From assembly GCA_018817385.1 (NCBI GenBank), contig JAHIUA010000036.1, positions 20,980 through 84,979 of the forward strand: a stretch of 64,000 nt of DNA, given 5' to 3'. Of this stretch, positions 1 to 64,000 are shown piece after piece (position 1 is the first letter of the stretch; each line of letters begins with the position of its first letter). The stretch comes from Pseudomonadota bacterium. GTDB lineage: Bacteria; Desulfobacterota; Desulfobulbia; Desulfobulbales; Desulfocapsaceae. Position numbers and translations under genes: made by a program. A model generated the notes under the pieces. The model did not search any database, had not been told where the DNA came from, and saw nothing but the letters and a program-made list of their open reading frames with translations.

Positions 1-159
1 GGCCAATATACCATCTTCTGGAATGTTGCCGATTGCTTGACTCCAGTCCCTGGTTCAAGTGAGTCCTATGTGAAGGCCCTTCGAGTGATTGTGCAGAGAA
101 ATGACTTAGGCTTCCAGAAAAATGTTGTTTTAAACTATCACATCCAAAAGACATTCTAA
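1..159 (+). CDS. C-terminal fragment of a type IV pilus minor pilin/PilV-PilW-like protein (truncated by window start)
   Basis: Frame 1 is open from base 1 (GQYTIFWNVADCLTPVPGSSESYVKALRVIVQRND...) to TAA at 157-159, overlapping the ATG of the following PilX-like gene; identity inferred from operon context. Confidence 0.55.
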   Translation, partial: GQYTIFWNVADCLTPVPGSSESYVKALRVIVQRNDLGFQKNVVLNYHIQKTF

Positions 160-818
160 TGAGATCGAACATGAGAAAGCAATTGGTCAAGGCCGGCAAC
201 GAAGAGGGGTTTGTGCTGATAACGGCCCTGATGATCATGGTGGTGATGACCATCATAGGGATTGCCGCCACCTTTAACACCACAACGGAAGTGCAAATTG
301 CCGGTAATGACCGGATCCATAAGGAAACATTCTATAGTGCAGACGGTGGTACTGAGTTTGCCGCTGAGGTTTTGGAACAAAATATAGCCTGTCTCGATTT
401 TGCCCCAAATGGAGAAGGAAGTAAACTTTTTGATGGAATCAATACCACACTGGACGGGCATATCGCTGTTTCCGGTACTTCGTTGGAACTGTGGCAGAAC
501 GTTATAGGTACCTGGAGTGCAGCTGGCACTCCCTATCCTTCAGATACGGCCCGAGATCTCTGGTATCCTCCTGTTTATGCTGCCGGTGCTGCCCATACCA
601 ACATTACCGTTGAAGGAATTGCGGATATAACCGCTGGCTCTTCCATTCTTCAGAACGCAGGTTATCTCGGACTGGGACGATCATTCGCTTCTGGTGGTGT
701 TACCCTGGATTATGAAATCTATGCCCAGCGTCTTGGGGAGAGAAACAGTGAAAGTAGAATTCGTGTTGAATGGAAACATGTGGTGGGCAGAGAAGATCCA
801 CATTGTCGATATAATTAA
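159..818 (+). CDS. PilX-like pilus assembly protein
   Basis: ORF with prepilin-like N-terminus (NEEGFVLITALMIMVVMTIIGIAATFNTTTEVQIAGND) typical of PilX_N; lies before a pilY1-like gene. Confidence 0.8.
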   Translation: MRSNMRKQLVKAGNEEGFVLITALMIMVVMTIIGIAATFNTTTEVQIAGNDRIHKETFYSADGGTEFAAEVLEQNIACLDFAPNGEGSKLFDGINTTLDGHIAVSGTSLELWQNVIGTWSAAGTPYPSDTARDLWYPPVYAAGAAHTNITVEGIADITAGSSILQNAGYLGLGRSFASGGVTLDYEIYAQRLGERNSESRIRVEWKHVVGREDPHCRYN

Positions 819-835
819 TAATCTATTAGTACCTC

Positions 836-937
836 AGAAATTCTTTTCGTGTTTTTTGATAAGAATTTCGTGAAGGTACTTTTACCCCAAAGGGGTTACT
901 GTACTGCGTGCCGGCTTACCGTTCATCGCCGGTGTCA
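836..937 (+). repeat. Dispersed structured repeat family A, copy 1
   Basis: GAAATTCTTttcgtgttttttgatAAGAATTTC...ggtactttta...ctgtactgcgtgCCGGCttaccgttcatcGCCGGtgt; strong match to the reverse complement of 61720-61825 and to 42868-42935. Confidence 0.85.
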
Positions 938-1044
938 GTCCAATAAAGTTGAAGGTAGGGCCAGTCTCTATTTTTGCCTGCCTTTCAAGAATAAAGATTG
1001 CATCCACCCCATACTCTTCATGCTTGCAAAGCGGAGGATTACTC

Positions 1045-4000
1045 ATGAAACACTTGTCAATTCCTACAACGAAACTGTTGCCCCTGGTCCTGCTGACTGG
1101 TTTATATTTACAGCCGGCGACGGCCCTTGCCGCTTCGTGTTCCGAAGGTGTGGGCATCCCTCCATTTCTTTCCGCCGGCGTCGATCCTAATCTGCTGCTG
1201 CTGATCGATAACTCCGGAAGTATGCTGGATATGGCCTATGTGGAAACAATTGGTGAGTGTGTCGACAATGCCTTTGATCCGACTGCTACATATACCGGCC
1301 TCTATGATCCGGATAAATGGTATCAGTGGACAGATGGGGTTCAGCAATGGCGAAGTGGTACTACCTATAGTGTTGGAGATTACGTCTATAGTGACGGGGT
1401 GTTCTATCGGGCCCACACCGTAAGTGGCGCTTCCCTTGGGTTTGAGATCGATGCAGATTCCAATGTCATCTGGGATAAGGTCTATGAGATTGAGACCTGG
1501 AGTCAAGGCACAGTGTATCCTGCCAAGAGTTTTGTCCAGTATGATCAGCAACTTTATTATACCGTTGGTGGCGGCACTGCTAACGATCCTGATCTTACAG
1601 ATGGTCTATTTATCGCTGATGATACCGGAGTGACCTGGGTGGCTGTCGAATCCACCTGGCTTGCCGGGGAAACCTATGCGAGTGGTGATATCGTAAGCGA
1701 TGATGGCATGCTTTTTCGAGCCACCAGTGGTGGAACCGCTGCCGGTACCGGAGTGTGGGATGATACCGGACTGAGCTGGGTCCGCCTTGATGAAGGCTAT
1801 TTTGCAGAAGTAGCCTATACAGCCAGCACGGCAGCTGCCGCAGCCTTTGCGAGCGAAAACGGCGACGGATACAGCCAGGACAATCTGTATGTCAAGATCG
1901 TCAGCGTGGGAGGGACTCAGTCGGGTGTGAGTGCCTTTGCGGCCTCTGGAAAATTACTCAACTGGGCCACTGCTTCTAAATTCGATATTGAGAAAAAGAT
2001 TCTCACCGGTGGAAAATATAATAGTGATGCACAACGTCTTATCACCCAGAGTCGTGGTTGTTCTTCCCATGGGTTTGTGAAAGAAGTTCCGGTGATAAAC
2101 AGTGGCGGCGTCAGTTCAGTCATTACTTTTTCCATTCAGGGACCGGAACAAGATAACTGGATCGACAGCACGGATGACACCACCAGGATATCCATTATGG
2201 GAATCTCTGATGGCTTTGTTGACTCGGATCGGGAAGAGTCCTGTCAGACGGCCATTGATGAAGTTGCCAAAGGAGATGAGGCGAATCAGGGGGTTGTCCA
2301 TACCAACCTTGTGGACTGCCTGGATTATGGCGGGACAAATAATATTATGGCTGAATCCAATTCAGCTTTTAATCATTCTGTCCATACCTGTTGGGAAATA
2401 GTCACCAAGCATTACAGCCAACCCAGTGATATCGGCCAGGTCAATGATGTGGAAGCGTCATGCGAACATATCTACGATAATGATATGCCTCCGGCCACAA
2501 TAACCTGGGATAACAGTGGCTATGTCTGCTGGGGGATTTATAACCAGGCCATACCGGATGCCAGGCTTCCTACGGGTACCGGCAGTGACCGGGAAGGCTA
2601 TGTCGGACGCTGCTGGGAACTCGGGACTCTGCCGTCAGGCTGTGAGCCTGTCTCCTGTCCAGCGGGGATGGCCTATGATACCGGTGATCCAAGATGTTTC
2701 CAGGATGGTCGTCTGTATGAGTGTAGCGGCAATTTTAATAGCAAGCAGGACTCCTGCAACAAAAGCTGGAGTCTTTTGTTGCAGGATGCCGATCCTCTTG
2801 ACGGAGTTGTCTGTGACACCTCGGCAACCGGGACACCGGGGGGCTGGACGGATGATGCCAACCCGAATAGCGCCCAGGAGTGTATCCAGGAAGCTCTGTG
2901 GGATTACTGCCAGGGGCTGACTATACCTGAAGTCATTGACCCCACCGATCAGATCTTTAATACCGGCGACACCTGGGGCATGGTGGGGGCGATGATTGAT
3001 TCGGGTATTGCCAGCATGTTTGAAACCGATCACGCCCTTATCGTCATGAAAGGGTATATCCTCCAAGACACCGCGCCTGAGGGGGTTCTTCATTCAGTGG
3101 CATCTGATCTGCGCTTAGGTGCCATGGCCTTTAATGATAACGGGGCAGAGACAGAATGTTCTGCTGTTGACGTAAATGATACCATTATCGAGTACTGTCC
3201 GCCTACCAATCAGGATGGCGCCCGTCTGATTGCTCCCCTTAAAAGCGGAGATGCGGTGACTGGTGGAACGATCGTTGATCCCATACACCACATTGATGAT
3301 TTGACAGCGGCAATTAACGATATCCGGGCCACTGCCTGGACTCCCCTTGCCGAGGCGGTTTATAATGCCCTGGGCTATTATGGCCAGGATAGCAGCCGAC
3401 GTCTGAATCCTGACGATTTTACCACCGAGGCAGAGGATTCCAATTTTCCTGACCCTGTGCAGAACTGGTGCCAGGAGAACTATCTCCTTATTGTTACCGA
3501 AGGGGCCTCCACCGCAGACCTGAATCCAGACGTTCTCGCTATGATCACCGCCATGGGCTACGAAGACGGCACGGTGGCCATAGGAGCTGAGGGAGAATGT
3601 TATGGCGAGGATGGCAGCAGTGATCTCTATGGGTCAACCTATCTGGATGATCTGACCTATTTTGGTCAGGAGGCTGCTGCCGCAGATCTGTATAAGACAC
3701 CCGCTGGTGTTGATCCAGATGGTGACGGAACTTTTGAGCATCAGGGTGAGATAGAGGACGATGATGGGGTGTGGCATGATAAACGCAATATTACCACCTA
3801 TATTGTCACCACCGGCCTGCTCCGCGATGACGGTTCGCCAACAAGTGAATGTAATCCAGCTACCATCATCACCAATGCTGCCGAAAACGGTGGTACTACG
3901 CTTCTGACCGGGGAGGATCCCGATCAACTGGAGAGCAATCTGTTGCTCATCTTCTCAGATATCCTCAGTCGAGCCTCCGCAGGCTCTGCTGCATCTGTTA

Positions 4001-6972
4001 TTTCCTCTTCCCGTAGCGGTGAAGGCGGAGTCTATCAGGCCATTTTCTGGCCGCAGATTGATCGCGCCGTAGGCGAAGAGCCCCTGGCCTGGACCGGAGA
4101 TGTGCATGCCTTTTTTATAAATGAAGATGGCTTTCTCTGGGATGATTACAGCGGGGTTGGTGCGGATCCTGACCCTGATAATCAAAAAGGGCGCTTGTGG
4201 AGCGAGGATACGAACGGGAACGGAATTCTTGATTCCGGTGAAGATGCAAATGAAAATGGGGTGTTGGACGGTGACCGGCGGATTATCACCTTTTTTAACA
4301 GTACCACAAAAACTACCCAGATTTGCTTCAATTCATCTGTTGTCGAGACCGGTGTCTGTGCAGCCTCGGATTATCTGGACACCACTGTAGCTGCTGTGGA
4401 GTTGAGGGATTTTGATCAGTACCTCTGGTCGGCAAACGAACAACTGCAAGAGATCAGTTCGGTTAATCCTTCCTTAAACCGTGGGCTGCAGGCAGACGGT
4501 ACCTGGGACTTTTCCTTCAATCGACGCTATATCTTTACCTGGAATGATCTGGATAACGATGGTGTTGTTGATTCGCCAGAGGTGCTTCCTCTGGAAAGCG
4601 GTATGAATACTGGCCTGAGCGTAGACTCATCGCGTCATGATGTCCCGGATGATTTTAACGTGGCCAGTGATGAGAAACTCAATGAATTGATCGAGTGGTT
4701 GCGGGGCAATAATACGGCGGAAACGACCAGCGATGGGACCTTTACCCCCTATGACGTGAACGAAGATGAAAATATGAATGGGGTGCAAGACTGGGTATAT
4801 CGTTGCCGAAGATATCCAAATTGTGATCTTACCTCAGTCGATCCAGTGTGGCGCCTTGGCGATGTTATCCACTCCACCCCGACCCTGGTGTCGAGTCCTG
4901 CGGAAGGGTTTCAATACGTGTATCGGGATGATTCTTATAATGAATTTTATAAAAAGTACGTTCAGCGGCGTCATGTGATTTATTTCGGTGCGAACGACGG
5001 GATGCTCCATGCGGTCAATGCCGGCTATTACGATGTTGGTGAAAGTGCATTTCTTCCCTGTGCTCCGGATGAGCGTGATGCCGACAATAACTGCAATGCT
5101 GGTACCTACGCAGATCTTGGCGATGAACTGTGGGCCTATGTGCCCTATAACCTGCAGCCTCATCTTGCTTGCTTGAGTGACCCGCTCTATAACCATAAAT
5201 ACTTTGTCGATGCCCCGCCACGTATCTTTGATGTGCGGATTTTTGAAGAGGAAGCGGCCTGCAGTACCGGCTATGAAACTGATGGCTGTGTCCACCCCGG
5301 TGGCTGGGGAACCCTTCTCGTCGGTTATATGCGGTTTGGTGGTGCGCCATTGCTTGCCGATGACAGTGCTACGCCTACAGATAACCGGGAGTTTATTTCT
5401 TCATATTTCCTCCTTGATGTTACTGATCCTGAGCGACCACCGACATTATTGGCCGAAATGACCAAGACAACGGATACCCAGGATTATGATCGCGATGGTA
5501 CAGCAGAGGCGCGGTACGTCGATCTTGGCTATACTACCTCCATGCCGACAATGGTTACCATGCGTGATGACGAAGGATACTCGGAATGGTTTCTGGTGCT
5601 GGGCAACGGCCCGACCACCCTTAAAGGAGAGAATGATCAGCAGGGCAGGGTTGCGGTTGTTCCCCTCAATGCCATCACCGGGGTAAACTGGGCGGTGAAT
5701 AAGAACGGCAGTTACGATTCAACCGCTAAAAAACCCTTCCGTATCCCCAACGAATTGCCACCATCGCTCACTGATGGCCCGACTTTTCCCAGTGTGGCTC
5801 ATTTTGGTCGATATCTGGTGGATGAGGCCAGTTCTGGAGAGCCGAGTTTTATTTCTGACCTGGTGACGGTGGACTACAATATTGACGTGGAGGGTATTGC
5901 AGGAGTGGGGGTACCTTATAAATCAGATGCCGTCTATTTTGGTACCGTTGACGGTAGCGGTTTTACCACTCCTCCTTCGGAACCGGATAAAACCATTTGG
6001 AATGGCGGCGGCAGGATGTACCGTCTGATCACCAATGTTCTCGACGTGGCGGGTGTGGAACAGTATTCGTATCCCTCTCAGTGGTATTTGGATAAATTGC
6101 TCGATGCCAAAGCACCCATTACTGCGGCAGCCAATATTGGCTATGATAATGATAATTATTGGATATATTTCGGAACCGGCCGGTTTTTTGGCCCTGAAGA
6201 CAAGACGGATGATACCCAGAACTATTTTTTCGGTATCAAGGAACCGTTTACCAGTGAGTGCGGATTTGCCTGGGGGGAGGTGAATTGGACGCCGGGTGCA
6301 GATCCGGTTGCTGCAAACAGTCCGGGGAATCAAGGTCTTCTCCGCGCCGACTCAATTCGGGTTGTGGAACGAGGCAGTAGCAGCCTGTATGGCGGTATTA
6401 TCGATTTTGTCTATTGCGAGGATACGGATGGCACTGCATGTGATCTGCCTTTCCTGACAGAGCTGCCGACTATCATTGAGCCGACGCAGAGCGACGGAAT
6501 ACACAGCTACTATGCCTATCAGGATGTGGAGAACTATGTGGTCGGTGAGGGGTGTGGAAGCACTGACAATACCAGTATTGGCATTGATGGCTGGTACAGG
6601 AATTTATATGATTCCAGGGAGCGTTCCCTTGGTATGCCGACCTTGCTCGGTGGTCTTTTGCTCTATAGCAGCTATCAACCCTATTCCGATATCTGTCAGG
6701 CAGAGGGGAACAGTAATCTATACGGAGTGTACTATACAACCGGTACAGCCTGGATTGAGAATGTTTTCGGGACCTATAATGATCAGGATAGCAAATCAAT
6801 AGTTAACGATAGAATCGGTCTTGGCAAGGGACTTACCGGCACCCCAAGTCTTGGCCTCGGTACAGGGACTACGGCCTATGTCCAGTCCAGTACCGGTGAA
6901 ATTATTGAGATTCCTTATGAGCCGCCCCTGGAAAATTATCAGAGCGGTAGAAAAAGCTGGACTGATCGATAG
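1045..6972 (+). CDS. pilY1: PilY1-like type IV pilus tip adhesin with VWA motif and C-terminal beta-propeller-like region
   Basis: Start at 1045 (MKHLSIPTTKLLPLVLL signal peptide, upstream GGAGG). VWA motif LLLIDNSGSM; later blocks (VIHSTPTLVSSP...VIYFGANDGMLHAVNA) are typical of PilY1; preceded by a pilX-like gene. Confidence 0.9.
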   Translation: MKHLSIPTTKLLPLVLLTGLYLQPATALAASCSEGVGIPPFLSAGVDPNLLLLIDNSGSMLDMAYVETIGECVDNAFDPTATYTGLYDPDKWYQWTDGVQQWRSGTTYSVGDYVYSDGVFYRAHTVSGASLGFEIDADSNVIWDKVYEIETWSQGTVYPAKSFVQYDQQLYYTVGGGTANDPDLTDGLFIADDTGVTWVAVESTWLAGETYASGDIVSDDGMLFRATSGGTAAGTGVWDDTGLSWVRLDEGYFAEVAYTASTAAAAAFASENGDGYSQDNLYVKIVSVGGTQSGVSAFAASGKLLNWATASKFDIEKKILTGGKYNSDAQRLITQSRGCSSHGFVKEVPVINSGGVSSVITFSIQGPEQDNWIDSTDDTTRISIMGISDGFVDSDREESCQTAIDEVAKGDEANQGVVHTNLVDCLDYGGTNNIMAESNSAFNHSVHTCWEIVTKHYSQPSDIGQVNDVEASCEHIYDNDMPPATITWDNSGYVCWGIYNQAIPDARLPTGTGSDREGYVGRCWELGTLPSGCEPVSCPAGMAYDTGDPRCFQDGRLYECSGNFNSKQDSCNKSWSLLLQDADPLDGVVCDTSATGTPGGWTDDANPNSAQECIQEALWDYCQGLTIPEVIDPTDQIFNTGDTWGMVGAMIDSGIASMFETDHALIVMKGYILQDTAPEGVLHSVASDLRLGAMAFNDNGAETECSAVDVNDTIIEYCPPTNQDGARLIAPLKSGDAVTGGTIVDPIHHIDDLTAAINDIRATAWTPLAEAVYNALGYYGQDSSRRLNPDDFTTEAEDSNFPDPVQNWCQENYLLIVTEGASTADLNPDVLAMITAMGYEDGTVAIGAEGECYGEDGSSDLYGSTYLDDLTYFGQEAAAADLYKTPAGVDPDGDGTFEHQGEIEDDDGVWHDKRNITTYIVTTGLLRDDGSPTSECNPATIITNAAENGGTTLLTGEDPDQLESNLLLIFSDILSRASAGSAASVISSSRSGEGGVYQAIFWPQIDRAVGEEPLAWTGDVHAFFINEDGFLWDDYSGVGADPDPDNQKGRLWSEDTNGNGILDSGEDANENGVLDGDRRIITFFNSTTKTTQICFNSSVVETGVCAASDYLDTTVAAVELRDFDQYLWSANEQLQEISSVNPSLNRGLQADGTWDFSFNRRYIFTWNDLDNDGVVDSPEVLPLESGMNTGLSVDSSRHDVPDDFNVASDEKLNELIEWLRGNNTAETTSDGTFTPYDVNEDENMNGVQDWVYRCRRYPNCDLTSVDPVWRLGDVIHSTPTLVSSPAEGFQYVYRDDSYNEFYKKYVQRRHVIYFGANDGMLHAVNAGYYDVGESAFLPCAPDERDADNNCNAGTYADLGDELWAYVPYNLQPHLACLSDPLYNHKYFVDAPPRIFDVRIFEEEAACSTGYETDGCVHPGGWGTLLVGYMRFGGAPLLADDSATPTDNREFISSYFLLDVTDPERPPTLLAEMTKTTDTQDYDRDGTAEARYVDLGYTTSMPTMVTMRDDEGYSEWFLVLGNGPTTLKGENDQQGRVAVVPLNAITGVNWAVNKNGSYDSTAKKPFRIPNELPPSLTDGPTFPSVAHFGRYLVDEASSGEPSFISDLVTVDYNIDVEGIAGVGVPYKSDAVYFGTVDGSGFTTPPSEPDKTIWNGGGRMYRLITNVLDVAGVEQYSYPSQWYLDKLLDAKAPITAAANIGYDNDNYWIYFGTGRFFGPEDKTDDTQNYFFGIKEPFTSECGFAWGEVNWTPGADPVAANSPGNQGLLRADSIRVVERGSSSLYGGIIDFVYCEDTDGTACDLPFLTELPTIIEPTQSDGIHSYYAYQDVENYVVGEGCGSTDNTSIGIDGWYRNLYDSRERSLGMPTLLGGLLLYSSYQPYSDICQAEGNSNLYGVYYTTGTAWIENVFGTYNDQDSKSIVNDRIGLGKGLTGTPSLGLGTGTTAYVQSSTGEIIEIPYEPPLENYQSGRKSWTDR

Positions 6973-7000
6973 GCGATCAGCTCGTTGACTTATATGTTGC

Positions 7001-7041
7001 AAGCTGAACCGGGCTCCATCGGCCCGGTTCAGCTTGCCTTT
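7001..7041 (+). terminator. Rho-independent-like terminator after pilY1
   Basis: AAGCTGAACCGGGC-tccatcg-GCCCGGTTCAGCTT 14-bp perfect stem followed by gcctttt. Confidence 0.75.
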
Positions 7042-7166
7042 TCAATAGGCATAGGCGCCTCAAAACAGAATCATTCTTGAAGGTGATTGGTGCAGGGACT
7101 CAGATTACACCCCTCTTGGTGGGTGCGGCCCAGGATGCTTGAGCTATTGAAAAAGGACCATCTCCT

Positions 7167-7361
7167 TCAGGAAACCACCTCGAAGCCGATTTTAGCAATG
7201 GCCTCTTTGAGCACTTTCGCCTCCACTTCGCCCTCATAGCTGGCCTCTTTTTTCTCGAGGTCCACTTCTATATTTGTCAGCCCTGGAATGCCTTCCAGGG
7301 CCTTTTTTGTTGCCGCTACGCAGTGCTGGCAGCTCATTCCTTTTATTGATACGGTAGCCAT
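7167..7361 (-). CDS. copZ: Heavy-metal-associated domain copper chaperone
   Basis: 64 aa MATVSIKGMSCQHCVAATKKALEGIPGLTNIEVDLEKKEASYEG; GMxCxxC HMA motif. Confidence 0.85.
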   Translation of the reverse strand: MATVSIKGMSCQHCVAATKKALEGIPGLTNIEVDLEKKEASYEGEVEAKVLKEAIAKIGFEVVS

Positions 7362-7524
7362 TGTTTTTCTCCATGGGTTGAATTAATGTTCTGCTACAGA
7401 GTGGTAAATATATCTGATACTGATTACCATTATGTATACACTCCAAGAGAGAATTCAAGAGTGAGGGGGGCGTAAAAAATTGTTTCTGCCTGCTTCTCGC
7501 GAACTATCATTCGCCGCGGTGACC

Positions 7525-7564
7525 AGGAGTCTGTCGCATTTATGTCTCATTCCAACAGACTCCT
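7525..7564 (-). repeat. Dispersed repeat family B, internally deleted mini-copy
   Basis: AGGAGTCTGTcgcatttatgtctcattccaACAGACTCCT; reverse complement ggagtctgttggaatGAGACATAAAtg matches the left end of the copies at 18267 and 63863. Confidence 0.65.
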
Positions 7565-7728
7565 CGGCTTTGGTGTGTTTCGGCAATTGCAGACGCCTGA
7601 GATGTGAAGTTTTTCGAAGTCTTGTGAGCAGTTGTTTTGGCATCTTGGATCTTGATTGGGTACGAGGGGAACAAGAGTAAAACAAGAGGTTGTCTTTTCT
7701 TGTGACGTGCTGGAGAGGAGGAAGCGGT

Positions 7729-10206
7729 ATGCGGATGAAAAAACTCAAACTGACTGTCAATGGAATGCACTGTGCCGCTTGCTCCAGCCGTATCGAACGG
7801 GTTGTCGGGGCCATGGCAGGAGTGGAGAAGGCCTCGGTGAACCTGGCTGCCGAGACGATGGAGTTGGTCTGGGATGAGGAGATGCAGAGTTTTCCCGCGA
7901 TAGCAGAGGGCGTCAAGAGCCTGGGCTTTGAACTGGTACAAGAAGATGAGGATGAAGAGGTTCGTCTTGATCTCAGTATCAGTGGCATGAATTGTGCGGC
8001 ATGTTCGACGAGGATAGAGAAGGTGCTGTCCACCAAGCCCGGAGTCCTTTCTGTTGCCATTAACCTGGCCACAGAATCAGGAACTGTTGTCTATGCAAAG
8101 AGTGCGATCAATCAGCGTCAGATCCGGGAGGTGATCAGCGGGCTCGGTTTTGCGGCCAGGCCCATGAGTGCCCAACAGGATCATTTTGAAAAAAAACGGG
8201 CTGCAACGGTTGCTCGTCTGGCGGCCATGAAAAAGAAACTCGTCCTCTCCATGCTCCTGGCAATCCCCCTCTTTACTCTCTCCATGGGGGAGATGATGGG
8301 GCTGCCTTTGCCGGATATTTTAAGTCCTCACAGTCATCCGGCCAATTTTGCCTCTGTTCAGTTTCTTCTGGTGCTGGCCATCATGTTTCTGGGTCGCAAT
8401 TTTTATCTTCTTGGTATCCCGGCCCTGCTCCGTCGCGTTCCGAATATGGATTCTCTTATTGCGGTGGGAACTGGTGCCGCCTTTATCTACTCCACCTGGA
8501 ATTTGATCGAGATCTATTTAGGGGTTGATGTCCACATAAAGGTCATGGATCTCTACTTCGAATCGGCAGGTGTTTTGATTGCCCTGGTCTCCCTGGGGAA
8601 ATATATGGAGACCCGCTCAAAGTCCCATACCTCTGATGCCATTGCCAAATTGATGCAGCTTACTCCTGAAACAGCGCTTCTTCTTGAGGGGGAGGAGCAG
8701 AAAGAGATTCCTGCCGAAGAGATAGAAACAGACGATATTCTTCTGGTTCGTCCTGGGGACAGGATTCCTGTGGATGGCTTGGTGATCAAGGGGCGGACCG
8801 TGGTGGACGAATCAATGCTTACCGGGGAGAGTCTTCCCGTAACCAAGGAAGAGGGGGATACTGTTATTGGCGGCACCCTGAACAAAAATGGGGTCCTTCA
8901 TGTCCGCGCCCAGCAGGTGGGGCAGGATACCATGCTCTCCCGCATTGTTCGCCTGGTCCAGGATGCCCAGGGCTCAAAGGCCCCCATTGCCGGGATGGCA
9001 GATAGGATCAGTCTTTATTTTGTACCGGTGGTCATGGTCTTTGCCGTTCTCACAGGACTTACCTGGTATTTTTCCGGAGGGGCTGATTTCTCTACCTCAC
9101 TCCGTTTTTTTATTGCCGTCATGGTTATTGCCTGTCCCTGTGCCATGGGATTGGCAACCCCCACCTCGATTATGGTGGGAACTGGTCGAGGAGCCCAGCT
9201 TGGAGTTCTGATTAAGGGTGGTGAATCCTTAGAGATGGCAGAAAAAACAGAGGTGGTGGTCTTTGACAAGACCGGAACGCTGACCCATGGCAGGCCTCGA
9301 TTGACTGATTTTATCACTATCTCCGAAGCGAGCGATGAAGACGAGCTCCTCTTGCTGGCTGCATCCTGTGAACAGAGCTCGGAACATCCCCTGGCTGAGG
9401 CCCTTGTGGCAGGAGCTGTGGAACGGGGACTCCAGCCGGTACAGCCGCAATTGTTTGAGGCGATCTTGGGCAAGGGGATACGAGGGCGGGTGCAGGGGCG
9501 AAAAATCCTCCTTGGCAACAAACAGCTCCTGGAGGGTGATGGTCTTGGTGTGAGTGCAATGGAAGGTTCTGCCGCCGAGCTTTCAGCTCAGGGAAAGACT
9601 GTCCTCTTCCTGGCCGTTGATGGTAGCCTCGCCGCTGTTTTAGGGATTGCCGACACCCTGAAGGCTGAAGTGCCGGCAGCCATCTCCCGTATGCAGGAAA
9701 TGGGGTTGCGGCTTATTATGCTCACCGGCGATCATGAAATAACTGCCCGTGCCATTGCCGGCCAGGCGGGAATTGACGAGGTGATCGCGGGAGTGCTGCC
9801 GGAAAAAAAGGCAGATGTCATTGCCGACCTGCAGGCCAGGGGAAAGAAAGTCGCAATGGTGGGTGACGGCATCAACGATGCACCGGCCCTGGCCCGGGCC
9901 GACGTCGGCATTGCCATGGGCACTGGTATCGATATTGCCATTGAATCCGGTGATATTGTTATCATGCAGGGCAATCTTGACGGGGTGATTACGGCGCTCA
10001 GGCTCTCAAGGGCAGTGATGCGTAATATCCGCCAGAATCTTTTCTGGGCTTTTGCCTATAATGTAGTAGGTATCCCTGTCGCCGCTGGACTTCTTACCCT
10101 CTTTGGCGGTCCGTCTCTGAATCCTATGATTGCCGGGGCAGCCATGGCACTGAGCTCGGTGTCAGTGGTCTCCAATGCCCTCCGACTGCGATTTTTTAAG
10201 CCTTGA
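7729..10206 (+). CDS. copA: Copper-translocating P1B-type ATPase with two N-terminal HMA domains
   Basis: Two GMxCxxC HMA motifs, [40 protein letters not shown]. Start moved to ATG 7729 behind GGAGGAAG. Confidence 0.93.
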
Positions 10207-10360
10207 GGGTGAAAGAATTCTTCTTCAAGTTTTTTGACCTCGAAGAGGAATTCTTTTGCAGAGCCACCCTGGCCTCCGCGTCTGGCGGTCAGGCCTTAAG
10301 CGCTGGATGAAATACAGGCCCCGCAGGAAAAAATGGCGAGAGGGGCGTGAATCTTTTCCC

Positions 10361-10390
10361 TTGACTTTTCTTCCCACAGATTTATATATA
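10361..10390 (+). promoter_or_regulatory. Candidate sigma70-type promoter upstream of sat
   Basis: TTGACT at 10361-10366 and TATATA-rich box 10383-10390, 16-18 bp spacing. Confidence 0.4.
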
Positions 10391-10480
10391 TGCATGTTTT
10401 ACTGAATGGTTGTTCATTTCATTGCCGTTTCATTTTTCTTGGTTCGGTACTTTTTGAAAATTAACTAAGAGGGAGTAAAT

Positions 10481-11755
10481 ATGTTTTCGAAATTGGTTGC
10501 ACCACATGGCGGAAGAGGTTTGGTTTGTGCATTGCTGCATGGTAATGAGCGTACTGCAGAGCTTGAAAAAGCAAAAGGTATGAAACAACTTGAAATCTCC
10601 GATCGCGCCAAAGGTGATCTGATCATGCTGGGTATCGGTGGGTTCAGTCCTCTCGATGGTTTCATGACCAAAGCTGATTGGAAAGGCGTATGTGAGAAAT
10701 TTCAGATGGCAGATGGAACTTTCTGGCCTGTACCCATTACTCTCGACGTTGACAAATCAGAAGGTATTCAGGCTGGTGATGAGATTGCCCTCGTAAGAAA
10801 AGGTGTAGTCTTTGCCACCATGAAGATTGTTGAAGCCTATGAGATGACTGAAGCAGACAAGAAATGGGAATGTGAGAAAGTCTTCATGGGTCAAGGAGAA
10901 GAGTCTGTAGGTGGAAACTTCTGGAAGATCGCTCCCGAAGATCATCCCGGCGTTATCATGGTTATGAACCAGAAAAACATGAACATTGCCGGTCCTGTTA
11001 AAGTACTGTCCGAGGGTGAGTATCCCAAAGAGTATCCTGGAGTATACCTGACCCCTGCTCAGACCCGTCGTATGTTCGACGAGCGTGGTTGGGCCAACGT
11101 TGCTGCCCTGCAGCTGCGTAACCCCATGCATCGTTCCCATGAGTACCTTGCCAAGATCGCTGTTGAGGTATGTGACGGCGTTCTGATTCACTCCCTGATC
11201 GGTAATCTTAAAGCTGGAGATATCGCTGCTGAGACTCGTGTCCAGGCCATTGAAATTCTGATTGATAACTACTTTGTCAGAGAGAACGTAATCAATGCTG
11301 GATATCCCCTTGATATGCGTTATGCCGGTCCTCGTGAAGGTCTCCTTCATGCTACCTTCCGTCAGAACTATGGTATCAACAACATGCTGATTGGTCGTGA
11401 CCATGCTGGTGTTGGTGATTTCTATGGTCTGTTCGAGGCTCAGGAGATCTTTGACCGCATCCCCACAACTGGCGATGCTTCTAAAGACCTGCAGTGTAAA
11501 CCAATGAAGATCGACTGGACCTTCTACTGCTCTGAGTGTGATGGTATGGCTTCTCTGCGTACCTGTCCGCATGACAAAGCTTCCCGTGTTATCCTCTCCG
11601 GTACCAAACTGCGTAAGGCCCTCTCTGAAGGCGCCGAGATCGTAGACCATTTTGGTCGTAATGAGGTTCTGGATCACCTCAAGAAGTACTATGCAGGTTT
11701 GACTGAGAAAGTTGAAGTCAAGATGCAGGGTGCTGCTTCTGGCGAATCCATGTAA
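10481..11755 (+). CDS. sat: Sulfate adenylyltransferase (ATP sulfurylase)
   Basis: 424 aa; [28 protein letters not shown] motifs, [20 protein letters not shown]-terminus as in sulfate reducer Sat. Confidence 0.95.
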
Positions 11756-11785
11756 TCTGTTCGAAGGACTTGTCTAAGTCTTATA

Positions 11786-11824
11786 GGGAGATGCTGCCGT
11801 AAGGCAGTATCTCCCTTTTTTTTT
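11786..11824 (+). terminator. Rho-independent terminator after sat
   Basis: GGGAGATGCTGCC gtaa GGCAGTATCTCCC followed by a run of nine or more T. Confidence 0.92.
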
Positions 11825-11912
11825 CTCTTATGATATCTCTTGCGGTATATCAGGTGGGTGGGCTTCTGCAGCTACTCAAGTTTCTGAATTTTAATCGTTA
11901 TACAATATTCTT

Positions 11913-12995
11913 ATGTCTCCATATCAATTAGACGTCGGTCTTGGTGAACGCAGCTATCCTATCTTTATTGAAGACGGGATCATGGCCCAGATCGGTGCTG
12001 ATCTGGCCAAAAGAGATATCGCCTCTCGTTATGCGGTCATCTCTGATGATTATGTGGCCAAATTGTATGGCTCCACCCTCATGGCCGCCCTTAAAGAGGC
12101 TGGCATCCAAGCAGAGCTTGTTACCTTTCCCAGAGGAGAGGCCTCAAAGAATCTTCAGGTCTTTGCAGAACTCTCCAGTCGCCTGGCGCAGATTGGGATT
12201 GACCGGAAGAGTGGACTCATAGCCCTTGGCGGCGGAGTAACCGGTGATCTTACCGGGTTTCTGGCCGCATCTTATCTGCGTGGTATTCCCTTTGTTCAGG
12301 TTCCCACCACTCTCCTTTCCCAGGTGGATAGCTCGGTGGGTGGAAAAACAGGAGTTGATATCCCGGAGGGAAAGAATCTGGTTGGAGCTTTTTACCAGCC
12401 TAAGGCCGTCTATATAGACACCGCCGTCCTCACCACTCTTCCGCTTGAAGAATATCTTGGCGGCATAGCCGAGGTGATCAAGTATGGAGTGATCAGGGAT
12501 TTCGAGTTTTATTGTTTTCTAGAGAGAAATCTGGACGGTATCCTGGGACTCAATCCGGCGCTTGTTCAGGAGATGATTTACACCTGCTGTCGAATTAAGG
12601 CTGAGGTCGTGGCTCAAGATGAGAGGGAATCTGACCTGAGACGGATCCTCAATTTTGGCCATACCATAGGCCATGCCGTAGAGGCAGCCTCGGATTTTTC
12701 CATCATCCATGGCCATGCCGTGGCCATCGGCATGGTGGCAGCCTTGCGTCTGGCAGTTGCTTCAGGACTCTGTAAACGGAAAGAGGCGGGCAGGGTAGCA
12801 ACTCTGATTCACGCCTATGGTTTGCCCACCGAAATTCCCGCAGAACTGGATCGCCAGCGAATCAAGTCCTACATCAAAAAAGACAAAAAAAGTGTTGGCG
12901 GCTCAGTCTTCTATGTCCTCGCCACCACCATAGGCCAAGTCATCATCACCAACGAAATAACAGAAGAACAGGTGGACAGCATCTTGCAAAGATAA
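11913..12995 (+). CDS. aroB: 3-dehydroquinate synthase
   Basis: 360 aa with ALGGGVTGDLTGFLAASYLRGIPFVQVPTTLLSQVDSSVGGKTGVD and RRILNFGHTIGHAVEA motifs. Confidence 0.95.
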   Translation: MSPYQLDVGLGERSYPIFIEDGIMAQIGADLAKRDIASRYAVISDDYVAKLYGSTLMAALKEAGIQAELVTFPRGEASKNLQVFAELSSRLAQIGIDRKSGLIALGGGVTGDLTGFLAASYLRGIPFVQVPTTLLSQVDSSVGGKTGVDIPEGKNLVGAFYQPKAVYIDTAVLTTLPLEEYLGGIAEVIKYGVIRDFEFYCFLERNLDGILGLNPALVQEMIYTCCRIKAEVVAQDERESDLRRILNFGHTIGHAVEAASDFSIIHGHAVAIGMVAALRLAVASGLCKRKEAGRVATLIHAYGLPTEIPAELDRQRIKSYIKKDKKSVGGSVFYVLATTIGQVIITNEITEEQVDSILQR

Positions 12996-13047
12996 GCGCA
13001 GAGTCTTAACCACAAACCGTACACCTCAAACCGCATACCGCCTATCC

Positions 13048-13554
13048 ATGCCCATATACGAATTCTATTGCGATCACTGTCATGTCATCTTTAACTTTCT
13101 CTCCAGCCGAATCAATACCACAAGTCGGCCGGATTGTCCCCGCTGTGGCAAAAAGAAGATCAGTCGCCAGATGTCTACCTTCGCCACCCTGGGAAAGGCC
13201 ACAAAGGATGGTGAGGAGAGGGCTGCCGGAATGGATGAGACCAGGATGGAGGAAGCCTTTGTCTCCTTGATGCAGGACTCTGAGGGCATGAATGAGGACG
13301 ATCCACGGCAAATGGCAACACTGATGCGAAAATTTACGGAAAAGACCGGTCTGCATCTGGGCGATAGCATGGAAGAGGCCATTTCCCGTATGGAAAAAGG
13401 GGAAGATCCCGATACCATTGAACAGGAGATGGGGGAGCGTCTGCAAGGAGATGACCTCTTTTCTTTTGAAGCCATGAAAAAGAAGGTGTTGGGCCCAGAG
13501 AAACCGCTTCCCAGTCATGATGAAAAACTTTATGAACTGAAGGTTGAAGATTGA
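13048..13554 (+). CDS. FmdB-like zinc-ribbon protein with acidic C-terminal extension
   Basis: MPIYEFYCDHCHVIFNFL...CPRCGKKKISRQMSTFA. Confidence 0.75.
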   Translation: MPIYEFYCDHCHVIFNFLSSRINTTSRPDCPRCGKKKISRQMSTFATLGKATKDGEERAAGMDETRMEEAFVSLMQDSEGMNEDDPRQMATLMRKFTEKTGLHLGDSMEEAISRMEKGEDPDTIEQEMGERLQGDDLFSFEAMKKKVLGPEKPLPSHDEKLYELKVED

Positions 13555-13633
13555 AGGCAGGAAAAGATCACTGCCAGCTCTTCAATATCCCTCCTATTCT
13601 CCTCTGCTTTTTTGCAGAGTAGGGGAGGCCTTT

Positions 13634-13981
13634 TTACTGAATCTTCATCGTGTCCTCCTCATCGATAAAGTGATGAATGTGGTGGGCTTTCTCTTTTCTC
13701 TTCAGCATTTCTCGGGCCTCATCTTCACTGATTTCCAGAGCATTGGCCATATCCGCAACACGGTAGCAGGGTTGGCCATCCGGGGCGTATCCTTTGGCCT
13801 CCAGATCGGGAAAGCAATTATAGGTAGCCGTACCAGATGAGTCGAGGAGGAGTTCCCTGATCTTCTCCGGGCCATAGAGGATGAGCCACTCCACTGCCTC
13901 TGCCCATATTTTGGCATCTATTGTCTGGTGTTTTAAAACCTCTAACGCTGATTGAAGATCCCACTGTTCTCGCAAGTCCAT
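13634..13981 (-). CDS. Hypothetical protein (115 aa)
   Basis: ORF preceded on the minus strand by GAGAGGAG ribosome-binding-like sequence; no recognised family. Confidence 0.6.
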   Translation of the reverse strand: MDLREQWDLQSALEVLKHQTIDAKIWAEAVEWLILYGPEKIRELLLDSSGTATYNCFPDLEAKGYAPDGQPCYRVADMANALEISEDEAREMLKRKEKAHHIHHFIDEEDTMKIQ

Positions 13982-14154
13982 TTCTTTCTCCTCTCACTGT
14001 ACAAGCCTCTCCATAGAAAGATAGAGCGATTTGTAGCTGCTCTTATCGTCTTATCTGTCAGGTGCTGAGTTTTTTCTTTTCTGTAGCAATTTGCTGTACT
14101 ATAATTCTTCAAGAAGATGATGCAACGGTATAGAATTTTTGGGGGAGTAATTTT

Positions 14155-15288
14155 ATGAACCGATTTGACAGTGCTATATTCCTGGAAAACATCGAATGGT
14201 TTGATGAAACCGGGGAAGAGCTGGTCCACCGACTTCCAGAGACAGGTTCTGGAGAGATCAAATGGGGTGCTCAGCTCACGGTCCGTGAAAGCCAGGCTGC
14301 GGTCCTGTTTTACAAGGGGAAGGCCTGTGATGCCTTTGCCCCTGGGCGCTATACCCTGAAAACGGCTAATCTGCCCATTTTGACCAAGATTCTCTCCATT
14401 CCCTGGGGTGGCAACAGCCCTCTGCGGGCCGAAGTGTATATGGCCAATCTCAAATATTTCACTAATCTCAAATGGGGAACTCGCAACCCGGTTGCCTTCC
14501 GGGACAGCGAATTGGGGTTGATTCGTCTTCGGGCCCACGGTGTTTTTAATATTCAGATTGTCCAGCCGGTCCTTTTTATCAACTCCATGGTGGGAACCAT
14601 GGGCAAAATTACCACTGATGAGATAGGAGGCTATCTCAAACGGGTAATCGTTTCCCGCTTTAATGACTATCTCGGTGAAAATCTTGATAGTCTCTTCAAT
14701 CTCCCGGGTAAATTTGATGAGATTTCAGTGGGACTGCAGAAACGTCTGGTGGGGGACTTTGGTCATTTTGGCCTTCATCTCAGCCATCTCTATATTACCT
14801 CCATTACCCCACCCGAGGAGGTGCAGAAGGCCATTGATGATACGAGCCGGCTCAGCGTGATCACAGATATTGATAAGCTGGTCAAGATGAAGGCCGCCAT
14901 GGCCATGGAAAAAGCAGCAGAAAATCAGGGGGAGGCAGGTGCCGGGATTGGTATGGGAATGGGGATGATGATGCCGGCCATGTTTGCTGCTGGCGGAGGA
15001 ATACAACGTACTGACGCAGTGACATCTCCTGAACGCAGAGTCGCCTGTCCGGACTGTCAGAATATGATATCGGCTGATGCCAGGTTTTGTCCACTCTGCG
15101 GCCATCAGCAGCTGGTACTCAGTCAGTGCGGGAACTGCGGGAAAAACCTTGGTCCCAATGCCAGGTTTTGTTCCAAATGCGGGCATCCAACCAGTGAAAA
15201 ACCGCATGGGATGGTCTGCTCTTTTTGTCGGGCCGAGAATCTGCCGGGAGCCATGTTTTGTAATCAGTGCGGTCAGCGGCTTGCTTGA
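14155..15288 (+). CDS. SPFH-domain protein with C-terminal zinc ribbons (COG4260-like)
   Basis: SPFH-like N-terminus, Gly/Met-rich linker (GAGIGMGMGMMMPAMFAAGGG), then three CxxC-CxxC ribbons (CPDC..CPLC, CGNC..CSKC, CSFC..CNQC). Confidence 0.82.
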   Translation: MNRFDSAIFLENIEWFDETGEELVHRLPETGSGEIKWGAQLTVRESQAAVLFYKGKACDAFAPGRYTLKTANLPILTKILSIPWGGNSPLRAEVYMANLKYFTNLKWGTRNPVAFRDSELGLIRLRAHGVFNIQIVQPVLFINSMVGTMGKITTDEIGGYLKRVIVSRFNDYLGENLDSLFNLPGKFDEISVGLQKRLVGDFGHFGLHLSHLYITSITPPEEVQKAIDDTSRLSVITDIDKLVKMKAAMAMEKAAENQGEAGAGIGMGMGMMMPAMFAAGGGIQRTDAVTSPERRVACPDCQNMISADARFCPLCGHQQLVLSQCGNCGKNLGPNARFCSKCGHPTSEKPHGMVCSFCRAENLPGAMFCNQCGQRLA

Positions 15289-15322
15289 ATTGTTCTCCTC
15301 ACAGGACTGCCCCTGACTCTCC

Positions 15323-16570
15323 ATGGATCTGACTATTCAGCAAAACTGTCCTTCCTGTGGTGCCGAAATCGAACTGCACGAGGCCGACCGGCTGATCCAA
15401 TGTCCCTATTGTGAAGTCAGGAATTTCATGGTGGACAGGGGGCCGCTCCGCTTTGTCCTTCCGGACAGGGCCCCGGCTCATATAGATCGCCGGGAGATGT
15501 TTTATGCTCCCTATCTTCGTTTCAAGGGCAATCTTTATTACTGCAAGGGGAAGTACCTGAAATACCGGGTGGTGGATACCACCGAGAGAGGAGTGAACAG
15601 CAATGTCCTGCCTCCATCCCTGGGGCTCAGGCCCCAGGCCATGCCCATCTCCCTGGTGACGGATGTGGTGAGTGGTTGTTTCTTTCGGCAAACAGTCAAG
15701 GCCAGCACCCTGCTAGCAAAGGCATCTCAGCTCACAGACATCGATTCAGAGAATATCCATGCCTCCTTTTATAACCGGGCCTATATTGGAGAAACACTGA
15801 GTTGTATCTACCTGCCGCTCTATATAGAAGACGGCGTACTCTACGATGCAGTAATCAACACCCCCCTCGCCCATGGTGGTTCTGCGGAGAACCTGGAAGA
15901 GAAAAGTGATCGTTATCAGCAGGCTTGGAAACCGCATTTCCTTGCAACTCTGTGTCCGCACTGTGGCGATACGCTTACCGGGGAGCATGACAGTCTGGTC
16001 CTTTCCTGTCAGAATTGTCATAGCTCCTGGGAGGAAAAAGAGGGAGGATTTCATTCCATCAACTGGCAGCGGGTGGTATCGCCTCATGATCATATGGTTT
16101 ACCTTCCTTTCTGGAAACTGCGGGTTCGCTCAACCGGGGTAGAGATGAATCAATTTGCAGATTTTCTGCGAATGACCAATCAGCCCTTGGTGGTTCAAGC
16201 GGTCCATGAACAGATGGAACTTGTGTTCTGGATTCCAGCCTTTAAACTCAAGCCGAAGACCTTTATTCAGCTGGCCAAAAATATGACTGTGAGCCAGGCT
16301 AAACTCCCTGTCGGTGAACAGACCATGATCAAGGGGATGCATCCGGTGACCCTGGAGAGGGGAGAGGCGGTTCAGGCCCTGAAGAGTGTTCTGGCCGCGG
16401 CAGCCCTGAATAAACAGCGGCTTCTTCCGAGGTTACCCGGGATGACCTTTCATACCCTGGCCAGTGATCTTGCCTATCTGCCTTTTTTTGACAGGGGCCA
16501 TGATTTTGTTCAGGAACAGAGCGGTCTTTCCCTGGCAAAATCCATATTACGTTTTGGCCGCAGCCTCTAA
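15323..16570 (+). CDS. Hypothetical double zinc-ribbon protein
   Basis: Ribbons CPSC..CPYC near the N-terminus and CPHC..CQNC mid-protein; immediately downstream of the SPFH gene. Confidence 0.7.
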   Translation: MDLTIQQNCPSCGAEIELHEADRLIQCPYCEVRNFMVDRGPLRFVLPDRAPAHIDRREMFYAPYLRFKGNLYYCKGKYLKYRVVDTTERGVNSNVLPPSLGLRPQAMPISLVTDVVSGCFFRQTVKASTLLAKASQLTDIDSENIHASFYNRAYIGETLSCIYLPLYIEDGVLYDAVINTPLAHGGSAENLEEKSDRYQQAWKPHFLATLCPHCGDTLTGEHDSLVLSCQNCHSSWEEKEGGFHSINWQRVVSPHDHMVYLPFWKLRVRSTGVEMNQFADFLRMTNQPLVVQAVHEQMELVFWIPAFKLKPKTFIQLAKNMTVSQAKLPVGEQTMIKGMHPVTLERGEAVQALKSVLAAAALNKQRLLPRLPGMTFHTLASDLAYLPFFDRGHDFVQEQSGLSLAKSILRFGRSL

Positions 16571-16583
16571 AAGAGAAACAAGG

Positions 16584-17096
16584 ATGATGAACAAACACGA
16601 ACACTTTATGCACATTGCCCTGGAGCAGGCTGCGGAGGCACTGGCTCAAGGCGAATTTCCTGTGGGGGCTGTTATTGTCCACCAGGGTCGTGTTGTTGCC
16701 AGTGGTCAACGGCTCCATACTCTGGAACAGAAGGAGTCGGTCAATGAAATTGATCATGCCGAGGTTCTGGCCCTGCGTACTCTCCTCGCCCAGGAGACGG
16801 CCATTGATCCCGCAGGGCTGGTTGTCTATGCCACTATGGAGCCCTGTCTTATGTGCTACTCTACTCTTCTTTTAAACGGTATTCGTCGTATCTTCTATGC
16901 TTACGAGGATGTCATGGGAGGCGGTACCAATCTGCCGCTGGCCCAATTGAATCCACTCTATGCCGAGATGGAGGTGATGGTTACTCCCCATGTCTTGCGC
17001 CAACAGAGCCTGGAATTGTTTCAACGTTTTTTTGCCAATCCCGAAAACCAGTATTGGAAAGATTCCCTTCTTGCTAACTACACCCTGAGCCAGTAA
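16584..17096 (+). CDS. Nucleoside deaminase (TadA/guanine-deaminase-like CDA fold)
   Basis: HAEVLALR and MEPCLMC zinc motifs; start moved to ATG 16584 (MMNKHEHFMHIALEQAAEALAQGEFPVGAV). Confidence 0.85.
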   Translation: MMNKHEHFMHIALEQAAEALAQGEFPVGAVIVHQGRVVASGQRLHTLEQKESVNEIDHAEVLALRTLLAQETAIDPAGLVVYATMEPCLMCYSTLLLNGIRRIFYAYEDVMGGGTNLPLAQLNPLYAEMEVMVTPHVLRQQSLELFQRFFANPENQYWKDSLLANYTLSQ

Positions 17097-17229
17097 AGTT
17101 GATGGCGTTGTAAAACATATTGATCTGCTTTGTTGTTGCCAATTTCGTATCCCTCGCAGAGGAAGTTTTTTTAAGTTAGCCTTCGTAGCCATCGGGAAAC
17201 GTGTATCTTAACAGCCTTCAGCCTATATT

Positions 17230-18237
17230 ATGACCACTACAGCCAGAACCGTCGGATTCCAATCAGGGGAACGTAATATCTTTTTTCATATTCTTACCGC
17301 CTGTAACCTTTCCTGTCGCCATTGTTATATCAATACCAGTCAGCACGGAACCGGGATGTTAGACCGTGCCACCATGGAGAAATGGTTGGAGCTTTTTGTT
17401 GATCCAGATAAGAAATCAAATGTTATTTTTCTGGGTGGAGAACCGACCATGCATCCTGATCTCGCCCATGGTATCGCCAAGGCCAAAGCCCTGGGTTTTA
17501 CCGTGACCGTGGATTCCAACGGCTATCTTTTTCATGATATTCTTGACAGGACCAGTCCTGATCTCCTCGATTACCTGAGCTTCAGCCTCGACGGGCCGGA
17601 CAGGAAGGTCAATGATCCCATCCGTGGTGAAGGTGTTTTTGATGTCTGCACTGCCAACATGCATAAAGCCGTATCCAGAGGCTACAACGTATCGGTAATC
17701 TACACGGTATCAAGCCTGAATATTGAGCACCTGCATCGAATGATCCCTCTCCTGACCGAGATTGGGGTAAAACGTTTCTTTATTCAGGTGATCGGTCTGC
17801 GTGGCAAGTCTGCCCAGGGCAGCGTCGGGGAACAGGGATGGCAGGTGAGTCCGGAACAGTGGCTTGAAGTCGTGCCTGCTGTTGCCAGGCAGGCGGCGGA
17901 GGCGGGTATCCATGTTACCTTTCCCAAGGTCTTTCTTGATCCTCTGGAAAAATTTGAGTGTGCGGGGCTTGTTTCCGATAATTTCTTTATCTTTCCCAAT
18001 GGCAGAGTGTATCGCTGCCCCCTCTGCGAGGATCATCCCATTCATGCCCTGCGTATCGAAGATGATATCCTCCTTGCTAATGAAGGATTGACCGAGGATA
18101 ATTTTTTCCAGCTGAACATCGCCGAGGGCTGTGTCATGAATAAGCTGTTGCAGCCTGACACCATTTCCTATGATGGCCAAGGAAAGCCGCTTCACAGGAT
18201 TTCCTGTTGTCTTTTGAAACAGGAAATCCTGCCTTAA
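17230..18237 (+). CDS. Radical SAM protein with C-terminal Cys clusters
   Basis: ACNLSCRHCYI CxxxCxxC motif, FLGGEPTMHPDL; C-terminal CPLC and other Cys. Confidence 0.88.
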   Translation: MTTTARTVGFQSGERNIFFHILTACNLSCRHCYINTSQHGTGMLDRATMEKWLELFVDPDKKSNVIFLGGEPTMHPDLAHGIAKAKALGFTVTVDSNGYLFHDILDRTSPDLLDYLSFSLDGPDRKVNDPIRGEGVFDVCTANMHKAVSRGYNVSVIYTVSSLNIEHLHRMIPLLTEIGVKRFFIQVIGLRGKSAQGSVGEQGWQVSPEQWLEVVPAVARQAAEAGIHVTFPKVFLDPLEKFECAGLVSDNFFIFPNGRVYRCPLCEDHPIHALRIEDDILLANEGLTEDNFFQLNIAEGCVMNKLLQPDTISYDGQGKPLHRISCCLLKQEILP

Positions 18238-18266
18238 GGAGCCGGGAGGCAGGAGGGCGGGGCTGG

Positions 18267-18426
18267 GAGTCTGTTGGGCTGAGACATAACTCTGCTGCAG
18301 ATTTGACAAATCGGCCCATAGTTCTACGGCGTTTCGTTTAAGCGTTCTGCTCTTCGGCTCAAATCTATGAAAATCCGGTCTTGATTTCTCTAATTTTCGC
18401 TACAATTCTCTCAATCCGCCAGACTC
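18267..18426 (+). repeat. Dispersed repeat family B, copy 1
   Basis: gagtctgttggGCTGAGACATAActctgctgcagATTTGACAAATCGGCCCATA...gatttctctaattttcgctacaattctctcaatccgccagactc; near-identical blocks at 63863-64000 and, reverse-complemented, at 42665-42833. Confidence 0.88.
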
Positions 18427-19130
18427 TAAAGTAATGATTTTTTTCTGCGAGACTGGCCTGACATCTTCCCGAGAAGCATTCCGACAAGAAGTACCCCTCC
18501 ACCGGCAAGAAACCACTTGATGGTAGTATTCTTTTTCAAGCGCTTGTTTTCTTCTCTGATCGAAGCCAGTTCTTTTATCAGTGATTCCTTTTCTGCTGTT
18601 GCCTGCCCCAGGTCCGCTTTTGTTTGAACCACGTCTGTGGTATCTCTCTGCAGGGTCTGGTAGTTCGTTGTGATCAGATTCTTTTCGGCAAGGGTTGAAT
18701 CAAGTTCCATCTCGGTTCGGGCAAGGGTGGAAGAAACTTCTTCTAATTTTTGGGTCAGGTCGTTTGCTTTTTGCTCTATTTTTTCTTTTTCCGAACGCAG
18801 AGAAATAACAGTTTCTTCGAGAGGAGGGTCTGTGCTCAAAAATCTTTTCAGCATCCACCCTTCTTTGCCGTCAGCAAGGCGTACCTTTGCATAAGACTCA
18901 TCTTCCTCCAGCAATTCCACAGAAACACCGTTCCTTACCATACCGGTAACTTTATAATCATTGCCTTGACCTCTTCTTATGACTACCTCCGAGCTGGGCT
19001 TTACATACCAGGTTTTGGCAAAGAGCGGAGTTCCTGAAAACAAAATTGTATTGAAGGGGATAAAAAGAGTGAGGAACAAGAGGAAAAAAGAGAGAGAACC
19101 GGATGGCTTTGTTAGTTGTCTGATGATCAT
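18426..19130 (-). CDS. SH3-domain (SH3b/YgiM-like) protein with coiled coil and C-terminal TM
   Basis: KTWYVKPSSEVVIRRGQGNDYKVTGMVRNGVSVELLEEDESYAKVRLADGKEGWMLKRFL followed by coiled coil and C-terminal hydrophobic segment; start moved to 19130. Confidence 0.8.
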   Translation of the reverse strand: MIIRQLTKPSGSLSFFLLFLTLFIPFNTILFSGTPLFAKTWYVKPSSEVVIRRGQGNDYKVTGMVRNGVSVELLEEDESYAKVRLADGKEGWMLKRFLSTDPPLEETVISLRSEKEKIEQKANDLTQKLEEVSSTLARTEMELDSTLAEKNLITTNYQTLQRDTTDVVQTKADLGQATAEKESLIKELASIREENKRLKKNTTIKWFLAGGGVLLVGMLLGKMSGQSRRKKSLL

Positions 19131-19625
19131 AATGTTGTATCTCCTTAATCTGGGACCTTTTTTACACCGGGCTGGTGGCTGGTAAAGAAATGCTTCTCTT
19201 TCGCCAGGCTCGGGGGAAGTAATCACTTTCTAGAGTAGCCCATCGGACGATCGGGGGCTGTTTTGGGTCAGTAGGTTTGATTCAATCTCAGGCCAACATC
19301 CTCGCTGGTAAGTCTCTTGGTGGCCATGGGGCACAATTTTAGAGGTAGTAGTATCTTTTTAGTCATCTTGACTTCCTCTAATTTTGAGCAGAATAGAATA
19401 ACTACTACAAAACAGCATGAGGAAAGTCAATGACTTGTCACTCTATCTATGAAAAGTGTTATCCTCCTATGAACTCCAGATCAGCAATGGTGAGGTTCGT
19501 CGATAAGAGCATCTGTAGAGAATGTTCGCTTGGCCTCGTGTTCTCACGGTTCGCTGCTGTTGTTTTTACATTGTGGACGTCAGAATCAGGCATTGATTTT
19601 CTGAAGGGTGAAGGGAGAGGCTTCG

Positions 19626-20351
19626 TTATTTTTTCCCAAAAAGGATGGTCAGGAAGATGCCTGCCTCGTAGAGAGCAAAGAGCGGAATGGCGAGGAGGCC
19701 GGTGGCCATGAAATCACCGGCGGTGAGAAGAAAGGAGAGGAAAACAATGGCTGCGTAGAAGTAGAGTCGTTTGCTGCGGAAATAGTGTGCCTTAATAAAG
19801 CCAGCCTTGCCGGCCATGACCATGAGAAAAGGGATTTCGAAGGAAAGACCGAAAGCGAGGATGGTTCTGGCAACAAAGGTGAGGTATTTTCCGAATTTAG
19901 GCAGGGGCTCCAGCTTGTCGCCTGCGTAGCTCATAAAGTAGACAAGCATTCTTGGCAAGACACCCCAAAAGGCAAAAGAGGCTCCTAGTGCAAAGAGGAG
20001 GCTGGCCCAGAAGACTACCGTCAGCGCAAATTTTTTTTCAGTGTTTTTGAGTCCTGGGGCAATAAACATCCAAATCTGGTAGAGGGTGACCGGAAAACTG
20101 ATCACCAGTCCAATCAGCAAGGAAAGTTTCAGGTAGGAGAGAAAGGCTTCAGGTAGGTTGGTGTAGACCAGACGGTCCAGGTAAGGGCTGGCTTTGAACA
20201 GGGGAGCTATGAAAAAATGGGCAATGTCTTCTGAAAAAACATAGGTTATGCCGGTACAGATAATAATGGCCAGAAACACCTTGATGAGTCGTTGCCGCAG
20301 TTCCATATGGTGTGGCCGGAACTGTTCAAGGCTTCTGACAATGAGTGACAC
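19626..20351 (-). CDS. tatC: Sec-independent protein translocase TatC
   Basis: HHMELRQRLIKVFLA, ...YQIWMFIAPGLKNTEKKFA..., FGLSFEIPFLMVMAGKAG; six TM pattern. Confidence 0.92.
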   Translation of the reverse strand: MSLIVRSLEQFRPHHMELRQRLIKVFLAIIICTGITYVFSEDIAHFFIAPLFKASPYLDRLVYTNLPEAFLSYLKLSLLIGLVISFPVTLYQIWMFIAPGLKNTEKKFALTVVFWASLLFALGASFAFWGVLPRMLVYFMSYAGDKLEPLPKFGKYLTFVARTILAFGLSFEIPFLMVMAGKAGFIKAHYFRSKRLYFYAAIVFLSFLLTAGDFMATGLLAIPLFALYEAGIFLTILFGKK

Positions 20352-20800
20352 TAGCTTTGCTGCCCCGGAGTGTTATTTTTTTGGGAGCTCTCTTCCAGGC
20401 GTGGATCTTTTTCTTTCTTTTCTCCTCTCTCGGTTTCCCGGTCTTTTTCCTGGAGGGAATGGTCGTCTTTATCAGGTTCGATATCAATGATTGGTGACGT
20501 CTCTGGGGCTGACATGGAGGGCTTGGCAGGTGGGGACGAGTCCTTGTCTCGCCAAGTCTGGTTGCTGACGTCCAGGACATGGTCCTTGATGGAACGGGCG
20601 GCTTCTTCCAGTTCCGGTTTGATCTCATCTAAGGGGTTTCCTTCTGCTGTCAGGTTTTCTTTCAGCGTATTAGCTGTTTTTTTCAGCTCAAGGATTCCTT
20701 TGGCCACAGAGCGGGCAAGATCCGGCAGTTTGTCCGGACCGACCACGATCAGAGCCAGGGCCATTATCAGAATAAATTCAGGTAAACCGATACCAAACAT
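20351..20800 (-). CDS. tatB: Twin-arginine translocase TatB
   Basis: MFGIGLPEFILIMALALIVVGPDKLPDLARSVAKGILELKKT; directly upstream of tatC. Confidence 0.88.
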   Translation of the reverse strand: MFGIGLPEFILIMALALIVVGPDKLPDLARSVAKGILELKKTANTLKENLTAEGNPLDEIKPELEEAARSIKDHVLDVSNQTWRDKDSSPPAKPSMSAPETSPIIDIEPDKDDHSLQEKDRETERGEKKEKDPRLEESSQKNNTPGQQS

Positions 20801-20924
20801 GGAGATAACCTCATTTCAGGCAGAATCGTTGCCACACATCCGAATATGGTGGCAACGATCTCTGCAGCGCAAATGTACGGCATTTACCTGGGGGTGTCAA
20901 GATTGTCACACCCTTAAGAACCCA

Positions 20925-21932
20925 TCAAGGATGTCCGACGCTACTTACCTGCTGGTAAAGTTGGCGAAAGACCTCTACTGTGATCTCAGTTTGCCAGTGA
21001 CCTGTGATTCTGGCCGTCAGGTAACAGAGAAAAAACAGAGCCAGAATGAAAACAGGCAAAAGAAAGGAGGGGACCCGTCTTCTTCCGGGTATGCTCAATG
21101 TCAGGCAATCTTTAACAGGACAAACGGGAAGACAGTCCAGGCATCCGATACATTCGGCATTGCGAACTGTTTGTCTGTTCGTAATGCGAATGGAGGAGGG
21201 ACAGATTTCTTCGCATTTTTTACAGTTGATGCAAGCCTCTGGGGTACGCTTGATCTGGAAGGGGCTTGCCAGGGCAAGTAAGCCCAGAAGTCCACCGTAT
21301 GGACAGAGATAGCGACACCAGAAATTTTTAATAACAAAGGAAAGCAGGAGCAAAAAGAGCATGATGGATCCGGCCAGGAGACTTGGGTGAAGAAAAAAGT
21401 GCAGCATCTTGGCATCGGAGATCAGGTTGTAGGCAGAGTGGTGGAAGGCAGTGAGTGATTCCAGGTCCATCTGCCAGAGGATGAGATAGGCAAAAAAACC
21501 AAGGAGTATATACTTCAGGCTGAGTAACGGCAGATCTAGCCAGGGAGGCAGGGTAAGGGAGAGGTGTAATTTTTTTCCGAACCTCTCGGCCAGGTTGGAG
21601 GCAAAACCCACCGGACAGATCCAGCCACAAAAACCTTTACGGAGAAAAAAAGCGATAAGGAGCGCAGCAATAAAGATTGTCAATCCGGCAGGATGGATGG
21701 TGTCATATCCTCCGCCCAGAATGAGTCGCTTGGTGCTGACCAGAGCCCCTAACGGGAGGAATCCTTCTACGGCAGGAGGCCTGGATGTGAATGTCATGCC
21801 AGGCTCAGTCGTCCAGAGATAAAAGGTATAGAACTGCCAGCCTATATAGAGACAGAAGGCAGCAAAGAGAGACTGACAGAGTAAACGCAGTCGACTAAGA
21901 TTGTTTTGTAATAGCTGAGTGATTGAGTTCAT
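20925..21932 (-). CDS. NapH/CcoG-like membrane 4Fe-4S ferredoxin protein
   Basis: CGWICPVG, CRYLCPYGG, CINCKKCEEICP, CIGCLDCLPVCP motifs plus TM segments. Confidence 0.85.
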   Translation of the reverse strand: MNSITQLLQNNLSRLRLLCQSLFAAFCLYIGWQFYTFYLWTTEPGMTFTSRPPAVEGFLPLGALVSTKRLILGGGYDTIHPAGLTIFIAALLIAFFLRKGFCGWICPVGFASNLAERFGKKLHLSLTLPPWLDLPLLSLKYILLGFFAYLILWQMDLESLTAFHHSAYNLISDAKMLHFFLHPSLLAGSIMLFLLLLSFVIKNFWCRYLCPYGGLLGLLALASPFQIKRTPEACINCKKCEEICPSSIRITNRQTVRNAECIGCLDCLPVCPVKDCLTLSIPGRRRVPSFLLPVFILALFFLCYLTARITGHWQTEITVEVFRQLYQQVSSVGHP

Positions 21933-22233
21933 ATCAGGTCCCGGAGAGTGTGTGTTAGAGTCGGAGAGTGCTTTTTTGGCCAGAAAATTACAAGATTTTC
22001 TCTCTCAGGAGAAAGCATATTTGAAAAAGATATCAGGTTATGCAAGAATATCTTTGATTCAAGTCAAGCAGCGGAAAAAAAAGACTCTATTTCCTGTTTT
22101 GAATGGTGCTTTTGCACTATCGATTTGCAAATGATTGACTTTCATCGGTGATTTGACTATATTGACGCGGTTGTCGTGGTGACATAAGGATTGGTGCGCT
22201 GTTATAGTTATAAGCCTATTGGTAATATGATAG

Positions 22234-23565
<1,332 letters not shown>

Positions 23566-23605
23566 AAGCAACGAGCAAAATAAAATAGGTGTTAGGCTGC
23601 AGTCT

Positions 23606-23658
23606 AAAGGTCGAAGGGAAAGGAGACTCCGGTACTCTGTTTTTTTCCTTCGACCTTT
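23606..23658. terminator. Long inverted repeat / terminator-like hairpin between purA and rpoZ
   Basis: AAAGGTCGAAGG ... CCTTCGACCTTT perfect 12-bp arms with a 29-nt loop region. Confidence 0.55.
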
Positions 23659-23715
23659 GAATTTAGGTCTAGTTTCATTAGCAATTGTAACTAACTGACA
23701 AATTGAGGGGTATTA

Positions 23716-23988
23716 ATGGCAAGAATTACTGTTGAAGATTGTCTGCAAACCATTGGTGAAAGCAAACGTTTTGATCTGGTTCACCTTACCGTGGAGCGGA
23801 TTCGACAGCACAGGCATGGTGAGCCCTATCTGGTGGATGGGAAAAATAAAGAGGTAGTCATGACTCTCAGAGAAATAGCTGCTGGGAAGGTTACCTTTGA
23901 GAATCTTTGGACCCTTCCTGATGCTTTTGCTAAGAAGTCGGAAAAGAAGGAAACTGAAGGTCAGCAAGACACTGAAATAGCTGCATAG
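23716..23988 (+). CDS. rpoZ: RNA polymerase omega subunit
   Basis: MARITVEDCLQTIGESKRFDLVHLTVERIRQ...ALREIAAGKV-type C-terminal block; GAGGGG ribosome-binding site. Confidence 0.82.
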   Translation: MARITVEDCLQTIGESKRFDLVHLTVERIRQHRHGEPYLVDGKNKEVVMTLREIAAGKVTFENLWTLPDAFAKKSEKKETEGQQDTEIAA

Positions 23989-24003
23989 GTTGCAGGGTAG
24001 GAA

Positions 24004-25137
24004 ATGCAAAGAGACTATTACGAAATACTCTCTGTGAGTAGGAATGCAGATGGTAGTGAAATAAAGAAGAGTTACCGTAAGCTTGCCATGAAATATCATC
24101 CGGATCGGAATCCGGATGATAAAGAGGCTGAATCAGTCTTTAAAGAGTGTACAGAGGCTTACGAGGTTCTTGGCGATCCCAAAAAGAGACAGATTTATGA
24201 TACATACGGTCATGAAGGACTGAAAAACAGCGGCTATCAAGGTCCAGGGAATTTCGAGGACATGTTTTCCGGCCTTGGCGACCTTTTTGGCGATCTCTTT
24301 GGTGGAGGTGGAAGGGGGCGTTCTCGTCGTGGTGGTCCTCAGCCTGGCAATGATCTTCGCTATGATATGGAAATCACCTTCATGGAGGCCATGCGGGGCG
24401 TAGCCAAAGAGGTGACCATCAAACGACGTGATACTTGTTGGACATGCGAGGGCAACGGCTGTCGTCCTGGATATAAACGAGAGACCTGTCCCAGTTGTCA
24501 TGGCCGAGGTCAGGTGATTCGTTCTCAGGGTTTTTTCCAGGTCTCTTCAACCTGTCCCCAATGTCATGGTGAAGGTGAAATAGTAACAGAACCCTGCCAT
24601 GACTGCGCCGGGAGTGGCTTGGTGGAGAAGAGGAAAAAGGTCTCTCTCAAGATTCCGGCAGGTGTCGACACCGGTGCCCAGATGCGCCTGCGAGGTGAGG
24701 GGGAAGGTGGACGACGGGGCGGTCCTCCAGGAGACCTTTATGTGGTTATCCATGTTCAGGAGCATGAGTTTTTTAAGCGCGAGGGAGAGACGATTTACTG
24801 TCAGTTCCCTGTTTCCATGGTTCAGGCAGCCCTGGGTTGTAAGGTTGATGTTCCTACAATCTATGGGAAAAAAAAGTTATCTATTCCGGCAGGCAGTCAG
24901 TCTGGAGAAATATTTACCCTGAAAAAACAAGGGGTAACCAGTCTGCGTGGCGGAAATGTTGGAAACATGGTTGTGCAACTGCAGGTAAAAACCCCGACCG
25001 GCCTCTGTGATGAACAGAAAAAAGTCTTAGAAAATTTTGATGAGCTTTGCCATAAACATGGTCAGCATGAGGAGCAGGAAGGTTTTTTTTCCAGGCTCTA
25101 CCATGAAGTGATTGGAAAGAAAGGAAAAGAGAGCTAA
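24004..25137 (+). CDS. dnaJ: Chaperone DnaJ
   Basis: J domain with HPD ([11 protein letters not shown]), G/F region, four CxxCxGxG motifs. Confidence 0.95.
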
Positions 25138-25177
25138 GAAGGTTCTTCACGGCCTCAATGTTTCTCTATATGAAACT

Positions 25178-25675
25178 ATGACTGAAAAACAAAATAGCAA
25201 AGGATTTACCCATTTTGATGCTGACGGCAATGCCATAATGGTCGATGTCAGTAAGAAAAATGAGACGGAGCGTGTAGCAACGGCCAGTGGTCGTATCACT
25301 CTGTCTGAAGAGGCCTATGACCTGGTGAAAAGTGGCTCTATGGCCAAGGGGGATGTCTTGGGAGTTGCGCGAGTGGCTGGTATTATGGCCGCCAAAAAGG
25401 TCGACAATCTCATTCCCCTGTGCCATCCTCTCCTCATCAGCAAGATTAGTGTTGATTTTGTCTATTGCGATGAGCAAAATCAGATTGAGATCCTTGCTAC
25501 GGTTGGTATAACTGGTAAGACAGGGGTGGAGATGGAAGCCTTGACAGCTGTCTCAGTTGCGGCATTGACCATTTATGATATGTGTAAGGCCGTTGATAAG
25601 GCTATGGTTATAAGTGATATTTGTTTGCAGAAAAAGACTGGAGGAAAAAGCGGAACCTTTATTCGACCTGAATAA
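25178..25675 (+). CDS. moaC: Cyclic pyranopterin monophosphate synthase MoaC
   Basis: [67 protein letters not shown]; start moved to 25178. Confidence 0.94.
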
Positions 25676-25718
25676 TAACCGTCAATCTATAGAGTAATCT
25701 ACTTAAGTCAAGAGGATT

Positions 25719-26084
25719 TTGATGGAGCAGAACGTACTGGATAACTTTAAGAAGCAGCTTGAGCAAAAACGGGAAGATATCCTGAAAGGTGCAGATAGGA
25801 CACTCTCTGAATTGACAGATCAGCATGGGAATATTCCTGACCCCAATGATCGTGCCACTGCAGAATCTGATCGTAATTTTGAGTTGCGTATTCGCAATCG
25901 TGAGAGGAAATTATTCGCTAAGATTGAAGCTGCCCTGCAAAGGATAGAAGATGGAGAGTATGGCGAATGTACAAGTTGCGGAGAGCTTATTGGCCTAAAA
26001 CGGCTTGAGGCCAGGCCGGTCACGACCCTTTGTATCGAGTGTAAAACGCTCCAGGAATCAAAGGAAAAATCTATTGGGAAGTGA
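25719..26084 (+). CDS. dksA: DksA/TraR-family zinc-finger protein
   Basis: ALQRIEDGEYGECTSCGELIGLKRLEARPVTTLCIECK. Confidence 0.88.
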   Translation: MMEQNVLDNFKKQLEQKREDILKGADRTLSELTDQHGNIPDPNDRATAESDRNFELRIRNRERKLFAKIEAALQRIEDGEYGECTSCGELIGLKRLEARPVTTLCIECKTLQESKEKSIGK

Positions 26085-26089
26085 GGCAA

Positions 26090-27097
26090 ATGCCTGAATT
26101 AAGAAAAGATCCTGTCCTTGGTCGTTGGATTATTATTTCCAGGGAGCGGGGAAAACGACCCTCTGATTTTGTTATTGCCGAGGCACCTACTATCGGAGGC
26201 TTCTGCCCCCTTTGTCCCGGCAATGAAAACACCACGCCTCATGAGGTTCTTGCCTATGGAAGGGAGGGCGGTGTCCCTAATTCACCTGGCTGGAAGGTTC
26301 GCGTGGTTCCCAACAAGTATCCGGCTCTGGTCATTGAAGGTGATCTCAACCGTGAGGCGGAGGGGTTGTATGACAAAATGAACGGTATTGGTGCCCATGA
26401 GGTCATTATCGAAAGTCCACGACACGATGACACCTTCGCCGATTTACCGCCTGAACACATGGTCCTGATATTTCTGGCATTCCAAAATCGCATTTGTGAT
26501 CTGGAACATGATGACCGGTTTCGTTACGTCCTCGTGTTTAAAAATTTCGGAAAGGCCGCCGGTGCATCCTTAGAGCATTCACATTCCCAGCTGGTGGCTT
26601 TGCCCGTCCTGCCTCGAAAAATTTATTCGGAGCTCGCCGGCTCCTCTACTTATTTTAATTATAAGGAACGTTGTGTTTACTGCGATATTATTCATCAGGA
26701 GTTGAAGCAGGATGTTCGGGTGGTGTGTAAGAATGATTATTTTATCACTATTACCCCCTTTGCTCCCCGAACTCCTTTTGAGATGTGGATTCTTCCTATC
26801 AAGCACTCATCAGCTTACCACGAGCAGAGTTATGAGCAAATGATTGCCCTGGCTGAGATCTTTTCAGAGAGTCTCTGTCGTCTCGATGCCTGCATCCCCA
26901 ATGTCCCTTATAATTTTGTTTTGCATACCCAGCCCCTGCGTTCCAAATCCTTGGAACACTTTCACTGGCATTTCGAAATTGTACCGAAACTCACTTCCAT
27001 TGCAGGGTTTGAATGGGGATCAGGTTTTTATATTAATCCCATGCCTCCAGAAGAAGCGGCTACCTATCTGCGTGATTCTCTGGAACGAATATCATAG
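26090..27097 (+). CDS. galT: Galactose-1-phosphate uridylyltransferase
   Basis: LRKDPVLGRWIIISRERGKRP, CPLCPGNE, SLEHSHSQLVALP, FHWHFEIVP. Confidence 0.9.
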   Translation: MPELRKDPVLGRWIIISRERGKRPSDFVIAEAPTIGGFCPLCPGNENTTPHEVLAYGREGGVPNSPGWKVRVVPNKYPALVIEGDLNREAEGLYDKMNGIGAHEVIIESPRHDDTFADLPPEHMVLIFLAFQNRICDLEHDDRFRYVLVFKNFGKAAGASLEHSHSQLVALPVLPRKIYSELAGSSTYFNYKERCVYCDIIHQELKQDVRVVCKNDYFITITPFAPRTPFEMWILPIKHSSAYHEQSYEQMIALAEIFSESLCRLDACIPNVPYNFVLHTQPLRSKSLEHFHWHFEIVPKLTSIAGFEWGSGFYINPMPPEEAATYLRDSLERIS

Positions 27098-27105
27098 AGG
27101 GCCCT

Positions 27106-27456
27106 ATGAAGAAAATTTTACTTGTTGACGATGAAGAAGGTATCCAGATGCTCTATCGAGAGGAGCTGGAAGAAGAGGGATATGAGGTGATTTCTGCCTA
27201 CACCGGTGAGGAGGGCCTTGAAAAATTCAAGGCTGAGTCCCCGGATCTCGTTATTCTTGATATTCAAATGCCCGGGATCAACGGAATAGAAACCCTGCGG
27301 CAGATGAAGATGGAAAACCCGAAGCTTCCTGTCATACTCAGTTCTGCCTATAATGAGTATAAGCAGGATCTCGGCGCCTGGGCTTCTGATGAGTATGTGG
27401 TCAAATCATCCAACATCAATGAGTTGAAACAAGCTGTTCGCAAACATCTGGCATAG
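27106..27456 (+). CDS. Single-domain response regulator receiver
   Basis: KKILLVDDEEGIQML...DLVILDIQMPGINGIETL... Confidence 0.9.
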   Translation: MKKILLVDDEEGIQMLYREELEEEGYEVISAYTGEEGLEKFKAESPDLVILDIQMPGINGIETLRQMKMENPKLPVILSSAYNEYKQDLGAWASDEYVVKSSNINELKQAVRKHLA

Positions 27457-27641
27457 TCATCTGACATTGTCCAGACTTTTGTGATCCGTTTCCAGGTCAA
27501 CGTCCAGCGCTTTTCTGAAAAGGCTGAATTGAAGATGTTGATGCAGGGTTTCTCTGCTCTGGCTACCTTGTTGATTATTCTGGACAAAGGATGCATTTTG
27601 CCTAGCACTCACTCATTCTCCACATTCTCCCTATTCTCACT

Positions 27642-28370
27642 ATGAAAGACATCCAGAACCAGGAGGACCACCGGCGTATTAATATCAAGAAGGTGGGGGT
27701 CAAGACCATTTCCTATCCTATCACTGTCCTTGATAAGGCCCGCTCGAAGCAGCACACCATAGCGACTGTTAATATGTATGTAAATCTGCCTCATCATTTC
27801 AAGGGCACCCATATGAGCCGGTTTGTTGAGATTCTTAACCGTTTTCATGGAGCCATTGATATCAGCAACTTCCATTATATATTGGAGGAGATGAAGGATA
27901 AACTTGAGGCAGAGGCGGCCCATATCGAGATGTCTTTTGCCTATTTTCTCCCTGCCAAGGAAGGTCTTGAAACTCTGAAGAGCAGTCGTTATGAATGCAG
28001 TATGCATGGTTCTTTGGAAGAAGCTAATGAGCTTGAAGTTCAGGTTATTGTTCCTGTCTCTCTTCCTCTTGCGGAAAAGAGAGGACAGGGGCTGCCTCGT
28101 TCTCTCGGAGATTGGGGGCGAGCTCTGGTATCTGTTAAGTTTAGAAACTTTCTCTGGATTGAGGACCTGATTTTTCTCATTAAAGACGCCATTGACTGGG
28201 AACAGCACAACGTACCCAGCCATGGAGAGAATAGCCTTTCTGTGGAATCCCTCATTCGTAGAATTGCCAAGAGCCTGAAGGAAGAGGAGACCATCAAGTG
28301 GTTTTCTGTGAAAGTTGAAAATCTTGCTGAGGGATATTCAACCTTTGCCATTATGGAGTCTGGCTCATAA
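27642..28370 (+). CDS. folE2: GTP cyclohydrolase FolE2 (type IB)
   Basis: KVGVKTISYPI...GTHMSRFVEIL...YECSMHGSL...VSVKFRNFLWIEDLI; FolE2-like length. Confidence 0.85.
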   Translation: MKDIQNQEDHRRINIKKVGVKTISYPITVLDKARSKQHTIATVNMYVNLPHHFKGTHMSRFVEILNRFHGAIDISNFHYILEEMKDKLEAEAAHIEMSFAYFLPAKEGLETLKSSRYECSMHGSLEEANELEVQVIVPVSLPLAEKRGQGLPRSLGDWGRALVSVKFRNFLWIEDLIFLIKDAIDWEQHNVPSHGENSLSVESLIRRIAKSLKEEETIKWFSVKVENLAEGYSTFAIMESGS

Positions 28371-28469
28371 GAGAAAGAATACAGGATTGAATAGAGGGTA
28401 CCTCAACTAATATCGCCGCCAAGTTTAGCCTGGCTACACTTTTCTTTATAACATCTAATTGATACCATT

Positions 28470-30545
28470 ATGTCTGAACTACTTTTTGAGATTGGAACTG
28501 AAGAACTTCCTGCAGGGTTTCAGAAACCGGCACTTGACCAACTAAAGTCGAACTTTATCAGTCGTGCAAAAGAGCTTGATCTGAGCCATGGTTCTGTTGT
28601 GACCATTGGGACTCCCCGTCGCCTGGCCCTGTTGGTTGAAGAGCTAGCTGACAGGCAACCGGATTCTCGTGAAGAGGTCATGGGGCCATCAAAAAAGGCC
28701 GGATTTGATAAAGAGGGAAAGCCAACCAAGGCTGCCATGGGTTTTGCCCGTTCCAAAGGGGCGGAAGTTTCTCAACTGCAGATCGTAAATACAGAAAAAG
28801 GGGAATACCTGATGCTCGTTCAAGAGCGTAAGGGGGTGGCCACGGCAGAACTGTTGCCTGGACTTCTGACAGACTTGATGCAAGGTTTCTCTTTTGCCAA
28901 GTCCATGCATTGGGGCGCCCAAACCTATACCTTTGCCCGGCCTATCCAGTGGATTGTCGCCCTCTATGAGAGAGAGGTTATACCGTTTGTCTATCAAGGG
29001 ATGAGTGCAGGCAGGGTCACCAGAGGTCACCGTTTTATGGCAAATGGCGCCCTTGAGATAAAAGGAATCGCAGAGTATCGCCAATGTCTTCAGGATGCGC
29101 ATGTTTTGGTAGATCCTGAAGAGCGTCGGAGAGCCGTATTGGTAGAGATAGAAAAGGCTGCGGCGGCTCGTCTGGACCCGGCCCATGCACATGTCGCTGT
29201 TGATGAAGACCTTGTCGAGACGGTATGTAACCTGGTGGAGCAACCCTTTGGAGTCTGTGGCAGTTTCGATGAGCGCTTTCTCCAGCTTCCCGATGAGGCC
29301 CTCATCACCTCTATGCGTGAGCATCAAAAATATTTTCCTGTTGTGGATAATGATGAGAAACTGCTCCCCTACTTTGTGGCTGTCAATAATACCAAAGTGA
29401 AGGATCTGGCCCTGACTCGAACCGGCCATGAACGAGTTCTGAGAGCACGGCTGGAAGATGCCTATTTCTTTTTTGGTGCAGATAAAAAGACCAAACTTGA
29501 TGATCGATATGAGGCTCTTACCGGTATCATTTTTCAGGCAAAACTGGGGACTATGCTTGAAAAAAGCGAGCGTATTATTAAGTTGGCCAGGCTGCTCGCA
29601 GAGAAATTTATCCCTGAAGCCGTTGCTGAGGCCTGCCGGGCGGCACGTTTGTGTAAAACAGACCTGTTAACCGATATGGTAGGCGAATTTCCTTCTCTGC
29701 AAGGGAATATGGGCTGTGCCTATGCCCTCCATGACGGAGAATCTTCGGCCGTGGCCCAGGCCATCCATGAACATTATCTCCCTAAAAGGGCGGGAGCGGA
29801 ACTCCCCTCTTCTGCCCTGGGCGCAGTTGTTGGCCTCGCCGATCGAGTCGATACGCTGTGCGGTTGTTTCGGCATCGGACAAGTCCCTACTGGTACAACT
29901 GATCCTTTTGGCCTGCGCAGGATAGCCCTGGCCATCCTCCATATCCTCGAACATTTTGACTGGAGTCTTTCTCTGCGCGAGGTGGTGCATAAATCGCTCT
30001 CCCTTTACGGTGATAAGGTCAATGGCAGCAGTGATACTGTGGAACAGGTGCTTGCCTTCATTCGTGGTCGTTTTGTCAATGATCAGCTTGCTGCAGGAGT
30101 GGATGGAGAAGCCGTGGAGGCTGTGACTTCGGTTCATTTTGATGATGTGAACGATTCACTGCAGAAAATACAGTCTCTGGTCGAGATCCGCGGTGAGGAG
30201 GCTTTTTCTCTGCTGGCTGCCTCTTTTAAACGTATTCGCAATATCATCAAAGAGAATACCGAGACAGCGGTGGATGATTTGCTCCTCAAGGAACCTGCAG
30301 AAAAAGAGCTGGCAGCTGTCTGTAAGGATGTCTCTGCTGCGGTTCTTCCTCTCCTTGAGAAACGCGATTACAGTGGAGCACTTTCAGCCATGTTGGCTCT
30401 CAAGGGTCCGGTGGATGCCTTTTTTAATGAGGTAATGGTTATGGACGAGGACCCTGCAGTACGGGCCAATCGACTGAATCTTCTCACCGCAATTTCAACC
30501 CTTTTTCTCAGGGTAGGGGATATTTCAAAGATGCAGAGGAGTTGA
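28470..30545 (+). CDS. glyS: Glycyl-tRNA synthetase beta subunit
   Basis: LLFEIGTEELPAGFQKPALDQL; MREHQKYFPV; FGLRRIALAIL. Confidence 0.95.
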   Translation: MSELLFEIGTEELPAGFQKPALDQLKSNFISRAKELDLSHGSVVTIGTPRRLALLVEELADRQPDSREEVMGPSKKAGFDKEGKPTKAAMGFARSKGAEVSQLQIVNTEKGEYLMLVQERKGVATAELLPGLLTDLMQGFSFAKSMHWGAQTYTFARPIQWIVALYEREVIPFVYQGMSAGRVTRGHRFMANGALEIKGIAEYRQCLQDAHVLVDPEERRRAVLVEIEKAAAARLDPAHAHVAVDEDLVETVCNLVEQPFGVCGSFDERFLQLPDEALITSMREHQKYFPVVDNDEKLLPYFVAVNNTKVKDLALTRTGHERVLRARLEDAYFFFGADKKTKLDDRYEALTGIIFQAKLGTMLEKSERIIKLARLLAEKFIPEAVAEACRAARLCKTDLLTDMVGEFPSLQGNMGCAYALHDGESSAVAQAIHEHYLPKRAGAELPSSALGAVVGLADRVDTLCGCFGIGQVPTGTTDPFGLRRIALAILHILEHFDWSLSLREVVHKSLSLYGDKVNGSSDTVEQVLAFIRGRFVNDQLAAGVDGEAVEAVTSVHFDDVNDSLQKIQSLVEIRGEEAFSLLAASFKRIRNIIKENTETAVDDLLLKEPAEKELAAVCKDVSAAVLPLLEKRDYSGALSAMLALKGPVDAFFNEVMVMDEDPAVRANRLNLLTAISTLFLRVGDISKMQRS

Positions 30546-30561
30546 GAGGGAGAATATTGTG

Positions 30562-31242
30562 ATGGATTTATTACTCCTTGATGCCGAGCAACGGGTACTT
30601 GGGGCCTTGTTGGAAAAAGAGCTGACGACTCCCGAATATTACCCTCTTTCTCTCAACAGTCTGGTAAGTGCCTGTAACCAGAAATCGAGTCGTGATCCAG
30701 TGGTGGAATATGATGACACTACTGTTCTGAGAGTTCTTACTGAATTGAAGGGCCGCTCCTTTGTCCGCTCCACCCATTTGGGAAGGGTGGTCAAATATGA
30801 GCAGTGTTTTACAGATCGTTTTAATCTCTTACGGGCGGAATCCGCATTGCTTGCCGTTCTCCTCCTCCGAGGTCCGCAGACTCCGGGAGAATTGCGGAGC
30901 CGGACCAGCCGCATGGCTTCTTTTGACAGTACAGAAATTCTCCAGGAGCGCCTGGAAGTTCTGGTTGATGCCGGATTGATTCAACGATTATCCCGGCAAC
31001 CAGGACAGAAAGAGAGTCGTTATTGTCATCTCCTTGGTGGTGAGCCAGAAACGAGTTCTTCCTTGCCGGAAGGTCCGGGAGCAACTGTGGTGTTGCGACG
31101 TTCATCTCCGAGGTCGTCGCCCACAGAAGCAGAGACATTAGAGGGGAGAGTCAAAATACTGGAAGACACGGTCCAGAGCCTGGAAGATGCAATGAAGCAG
31201 CTGCAGAGTGATCTGCTTCGTTTTCGGGAAGAATTTGACTAA
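30562..31242 (+). CDS. DUF480/YceH-family protein
   Basis: LDAEQRVLGALLEKELTTPEYYPLSLNSLVSACNQKSSRDPV. Confidence 0.88.
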   Translation: MDLLLLDAEQRVLGALLEKELTTPEYYPLSLNSLVSACNQKSSRDPVVEYDDTTVLRVLTELKGRSFVRSTHLGRVVKYEQCFTDRFNLLRAESALLAVLLLRGPQTPGELRSRTSRMASFDSTEILQERLEVLVDAGLIQRLSRQPGQKESRYCHLLGGEPETSSSLPEGPGATVVLRRSSPRSSPTEAETLEGRVKILEDTVQSLEDAMKQLQSDLLRFREEFD

Positions 31243-31432
31243 TATTTCTCTACCTGTTCAGGTCATGGTCAAATTTATGGCAAACAACCGCTCTGTAACT
31301 GATTACCAGTCTATTATAATTCGTTCAGTCCGGACTTCGAAGCATACGAATGCTATTTCGAGAAGACCTGAATGGACGAAGAGGCAGTGCTGCTGAACAG
31401 GTTTCATTTTTTTAAGCTGGCGCTATAAAAAG

Positions 31433-31475
31433 AAAAAGGGCTCGTCTTTACCATGTAAAGACGAGCCCTTTTTTG
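31433..31475. terminator. Bidirectional Rho-independent terminator
   Basis: AAAAAGGGCTCGTCTTTAC catg GTAAAGACGAGCCCTTTTTT-type near-perfect stem between convergent genes. Confidence 0.93.
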
Positions 31476-31516
31476 CTCATGTGACGCTAGACTAGATGTA
31501 ACGCCTTTACCCTAGA

Positions 31517-31930
31517 CTATTCACTCTTTTTGGGATGACATGCTTCACATTTCTTTTTATCTACTTCTGGTGCATTCTCTTTGTGACATCCCTTGCAGTT
31601 CGCGTGGCCTGCGTCTTTGAAGGTTTTCAGTTTGTCTGGCATACCAGCAGCTTTGTTGTGGCAGGACTCACATTTCTCAATCTTCATGTCATCGGTGTAG
31701 GCAACTTGTTTGCCCTCGGCATCTTGTCCATGATGGCAGTCAGCGCAGGTCAGGGTTTCCTGATGCTTGGCATGCGGAAAGACGGCAGGCTTTGCCTTTT
31801 TGGCCGGATCAATGGTGGATTCAAGGATTAAGTCTGCACCACCCTTGTCTACTTCAGCAATGGCAGCTCCGGTAAAACAGAGTCCAAATACCATGGCAGT
31901 TGCTACAGCGAACGTTGAAATCTTCCTCAT
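31517..31930 (-). CDS. Tetraheme cytochrome c3
   Basis: Signal peptide plus four CxxCH (CADCH, CESCH, CKGCH, CEACH). Confidence 0.92.
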   Translation of the reverse strand: MRKISTFAVATAMVFGLCFTGAAIAEVDKGGADLILESTIDPAKKAKPAVFPHAKHQETLTCADCHHGQDAEGKQVAYTDDMKIEKCESCHNKAAGMPDKLKTFKDAGHANCKGCHKENAPEVDKKKCEACHPKKSE

Positions 31931-32035
31931 TTTTTTCTCCTCCTTTTGTTGATTAACAAACAGCTTGAGCTGAATGACTATTCACTCAAATTTGTTTCTA
32001 TACCTTTTTTGCGCAGGTTTGTCAAGAAACCAACA

Positions 32036-32890
32036 TCAACTAGAACCATAACTGTGCAGGCCGGAAAGCAGAAAGTTCACACCGTAGTAGGTGAAGATAA
32101 CGGAGATAAATCCAAAAATAGCCAGCCAGGCAATTCGTGTTCCTCCCCAGCCCCGGGTGTAACGGGCATGGAGGGTGATGGCATAGATGAACCAGGTGAT
32201 GAGTGACCAGGTTTCCTTGGGATCCCAACTCCAGTAGGTACCCCAGGCAGAGTTGGCCCAGATGGCTCCGGTAATAATGCCCACCGAGAGCCAGAGAAAA
32301 CCGAAAACCATGGTTTTGTGAGTGATATCATCGAGAACTTTCAGGGCCGGCAAGGTACCAAGTATACTTTGGTCGTTGGTGGTTTGTCTGCTTTCACTCA
32401 TGTTTTTGATGAGATACATGACGCCCAGGCCTGCGGCTACGGCAAAGGCAGCGTAACCGATAAAGCAGGTGACTACGTGGGCTATAAGCCAGTTGGATTG
32501 CAGAGCGGGCACCAGCGGGTTGATTTCTTTGCTGAACTCTGTGGAAAATGAGGCATAGGCCATGGCGAGAAAGGCAAAAGGGACAGCAAAGGCACCGATA
32601 ATCCTGGTCTTGAATTTCCATTCGATAATGAGGTAGATGAGGATAATGGACCAGGCAAAAAAGATCAGGGATTCATACATGTTGGTCAGTGGAGCATGGC
32701 CGTATCCCATCTGGTAGGATTCTTGCCAACGGATAATGAGTCCTGCTGTCTGTACCAAAAAAGCGACAAGGGTAAAAACAGTGGCCACCGGCCCAAAGCG
32801 TTTGGCTTTAAAAATAAAGATTACAGCATAGAGGATGGTTGAAAAAAGATAGGTAAATGTCGTTATTCCTAATAATTGTGAGCTGTCCAT
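32036..32890 (-). CDS. ccsB: System II cytochrome c biogenesis protein CcsB/CcsA-type (WWD domain)
   Basis: WANSAWGTYWSWDPKETWSLITWFIYAITLHAR, multiple TM. Confidence 0.93.
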   Translation of the reverse strand: MDSSQLLGITTFTYLFSTILYAVIFIFKAKRFGPVATVFTLVAFLVQTAGLIIRWQESYQMGYGHAPLTNMYESLIFFAWSIILIYLIIEWKFKTRIIGAFAVPFAFLAMAYASFSTEFSKEINPLVPALQSNWLIAHVVTCFIGYAAFAVAAGLGVMYLIKNMSESRQTTNDQSILGTLPALKVLDDITHKTMVFGFLWLSVGIITGAIWANSAWGTYWSWDPKETWSLITWFIYAITLHARYTRGWGGTRIAWLAIFGFISVIFTYYGVNFLLSGLHSYGSS

Positions 32891-33065
32891 GTCGAACTCC
32901 GTTTAGATTCTTACTCGGATGGGTTGAAAAATTATTTTTCAGAGTAATAATAGCTTGAAATCATAAAGTTACCTTCTGTCACCTCGTATCATATACCCCC
33001 TCAAGGGGGGACTGAAAAGAGTTTTTGTGGACTCGTGTCTTCTAAAGTGACAGGGGCGGCAGCTG

Positions 33066-34403
33066 TTACTGTTTGTCTTCTTTTCCAGTTTGGGCTGCAA
33101 GCTGTTCCGCAAGAATGGTAAAGGTTTTCTCGAAACCATTTTTGTTCTTGTTGGCACTTCCAGTCATCAAGACCGTAGTGGTGTCACCCCGGTTGTCAAG
33201 TATCAGCCAGATTCGGCGGTGGGACATGAAAAAAGCAATGAAAAGACCAAGTATCATCATGGTGCAGCCGAGATAGACAACCCATACACCAGGGTCCTTG
33301 GCGATCTGGAGACCGGTGGCGTACATCTGTTTCCCGGTAACGGTGTATTTTTTGTCCTGCCGTTCTACTGTCACCTGCGTATCGGCATCCAGCCAGAAGA
33401 TGGATGGAGGGCCCTGCTCGTCATCAAACCAGACCTTCATGCTGCTGACGGCTTGCCCCTTGGCCTGGGCATTGACAATACCGATTTTGGCACTGTGTGC
33501 TGTCAGATCCTGCGGCTTCTGAAAAGGAACAGCGACTGTCTCCCTGGCACCTGTTTGCTGGTCTGTGACGGTGAGCAGGAAATCATCGTAGCTTTGGTAG
33601 CTGGATTGGTAAAAGGTGATGCCCTTATAGGTCAGTGGGTCGTTGACGACGATCTGTTTTTCAAGGACTATCTGTCCCTTTTCGAGCACTGTGAGATGAG
33701 ATCGGTAGGCCTTAGGCATTCCGCTGTCATAAAAATCAATTCCAAAATGATCGCAACGTACCTCAAACCCCAGAGGAATGGACTCCTGGGTGTTAAAGGC
33801 ATAAATTTTGTTGGTGGATTTGGTTTCCGGGAGCATGACGGATCCCTTGAATCCATAGAGCTCACCGATGATGGCACCAAGAAAGATCATCAGGATAGAG
33901 GCATGAACAATGTATACACCGGTTCGGGTCATGGCTCCTTTTTGGGCAAAGAGGAGGAGGACATTGTCATGTTCGCGCTGTTTGGTCTTCCATCCCTTGG
34001 CTGCAAGAGACTGGCTGAGTTGGCCTGCAAGGGTGGTTTGGGCTATCGTGGAGGCCCAATTCCGGGACAGGTTCATTTTTTCCAGTCGAGAGAGGGCAGT
34101 GGCCAGGTTGTCTGCAGTGATCTGTCGCCAGACAGTAGGAAATCTGTTTATGGAACAGATAATCAGATTGACACTGAGAAGAGTAAGGAGGCCGAGAAAC
34201 CACCAGGAGTTATACATATCGGGAATAGAAAGGACCTGAAAGATGTTTGCGGTAGTTTCGCTGTAATTCTGGGCGTACCACTGGAAACTTTCTTTTTGAG
34301 GAATAACTGTTCCTATAATAGAGGTCACTGCAAGCAGGAAGAGGGTGAAAAGGGCGAGTTTAACAGACGAGAAAAAGGCTAAAATGGGATTTTTACTGTT
34401 CAT
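33066..34403 (-). CDS. resB: ResB-family cytochrome c biogenesis protein
   Basis: FFSSVKLALFTLFLLAVTSIIGTVIPQ..., VYIVHASILMIFLGAIIGELYGFKG, VYLGCTMMILGLFIAFFMSHRRIW. Confidence 0.92.
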   Translation of the reverse strand: MNSKNPILAFFSSVKLALFTLFLLAVTSIIGTVIPQKESFQWYAQNYSETTANIFQVLSIPDMYNSWWFLGLLTLLSVNLIICSINRFPTVWRQITADNLATALSRLEKMNLSRNWASTIAQTTLAGQLSQSLAAKGWKTKQREHDNVLLLFAQKGAMTRTGVYIVHASILMIFLGAIIGELYGFKGSVMLPETKSTNKIYAFNTQESIPLGFEVRCDHFGIDFYDSGMPKAYRSHLTVLEKGQIVLEKQIVVNDPLTYKGITFYQSSYQSYDDFLLTVTDQQTGARETVAVPFQKPQDLTAHSAKIGIVNAQAKGQAVSSMKVWFDDEQGPPSIFWLDADTQVTVERQDKKYTVTGKQMYATGLQIAKDPGVWVVYLGCTMMILGLFIAFFMSHRRIWLILDNRGDTTTVLMTGSANKNKNGFEKTFTILAEQLAAQTGKEDKQ

Positions 34404-34844
34404 AGTTTGTGAGGGATAATGGTTGTTGTTATTGATAGTTTTCTATCGCATTTGAGTCTGAAAAGCAAGAGGTTTGTCAGGTATGTTCTTTTAAAAAGGA
34501 GTGAAAGACATTATTATAAAATTTGCTTATCCTACTCTGTGATAACAGTGACTGGAAGGAAAAAATAGATACATCTGTATCGAGATGGCAAAAACCTAAT
34601 CGTCATGATCCTGCCTGTCAATATAAGCTTTAATGAATATATTTCTCTAACTTTCGTCTCCCTGACCTGTTTTCTTGCAGCGGTCAAAGAGGAGGTCGGA
34701 TCCTTTGGAAAAGTCCTTGCCATTCCTGGAAAAAACAGGTATAAAAAGAAGTTTGTCGTTTGTCGATCAAAAAAACAAAGAAATTTTTTTATGATATCCG
34801 AAAGTTGTATAATCTTCGGAAGAAAACAATATCAGGAGTAAGTC

Positions 34845-35039
34845 ATGGCAAAAGTATGTCAGATTTGTGGAAAAGGGCCTGTTACAGGAAATAATGTCTC
34901 TCATGCCCACAATAAAACACGGCGTCGTTGGTTGCCAAATTTGAAGAGGGTTCGTATGCTTTCTGAGAACGGAAGTCGGGTAAGGGCACGTGTGTGTACC
35001 CGATGTATACGGTCTGGAGCAGTTGTTAAACCGGCCTGA
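34845..35039 (+). CDS. rpmB: 50S ribosomal protein L28
   Basis: [33 protein letters not shown]. Confidence 0.97.
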
Positions 35040-35069
35040 AGGTGTGTCGAGAAGGTGTAGAATGTGTAT

Positions 35070-35112
35070 GAAAGGGTGAATCGGACCAGATCCGGATTGC
35101 CCTTTTTTTTTA
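35070..35112 (+). terminator. Terminator-like hairpin downstream of rpmB
   Basis: AAGGGtgaatcGGAccagaTCCggattgCCCTTTTTTTTT. Confidence 0.65.
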
Positions 35113-35124
35113 AGGTAGTGAGAA

Positions 35125-35379
35125 ATGAGTGAAGAAGAAATTAAATTTTTGCCCTTTGCAGAAGCTGCTCGACTGGTTGCAGCCATCCAGGAAGAAGAAG
35201 ATATTCATCGCCATGACAAGCAAATATTGACCGTCTACAATCACGACGATCGTGAAATATGCTGGTTTGATTTTGAAGATTTGCAAGAGGCTGTAGGACC
35301 TGTCAATAAAGAACAGCAGAAGGAAGCTATTCAGGATTATATCTTACATCATATACCGGAATGGGCTTTGGATATTTGA
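35125..35379 (+). CDS. Hypothetical protein (84 aa)
   Basis: ORF MSEEEIKFLPFAEAARLVAAIQEEEDIHRHDKQILTVYNHDDREICWFDFEDLQEAVG; ribosome-binding-like GGTAGTGAG upstream. Confidence 0.65.
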   Translation: MSEEEIKFLPFAEAARLVAAIQEEEDIHRHDKQILTVYNHDDREICWFDFEDLQEAVGPVNKEQQKEAIQDYILHHIPEWALDI

Positions 35380-35528
35380 GAAATTGAGGTTGTTCTGCCT
35401 CAATGCTCTTTCCTGAAAAGAACGAATGGCGATGGCAGTAGGAAGAAGTAAACAAGTGCTTACTTCTTCGACGATATTCCTCGGTGTCTGCGCTTCGCCG
35501 TTCGACATGTTCCTGTTCATATGTTTCG

Positions 35529-36365
35529 TTATTCCCTTCCCAGGACTCCCTGGGGCATTGGAGGGACTTTCTCGTTCCCCAGCACGAACCCCCCATCCAT
35601 TCTCAAAATACTTCCTGTCATGTAGTCAGCATCTTTGATGAGAAAAAGTGTTGCTGCTGCGACCTCTTCTGGAGTACCAGTTCGTTGCAGCAGGCATTGC
35701 TCCTGTATTTTTGATTTTTCTTCAGTGCTCATTGCTGCCCATCCCCTTGTTCCTTCTCCGTGGCGATGACGTATGAGTCCCAGTTGAAGTTCGTTGACTC
35801 GTATGGAGGGGGCTGCTTCCCTGGCCCACGTTTCAGTAAAAGAGGAGATTGCCCGATTTGCTGCACTGTAGGCATCATTAAAGAAAGGAGCGGCTGTTCC
35901 ACTGCGCCCGGTAGTCCCTGATATGGAAGAAATGTTCACCACTGCTCCACTCCCTGATTCACGCATGAGGGGCAGACAGTGGTGAAAAAGAAGCCATTTG
36001 GCTTTGAGGGTTGTGGCAATTTCCAGATCCCATTGTTCCCTGTTGTGGGGGAGGTCATAGCTCCCGTGAAGCACAGGCATTCCCCCACGTTCGATATTGT
36101 TCACCAGGATATGGAGAGAAGCAAAGCGTTCCTGGACAATTGCGATCATCTCTTGTACAGCTTCCTCAGACCTGAGATCCACAGGAAGGGAGAGAAAGGA
36201 ATATCCTTGTTGTTGAAATTCCTTGTCCATTTCTGTAATGGATTCGGGCCAATCAAAGGTGGGGAGAATCAGGTTGACACCATTTTCGGCCAGTTTTCTG
36301 GCTATGGCTCTGCCAATGGGACGAGATGCCCCGGGAACGATAGCTGTTTTTCCTGTAAGGTTCAT
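35529..36365 (-). CDS. Short-chain dehydrogenase/reductase
   Basis: GKTAIVPGASRPIGRAIARKLAENG; VNNIERGG; SxxxY-type active-site region; C-terminal MTGSILRMDGGF. Confidence 0.88.
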   Translation of the reverse strand: MNLTGKTAIVPGASRPIGRAIARKLAENGVNLILPTFDWPESITEMDKEFQQQGYSFLSLPVDLRSEEAVQEMIAIVQERFASLHILVNNIERGGMPVLHGSYDLPHNREQWDLEIATTLKAKWLLFHHCLPLMRESGSGAVVNISSISGTTGRSGTAAPFFNDAYSAANRAISSFTETWAREAAPSIRVNELQLGLIRHRHGEGTRGWAAMSTEEKSKIQEQCLLQRTGTPEEVAAATLFLIKDADYMTGSILRMDGGFVLGNEKVPPMPQGVLGRE

Positions 36366-36504
36366 GCTCCATTTCCTTTTCTATATTTTAGTCAGTAACA
36401 GTTTGGCGCTGAGATAAATCGCTTGTCCAAAAACACATTGCTTCGCTCACAGTTTCCCTGTTGTCCTGTTTGATATGATCAGTTTGGTGAATCGTAAGCC
36501 AGCT

Positions 36505-37272
36505 CTATGGGTCGGGGGTGCGTTGTCCTCTTGTCTGCGCTGCTTTGGCTTTATTCAGCGGCAAGGTGAAAGGGGATTGCTTAATTGTTTGGCTGTGGTT
36601 CTGAATGGTATTGAGGCTGGCCTGTAATGGATTCTCTTTGACCTGAGAGGCTGCACAGAGGCGGGTACAGCCAAAAAAATGGGGTGCTATTAAAATGGTT
36701 TTCCCAGGATTTTCTCGCTCAAGAAATCCTTTCAGGGCCCCGTTTTTCATCCAGTCTCGATAGTTATGGTAGTGATTCATACCTGCCAATCGTTCAATGG
36801 CAGGTATGATTATTTTGCCAAGCAACAGAGGACTCAATCCGTAAGGAGTTTGAGAATAATCGGCGATAATGATATGCCCGTCAGCTCTGAGGAGCCTGCA
36901 GGCCTCCTGAAAGATAGCTGTATGTTGGCGAGCGGTTTTTTCATGGAGGGCAAAACTGATAATGATTGCGTCATAACTCGCATCAGGGAACGGTAAGCGA
37001 CTGGCGTCTGCTTCCAGGTAATGAATGCTTTCCGGTCCTTGTCGCCTGGCCCGGGCCAGCATAGCCGGAGAAATATCGACTCCGGTGAGTCGTACGTTGT
37101 CACAGCTGAGCATGCGAAGTTGTTCACCTGTACCGCAGCAGAGATCAATGATGTTTTGGGCTCTGCAGTGGCGGGTAAAGGTGCAGATATTGGTGCGGAT
37201 GGCTCTCAGGGCGCGAGAGAAGAGGAGGTCGTACAGGGCGGCACAGTTTTGGTAGTCGTCTCTCGATTGCAT
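36505..37272 (-). CDS. Class I SAM-dependent methyltransferase
   Basis: NIIDLCCGTGEQLRML...VRLTGVDISPAMLARARR; start placed at 37272 (MQSRDDYQNCAALYDLLF). Confidence 0.82.
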   Translation of the reverse strand: MQSRDDYQNCAALYDLLFSRALRAIRTNICTFTRHCRAQNIIDLCCGTGEQLRMLSCDNVRLTGVDISPAMLARARRQGPESIHYLEADASRLPFPDASYDAIIISFALHEKTARQHTAIFQEACRLLRADGHIIIADYSQTPYGLSPLLLGKIIIPAIERLAGMNHYHNYRDWMKNGALKGFLERENPGKTILIAPHFFGCTRLCAASQVKENPLQASLNTIQNHSQTIKQSPFTLPLNKAKAAQTRGQRTPDP

Positions 37273-37778
37273 GGGACTCTGCCTGCAAAGATTGCCTGTC
37301 TGTTGTCGATCTGATTGTAAGGTGCTCTCCAGCGATGTCATCGACCGAGGACAGTAAGTACATAGAGCACCTTCTAACGGTTCATCTCTGTTCCAACATC
37401 TTTTGTAACGCTGCCAAGGCAGTGTCAAGAGAAGGATGTGCGAACGTGAATGTAGCACATTCTCATTGACCGTTCCACCTTCCTGTGCAGATTGCCTTTG
37501 GAAAGGGAAGTTGATACCAAATAATGAAAGAGTGGCGAAATGAGGTATCTGACTTATACTGTTCAGATATGTTGGTAACGTATGGCACAGCCCTTCACTG
37601 GGAGCCCGTCCGAGAATGCCATTTCCTTTTAACCTACTGGAAATATTAAACAAATTAATGATAGTAATGCCAAACAGATGGCTGTGCTGGTTTTTTTGAG
37701 GATTTTTCGAATTGTGAAAAATACCTATTCCCGGACACGCTTTTTGAGAATTTTGCCATTATTGGATCTGGAGGATTT

Positions 37779-40664
37779 ATGATTTTATATAAAAAAATTA
37801 CAGGTAGCCTGGTTGTTCTTTATCTGCTCTTCAGTTGTTTGTTCTCCCCGGTACTCCTGGGCGCGAAAGAGTGTTTCTCTCCTGTCTGGCCCCATGAGAA
37901 CAGTGATCTGCAGCCGGATCCTTCTCTGATCTTTGGCCAGCTGGACAACGGTTTTCGCTATCTCCTCAAAAAAAACCAGGAGCCCAAGGACAGGGTGGCC
38001 ATATATCTTGATATCCAGGCAGGCTCATTAAATGAAAGTGATACGGAGCGAGGGTATGCTCATTTCCTTGAGCACATGCTCTTTAATGGTTCCACCCATT
38101 TTCCTCCTGGAAAGCTGGTGGAGTATTTTCAGTCCATTGGCATGAGTTTTGGCGGTGATATCAATGCTCATACCGGTTTTAACGAGACCGTTTATGATAT
38201 TATTCTGCCTGCGGGAGGCAAAAAGGATATTGAACAGGGGCTGCTGGTCCTTTCTGACTATGCTCGTGGTGCCCTGTTGCTTGATGAAGAGGTGACCCGG
38301 GAACTTGGTGTGATTCTTGCCGAGAAACGGAGTCGGGATTCGGCAGGGTATCGAAGCCAAGTAAAAGAAATAGAATTTTCCATGAGTGGGACCCTGCTCC
38401 CGGAGCGGATGCCCATCGGTACCGTGGAAACGCTGGAAAAAACAGATCATGCAGCAATAAAAAAATTTTATGATTCCTGGTACCGTCCTGAAAATATGGT
38501 GCTGGTGATGGTTGGTGATTTTGAAGTCGATCTGGCCCGTACCCTGGTGGAGAAACAATTTTCTCAGCTTGTTGGAGAGGGACCGATTCCAAAGTGTCCT
38601 GACTTTGGTCTGCTGGAGCACAACCGTGCTGAATTTTATTACCACCATGAGTCAGAGATGGGAGTTACGGAGACGGCCATCGAAACTATATGGAACCAGG
38701 AGCTGGAAGATGATTCCTTTGCCCTTCAGGTCGAAAATTTGAAGGAATATCTTGGGGCCAATATTGTCCAGTATCGTCTTGATGAGTTATCCCAGAAGAG
38801 TGAAACTCCTTTCACCTCAGCTCAGATCTATTCTGGCGTCTTTCTTGACCGTATAGGGTATGGAGAGGTGAGTGCCAAGAGTGCCCCGGAAAAATGGCAA
38901 CAGAGTCTGACGCTTTTGGAAAATACTCTCCGTCAAGCCCTGCAGTTTGGCTTCAGGAAAGAGGAATTAGAACGGGTGAAGAAAGAACTGCTGGCCAGTA
39001 TGGATTCCGATGTCCTTACCGCAAGCAGTCGTGATTCTAAGGAGCTGGCCTCCAGCTTTATTCAAACAATAAACAGAAACAGGGTGATACGCTCACCGGA
39101 ACAGGAAAAGGAACAATTCGGGCCGATCATTACCAGGCTGGGTCTTGATGAGGTGGAAACGGCTTTTCGCCGGGTGTGGGAGCATCCGACTCGTCTGGTA
39201 AAGGTGAGCGGCAATGCGCTTATTTCGGCAACTGATCCTCTGGCAACAGTACAGGGTGTCTATCAGGCTGCAGTAGAAGAGAAAGTGGCATCTTATCAAG
39301 TGACGCATCTCCTCGATTTTCCTTATTTGCAGCTGCAGGGGGGGGCGCAAGCGCCTGTCAGTCAGGAGCAGTTTGCAGCTATCGATAGTAAACGTTTCCT
39401 CTTTGCTAACGGAGTAGTGTTAAATCTGAAAAAAACCACTTTCCAGGAAAACGAGGTGCGGCTTTCTGCTGATTTTGGCCTTGGCAAGGCAAGCGAACCG
39501 TTACCTGGCCTTTCTCTGCTCACTGAAAGTGTGGTCAATAACTCAGGGACAGCAACATTGAGCAAGGAAGATTTGGACAGGATCCTTGCCGGCAGCAGTG
39601 TGAAAATGAATTTCAGGGTTGCTCCTGCAGCCTTCAGCTGGCAGGGAAAGGCGCTGAATAAGGACTTGGAACTTCTTTTTCAGGTCTTGCAGAGTCTGCT
39701 TGTTGATCCGGGAGTAGATGAAGAGGCATTTAAGGTAGGGATGGGTCGTTTTACTCAAATGTATGAGGAAATAGCTGTTAATGTGGATGGGGTGATGAAA
39801 CTCCATGGGGAGTCCTTCCTGGCTGCCGGGAATGCGTTTTTTGGTCTTCCTTCCCAGGCTGATTTTTCCCGGTTAACGGTGGCTCAAATCCAGGAGTGGT
39901 TGTTGCCGGCGGCTCTTAAGGACGCCTTGGAGATCTCTCTTGTGGGAGATTTTGACGAAAAAGAAGTCCTTGCTCTTGTCGGAAGATATTTTTCTGTTTT
40001 GCCTCCAAGGAGTGAAAAACATGCCCAGGAGGTAAAGGTCGACTTTCCCAAGGGACAAGCTTTAGCGCTTACCGTTCCTTCCTCTATCGATAAGGGGATG
40101 CTGGTTATTGCCTGGAAGAGTGATGACTTTTGGGACATAACGCGAACCAGAGGATTGCACATGCTGGCAGAGATTTTTTCCGATAAACTGCGACGAGTGG
40201 TGCGGGAACGATTGGGTGCCACCTATTCTCCTCAGGTTTTTAATCTTTCCAGCAGGATATATCCGGGGTATGGCGTAATCCAGGCCAGGTTGATTGTTGA
40301 TCCCGGTCAGATCGAGGTCTTGGAAAAAGAGGTCCTGGCCATTGCCAAAGAGTTGTGGCAGGGGAAGATAAGTATTGAGGAGCTGGAACGGGCAAAGGGC
40401 CCCATGCTGACAGCCTTAAAAGATATGGTGCGCAGCAACGATTACTGGCTGCAATCTGTGCTGACACTCTCAAAAAGATACCCACAGCAATTGGATTGGC
40501 CCTCTACCATCCTTTCCGGCTTTGGACGGTTTACAGTCGAGGAGTTACAGGCCTTGAGCCGTTCCTACCTGGATCCGAAACAGGCGGCTGTTATTACCGT
40601 AATTCCAGAGAAGACAAAGGGATCTGTTCTCCTCGTACCGTCAGCCAACAATCCAGAGAGCTAA
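37779..40664 (+). CDS. M16-family (insulinase-like) zinc peptidase
   Basis: HFLEHMLFNGSTHFPPGKLVEYFQSIGMSFGGDINAHTGFNETVYDI (HxxEH), 961 aa, signal peptide. Confidence 0.93.
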   Translation: MILYKKITGSLVVLYLLFSCLFSPVLLGAKECFSPVWPHENSDLQPDPSLIFGQLDNGFRYLLKKNQEPKDRVAIYLDIQAGSLNESDTERGYAHFLEHMLFNGSTHFPPGKLVEYFQSIGMSFGGDINAHTGFNETVYDIILPAGGKKDIEQGLLVLSDYARGALLLDEEVTRELGVILAEKRSRDSAGYRSQVKEIEFSMSGTLLPERMPIGTVETLEKTDHAAIKKFYDSWYRPENMVLVMVGDFEVDLARTLVEKQFSQLVGEGPIPKCPDFGLLEHNRAEFYYHHESEMGVTETAIETIWNQELEDDSFALQVENLKEYLGANIVQYRLDELSQKSETPFTSAQIYSGVFLDRIGYGEVSAKSAPEKWQQSLTLLENTLRQALQFGFRKEELERVKKELLASMDSDVLTASSRDSKELASSFIQTINRNRVIRSPEQEKEQFGPIITRLGLDEVETAFRRVWEHPTRLVKVSGNALISATDPLATVQGVYQAAVEEKVASYQVTHLLDFPYLQLQGGAQAPVSQEQFAAIDSKRFLFANGVVLNLKKTTFQENEVRLSADFGLGKASEPLPGLSLLTESVVNNSGTATLSKEDLDRILAGSSVKMNFRVAPAAFSWQGKALNKDLELLFQVLQSLLVDPGVDEEAFKVGMGRFTQMYEEIAVNVDGVMKLHGESFLAAGNAFFGLPSQADFSRLTVAQIQEWLLPAALKDALEISLVGDFDEKEVLALVGRYFSVLPPRSEKHAQEVKVDFPKGQALALTVPSSIDKGMLVIAWKSDDFWDITRTRGLHMLAEIFSDKLRRVVRERLGATYSPQVFNLSSRIYPGYGVIQARLIVDPGQIEVLEKEVLAIAKELWQGKISIEELERAKGPMLTALKDMVRSNDYWLQSVLTLSKRYPQQLDWPSTILSGFGRFTVEELQALSRSYLDPKQAAVITVIPEKTKGSVLLVPSANNPES

Positions 40665-41570
40665 GTTCTGGGCGCGCTTTATGGTTCTGTCTGAGACGCC
40701 GCCGAAAAGGCCTTTGGCCAGACCCGCCCTCCTGCGGCCCATAACGATGGTGCCGCAGTCCTCTTTCTGGGCCTCGCGGATAATTCCACGGGCCTCTTCC
40801 AGATTTGCAGCTTCGGCTAGGATGTGAATTTGTCTTGCCGGGATTCCGGCTTCCATGAGGAGGGTACGTGGACCTTCAAAGAGACAGCCTGTCCCGGAAA
40901 GATGGGCATCACACCACTCTTTTCCCCATTTGTGATAGAAATCCTCCGGTCTGCACTCCACCTTTTTGCCAAACAGGGAGCTGCAGTGGAAGAAAGAAAT
41001 ATGGATATCTTCTCTACCGGCAAGGATATGGGCTAGGTGATCCACTGCCATAAGTGAGTACAGCGATCCATCCAGGGGAACCAGGAATTTTTTTGAATGG
41101 ACCTCTCCGTCGATGATCCATAGGGGGGTGGCATGGCACTTTTGGAAGAGGTTGGCCGAGACCGAACCCATGAGCATTTCGCTGATACCATTTAAACCGC
41201 GTCGGCCGACTAGAATGGCATCCACCAGGTCTTTTCCCGCCTGTCGCTGGATAGTGGCGGCAATATTATACCCGGAAACTTCGATCGAAGTCCGAATGCG
41301 TTCCTTGTCAATACCGTATCTGATCAGTTTTTCCTGGGCCTTGGCCAGATACCGTTTGCCTGTCTCGCCTTTTTTGTCCAGGCCGGGTGCGTTCGGGATC
41401 AGAGAATCCTTGGGGTTTGCCGAAGAGGGCATGATCGATGCGGTGGTTGTAACCCAGGAGCAGAGATGAAAGTTGATGTCAGGTTGTTTGCTGAAGAGGT
41501 CGGCAAGGTAGGAAAGGGATTGATCCGAATAGACAGAACCGTCAATGGCCACGAGTATTTCTTTCTGCAT
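40641..41570 (-). CDS. Tandem universal stress protein (UspA) domains
   Basis: ILVAIDGSVYSDQSLSYLADL; second domain KFLVPLDGSLYSLMAVDHLA; GTIVMGRRRAGLAKGLFGGVSDRTIKRA. Confidence 0.88.
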   Translation of the reverse strand: MQKEILVAIDGSVYSDQSLSYLADLFSKQPDINFHLCSWVTTTASIMPSSANPKDSLIPNAPGLDKKGETGKRYLAKAQEKLIRYGIDKERIRTSIEVSGYNIAATIQRQAGKDLVDAILVGRRGLNGISEMLMGSVSANLFQKCHATPLWIIDGEVHSKKFLVPLDGSLYSLMAVDHLAHILAGREDIHISFFHCSSLFGKKVECRPEDFYHKWGKEWCDAHLSGTGCLFEGPRTLLMEAGIPARQIHILAEAANLEEARGIIREAQKEDCGTIVMGRRRAGLAKGLFGGVSDRTIKRAQNLALWIVG

Positions 41571-41751
41571 AAGTCACCGTTGGTCAAAAAAAAAGTTAAC
41601 TCTACTTGATCATAGAAAATGCGAAGACGAAAAGTCAAAATAAAATTGCTACTGTTGGAATTTATACAGAAAAATCTTGCCCAATTTCCTTTTCCCGGTT
41701 TTATTGAAATTTCATAGGCTAAATTGGAATTATTATTTTTTGGAGTGATGC

Positions 41752-42096
41752 ATGGTCCCACAATTTGCTGACAGACGACAGTGTACCCGGACTCATTTTA
41801 TGACGATGGCTCTGATCCGTGTCGAGCTGGAAGATTTAGAAGTACAGGCAGATCTGCAGGATATCAGCATCACCGGTATGTATGTTGGCTTGGAGAAAAG
41901 CCTCTCTCCGGGGACTATCTGTTCTATTCAGATTTTCATTAAGGGCAAACATAGCGACCTGATCCTTGATGATATTGAAGGAGAAGTGGTTCGTGAAGGA
42001 GAAGGGGGAATGGCTATTCGTTTTACCTCAAACATGGAATGGTTCGTGCTCTTTACAATATACAGCCAATATGCCAGGAATCGCCTTCATGCTTAA
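41752..42096 (+). CDS. PilZ-domain protein
   Basis: FADRRQCTRTHF...DLQDISITGMYVGLEKSLSPGTICSIQIFI; upstream GGAG. Confidence 0.78.
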   Translation: MVPQFADRRQCTRTHFMTMALIRVELEDLEVQADLQDISITGMYVGLEKSLSPGTICSIQIFIKGKHSDLILDDIEGEVVREGEGGMAIRFTSNMEWFVLFTIYSQYARNRLHA

Positions 42097-42242
42097 CAGG
42101 CTCCAACCTTTTTTTTGGCGGTCGTTTTTCGCTTTTTTTTCAGTACAGTCTCTTTTTTGGGTGGGTCAAAAAACGTAACCATGTACTGAAGAAGAAGGAC
42201 GAAAATAAAGACGACAGTATATACCAGTATCCAATCCAACAT
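42093..42242 (-). CDS. Small single-pass membrane protein with Lys-rich tail (49 aa, not in supplied ORF track)
   Basis: Minus strand reads MLDWILVYTVVFIFVLLLQYMVTFFDPPKKETVLKKKRKTTAKKKVGAC*, preceded by ctAGGAGaaaaacagg ribosome-binding site; 3' end overlaps the convergent PilZ gene by 4 nt. Confidence 0.6.
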   Translation of the reverse strand: MLDWILVYTVVFIFVLLLQYMVTFFDPPKKETVLKKKRKTTAKKKVGAC

Positions 42243-42593
42243 CCTGTTTTTCTCCTAGGGCAGCAGCAGCGCTCTCTTACCTTTTTGTGCATATGGTTAA
42301 TAGCTGTAGCGCAACAGAGGGGCTTTGTAAAGGGTGAAAAATTATTTTTCCGTTTGGCTTCTTTCAGAAAGATGCACTCACAAGACACTATTCTGTTTTG
42401 AAAACAGTCGATCTTGCAGGATTGACGGTCATTGCCGATGATGTGAGGGAGGTGGATATGCTGAATTCGTCGTTGCCATCATCACCTCTCTACCATTTGG
42501 CAAACATCCACCCTGTTTGGTATTGACATGTGAAAGACCTGGTCGTTCCGGCCTGCTCGAATTGAAGCGGCTCAGCCGTTTTTATGCTGTAGC

Positions 42594-42616
42594 TCCGGGG
42601 GAGTCTCAGCTCCCCG
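42594..42616. other. Short GC-rich hairpin
   Basis: GGGGGAG tctcag CTCCCC inverted repeat. Confidence 0.4.
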
Positions 42617-42664
42617 TGCGGAGAAAACAGACATCCGGATTACCGTACACCCTGTCTGCTGCTG

Positions 42665-42833
42665 AAGCCCTCTTTGGCGAGGTGAGAGAATCGTAGCGAA
42701 AATGAGAGAAATCGAGACCAGATTTCCATGGCTTTGAGGCGAAGAGCAGGACTCTTTAACGAAAAGCCATGGAAAGCTAGGTAGAGTTGGCATATTTGCA
42801 CTAGATTTATGTCTCAGTCCGGCAGGCTTTGAG
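42665..42833 (-). repeat. Dispersed repeat family B, copy 2
   Basis: Reverse complement gcctgccggactGAGACATAAATCT...TTTCCATGGCTTTtcgttaaAGAGtcctgCTCTtcgcctcAAAGCCATGGAAAtctggtctcgatttctctcattttcgctac matches copies at 18267 and 63863. Confidence 0.87.
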
Positions 42834-42867
42834 GGGCATAAGTACGCCTTTTTTTTCCACCTCTTTG

Positions 42868-42935
42868 GCGCAGGTACTTTCACACCTCAAGGGGGGACTC
42901 TACTGAGTGCCGGCTTACCGTTTATTGCCGGTGTT
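42868..42935 (+). repeat. Dispersed repeat family A, copy 2 (5'-truncated)
   Basis: ggtactttcacacctcaaggggggactctactgagtgccggcttaccgtttattgccggtgtt; matches 870-937 and the reverse complement of 61720-61790. Confidence 0.82.
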
Positions 42936-43003
42936 AGATTGTCTGCGCCAATCTCTGCAGTAAGAAATCGGGCCGTCTGTCTGGGGGGCATTCCTCAGGG
43001 TTG

Positions 43004-46000
43004 TCATGGTTTCACAGACTCCTGTTTTTGAGGTGGAGCAGTGGTCTGTGCTGCTGCCTTTTTTTTCGGAGCAGGATCGCTGGCAGGAGACTTCATTTCC
43101 TGACCTTTTGCGAGGGGCTTCTTTTGAGGGGGCGGCTGTTTCCAGGTGGTCGTGTCACTGAAACAGTCCCACCCCCAGCGTAGCCAGTTGAGGAGGGCCA
43201 GGGCCAACCAGAGGGCCCAGAGCAGCATACTGATACGGTAGGCCAGAAGTGGGACGCTGATAACCCAGGCGGTTGGCAGTATGGAAACGTTTCTGTCTTG
43301 ATACCAGCGCAGGGTATGGCCGCTGGAACCATTGCCGCCGATCTGCATATCCGGATGTCCGAGCAGGCCTTGCTGGATGGCGTAAAAGAGGGCCGCAAGG
43401 GCCGAAAAGGTGATGAGAACCAGGAGAATCTGGACGATATTGAAGGTGGTGGCCTGAGTAATCTCACCACCCTTTTTCTTGCGGAGGCCCAGAAGAATGA
43501 GCCAGATGACCACCAAGGCGGCTAGTGGGGCCGGAATCTGGCTCAGTCCCAGGCTGAGAAGCAACCACTGCAAGGTGGAGAGGGGGGTGAGTTTTATTCT
43601 CCCAAGGAGGAGGGCAATGAGAATGATCACCAGCAGTTCACCCCAGAAAAGGACTGCCGGCCCGATGCGTGGCCCTCCGCTGAGGAGGATCCAGCGCGAT
43701 GAGGGGAGGGTCATTTCAATGGATGTATTGACGTTTTCCATACCAAGATCCACAGGTTGGGTGATCAGTTTCAGGGGGATGTCCTGTTCGCTGCGCCAGC
43801 TGATTTCTATATCCTGTTTCCCTGGCCGTACCGGAATGATGAGTTTGTTGTTGTCCAGTTGCAGGGGGAACTCCTGATTATTGATCAAGGTCTTCTGGAG
43901 ATCAATATCAGGCGGCAGGGTGACTGTGTGACGCAGGCCCCGACTTGCTGTTAGGGAAAAGAAGAGAGAAACATCGCTTGCCCGTTGCCCAGGTTTGATT
44001 GTCATTCGGCTTTTGGTGATGGTCATGGTTGGACCAGTAACCCCTTCGGGACGACTGACATCCAGTTGCAGGGATTCACCGGGGTAGGGATGGTATTCCG
44101 GATAGCGTTTGCCCGCAGGATCGGTCTGGTTTATTTCAGGAAAGCCTTGGCTCTGGACATGCCAGATCGGGCTGACATCGAGAAACCAGACCTCTGTCCA
44201 GGAACTGGTTGCTGATGCTGTAAATGTCAGAGTATCCACCGGCTGCATGGCAGAATGCCAGCTGACGTTCTGCTCTTCAGGTCCCATACTGATTTTGACT
44301 CGGTTCTCTTTGATCTGCAATGAGTCTGTGGTAACCCGTTCTCCAGGAAGAAGAGGGATGTCGAGGCTGATAACAGTTCCGGGACTACGACGAATCACCT
44401 TGGTTGTGACTTTCCATTCCAGGCCCATGTGAAGAGTACGTTCCACCTCCACAAAGGCAGGAATGTGGACCCTGTTTGCATCCCGTTTTTTTTCATTGTC
44501 CTCTGGAGTTGTCGGTTTGATCCTGCTCAGGGTGATCTGTTTGTCCAGGGCCCCATTTTCACGGAGTCCACTCAGCGACCAGTCCTCCAATTTCGCTTCC
44601 GCATGCTGGGGCAGGAGAGGGAAGGTGAAGGAGAGTTCGCTTTCGCCCTGGAGATCTTTTTTCAGTATCACTACATGGCTTCCCGGTTCGAGACGAACAA
44701 GAGTGATGCCTTCGCCGTTCAGGCGAAAGATTTTGGCCGTTTGGCCATCAAGGAGAATCTGATCAAAGAATCGGTTTTGTCCTGGGAGAGGAATTGCACC
44801 TCGGATAAGCGAGTCCACTCGCAGTTCCACCTCCAACAAGTCCTTGCTGACCTGGACGGAGCAGGAATTGATGGCGGCGCAGTCTTCTCCGCATTCCGCT
44901 GGCGCAAGCAGACGTTGCTGTAACTCCTGCAGGAGTTCAGGGGGCGGTACCTCTGCACCTGCTGGCTGGGGCAGGGAGAGAAAGGCCATGGGAAGGAGGA
45001 GGCAGAGAAGGAGTGAGGGGACGCTTGTCGCAGGTGTCTGCCATTTTCCAATGCCTGTGAGCAGGCATTGGCGGAGAAATCCGCTGATGAGCAGGCTCAG
45101 AAGGAGTACCCTGGTAAAGGAGAGGGCTGTGTTGACCATGGGGGAGAGCAAAAAGAAAGAGATTTTTTGCTCGGGTCTGACCGGACCGTTCCAGGTCAGA
45201 GGCAGTTTTTGCCAGCTCCAATCCGGTAAGCCGGGGCCTGTCTGGATCAGAGCCTGTGGGTCAACCTCTATACTTTGGGGGGGGCTGGGAGCCGCTTGTG
45301 AACTGTACAGTCCCTTGCCGCCAGATTGCATCTTGGCTTGACGCCTGACAAGAGAAGATTGCACTGTAGCCTCGCTCTCCATGAGGAGGGCATCTTCTTG
45401 AGGGGAAGGTGTCTCCTCGTCATACTCCTGGCTGACCCTGTGGTAGCGACCGTATTCCAGCTGGGGGTAGAGTCCAGTCTGGATTTCATTGACCATGTAT
45501 GGAAGGGAGCTTACGATAATTGCGACCAGGAAGAGCAAGGCGCTGATTTGACAGATTCGCCCCCCGTTTTTGGCTGTGATCAGTTTCTGCAGGGCGAGGA
45601 GGCCGAGTAGAGGTAACCAGAGAGAGCGCGGTGCCCCGGGTTGGTGATAGGTGAGTACCAGGGTGAGGAGGGCGACAGCACCCCACCCCCAGCCAAGGAT
45701 CTTGCCGGCAGCCAGACCAATGATTAAAACGAGAAAGATGTCAAGCAGGGTCCAGCGGTTCAGCCAGGTGGGGACCTTGTCAATGCCTGAGGCTGTGAGC
45801 AGCTTCCAGCCGGGAGGGAGATTTAATTCGCCAGAAAGCTTCTGAAAGGTATGCTTCCAACCGAGGGCCGGAAGCATAATCCGGCCGTTATTGACGGGGC
45901 GCTCAAGCCGAGATTCGGCGCTGAGGGAAAGGGCACCCTGACGCACTTCAACCCCGATCTCTTGTGAACCGGGAAGTCTGGTGATCAGTCTATTGCTTCC

Positions 46001-47224
46001 TGCCACTTCTACCTTGCCGAGACTCTGCTCGCTATCCACATTGAGACGCCATCCCCTGGTCATGGTGCCACTAATGTTGTCGAGGACGGTGAGGCCGGTC
46101 CCTTTTTCATCCAGCCAGAATTTACGATGCAGTTGTAAGCGGTTAGGGACAGGGGTGGAGTTTCCCCGGTTTTTTTCAGTCAGGATCATCTGCTCACCTG
46201 TCTTGATCAGGTAGGCGGGAAATTTCTTCCATTCTTGGGGAAGGGAGGTGCGAGAGGGCTCCACAGGGGAGAGACCTTCGATCTCGACCTGGCGTAATTT
46301 TGGTTCTGCGGCAAAAACCCATATCTCCTCACCGGGCCAGGGGCCTTCAATGGTACCAAGGCTCAGATGCTGCGGAGAGAGGGGAGTGGTGTTCCGGAGA
46401 GCGAGGTCAATCTGCCATTGACCTGGACGCACCTGGAACTGAAGCCTGTCGCTCTTGTCCAGACGTACTGGAAGGGGGGAATGAATTTGCAGGGGAACAA
46501 AATTCTCTCCAGTACGCAGGCCCAGAGTGACCTCGCGGGGAGGACCGGAAACGATGAGGAGGATACGCAACTGTTGCCGCATAGGGACCCCGTCTTCAAT
46601 CTTGCGAAAAACCTGAATAGTCAGGCTTTCCTCTTCTTCCTTCTTGTCTTTCTTTGCCTGTTTGAACCAGAGTCGGCCTTGTTCATCGAGTTGTAAGTCT
46701 GTTACCTTCTTTCCCTGGAGGGTCAGGCTGACAAGACCTGTCTCCGGGGGAAGAGAGAGGTGCTCGGGAAGCTCTTTCCAGGAAAATTTCCCTGTCAGGA
46801 GCTGTTTTCCCGGGTTGAGCCAGACTGCAGGATGCCCCTGATGTTCAATCACTAAAATATCCTTGCCGTTGGCCTGCACCTCTCGAGGCCAGAAAGGGGC
46901 CTTTCCAGGCAGAGGGACAAGGCTCCGGGTCTCAATAAACCACTCTTGTTTGAATTCAGCACCACTCTTGGAGGCGTTCAGGTCAAGTTGAGACGGCCAG
47001 GTGCAGTATCGTCTTGTCACCTCTGTCGTTTCCAGGGAGCACATTTTTTCTTCCTGTTCATAAAGAACCCAGGGAATCCATTGCTCCAGTTCGGCAGGGA
47101 TTTTTGGCCCCTGGGCCTGGGCCGTGTTGCTGACTCCAGGGGGGCAACTGAGAAGGAGTAAGCTCAGCAGGGGAAGAAGAAAAAAAACATTCTTGCTATG
47201 CAAGCAGGTGGTCATATTGTGCAT
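43004..47224 (-). CDS. Large (about 1400 aa) multi-TM envelope protein of unknown function
   Basis: Single uninterrupted ORF with signal peptide, long beta-rich stretches, several TM clusters and a Pro/Lys/Ala-rich C-terminal tail; no family recognised by eye. Confidence 0.85.
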   Translation of the reverse strand: MHNMTTCLHSKNVFFLLPLLSLLLLSCPPGVSNTAQAQGPKIPAELEQWIPWVLYEQEEKMCSLETTEVTRRYCTWPSQLDLNASKSGAEFKQEWFIETRSLVPLPGKAPFWPREVQANGKDILVIEHQGHPAVWLNPGKQLLTGKFSWKELPEHLSLPPETGLVSLTLQGKKVTDLQLDEQGRLWFKQAKKDKKEEEESLTIQVFRKIEDGVPMRQQLRILLIVSGPPREVTLGLRTGENFVPLQIHSPLPVRLDKSDRLQFQVRPGQWQIDLALRNTTPLSPQHLSLGTIEGPWPGEEIWVFAAEPKLRQVEIEGLSPVEPSRTSLPQEWKKFPAYLIKTGEQMILTEKNRGNSTPVPNRLQLHRKFWLDEKGTGLTVLDNISGTMTRGWRLNVDSEQSLGKVEVAGSNRLITRLPGSQEIGVEVRQGALSLSAESRLERPVNNGRIMLPALGWKHTFQKLSGELNLPPGWKLLTASGIDKVPTWLNRWTLLDIFLVLIIGLAAGKILGWGWGAVALLTLVLTYHQPGAPRSLWLPLLGLLALQKLITAKNGGRICQISALLFLVAIIVSSLPYMVNEIQTGLYPQLEYGRYHRVSQEYDEETPSPQEDALLMESEATVQSSLVRRQAKMQSGGKGLYSSQAAPSPPQSIEVDPQALIQTGPGLPDWSWQKLPLTWNGPVRPEQKISFFLLSPMVNTALSFTRVLLLSLLISGFLRQCLLTGIGKWQTPATSVPSLLLCLLLPMAFLSLPQPAGAEVPPPELLQELQQRLLAPAECGEDCAAINSCSVQVSKDLLEVELRVDSLIRGAIPLPGQNRFFDQILLDGQTAKIFRLNGEGITLVRLEPGSHVVILKKDLQGESELSFTFPLLPQHAEAKLEDWSLSGLRENGALDKQITLSRIKPTTPEDNEKKRDANRVHIPAFVEVERTLHMGLEWKVTTKVIRRSPGTVISLDIPLLPGERVTTDSLQIKENRVKISMGPEEQNVSWHSAMQPVDTLTFTASATSSWTEVWFLDVSPIWHVQSQGFPEINQTDPAGKRYPEYHPYPGESLQLDVSRPEGVTGPTMTITKSRMTIKPGQRASDVSLFFSLTASRGLRHTVTLPPDIDLQKTLINNQEFPLQLDNNKLIIPVRPGKQDIEISWRSEQDIPLKLITQPVDLGMENVNTSIEMTLPSSRWILLSGGPRIGPAVLFWGELLVIILIALLLGRIKLTPLSTLQWLLLSLGLSQIPAPLAALVVIWLILLGLRKKKGGEITQATTFNIVQILLVLITFSALAALFYAIQQGLLGHPDMQIGGNGSSGHTLRWYQDRNVSILPTAWVISVPLLAYRISMLLWALWLALALLNWLRWGWDCFSDTTTWKQPPPQKKPLAKGQEMKSPASDPAPKKKAAAQTTAPPQKQESVKP

Positions 47225-47435
47225 GAGTTATGTCCGGTTTTCTGGTTGGTGGGTGGTGCCAAAGGTGAGGAATGCTTCCTTCTTTAGTATAGCGAGGAAG
47301 AAAAACGTTTGTCAAATTTCCTTTTCTGAAATGGTGTTGTTCCACAACGGGCTTGACTTTTCTTGTTGAGTCATTCACAATAGCCAACCTGTGCCGTAGC
47401 TTGATCTTATTTATCTATTTTGCCGGTATTTGTGC

Positions 47436-48560
47436 ATGAATAAAACTTCACCAGTCATCTTAAGTATTGAAGACGAGAGTCTGGTCCGTCAGTCGTTTCG
47501 CTTCTATTTGGAAAATTGCGGCTACCAGGTGCAGGAGGCGGAGGATGGGCGTATTGGGCTTGACCTGGTCCACAGAAAACTGCCGGACCTTGTGTTGCTG
47601 GACCTTAGATTGCCTGAGGTTGATGGTCTTGATGTCTTGCAGGAACTCCATGAAAAGTATCCTGATCTTCCTATTATTGTAATTTCCGGAACAGAGTTTA
47701 TCGGTGATGCCGTGGAGGCCATGAAGCGAGGGGCCTGGAGTTATCTACTGAAGCCCATTACCGACTTTAATGTCTTGCGCTATGCAGTGGCCCAGACCCT
47801 GGAAAAGGTCAGGTTTGTCGAGGAGCAACGGAACTATTGCCAAAAATTGGAGGAAATGGTGCAGTTACGGGCTAGGGCTCTGGAGCGCTCCAATCAACTT
47901 TTACGCGATACCAGAATGGAGGTTGTCCTGCGCCTGGGCAAGGCCTCGGAATTTCGCGATAAGGCGACTGGTCGTCATGCCATCCGGGTGAGTTCCTATA
48001 CCAAAATTTTGGCAAACTGCATGGGATTCAGCGAGGAAGATGCCGATATCATCGCCCTGGGCAGTGCTCTCCATGATGTGGGGAAGATCGGCATCAGTGA
48101 TGGTATACTGCTCAAACCAGGCAAGCTTTCTTCAGAAGAGTGGAGTGAGATGCAGAAGCATTGTCTCTTCGGAAGAGATCTCCTTACTCCCATTAATCTG
48201 AAGGATGGGGGCGGATTTAGTAGTGATGTGAGCGGGGCTTTGGAAGAAATCGTCTCTGACTCCGATCTGTTGCAGCTCTCAAGGGTTGTTGCCTACTCTC
48301 ACCATGAACGTTGGGATGGTTCCGGTTATCCGGAAGGGCTGAAGGGAGATGAGATCCCGGTAGTTGCACGGATTGTCACAGCCGTGGATATCTATGATGC
48401 CATTGGCAGCAAGCGCCCGTATAAGGAAGCGTTTTCCGAAGAAGAGTGTCTGCAGATTATGCGTGAGGCATCTGGTACGATCCTTGATCCAGAGGTCGTG
48501 GAAACGTTCTTTAGTTCCTTGGGTCTGTTTCAGGAGGTTAAAGAGAAATGGGCCGATTAA
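47436..48560 (+). CDS. Response regulator with HD-GYP c-di-GMP phosphodiesterase domain
   Basis: Receiver (ILSIEDESLVRQSF...DLVLLDLRLPEVDGLDVL) plus HDVGKIG and HHERWDGSGYPEGLKGDEIP. Confidence 0.92.
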   Translation: MNKTSPVILSIEDESLVRQSFRFYLENCGYQVQEAEDGRIGLDLVHRKLPDLVLLDLRLPEVDGLDVLQELHEKYPDLPIIVISGTEFIGDAVEAMKRGAWSYLLKPITDFNVLRYAVAQTLEKVRFVEEQRNYCQKLEEMVQLRARALERSNQLLRDTRMEVVLRLGKASEFRDKATGRHAIRVSSYTKILANCMGFSEEDADIIALGSALHDVGKIGISDGILLKPGKLSSEEWSEMQKHCLFGRDLLTPINLKDGGGFSSDVSGALEEIVSDSDLLQLSRVVAYSHHERWDGSGYPEGLKGDEIPVVARIVTAVDIYDAIGSKRPYKEAFSEEECLQIMREASGTILDPEVVETFFSSLGLFQEVKEKWAD

Positions 48561-48839
48561 TTTTCACAAAGTGTCTGGGCCGCCCCAGATAAGAGAGCGC
48601 GACGAGATTACGCTGCCCAAGAACCGTTGCGAGGCCCAATTTCTCGGGAAAAATTCCTGCTAAGGCTGCAAGCGCAATCTTTCCATGCCTTCAGGGATAA
48701 AAATATTCTCGCCATACTGACGGGTCTCTGCGAGTGTTTTTGTCCCTCTGCCTTGAGTCTGCATTCCTTTCCAGTATCTTTGAACGACCTTGGTGAGAAA
48801 AGGGGCTCCGTTTTTTTTCATTTCCAGATTACCGCTTGC

Positions 48840-49577
48840 TTACCTTTTCCAGCCGGATCTTTTCCTGACGATTATTGTTGAAAAGTAGTGGACCTGCTCA
48901 GTGATGCTGCTAAGATCGGTGCGAATGTTTTCTTCCTTCATCCCCGCCTTCTCGACAAGCACGGCTTTCTCCAGGAGATTGAGTTCGCTCAGAAGAGCGA
49001 TAATTCGATCCAGAACCCGATGCACCTTCATCAGGACAATAGTGTCGAAGCTCTCAAGGGTTTGGCGAAGCTGCTCCCCTGAAAAGGTGGCCGGGATCAC
49101 AGCCAGTTTGTCGTCGCCAAGACAGATAGGTATAGACGTGGCTGCCGAGCAGGAGGACATGGCAGAGATACCGGGGATAAATTTCACCCTGGTCTCTGGT
49201 TGCAGGGAGAGGATGGTCTCATAGAGGTAATAGCCGGTGGAATAGATTGCTGGATCACCCAGGGTGGGGAAGACGACATCTTTGCCCTCTGCCATAAAAC
49301 GGAGAATCTGGAGAGCGGCCTTTTCCCATGCCTCTTGTACCTCTTCTGCCGGCGCACTGTCCAGGTGGATTTTTTTCATGGGGAAATAGAGTTCGATGAT
49401 CTCTTTACCATTGAGGGGCAGGGCCTGTTTGACAATGGAGAGGGCCGTGGAAGATCCGTCTTGCGATCCTTTAGGGGTGGCAATGACAGGGCACTCTTCC
49501 AGGGTACGGAGTGCTTTTCGGGTAAGGAGGTCAGGATCTCCAGGGCCTACGCCGATAATATGGAGTGTTGCATTCAT
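48840..49577 (-). CDS. cobI: Precorrin-2 / cobalt-factor-2 C20-methyltransferase
   Basis: LHIIGVGPGDPDLLTRKALRTLEECPVIATPKG; FPTLGDPAIYSTGYYLYE; IPGISAMSSCSAATSIPI. Confidence 0.9.
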   Translation of the reverse strand: MNATLHIIGVGPGDPDLLTRKALRTLEECPVIATPKGSQDGSSTALSIVKQALPLNGKEIIELYFPMKKIHLDSAPAEEVQEAWEKAALQILRFMAEGKDVVFPTLGDPAIYSTGYYLYETILSLQPETRVKFIPGISAMSSCSAATSIPICLGDDKLAVIPATFSGEQLRQTLESFDTIVLMKVHRVLDRIIALLSELNLLEKAVLVEKAGMKEENIRTDLSSITEQVHYFSTIIVRKRSGWKR

Positions 49578-49605
49578 GCGATTTTATGTATGGAAAAGGT
49601 GTGGG

Positions 49606-50550
49606 TTAATGGTTTAAGGCCGGTTGGGTATCGGTCTTGTGAGTCGGATAGAGAATTTTTTGTATCTCCCTGATTCCTTCGAGGATGCGTGGGGTCGGAC
49701 GGGAAACGAGTTGCTCATCAACGAGAAATATTTTTCCTTCACGCACTGCCTTGATGGCCTGGAAACCCGGTTCTACAGCAATTTCTTCTTTGCTGATTCG
49801 ATTCATTCTCCCCTCTTGGGCAAGAAAGATGTCAATTTCAGCGGCATGGGCAAGAATTTGTTCTTTGCCATAGGCGGCAATGTTACTTCCTCGCCTAGCC
49901 TGGGCATCGGTTGCAATGTTTCTTCCTCCTGCCTGAAGGAGGGCAAAGACAGCAATGGAGGAGGGGGAAAAGGTCTTCATCTTGGCGTGAATGGATTCAA
50001 AGTAGACCTTGGGACGTTTTGAGAACGGCACAGATGCTGTGCTCCCTTGGATGCGAGCCAGTTCCTCCTCAAAAAGAGAGATCATCCGGCTGGCCTCTTC
50101 TTCTCTACCGCTGATCCGGCCCAGTTCTCGCCAGTAGTCGAACATCTCATCTATGGTACGCGGTTGGAGAGAGATGACTGCGATTCCTGCCCCTTTTAAT
50201 TGGGCAAGAAGCTGTGGTGCTGCATGGGCGATCATGGGACGGATGAGGACCAGGTCAGGGCGGGCGGCGATAAATTTTTCCGGGTTGTCGTGGAGGCTGA
50301 ACTTCGGTTTTGTCAGGATTGCCGGCGGGTAGGTGTCACTTGCGGCTATCCCGATCAGTTCCTCAACCAGGCCCAGGGCGGCCAGATTTTCGGTGTGGGC
50401 CGGATAGAGAGAGATGATACGTTTAAAGGGGGCCTGTCCTTCTCCTGCATAGAGGGAGGAGGAGGAAAAAATGGTGCTGACTAGAAGGGTGAGGAAGAGA
50501 GCGGCCAGATTGTCTGACCAGGAGTGAGTATTCATCGTGGCATTTCTCAT
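49606..50550 (-). CDS. btuF: Cobalamin/iron-siderophore ABC transporter substrate-binding protein (BtuF-like)
   Basis: KRIISLYPAHTENLAALGLVEELIGIAASDTYP; ARPDLVLIRPM; start moved to 50550 (50535 possible); operon under cobalamin riboswitch. Confidence 0.82.
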   Translation of the reverse strand: MRNATMNTHSWSDNLAALFLTLLVSTIFSSSSLYAGEGQAPFKRIISLYPAHTENLAALGLVEELIGIAASDTYPPAILTKPKFSLHDNPEKFIAARPDLVLIRPMIAHAAPQLLAQLKGAGIAVISLQPRTIDEMFDYWRELGRISGREEEASRMISLFEEELARIQGSTASVPFSKRPKVYFESIHAKMKTFSPSSIAVFALLQAGGRNIATDAQARRGSNIAAYGKEQILAHAAEIDIFLAQEGRMNRISKEEIAVEPGFQAIKAVREGKIFLVDEQLVSRPTPRILEGIREIQKILYPTHKTDTQPALNH

Positions 50551-51338
50551 TGATACCTGAATTGAATTTGAGGACGACCATGGTTCCCATGGTGATGGAC
50601 TGTGGCTTCTACGGCAAAGGCCCTGTGGAGGAGCTCGCTGGTGAAGAGCTGTTGCACAGGTCCATGGGCGAAAAGTTGTCCCTCTTTGAGGACAAGACAC
50701 TCATCGCAAAAGGCAGCAGCCAGATTCAGGTCATGAATGGCGGCAATGACGGTCAGCCCTTTTTCTGTAACCCGTTTCCGCATCACCTGCATGATGGCAA
50801 TGGTATGATGGATGTCGAGATTGGAGGTGGCCTCGTCAAGGATCAATACCTCGGTTTCCTGGGCCAGGGCCCTGGCCATGACCACCCGCTGCAGCTCTCC
50901 GCCTGAAAGGGCACAGACAGGACGAGAACGGAGGTGGCTTATATCCATGGTCTGCATGGCGTCTGCAACTGCTTCTCTGTCGGTCTTTGCCGGGGAGGAG
51001 AATCGGGGGATATGAGGATGACGGCCCATGAGAACCACATCGCTGACCTGGTATTCAAAACTCATGGCAAAGTTCTGGGGGACCAATGCTAACTGGGTGG
51101 CCAGCTCCTGACGCGAATAACTCTCTATTGATTTGTTTTTGTAGAGGATTGTGCCTGCCAGCGCTTTGTGTCCGCCCATGATCAGTTCAATGAGTGTGGA
51201 TTTGCCGCTGCCATTGGCGCCCAGGAGACCATAGAACCTGCCGCTGCAGAGTTGGAGGTCGATTCCTTCCAGTACCTTGGTATGACGGTAGCTGAAGGAG
51301 ACATCGGAGAGTTGAAAGAGGAGGGGGGGCTGAGTCAT
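50547..51338 (-). CDS. btuD: ABC transporter ATP-binding protein (BtuD/FecE-like)
   Basis: GLLGANGSGKSTLIELIMG, LSGGELQRVVMARALAQETEVLILDEATSNLD. Confidence 0.9.
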   Translation of the reverse strand: MTQPPLLFQLSDVSFSYRHTKVLEGIDLQLCSGRFYGLLGANGSGKSTLIELIMGGHKALAGTILYKNKSIESYSRQELATQLALVPQNFAMSFEYQVSDVVLMGRHPHIPRFSSPAKTDREAVADAMQTMDISHLRSRPVCALSGGELQRVVMARALAQETEVLILDEATSNLDIHHTIAIMQVMRKRVTEKGLTVIAAIHDLNLAAAFCDECLVLKEGQLFAHGPVQQLFTSELLHRAFAVEATVHHHGNHGRPQIQFRYQ

Positions 51339-52366
51339 GATGCCGCCGCCAGCTGTTTTTTACGGAAGATGTAACAGAAAAATGGTCCGCCGATAAGAGA
51401 GGTGAGAACCCCGATGGGAATCTCCGCAGGCAGCCAGGCCCGGGTAATGGTATCTGCGCCGAGGAGGAGGATGGCGCCACCAAGAAAACAGGCCGGTAGC
51501 AGCATTCGGTTGTCGGGACCGAGAATGAGGCGCAGGAGATGGGGGATGATCAGGCCGATAAAGCCGATGATCCCGGACACGGAGACACAGATCGCGGTAA
51601 TAAGGGAGGCACAGAGGAGGAGCATCTTTTTGACCCGTGCCGTTTCCACCCCCAGGGTGTCGGCGGTACGTTCTCCAAGGGCCATTACATTGAGATCACG
51701 GGCAAAGTAGAGAATAAAGAGCAGGCCGGGGAGCACCACTACAGTGGTTGACAGGACATCGGCCCAGGTTCTGCCGACAAAGCTGCCCATGAGCCAGAAG
51801 ATGATGACGCTCACCTGTTCGTCTGCCAGATATTTAATGAATCCGATGCCTGCCGAAAGGATGGCCGCAACGATCACTCCAGAGAGAATGAGGGTGTTGG
51901 ATGAGAGTCGATTGTCCGGCGCTGCCAGGGAAAAGACCCCAATCAGGGTCGCCATGGCTCCGAGAAAGGCAAAGACAGGTATGGATAACCAGGCAGGGAC
52001 AAAAATACCAAAGAGTGACAAAACAATAGCCAGAGATGCACCAAAGGCTGCTCCTGAAGAAATGCCAAGGGTGTAAGGGTCGGCCAGGGGGTTGAGGAGG
52101 ATGGCCTGAAAAACGGCCCCGGCAACCGCCAGTCCGCCACCTACCAGGGCTGCGGTGAGGATGCGGGGCAGTCGTACTTCCATGACCACAAAGGGAAATG
52201 TGGGGTCTATGCCGCTTACTTTGTGGTTGCCGGCCTGCGACCAGAGTATTTTGATGACTTCCAGAGGGGCAATCTCTAAGAACCCCATCCCGGTGGCAAG
52301 AATAATGGTTGCGCAGAGGGTGAGGAAGAGAAGCATTATCAGAAGAATGGGTCTGGAGCTTGTCAT
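51335..52366 (-). CDS. btuC: ABC transporter permease (BtuC/FecCD-like)
   Basis: RLPRILTAALVGGGLAVAGAVFQAILLNPLADPYTLGISSGAAFGA; start moved to 52366 because the upstream candidate ATG at 52429 lies inside the terminator hairpin. Confidence 0.9.
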   Translation of the reverse strand: MTSSRPILLIMLLFLTLCATIILATGMGFLEIAPLEVIKILWSQAGNHKVSGIDPTFPFVVMEVRLPRILTAALVGGGLAVAGAVFQAILLNPLADPYTLGISSGAAFGASLAIVLSLFGIFVPAWLSIPVFAFLGAMATLIGVFSLAAPDNRLSSNTLILSGVIVAAILSAGIGFIKYLADEQVSVIIFWLMGSFVGRTWADVLSTTVVVLPGLLFILYFARDLNVMALGERTADTLGVETARVKKMLLLCASLITAICVSVSGIIGFIGLIIPHLLRLILGPDNRMLLPACFLGGAILLLGADTITRAWLPAEIPIGVLTSLIGGPFFCYIFRKKQLAAAS

Positions 52367-52411
52367 GAGCGGCTGTGGTTCAGGGTGTTCTTGATTTTGT
52401 GTCCCCGGAAT

Positions 52412-52455
52412 AAAAAAATCCCGGATCAATTATTGGAATTGATCCGGGATTTCCC
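52412..52455 (-). terminator. Intrinsic terminator between riboswitch and btuC-like gene
   Basis: Minus strand AAATCCCGGATCAATTccaatAATTGATCCGGGATTTTTTT. Confidence 0.92.
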
Positions 52456-52510
52456 TTGGTATCCACAAATCTGTACTCCCCAACTGTCCACGATGGAAAG
52501 CAGCAATTTT

Positions 52511-52680
52511 CCGGCAGGTCTTCTGACTTCCGGATCATCCTCCCCCAGCGCCTTCCCTTTCCCGTGATTGGGAAAAGTGGCATTTGTGCTGAGATTGTCC
52601 CCGGTTACAGCGGCGGGCCCGTCTTCGATTTACACGAAGTTCCCTTTTAAACCCGTGATGATGGCCTTGAGAATGGTTTC
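52511..52680 (-). ncRNA. Cobalamin riboswitch
   Basis: Minus strand ttaaaagggaacttcgtgtaaatcgaagacgggcccgccgctgtaaccgggga...aaatgccactttt...gggaaggcgctgggggaggatgatccggaagtcagaagacctgccgg matches cobalamin-element conserved segments. Confidence 0.9.
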
Positions 52681-53144
52681 CTGATGACTTGCATCGGCCC
52701 GGGTACCTGAAAAATATCTCTGAATATATTACTGGAAATGGTATTATTTGTCAATCCTCTGCGGATTGGAGAAATTGTCTTTTTGCTCAATTGCTCGGTT
52801 ATATAATGGTGTTTATCCTCGAAATAGCAGGGAAATGCATCCCGAGGCGCCTGTACCTGGATGTTGGGGCTGTTACGAGGGGGCAGTGCTGAAGTTTTTC
52901 CCTGCCTCCACTCTCGTAGGCTCACTGAGCGGATCTTGGATGTCAGTTCTGCTCGTGTTCAGGCGTCACCTCTCAGGCCAGCGAGCTGAACGGCTAAAGA
53001 AAAACCATGCCGGAAAAGAACCTTTTTGGTCAGGTAAATTGACTGACAATGAAAGTGCTACTATAGTGAAAGAGGATATGATTTTTTTGATATGCACGAA
53101 GCCTTTCTCGTCCCCTCTCGATCTTTCTTGATGGAAAAAAACTC

Positions 53145-54035
53145 ATGGATCAATCTCCACCAGCTGATACGCTTTGTCATGTAATTTCCGAGTCTGGTAA
53201 ATTTTTCGGGATTGCCTGTGACACCACTGCCATAGTCGGTGAAGCCTGTCGTCGTCATAACACTGGACCCACAGCGGCGGCGGCCTTGGGACGTGCCCTG
53301 ACAGGGGCTGTTCTCCTTGCTGCCCTGATGAAAGATGGGCAGAGTGTCTTGCTTCGTTTTGAGGGCAATGGCGCGCTCAGGAAAGTGGTGACAGAGGCAG
53401 GCTATGACGGCTGGGTCAGGGGCTATGTGGCTGAGCCCCTTGCCGATGTTCCTCTCCATAACGGTCAGATTGATGTGGCTGCAGGGATTGGTCGGCTGGG
53501 ATTTCTGACGGTTGTCAAAGATATCGGATTATCAAATAAATATAAGGGAATGATCCAGCTGTGCAGTGGTGAGGTGGGGGAGGATATTGCCTTGTATCTC
53601 AGCGAGTCTGAGCAGATTCCATCTGCTGTCAGTCTGGGCGTAAAATTCGGGGCCGATGGAAAGGTTCTGGCTGCAGGCGGATTTCTTATCCAGTCCCTTC
53701 CTCCGGCAGACGAATCAGTGATCGTAGAACTGGAGAAGCGTATGGAAATGCTCTCTTCGGTGTCCACTCTCCTGGCATCCGGAAAGCAACCGGAAGAAAT
53801 CCTGCAAGCCCTCTTTGTCAATATTCCTCATAAGACTCTTGCCAGTCGTTCTCTTTCCTACCAGTGCAGCTGCAGCAGAAAAAAGATGGAATCAGCTCTG
53901 ATTTCATTGGGGCGTAATGATTTGAGGGATCTGCTGAAGAAAGAGGGGAGTGTCCAGGTGAATTGTGAATTTTGTGGTGATACGTATCGATTTAATGAAG
54001 ATGAGTTGACCGAACTTATCCAACATATGGAGTAA
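53145..54035 (+). CDS. hslO: Hsp33 redox-regulated chaperone
   Basis: ARAL-type N-domain, C-terminal zinc motif CSC(18 or more)CEFCGDTYRF. Confidence 0.93.
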   Translation: MDQSPPADTLCHVISESGKFFGIACDTTAIVGEACRRHNTGPTAAAALGRALTGAVLLAALMKDGQSVLLRFEGNGALRKVVTEAGYDGWVRGYVAEPLADVPLHNGQIDVAAGIGRLGFLTVVKDIGLSNKYKGMIQLCSGEVGEDIALYLSESEQIPSAVSLGVKFGADGKVLAAGGFLIQSLPPADESVIVELEKRMEMLSSVSTLLASGKQPEEILQALFVNIPHKTLASRSLSYQCSCSRKKMESALISLGRNDLRDLLKKEGSVQVNCEFCGDTYRFNEDELTELIQHME

Positions 54036-54175
54036 TCTCTCTGTGAGAAGATACAAATGGGTTTCCTGTTGTGACAGTGTTGGAGGCAATGTCATGGGTT
54101 TTTTTCTCCGAATTGAATGTGATCTCCTTGCTTTGGCAGAAGGAATCTGAAAGCTAACTTTTATGTGGAGCTGAT

Positions 54176-54760
54176 ATGAAACGAATTGTCTTACTGGTTC
54201 TTGTCGTCCTTGTCTCGATGGTTCTTTCCGGTTGCGGCTATAATACCCTGCAGACCAAGGAAGAAGGGGTGTTCAAGGCATGGGCCGATGTTGAGTCTAC
54301 CCTGCAGCGGCGTGCGGATCTGATCCCCAATCTGGTGGAAACCGTGAAAGGTTATGCCAAACATGAGCAGGAGACCTTGCAGGGTGTTATTGAAGCCCGG
54401 GCCAAGGCGAGTTCTGTGCAGATTTCTCCAGCAGACCTCAGTAATCCAGCGGCCATGCAGCAGTTGCAGGAAGCTCAGGGAGGTCTCTCCTCTGCCCTTT
54501 CTCGACTCCTCCTGGTGGTGGAACGTTATCCTGACTTGAAGGCCAATCAGAACTTCCTTGATCTGCAGAGCCAGCTGGAAGGGACAGAAAACCGTATTAA
54601 TGTGGCTCGGCAGCGTTATAATGAGGCAGTCTCCGGTTTTAATGGCTCTATCCGCCGATTTCCCGCAAACCTGACCAATAACTTCATCCTCCATCTGGAA
54701 CGGAAAGAGTATTTTAAGGCAGAAGAGGGGGCAAAGGAGGTCCCGAAGGTGAGTTTTTAG
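54176..54760 (+). CDS. lemA: LemA family lipoprotein
   Basis: [53 protein letters not shown]. Confidence 0.95.
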
Positions 54761-54878
54761 GACCTCTCTTGGAGGGAGGATTTTTTTTTTAAAAAACGAA
54801 GCGCAGGCTAGAGAAATAGATCTTCTTTTTTCTGCTCTTCCACATGTGTACTTTCCTTTAACCGTAGATGAAACTGTG

Positions 54879-55772
54879 ATGAAATCCGTATCCGCTTTTC
54901 TCTGGTTTAAGCTCTTTGTGGTCCTCTCGCTCCTGGCTGGACTTCCCTGCTTTGCCCCACCACTGGCTGCCCTGAATGTCCCGACCCTTAAGGGGCGGGT
55001 GAACGATACAGCTGCAATGCTTTCGCAGGAGACCATTGCTAATCTCAACAGAACGCTTGCCTCTTTTGAGACCAGTGATTCGACCCAGATTGTGGTTTTG
55101 ACCATTCCCTCCCTTGAGGGGGAGGTCCTGGAAGAGTTTGCCATAAAGGTTGTTGAAGCATGGAAAATCGGCCAGAAGGACCTGGATAATGGAGCCCTGC
55201 TTCTAGTTTCCCGGGATGATCGAAAGATTCGCATTGAGGTAGGGTATGGATTGGAAGGGAGGTTGACCGACCTTGTATCCGGACGAATTATCAGCGGAGT
55301 GATTGTGCCAATGTTCAAAAAGGGGAGGTTCGATCAGGGAATAAGCGATGGCGTCACGGCCATGATGCAGGCGGTGAAGGGTGAGTTTACGGCCTCGGCA
55401 TCTCCGGCAGGTGCCAAGAACGCTAAAAACGACCCGGCAGGACTCTTTTTCCTGTTGTTTTTTGCCTATACCTTCATTGGCAATGCATTTCGCAAGAAAA
55501 ATATTCTGGCAGCCGGAGCAGGAGGATTGGCCTCTCCCCTGTTGGGGGTGATGTTTCTGCCCCAGCTGGGCCTCTGGCTGTTGGCCCTGATTCCCCTGGG
55601 GATGGTGGGCGGTCTGGTAGCCGCTGCCCTGGCCTTGCCTGCCGGGAAAAGCAGCGGCAGGTCTGGTGGCTTTTATATGGGGTCGGGGGGGGGTGGTTCT
55701 TCGGGAGGTTTTGGCGGATTTTCAGGAGGTGGAGGCGGTTTTGGTGGCGGTGGCGCTTCAGGGAGGTGGTAG
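54879..55772 (+). CDS. TPM domain (YgcG-like) protein with Gly-rich C-terminus
   Basis: Signal peptide; LNVPTLKGRVNDTAAMLS..., SDSTQIVVLTIPSLEG..., GYGLEGRLTD; C-terminal GGGGFGGGGASGRW. Confidence 0.92.
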   Translation: MKSVSAFLWFKLFVVLSLLAGLPCFAPPLAALNVPTLKGRVNDTAAMLSQETIANLNRTLASFETSDSTQIVVLTIPSLEGEVLEEFAIKVVEAWKIGQKDLDNGALLLVSRDDRKIRIEVGYGLEGRLTDLVSGRIISGVIVPMFKKGRFDQGISDGVTAMMQAVKGEFTASASPAGAKNAKNDPAGLFFLLFFAYTFIGNAFRKKNILAAGAGGLASPLLGVMFLPQLGLWLLALIPLGMVGGLVAAALALPAGKSSGRSGGFYMGSGGGGSSGGFGGFSGGGGGFGGGGASGRW

Positions 55773-56425
55773 CAGTGAAGAACGTATCTCAAAGTTGTTT
55801 AAGTAGCGATGAACAGCAGTTTGTCACAGATGCAGTGCATAAGGCCGAACTCCGTACCTCGGGGGAGATTGTGCCCATGATCGTTTCCCAGAGCGATTCC
55901 TATCCGTTGGCCAAGATCAGGGGCAGTTTCCTTTTTGCCCTGCCTGTATCCCTGCTCGTGACGGCTCCGGTGGCCAGTATGTTTTGGCTTGAATCCACGA
56001 ATATGTGGGTTTTCCTCAGCCTGTTCCTCCCTCTCTTCTGGGGAGCCATGCAGGTGATTCATTTTTTCCCCGCCATAAAACGATACCTGCTCTCCCGTGA
56101 AGACATGGAGACCGAGGTGCAGGAAACAGCCCTTGCCGCTTTTTTTACTGAACGGCTTTATAAGACAAAGGATGCAAACGGGATTCTTATTTTTATCTCT
56201 CTTCTCGAACGCAGGGTATGGGTTATTGCCGATAGCGGGATCAGTGACAGGATCCCTCAGGAGCGTTGGCAGGAGGCAGTTTCTGTCATCACCCTTGGTA
56301 TGCGGCAAAAGAAACGGTGTCAGGCCCTCTGTCAGGCCATTGGCATGATTGGCGATATCCTGGAGAAAGAGTTTCCCATTGGCGATGATGATCATAACGA
56401 ACTCCACGATCTCATTATCCGCTGA
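55766..56425 (+). CDS. Second TPM-domain membrane protein
   Basis: VTDAVHKAELRTSGEIVPMIVSQSDSYPLAK..., two TM, overlaps previous gene; LemA-TPM-TPM arrangement. Confidence 0.85.
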   Translation: MVAVKNVSQSCLSSDEQQFVTDAVHKAELRTSGEIVPMIVSQSDSYPLAKIRGSFLFALPVSLLVTAPVASMFWLESTNMWVFLSLFLPLFWGAMQVIHFFPAIKRYLLSREDMETEVQETALAAFFTERLYKTKDANGILIFISLLERRVWVIADSGISDRIPQERWQEAVSVITLGMRQKKRCQALCQAIGMIGDILEKEFPIGDDDHNELHDLIIR

Positions 56426-56442
56426 GGAGTGATGCTGACCCT

Positions 56443-56472
56443 CTTCCCAGGCTGAACGGGAAGGTTTTTTTT
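56443..56472 (+). terminator. Terminator-like hairpin with T tract
   Basis: CTTCCC aggctgaac GGGAAG G TTTTTTTT ending directly before ATG 56473. Confidence 0.7.
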
Positions 56473-56496
56473 ATGATGGGTGGTGGTGTGATAAAA

Positions 56497-57195
56497 ATGG
56501 TCTTTATGGTGTTGACCCTCCTCTGTTCAGGGGCTTCGTTTATCCAGGCAGAAGAGGTTTTTCTTGACGAACAGTTTACCGCTCTTACCCGCTGGCAACC
56601 ATTTTATTTTCCAAAGATCGAAAGCCATTCCTCCTACAGGGTGCTTAGCAAAGATGGTGTATCATGCCTGGAGGCAACAAGCAATAACTCGGCCTCGGCC
56701 ATACTCCTCAAGGAGCCCTTCAATGTCTATACGTTTTCCACCCTTGCCTGGCGCTGGAAGGTGAGTAATGTGTACACGAAGGGGGACAGCAGCAGCAAAG
56801 ATGGCGATGATTACCCTCTTCGACTCTATGTGATGTTTGCGTATGCCCCTGAAAAGGCGTCTTTCGGCGAAAAAATACAGTATGGAATAGCAAAGCTGCT
56901 CTATGGCACCTATCCACCCCACAGCTCCCTGAACTACATCTGGGCCAATAAAAAAGAGACAGCGCCCTTTATCCCGAATCCGTACACCAGTCTGGCCATG
57001 ATGATCCCTGTTGCCTCCGGGCAGGAAAAAGTTGGTACATGGCAGGAACACAGGGTGGATATTGTCCGTGATTATCGCGTCGCCTTTGGCGAAGATCCTC
57101 CAGCCGTGGCCTCTCTTGCCGTTATGAGTGATTCTGATAATACCGGGGAGTCGGCCACAGCATACATCGATTATATCAGGCTCTATAAGGAATAA
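56497..57195 (+). CDS. DUF3047-like secreted protein
   Basis: EVFLDEQFTALTRWQPFYFPKIESHSSYRVL...TLAWRWKVSNVYTKGDSSSKDGDDYPLRLYVMF...; alternative start at 56473. Confidence 0.82.
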   Translation: MVFMVLTLLCSGASFIQAEEVFLDEQFTALTRWQPFYFPKIESHSSYRVLSKDGVSCLEATSNNSASAILLKEPFNVYTFSTLAWRWKVSNVYTKGDSSSKDGDDYPLRLYVMFAYAPEKASFGEKIQYGIAKLLYGTYPPHSSLNYIWANKKETAPFIPNPYTSLAMMIPVASGQEKVGTWQEHRVDIVRDYRVAFGEDPPAVASLAVMSDSDNTGESATAYIDYIRLYKE

Positions 57196-57217
57196 GAAAA
57201 AGTCTTCTCCAGCGCGC

Positions 57218-58195
57218 TTAGAGAGTAACAAAAAAATAAATGGAGCCCATGAGGATCAGGCTTCCAATGCGGAAGATTTGACTGAACAGGATAAGCTCTA
57301 TTGCCATTTTTGGCTGGAAGATCCCAGCGTAATAGGGGAATTGATGGCGAATGGCCCGTACCGGGGAGGAAAGGACGTTGCCCACAAGCAGAGCGAGGAT
57401 GACTTCCCGATAACTCATAGTCCCTTCCTGGAGCAAGGCCCCTGCTGCTGCCAGACCGGCAGTGAACTCTGCCGCAATATGGAGGGTGATGATACCCATG
57501 GATTGGGGGGAGAGCCAGGGGAGAAAGGAGAGATAGGTGGCCATGAGTTCTTCTAGGATGGTGAAAATGCCAGCCCGTTGCATAAAGAAGACAAGGATGT
57601 AGATGGGAACAGTGAAGAGAATGATCTTGCGAATACGCTTTTTAAATCGTTTCCAACTTTTTTTCAGTGCTCCCCGCCAAACGCCCTTTTCTGTTTGCTC
57701 ACAGGGTGTTTCTGGAACCGTTGCCGTTGTCTCTTTCCGGGGAGGAAGGAAAAAACGGCTGAGGATGATGATCAAAAAAGTGCGCAAGATGGCGGCGCCA
57801 AAGGTCAGTCCGACGTAGATAATTGCCGCCCCTTTGATGAGAGGCGCAGTGATGAAAAACACGGTGGGAAGGTGGAGGAAATATGTGGGCAGACTGTTGA
57901 AGAGGTTGGCCAGGATCAGTTCTCTTCTCCCCATTTTCCCCTGTGCATAGGCTTCAGAAAGCATGGTGTTTGCGGTAACACCTGAGAAGAGGGCCATGGA
58001 GAAGGAAGCACCTGCAGTGTCAGAGAGGTTGCCAAACCTGAGCAACGGCTTGGCGAGAGCAGCAATTTTGCTGGTCCAGTTCAGAGATTCGATGAAATTG
58101 GCCACCAGCAGGCCGATGGAAATAAAACAGATCAGGCGAATCAGAGGCCAGGCCAGGCTGGTCCAGAGTTGAGGAATGATGGTCGTGAGGTCCAT
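57218..58195 (-). CDS. Nucleoside recognition (Gate) domain membrane protein
   Basis: Multi-TM, GNLSDTAGASFSMALFSGVTANTMLSEAY; C-terminal repeated Gate-like region. Confidence 0.72.
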   Translation of the reverse strand: MDLTTIIPQLWTSLAWPLIRLICFISIGLLVANFIESLNWTSKIAALAKPLLRFGNLSDTAGASFSMALFSGVTANTMLSEAYAQGKMGRRELILANLFNSLPTYFLHLPTVFFITAPLIKGAAIIYVGLTFGAAILRTFLIIILSRFFLPPRKETTATVPETPCEQTEKGVWRGALKKSWKRFKKRIRKIILFTVPIYILVFFMQRAGIFTILEELMATYLSFLPWLSPQSMGIITLHIAAEFTAGLAAAGALLQEGTMSYREVILALLVGNVLSSPVRAIRHQFPYYAGIFQPKMAIELILFSQIFRIGSLILMGSIYFFVTL

Positions 58196-58501
58196 GAGGA
58201 AGGAAGTAATCTTGAGATAATGATGAATCTTGAGACGTATTCTGCCCTGGCAGACAGGCCCTGGTGAGTAATAAGAATGAGATTACCGAGGCTCTCTTTT
58301 TCGTCGGTGTCTTGAGCCTTCTTATCTTCCTGATATTCCAGGTTCCGGATAGAGGCATCTGCTATGGAAAATTCCCAACATTTTCACGGCACCTCGATTG
58401 GCAGTCTCTGGGATTGGTTTAAAAAAAGAATCAGCCCAGAGAAAAGCAAAGCTTTTGCAGGAATCAGGTATCCATGACACTGTACTGCACAGGCTAACCA
58501 G

Positions 58502-60364
58502 TTAAAGAGAAAGATCGTGAATCAGACAGTGCGCGTATAATCCCTTTGGATCGTTGAAAAAGAGGATTTCCCGGATTGGGGCCAGTAAACGGCTGAGGGC
58601 TGTCAGCAGGGATGGAGGAACGATTGCCGAGCTTAACCAGTCACTGATGGTCCCTGAAAAGAGTTGGAGAATTTCATCTTTGACAGTGAGGGGCTTACGA
58701 ATATAGCGTCCTGAATAGTTCTCAAGTCCTGCCAGGCCGGCAGCAGAGGCAATGGCATCTTTCATGGTGCCAAGGTTATCGACAAGTCCCAGTCGTTGTG
58801 CGGTGGCACCGTCAAAAACCCGCCCTTCAGCAACTTGTTCTACTTCTTCTCGACTCATGGCTCTCCCCTTGCCAACGATCCCGAGAAACTGGTCATAGCC
58901 ATGGAGAAGAGTGATTTGGATGGACTCTTTCAACGGAGGCGACAGGGGCTGGGTCAAATCCAGGGCCGCTGCCAGGCTGGTGGTTCCCACGCCATCATTG
59001 TAAATTCCTAACTCCGAGAGGCTTTTTTCAAAGGTGGGAATGGCTGCAAAGATGCCGATGGAGCCTGTCAGCGTCACCGGAGAGGCCCAGATTTCATCGG
59101 CATCGGCAGCAATCCAGTATCCTCCGGAAGCAGCCATGGAACCCATGGAAATGACCAGAGGCTTTCCACTTTTCTTGTATTCCAGAATCTCCTGTCGTAT
59201 TACCTCTGAGGCAAACACAGAGCCCCCGCCTGAATTGATTCGCAGAACCAGTGCCTTGATGTCGCTGTCCTGACCAGCTTTGCGAATCAGTTCTCCGGTC
59301 GTGTCGCCACCGATGACGCCAATGGGTTGTTCTCCGTTTAAAATGGTTCCCTCAGCGATGATAATGCCAATGGAACTTCCTGGGCCCGGAGAATCGATAT
59401 AGGAGCGGGGAATGATCTTCAAGTAGTCGTTCATCTTGATTTGTTTGAAACCACCGCTGGGGTCTTTTCCTGTCAGCTGAGCAAGATAGTTACGTAATTC
59501 TTCCCGTGTCTTCAGTCCGTCGACAAGTTTGGTTTCCAGGGCGAGCAGGGCGGTGTCTCCCTTGGTCATAGCCAGTTCAGAGGCGATATTTTCGGTATAT
59601 CCCCTCAGGGTTTCTTTGCTCAGTTTCCGTTCCCGGGCAATATCAGTAATGATGGTATCCCAGAGTGCTGTCAACCATGCCATGTTCTGGGACTTGGCAT
59701 CATCAGACATGGAGTTGCGCATTATCGGTTCCATTGCTGATTTGAATGTCCCCACACGAAAGATGTGGTAGTTGATTTTCAGCCTGTTGATGGCATCCTT
59801 GAAATAGAGTCTGTAGGCCCCCAGGCCATGTAAGTCAACAGCACCCATGGGGTTGAGATAGATCTCGTCCGCAAAGCTGGCCAGGTAATAGGCTTTTTGC
59901 TGGTAATAATCCTCGGCCGCGATAATTTTTTTGCCGCTGGTCTTAAAGTCTGTAAGGGCATTTCCTATGATCTGCAGTTGGTTCAGGCCAACTGTACCCA
60001 GTTCACTGAGATCAAGAAGGATACAGGTAACCTTTTCATCACTGCCTGCCGCGCCAATGATGTCGAGGATGTCTTGAAACAGAGTTTCTGAGGGCCCGGT
60101 ATTGAGACCGAGCTTGTCGTTGAGTATTGAAGAAACAGGGTCGGTAGCACGTTTTTCTTCAACAATATCGCCAGACAGTTTGAGAATCAGGGCCCCGCTG
60201 CTGGAAACTTTCACCTCTTTTTGGGGAGGATAGGAAGAGAGTGAAGAAAAGAGAAAGAAAAGTACTACCAGGAAGGCCAGATTGAGAGTTAGAATTCTGA
60301 ATCCTGTGAGAACTTTTCCAATCCAGCGAAAAATGTTGACAATTGAATGAATGAGATCTTTCAT
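58502..60364 (-). CDS. sppA: Signal peptide peptidase SppA (67K type)
   Basis: KALVLRINSGGGSVFASEVIRQEI..., ISMGSMAASGGYWIAADADEIWASPVTLTGSIGIF. Confidence 0.94.
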   Translation of the reverse strand: MKDLIHSIVNIFRWIGKVLTGFRILTLNLAFLVVLFFLFSSLSSYPPQKEVKVSSSGALILKLSGDIVEEKRATDPVSSILNDKLGLNTGPSETLFQDILDIIGAAGSDEKVTCILLDLSELGTVGLNQLQIIGNALTDFKTSGKKIIAAEDYYQQKAYYLASFADEIYLNPMGAVDLHGLGAYRLYFKDAINRLKINYHIFRVGTFKSAMEPIMRNSMSDDAKSQNMAWLTALWDTIITDIARERKLSKETLRGYTENIASELAMTKGDTALLALETKLVDGLKTREELRNYLAQLTGKDPSGGFKQIKMNDYLKIIPRSYIDSPGPGSSIGIIIAEGTILNGEQPIGVIGGDTTGELIRKAGQDSDIKALVLRINSGGGSVFASEVIRQEILEYKKSGKPLVISMGSMAASGGYWIAADADEIWASPVTLTGSIGIFAAIPTFEKSLSELGIYNDGVGTTSLAAALDLTQPLSPPLKESIQITLLHGYDQFLGIVGKGRAMSREEVEQVAEGRVFDGATAQRLGLVDNLGTMKDAIASAAGLAGLENYSGRYIRKPLTVKDEILQLFSGTISDWLSSAIVPPSLLTALSRLLAPIREILFFNDPKGLYAHCLIHDLSL

Positions 60365-60439
60365 ATTATATACGGTGTTAAGAAAAGGAGTGGTTACTTT
60401 TTAGAGAAAGCGGTCCAGACAAAGAAAACAATAGCAAGC

Positions 60440-61618
60440 CTATATATAGAAGTAAACAGTCTTTTCTCTTTGTAAAGTGCTGAGAGTGATTATCATTTCA
60501 GGTTGAGTCTGCTCTTCTGTGCTGATTGACTGCTGCTTTTTCCGTAAAAGGGAGATGCAGCTGGACAGGTTTTTTCTCTGGCATGTTGTCAGATTGGAAA
60601 TAGTGATTCCCAGGAGACGTATTCGTCTTTTGCCCGCTTCTGTGGAACGGAGAAGGTGCGGGGTGTGATGGAGGATCTCCCTGGCGTCATAAAGGGGAGA
60701 GGAAAGGCTGAGTGAACGGGTGACGGTGGTGAAGTCGTGATAGCGCACTTTAAGGGTTATGGTATGCCCTCCCATTCCCTTGCTCCGCAGGCCCTGGGCC
60801 ACTTTCTGGGCAAGGTCCTCGACAATCTGCCGTATCAGGTCAAGGTCAAGGATATCGGTTTGGAGGGTGGTTTCCGTGCCCATGGATTTGCGTGTCCGTT
60901 TCCTCTGTACCGGACGAGTGTCAATTCCTCTGGCTATGTCATGGAAGTAGGCCCCAGCCTTTCCGAAAAGGACAAGCAGCTCTTTTTTGCTAAAGCGCAA
61001 GAGATCCTGTCCTGTCCGGATGCCTAAGGTGTGCATCTTTTGCTCGGTGACTTTTCCCACACCGTAAAATTTTCCAATTGCAAGAGAAGCGATAAAGCTT
61101 TTTGCTTCTTTGTGGGAAATAACAGTCAGGCCATCGGGTTTGTTGATATCCGATGCTGTTTTTGCCAGGAACTTATTATAGGAAACGCCGGCAGAACCGG
61201 TGAGGCCTGTTTCCTGGAAGATTTGACTGCGGATGGATTCGGCTGTCTGGGCAGCGGCGGCAAAAGAGTGATGGTCGGCGCTGATATCAAGAAAGGCCTC
61301 GTCCAGAGAGAGGGGCTCTACCAGTGCCGTGGAGCGTCGAAAGATCTCCATGATATGGGTGGATATTTCATGATAGCGCTCTATTCTCGGGCGGACAAAG
61401 ATTGCCTGGGGACAGAGTCTAAAGGCCTTGGCACCGGCCATTGCTGAATGGATGCCGTATCTTCTCGCCTCATATGAGCAGGCTGCCACCACTCCCCGGC
61501 TTTTGGGGTTGCCCCCGACAATGAGGGGTCTGCCAGCCAGCTTTGGGTTGTCCAGTTGTTCCACCGAGGCAAAAAAGGCATCCATGTCGATGTGGAGTAT
61601 GTAGCGTTGGTCTCTCAT
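60440..61618 (-). CDS. dinB: DNA polymerase IV (Y-family)
   Basis: ILHIDMDAFFASVEQLDNPKLAGRPLIVGG; SLDEAFLDIS; GVSYNKFLAKTASDINKPDGLTVI. Confidence 0.95.
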   Translation of the reverse strand: MRDQRYILHIDMDAFFASVEQLDNPKLAGRPLIVGGNPKSRGVVAACSYEARRYGIHSAMAGAKAFRLCPQAIFVRPRIERYHEISTHIMEIFRRSTALVEPLSLDEAFLDISADHHSFAAAAQTAESIRSQIFQETGLTGSAGVSYNKFLAKTASDINKPDGLTVISHKEAKSFIASLAIGKFYGVGKVTEQKMHTLGIRTGQDLLRFSKKELLVLFGKAGAYFHDIARGIDTRPVQRKRTRKSMGTETTLQTDILDLDLIRQIVEDLAQKVAQGLRSKGMGGHTITLKVRYHDFTTVTRSLSLSSPLYDAREILHHTPHLLRSTEAGKRRIRLLGITISNLTTCQRKNLSSCISLLRKKQQSISTEEQTQPEMIITLSTLQREKTVYFYI

Positions 61619-61719
61619 ATCTCTCTGTTCTTACGCTGCTCAAAGAGAAAAAGCAATCGACAGTTTTGGAAGGTCGTAAAGAAGAGAAAAAATCAGGGGA
61701 AGAGGTTCAGGGAATGGCC

Positions 61720-61825
61720 AACACCGGTGATGAACGGTAAGCCGGCACTCAGTACAGTCCCCCCTTGAGAGGTGAAAGTACCTGTACGAATTTTTTTGCA
61801 AAAAAACACGAAAAGAATTTCTAAG
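61720..61825 (-). repeat. Dispersed structured repeat family A, copy 3
   Basis: Reverse complement agaaattcttttcgtgtttttttgcaaaaaaattcgtacaggtactttcacctctcaaggggggactgtactgagtgccggcttaccgttcatcaccggtgt; matches 836-937. Confidence 0.87.
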
Positions 61826-61921
61826 AGACTAAAGAGCGTGTTGCGATGAGGCATTTCATGCCTACACTATAGGATAGTAGAGCGAACTGGTTGAATCAGG
61901 GCGGTATATCTGGAGAAGTTG

Positions 61922-62581
61922 ATGCGGCAAGTGTTAGCAGAAAGTGAATTGTTTGGCGGGCTCCCGCCACAATATCTGGATGAAATAGAAAAGATCACGG
62001 TCAGGAAAGAGTATGGGCGGGGCGAGAGTATCTTTTTTGAAGGTGATCCAGGAATCGGCTTTTATATGGTGGCTAAGGGGCGAGTAAAAATATTTAAGAC
62101 GTCCCTTTCCGGAAAAGAGCAGATACTGCATATCTTCGGTGCAGGTGAGCCATTTGGTGAGGTGCCTGTTTTTCATGGTCAGCCTTTCCCGGCAAATGCC
62201 TTGGCTCTGGAAAAGACGAGCCTGCTTTTTTTCCCGCGGAAAGATTTTGTCAACCTTATCGAATCGATGCCGTCCCTTGCTTTGAATATGCTGGCCATAC
62301 TCTCCATGCGCCTGCGTCGTTTTACCGCCCAGATTGAGAATCTTTCTCTGAAAGAGGTTCCGGCCAGACTTGCAGATTATCTGCTCTATCTCTCTGAGGA
62401 GCAGGGAAGTGAAAAGTATGTGACGCTGGAGATATCCAAGGGCCAGTTGGCCAGCCTTCTGGGGACCATCCCTGAGACACTCTCCCGGATATTTGCCAAA
62501 ATGAGTGACGAGGGTCTGATCCGGGTGGAAGGGAAAAAGATCAGTCTCCTGGATCGGGAGGGGCTGGAGTCAAAAGAGTAG
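61922..62581 (+). CDS. Crp/Fnr family transcriptional regulator
   Basis: cNMP-binding-like fold (ESIFFEGDPGIGFYMVAKGRVKIFKTSLSGKEQILHIFGAGEPFGEV) and C-terminal HTH (LASLLGTIPETLSRIFAKMSDEGLI). Confidence 0.93.
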   Translation: MRQVLAESELFGGLPPQYLDEIEKITVRKEYGRGESIFFEGDPGIGFYMVAKGRVKIFKTSLSGKEQILHIFGAGEPFGEVPVFHGQPFPANALALEKTSLLFFPRKDFVNLIESMPSLALNMLAILSMRLRRFTAQIENLSLKEVPARLADYLLYLSEEQGSEKYVTLEISKGQLASLLGTIPETLSRIFAKMSDEGLIRVEGKKISLLDREGLESKE

Positions 62582-62844
62582 CACGCTCTGGCCTCGCAGT
62601 GATGTCTTGCCTGCGGGCTGAGTTGTAAGGACTCGTTTGTTGGTGGGGGGCAGTGGTATTCAGGAGGTGTTCTCCCTTTTTCTTGAAACGGGTGAGCGGA
62701 GGAATTCCAGTTTTACAATGAGGGCAGTCTCTGGGAACCAGTGTTTCACAGTGTGCAGCGGCCCTCTTCTTTTGAAGGTTACGGTAACATATGGAGAATA
62801 TAATGTACCGTTATTCGCGGATATTTTTTTTAAAGGATTTTTCT

Positions 62845-63792
62845 ATGGGGCGAGTTTGCCGATTGTTGTTATTGCTTGTTGTCTGTTCTTCTCTTTTCCT
62901 CAGTGGCTGTGGGTCTAAGTGTGTGCAAGGGGATTGTTCCAACGGTGAGGGGACCTTTGCCCCAGACAGTGGTGACCGCTATGAGGGGGAATGGAAAAAC
63001 GGTAAAAAGCACGGACATGGCAAGTTTACCAAGGCTAATGGTGCCATGTACGTAGGACAGTGGGTCGCTGGCAAGAGACAGGGGTACGGGGTAGCCACCA
63101 GTGTCATGGGGGATCGCTACGAAGGAACCTGGAGTAAAGATGAGGTGGATGGTAAAGGCTTTGTCACTTACGCCAATGGTGATCGATTTGATGGGCTCTG
63201 GCGGAATGGTAAAAAGCAGGGACCTGGCCGGTTTATTTATATCAGCGGCAACACCTATGAAAGTGAGTGGCGTGACGATGTCGAAGTCGGCAAGGGGATC
63301 TACACAACGGTTACAGGGGAACATTATAGTGATGGCTGTATAAGCGGTGATTGTCGTAATGGGCGTGGCGTCTACACCAAGGTTAATGGCGACCACTATA
63401 AAGGAGAGTGGTTGAATGGTCGGAAACATGGTCACGGCATCCTGACGTATGGCAATGGTGATCGATATATCGGCGAGTGGAAAGATGACCGGAAGAATGG
63501 CTTCGGAAAATTTCAACAGACATGTGGAACCAGCTATGTCGGGAACTGGAAAAATGACCAATGGCATGGTCATGGGACGTATCAATCAATTGACGGGAAC
63601 CGTTTTGTTGGTGAATGGAAAAAGGGGAAGATGAACGGTAATGGAACCCTGCACCAGGCCAATGGTAATCAGTATGTGGGGAATTGGAAAAATGGTCTTA
63701 AGCATGGATTGGGAACACTTATCTATGCCAGTGGCTACAGATATGTCGGGGAATGGAGAGATAATAAGATGGTGAGAATCTATCCCAATTAA
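62845..63792 (+). CDS. MORN-repeat lipoprotein
   Basis: Lipobox LFLSGCGSKC and tandem roughly 23-aa GDRYEGEWKNGKKHGHGKFT-type repeats; start placed at 62845. Confidence 0.92.
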   Translation: MGRVCRLLLLLVVCSSLFLSGCGSKCVQGDCSNGEGTFAPDSGDRYEGEWKNGKKHGHGKFTKANGAMYVGQWVAGKRQGYGVATSVMGDRYEGTWSKDEVDGKGFVTYANGDRFDGLWRNGKKQGPGRFIYISGNTYESEWRDDVEVGKGIYTTVTGEHYSDGCISGDCRNGRGVYTKVNGDHYKGEWLNGRKHGHGILTYGNGDRYIGEWKDDRKNGFGKFQQTCGTSYVGNWKNDQWHGHGTYQSIDGNRFVGEWKKGKMNGNGTLHQANGNQYVGNWKNGLKHGLGTLIYASGYRYVGEWRDNKMVRIYPN

Positions 63793-63862
63793 GAAATGGT
63801 ATAAGGTGTTGCGAGATCTTGATATGCTGTTCTGAGATCTTAAGCGTACTCCATTAGACCCT

Positions 63863-64000
63863 AGGAGCCTGTCGGACTTAGACATAAATCTGCTGCAAAT
63901 TTGACAAATCGGCCCATATTTCCATGGCTTTTCGTTAAATAGACCTGCTATTCGCCTCAAATCCATGAAAATCTGGTCTCGATTTCTCTAATTTTCGCTA
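63863..64000 (+). repeat. Dispersed repeat family B, copy 3 (truncated by window end)
   Basis: aggagcctgtcggacttagacataaatctgctgcaaatttgacaaatcggcccatatttccatggcttttcgttaaatagacctgctattcgcctcaaatccatgaaaatctggtctcgatttctctaattttcgcta; long near-identical blocks with 18267-18400. Confidence 0.9.

Follow-up and report, generated by a model that had tools for sequence, protein, structure and literature searches.

MITEs linked to the IS1182 family and bordered by 4-bp repeats have already been published (PMC11578231, PMC3852290), and the element described here therefore belongs to an already known kind. MITEPye1 of Paracoccus yeei (PMC11578231) resembles it in having no genes, IS1182-like terminal inverted repeats (TIRs), 4-bp direct repeats, a mostly intergenic location and a predicted long stem-loop; compared by description, it differs in its alphaproteobacterial host and in its copy number (1–3 per chromosome). 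The ISMac2-linked MITEs of Methanosarcina acetivorans (PMC3852290) resemble it in length (160 and 169 bp) and in having an IS1182-family partner; the 160-bp form has 26-bp inverted repeats and 4-bp direct repeats. The differences, again by description, are the archaeal host and the copy numbers of 14 and 7.

Two further elements of the IS1182 family serve for comparison. ISPsy36 uses GGCC as its target (PMC8027508). IS1272, which inserts by replacing stem-loops (PMC5678879), shares with our element the transposase family and a link to palindromes; however, it makes no target duplication and uses an inverted repeat as target, whereas the insertion sites found here have no palindrome beyond CTAG itself.

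The repeat in the window

We analysed a 64-kb stretch of contig C84 (the window), in which a sequence-only reading had reported a dispersed structured repeat at four places. A search with CTGTCGGACTKAGACATAA, the motif of the left end, allowing 3 mismatches at most, gave four matches, exactly at these places (0.02 expected in shuffled sequence), and refined the limits slightly. Judged from its sequence, the repeat is very probably an IS1182-type MITE without genes of its own. The features are as follows:

7527–7562, minus strand: mini-copy of 36 bp, in which an internal deletion has joined the left ~25 bp with the right ~11 bp
18267–18426, plus strand: MITE copy 1, old, full length (exactly 160 bp), 86% to the genome consensus; flanked by CTGG on the left and, provided one end base is lost, by CTAA on the right
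18267–18278, plus strand: left TIR of copy 1, GAGTCTGTTGGG
18415–18426, minus strand: right TIR of copy 1, GAGTCTGGCGGA as read on the minus strand
42670–42829, minus strand: MITE copy 2, old, full length, 88% to the consensus; right terminal repeat decayed
63861–63864, no strand: CTAG target tetramer, the left flank of copy 3
63865–64000, plus strand: MITE copy 3, a young copy with its first 136 bp only

Copy 3 is cut at base 64000 because the contig (84979 bases) itself ends there. The ends of copy 1 that had been likened to TIRs (GAGTCTGTTGGG / CCGCCAGACTC) are present as first read, and in copy 2 so is the TTTCCATGGCTTT/AAAGCCATGGAAA stem.

Three other features of the window were noted in passing. 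A second dispersed repeat (core GTGCCGGCTTACCGTTTATTGCCGGTGT) occurs at 826–938, 42849–42935 and 61720–61832, with one of its copies adjoining MITE copy 2; a cobalamin riboswitch (103 bits) lies at 52496–52718 on the minus strand; and a gene with repeated 69-base units, encoding a MORN-repeat-like protein, occupies 62791–63792, ~70 bp upstream of copy 3.

Copies in the host genome

In the draft genome (5.38 Mb, 105 contigs) we found 86 left ends with at most two mismatches, compared with none for the reversed pattern; the repeat thus has some 86 copies or more. The canonical element has 160 bp and the form GAG[C/T]CTGTCGGACTTAGACATAAAT...TCTAAATCCGACAGACTC, is often flanked by two CTAG tetramers and folds into one long imperfect hairpin. 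As in a MITE, it is short, leaves no room for a transposase gene and is present in many copies. Young copies are 95–99% identical to the consensus, and this near-identity accounts for the contig ends that lie inside them; the MITE copies thus explain where this assembly breaks. The same young copies form two near-identical subfamilies, with body CCATGGCTTTTCG or CCATAGATTTTCG, which suggests recent bursts. Deletion forms of 36, 47 and 76 bp also occur; their junctions, judged by eye, lie at short direct repeats, and these forms may be products of slippage.

Target sites

CTAG stands on both flanks of 14 of the 53 full-length copies of the host genome and of 17 of the 30 full copies from other genomes, as expected of a target-site duplication; in six more host copies the right-side CTAG is shifted by one base, i.e. 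the element is without its last base. Left and right tetramers are equal in 18 host copies (four CTGG/CTGG pairs included) versus 11.2 in permutations (p 0.003); among copies from other genomes equality was not above permutation (p 0.22). Many copies have unequal tetramers, which we attribute to mutation of CTAG. This tetramer is scarce in the window, with 27 occurrences versus 61 expected from the window's trinucleotides.

The comparison with empty sites in sister genomes, proposed along with the sequence-only reading, covered one locus of the host genome. Here the TAG stop codon of a protoporphyrinogen oxidase-like gene is the place of the element, which faces a dnaA-like gene (identities read from sequence); two sisters of the same genus, G018 and G007, are both without the element there. 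For G018 the best alignment (15 of 22 bases; next best 11) is obtained when exactly 4 bp are taken out along with the 160 bp, while the G007 site does not resolve the 4 bp; this is one site, compared between diverged sister species. A 4-bp duplication is thus indicated by the CTAG flanks, which the MITE has in common with IS elements described below, and by the best fit in one of two sisters.

Several copies were located exactly at, or a few bases from, gene stop codons (e.g. host loci L192 and L182); duplication of CTAG keeps a TAG stop intact. From the comparison of joined and interrupted frames we claim no interrupted genes, the strongest case (L223) having resembled an antisense frame.

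IS1182 elements with the same ends

The sequence CTAGGAGNCTGTCGGA was searched for in 258 genomes of the class and was present in 70, with reversed controls at zero in every listed genome. Two genomes (G118 and G145) had one match pair each, ~1.66 kb apart, enclosing an IS1182-family transposase that scored 370 bits. IS1182 loci were found with model NF033551 at a cut-off of 270 bits; two rescanned proteins scored 370 bits. Seven loci of 1.6–1.67 kb from the same order (L304–L308, L310 and L313) carry at both ends a 12-bp TIR (at most two mismatches) together with CTAG; three of their hosts (G060, G037 and G053) are in the window's family. These loci share with the MITE the terminal repeats GAG[T/C]CTGTCGGA and the CTAG flanks, and differ from it in their length and in having a transposase. 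The match between IS and MITE ends extends over 12 to ~18 bp, as in GAGTCTGTCGGATTTAGAG of L308 and the right end of the MITE.

Other loci show related arrangements. L299 is an internally deleted IS1182 element with a left end of the same kind. In genome G035 (L303, 1291–3273) an IS1182 element and a 139-bp MITE stand side by side, both with the variant ends GAGGCTGTCCGA and separated by a single, shared CTAG. CTAG is absent from a second IS1182 group, whose ends are GAGTCTGTAGAA.

Matching termini, the CTAG target and the existence of transposase-bearing elements together tie the MITE to the IS1182 family and favour the non-autonomous element that had been offered as one of two readings. The related autonomous transposase sought for it was found in relatives, at the seven loci, but not in the host's own draft assembly, where no match to NF033551 exceeded the cut-off (best 36.9 bits versus 270). 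A partner in the same genome is usual for a MITE, though not required; the host copies look stranded, or else the partner looks to be missing, lost or collapsed in the assembly.

Several other transposase loci were considered as partners and set aside. Two weak IS1182-like loci of the host genome (L040 and L041) have the left boundary AAGGTGTTGAAAAG, not the TIR. None of the PF01609 transposases (six in the host genome and six in five other element-bearing genomes) has the TIR, and no DDE_5/IS701-like match in these genomes has MITE ends, two of them being bounded by other sequences.

We infer from these comparisons that the element was mobilised in trans, and can only infer which IS1182 element mobilised it, because the host draft genome holds none. 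In the proposed mechanism, the GAGTCTGTCGGA..TTAGA terminal repeats would be the binding sites of an IS1182 transposase, and insertion would take place at CTAG, with duplication of this tetramer. The insertions that survive are mostly intergenic, with some exactly on a TAG stop left intact by the CTAG duplication.

The inner part of the TIR changes at both ends together, reading ..GGACTTAGA in one genome set and ..GGAGAATTA in another, and the body can still be aligned; the element may therefore have switched partners. That different IS1182 transposases have carried a single hairpin body, the hairpin perhaps being needed for transposition, is a speculative and rather doubtful extension of this observation.

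Hairpin pairing and alternative explanations

Among 15 source sequences from several genomes, 90.1% of cells are paired over the 59 pairs of the hairpin (at most 48% in slid versions), a fraction favoured by the fact that one of the 15 supplied the structure. Twelve of the 59 pairs have changed on both sides, versus 5.2 in shuffles. Old copies behave differently: in 16 of them from the host genome, change per site is 0.135 in stems versus 0.140 in loops, and distinct changes making G-U (31) show no excess over those making A-C (29). The sequence-only reading had seen selection on structure in the inner-stem difference AAGAG/CTCTT versus AATAG/CTATT. The difference is real, and in 41 aligned copies the pair is U-A in 26, G-C in 4, C-G in 1, U-G in 3 and non-standard in 7; selection in resident copies does not follow, as their stems decay like loops. 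Covariation likewise holds among sources, without protection of stems in old resident copies. RNAalifold gave only a weak consensus for 41 mixed copies because the old ones have decayed. Given equal decay of stems and loops, pairing looks like a property of the mobile source and not of resident copies, and might be maintained in the DNA itself, e.g. for transposition.

The other reading offered at the outset was a structured intergenic RNA, i.e. a regulatory hairpin selected at each site as a terminator, processing site or small RNA. The single long hairpin of full copies, its pairing and double-sided changes among the 15 sources, and the fact that 31 of 42 left-hand genes point towards the element (flanking ORFs as given by a simple script) would all fit. 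The pattern of decay in old copies speaks against it, as does Rfam, in which no catalogued family matched the element (one weak match, E 0.079, lies outside it); moreover, an RNA selected in place leaves TIRs, CTAG flanks and transposase-bearing relatives unexplained. We consider it very improbable. The same low probability is given to movement by another CTAG- or TA-targeting transposase (IS630, IS5, IS701 or REP-type Y1), with a likeness to IS1182 ends arising by chance. CTAG is indeed used by other families, e.g. by the IS630 element ISPsy32 (PMC8027508), IS701 makes 4-bp duplications (PMC2266710), and four of the six element-bearing genomes searched contain IS701-like genes or remnants. 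Nevertheless, no PF01609 or PF13546 locus in these genomes has the terminal repeats of the MITE, whereas the seven IS1182 loci carry TIR and CTAG together; TIRs and CTAG duplication also argue against a REP/REPIN with a RAYT.

Distribution and relatives of the MITE

Of 93 genomes in the family, one has the exact left end of the IS1182-type MITE, and the same-genus genome G018 holds older, diverged copies. Close relatives were detected in Desulfobulbaceae BM506, Ca. Desulfobia pelagia, Modern_marine.mb.199, Desulfurivibrio SURF_16 and CSMAG_701; they point to a Desulfobulbales-type bacterium as host of the window. Since five or more other genomes have close relatives of the element, and further members of the order have more distant ones, it is not lineage-specific, contrary to what had been suggested. 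In three genomes (G106, G098 and G109) the body can be aligned and the inner TIR is mostly GAGAATT, like that of the IS1182 locus L304. Plasmid and phage collections gave no match to the element; one end-motif match in IMG/VR lay within unrelated sequence and was taken as chance.

A high-copy repeat of Desulfobulbaceae-type genomes, apparently uncatalogued as far as open-licence literature goes (an earlier entry is possible), is hereby assigned to a transposase family. The paired IS1182/MITE set, with its defined 4-bp target, offers material on site choice and on the movement of hairpin elements in a little-characterised family.

One MITE copy of BM506 (L064, ~7004–7334) is itself interrupted in its loop by another element with inverted repeats, TGTCTGTCCAGAAATAGG...CCATTTCTGGACAGACA, at whose ends TAAATAG is directly repeated.
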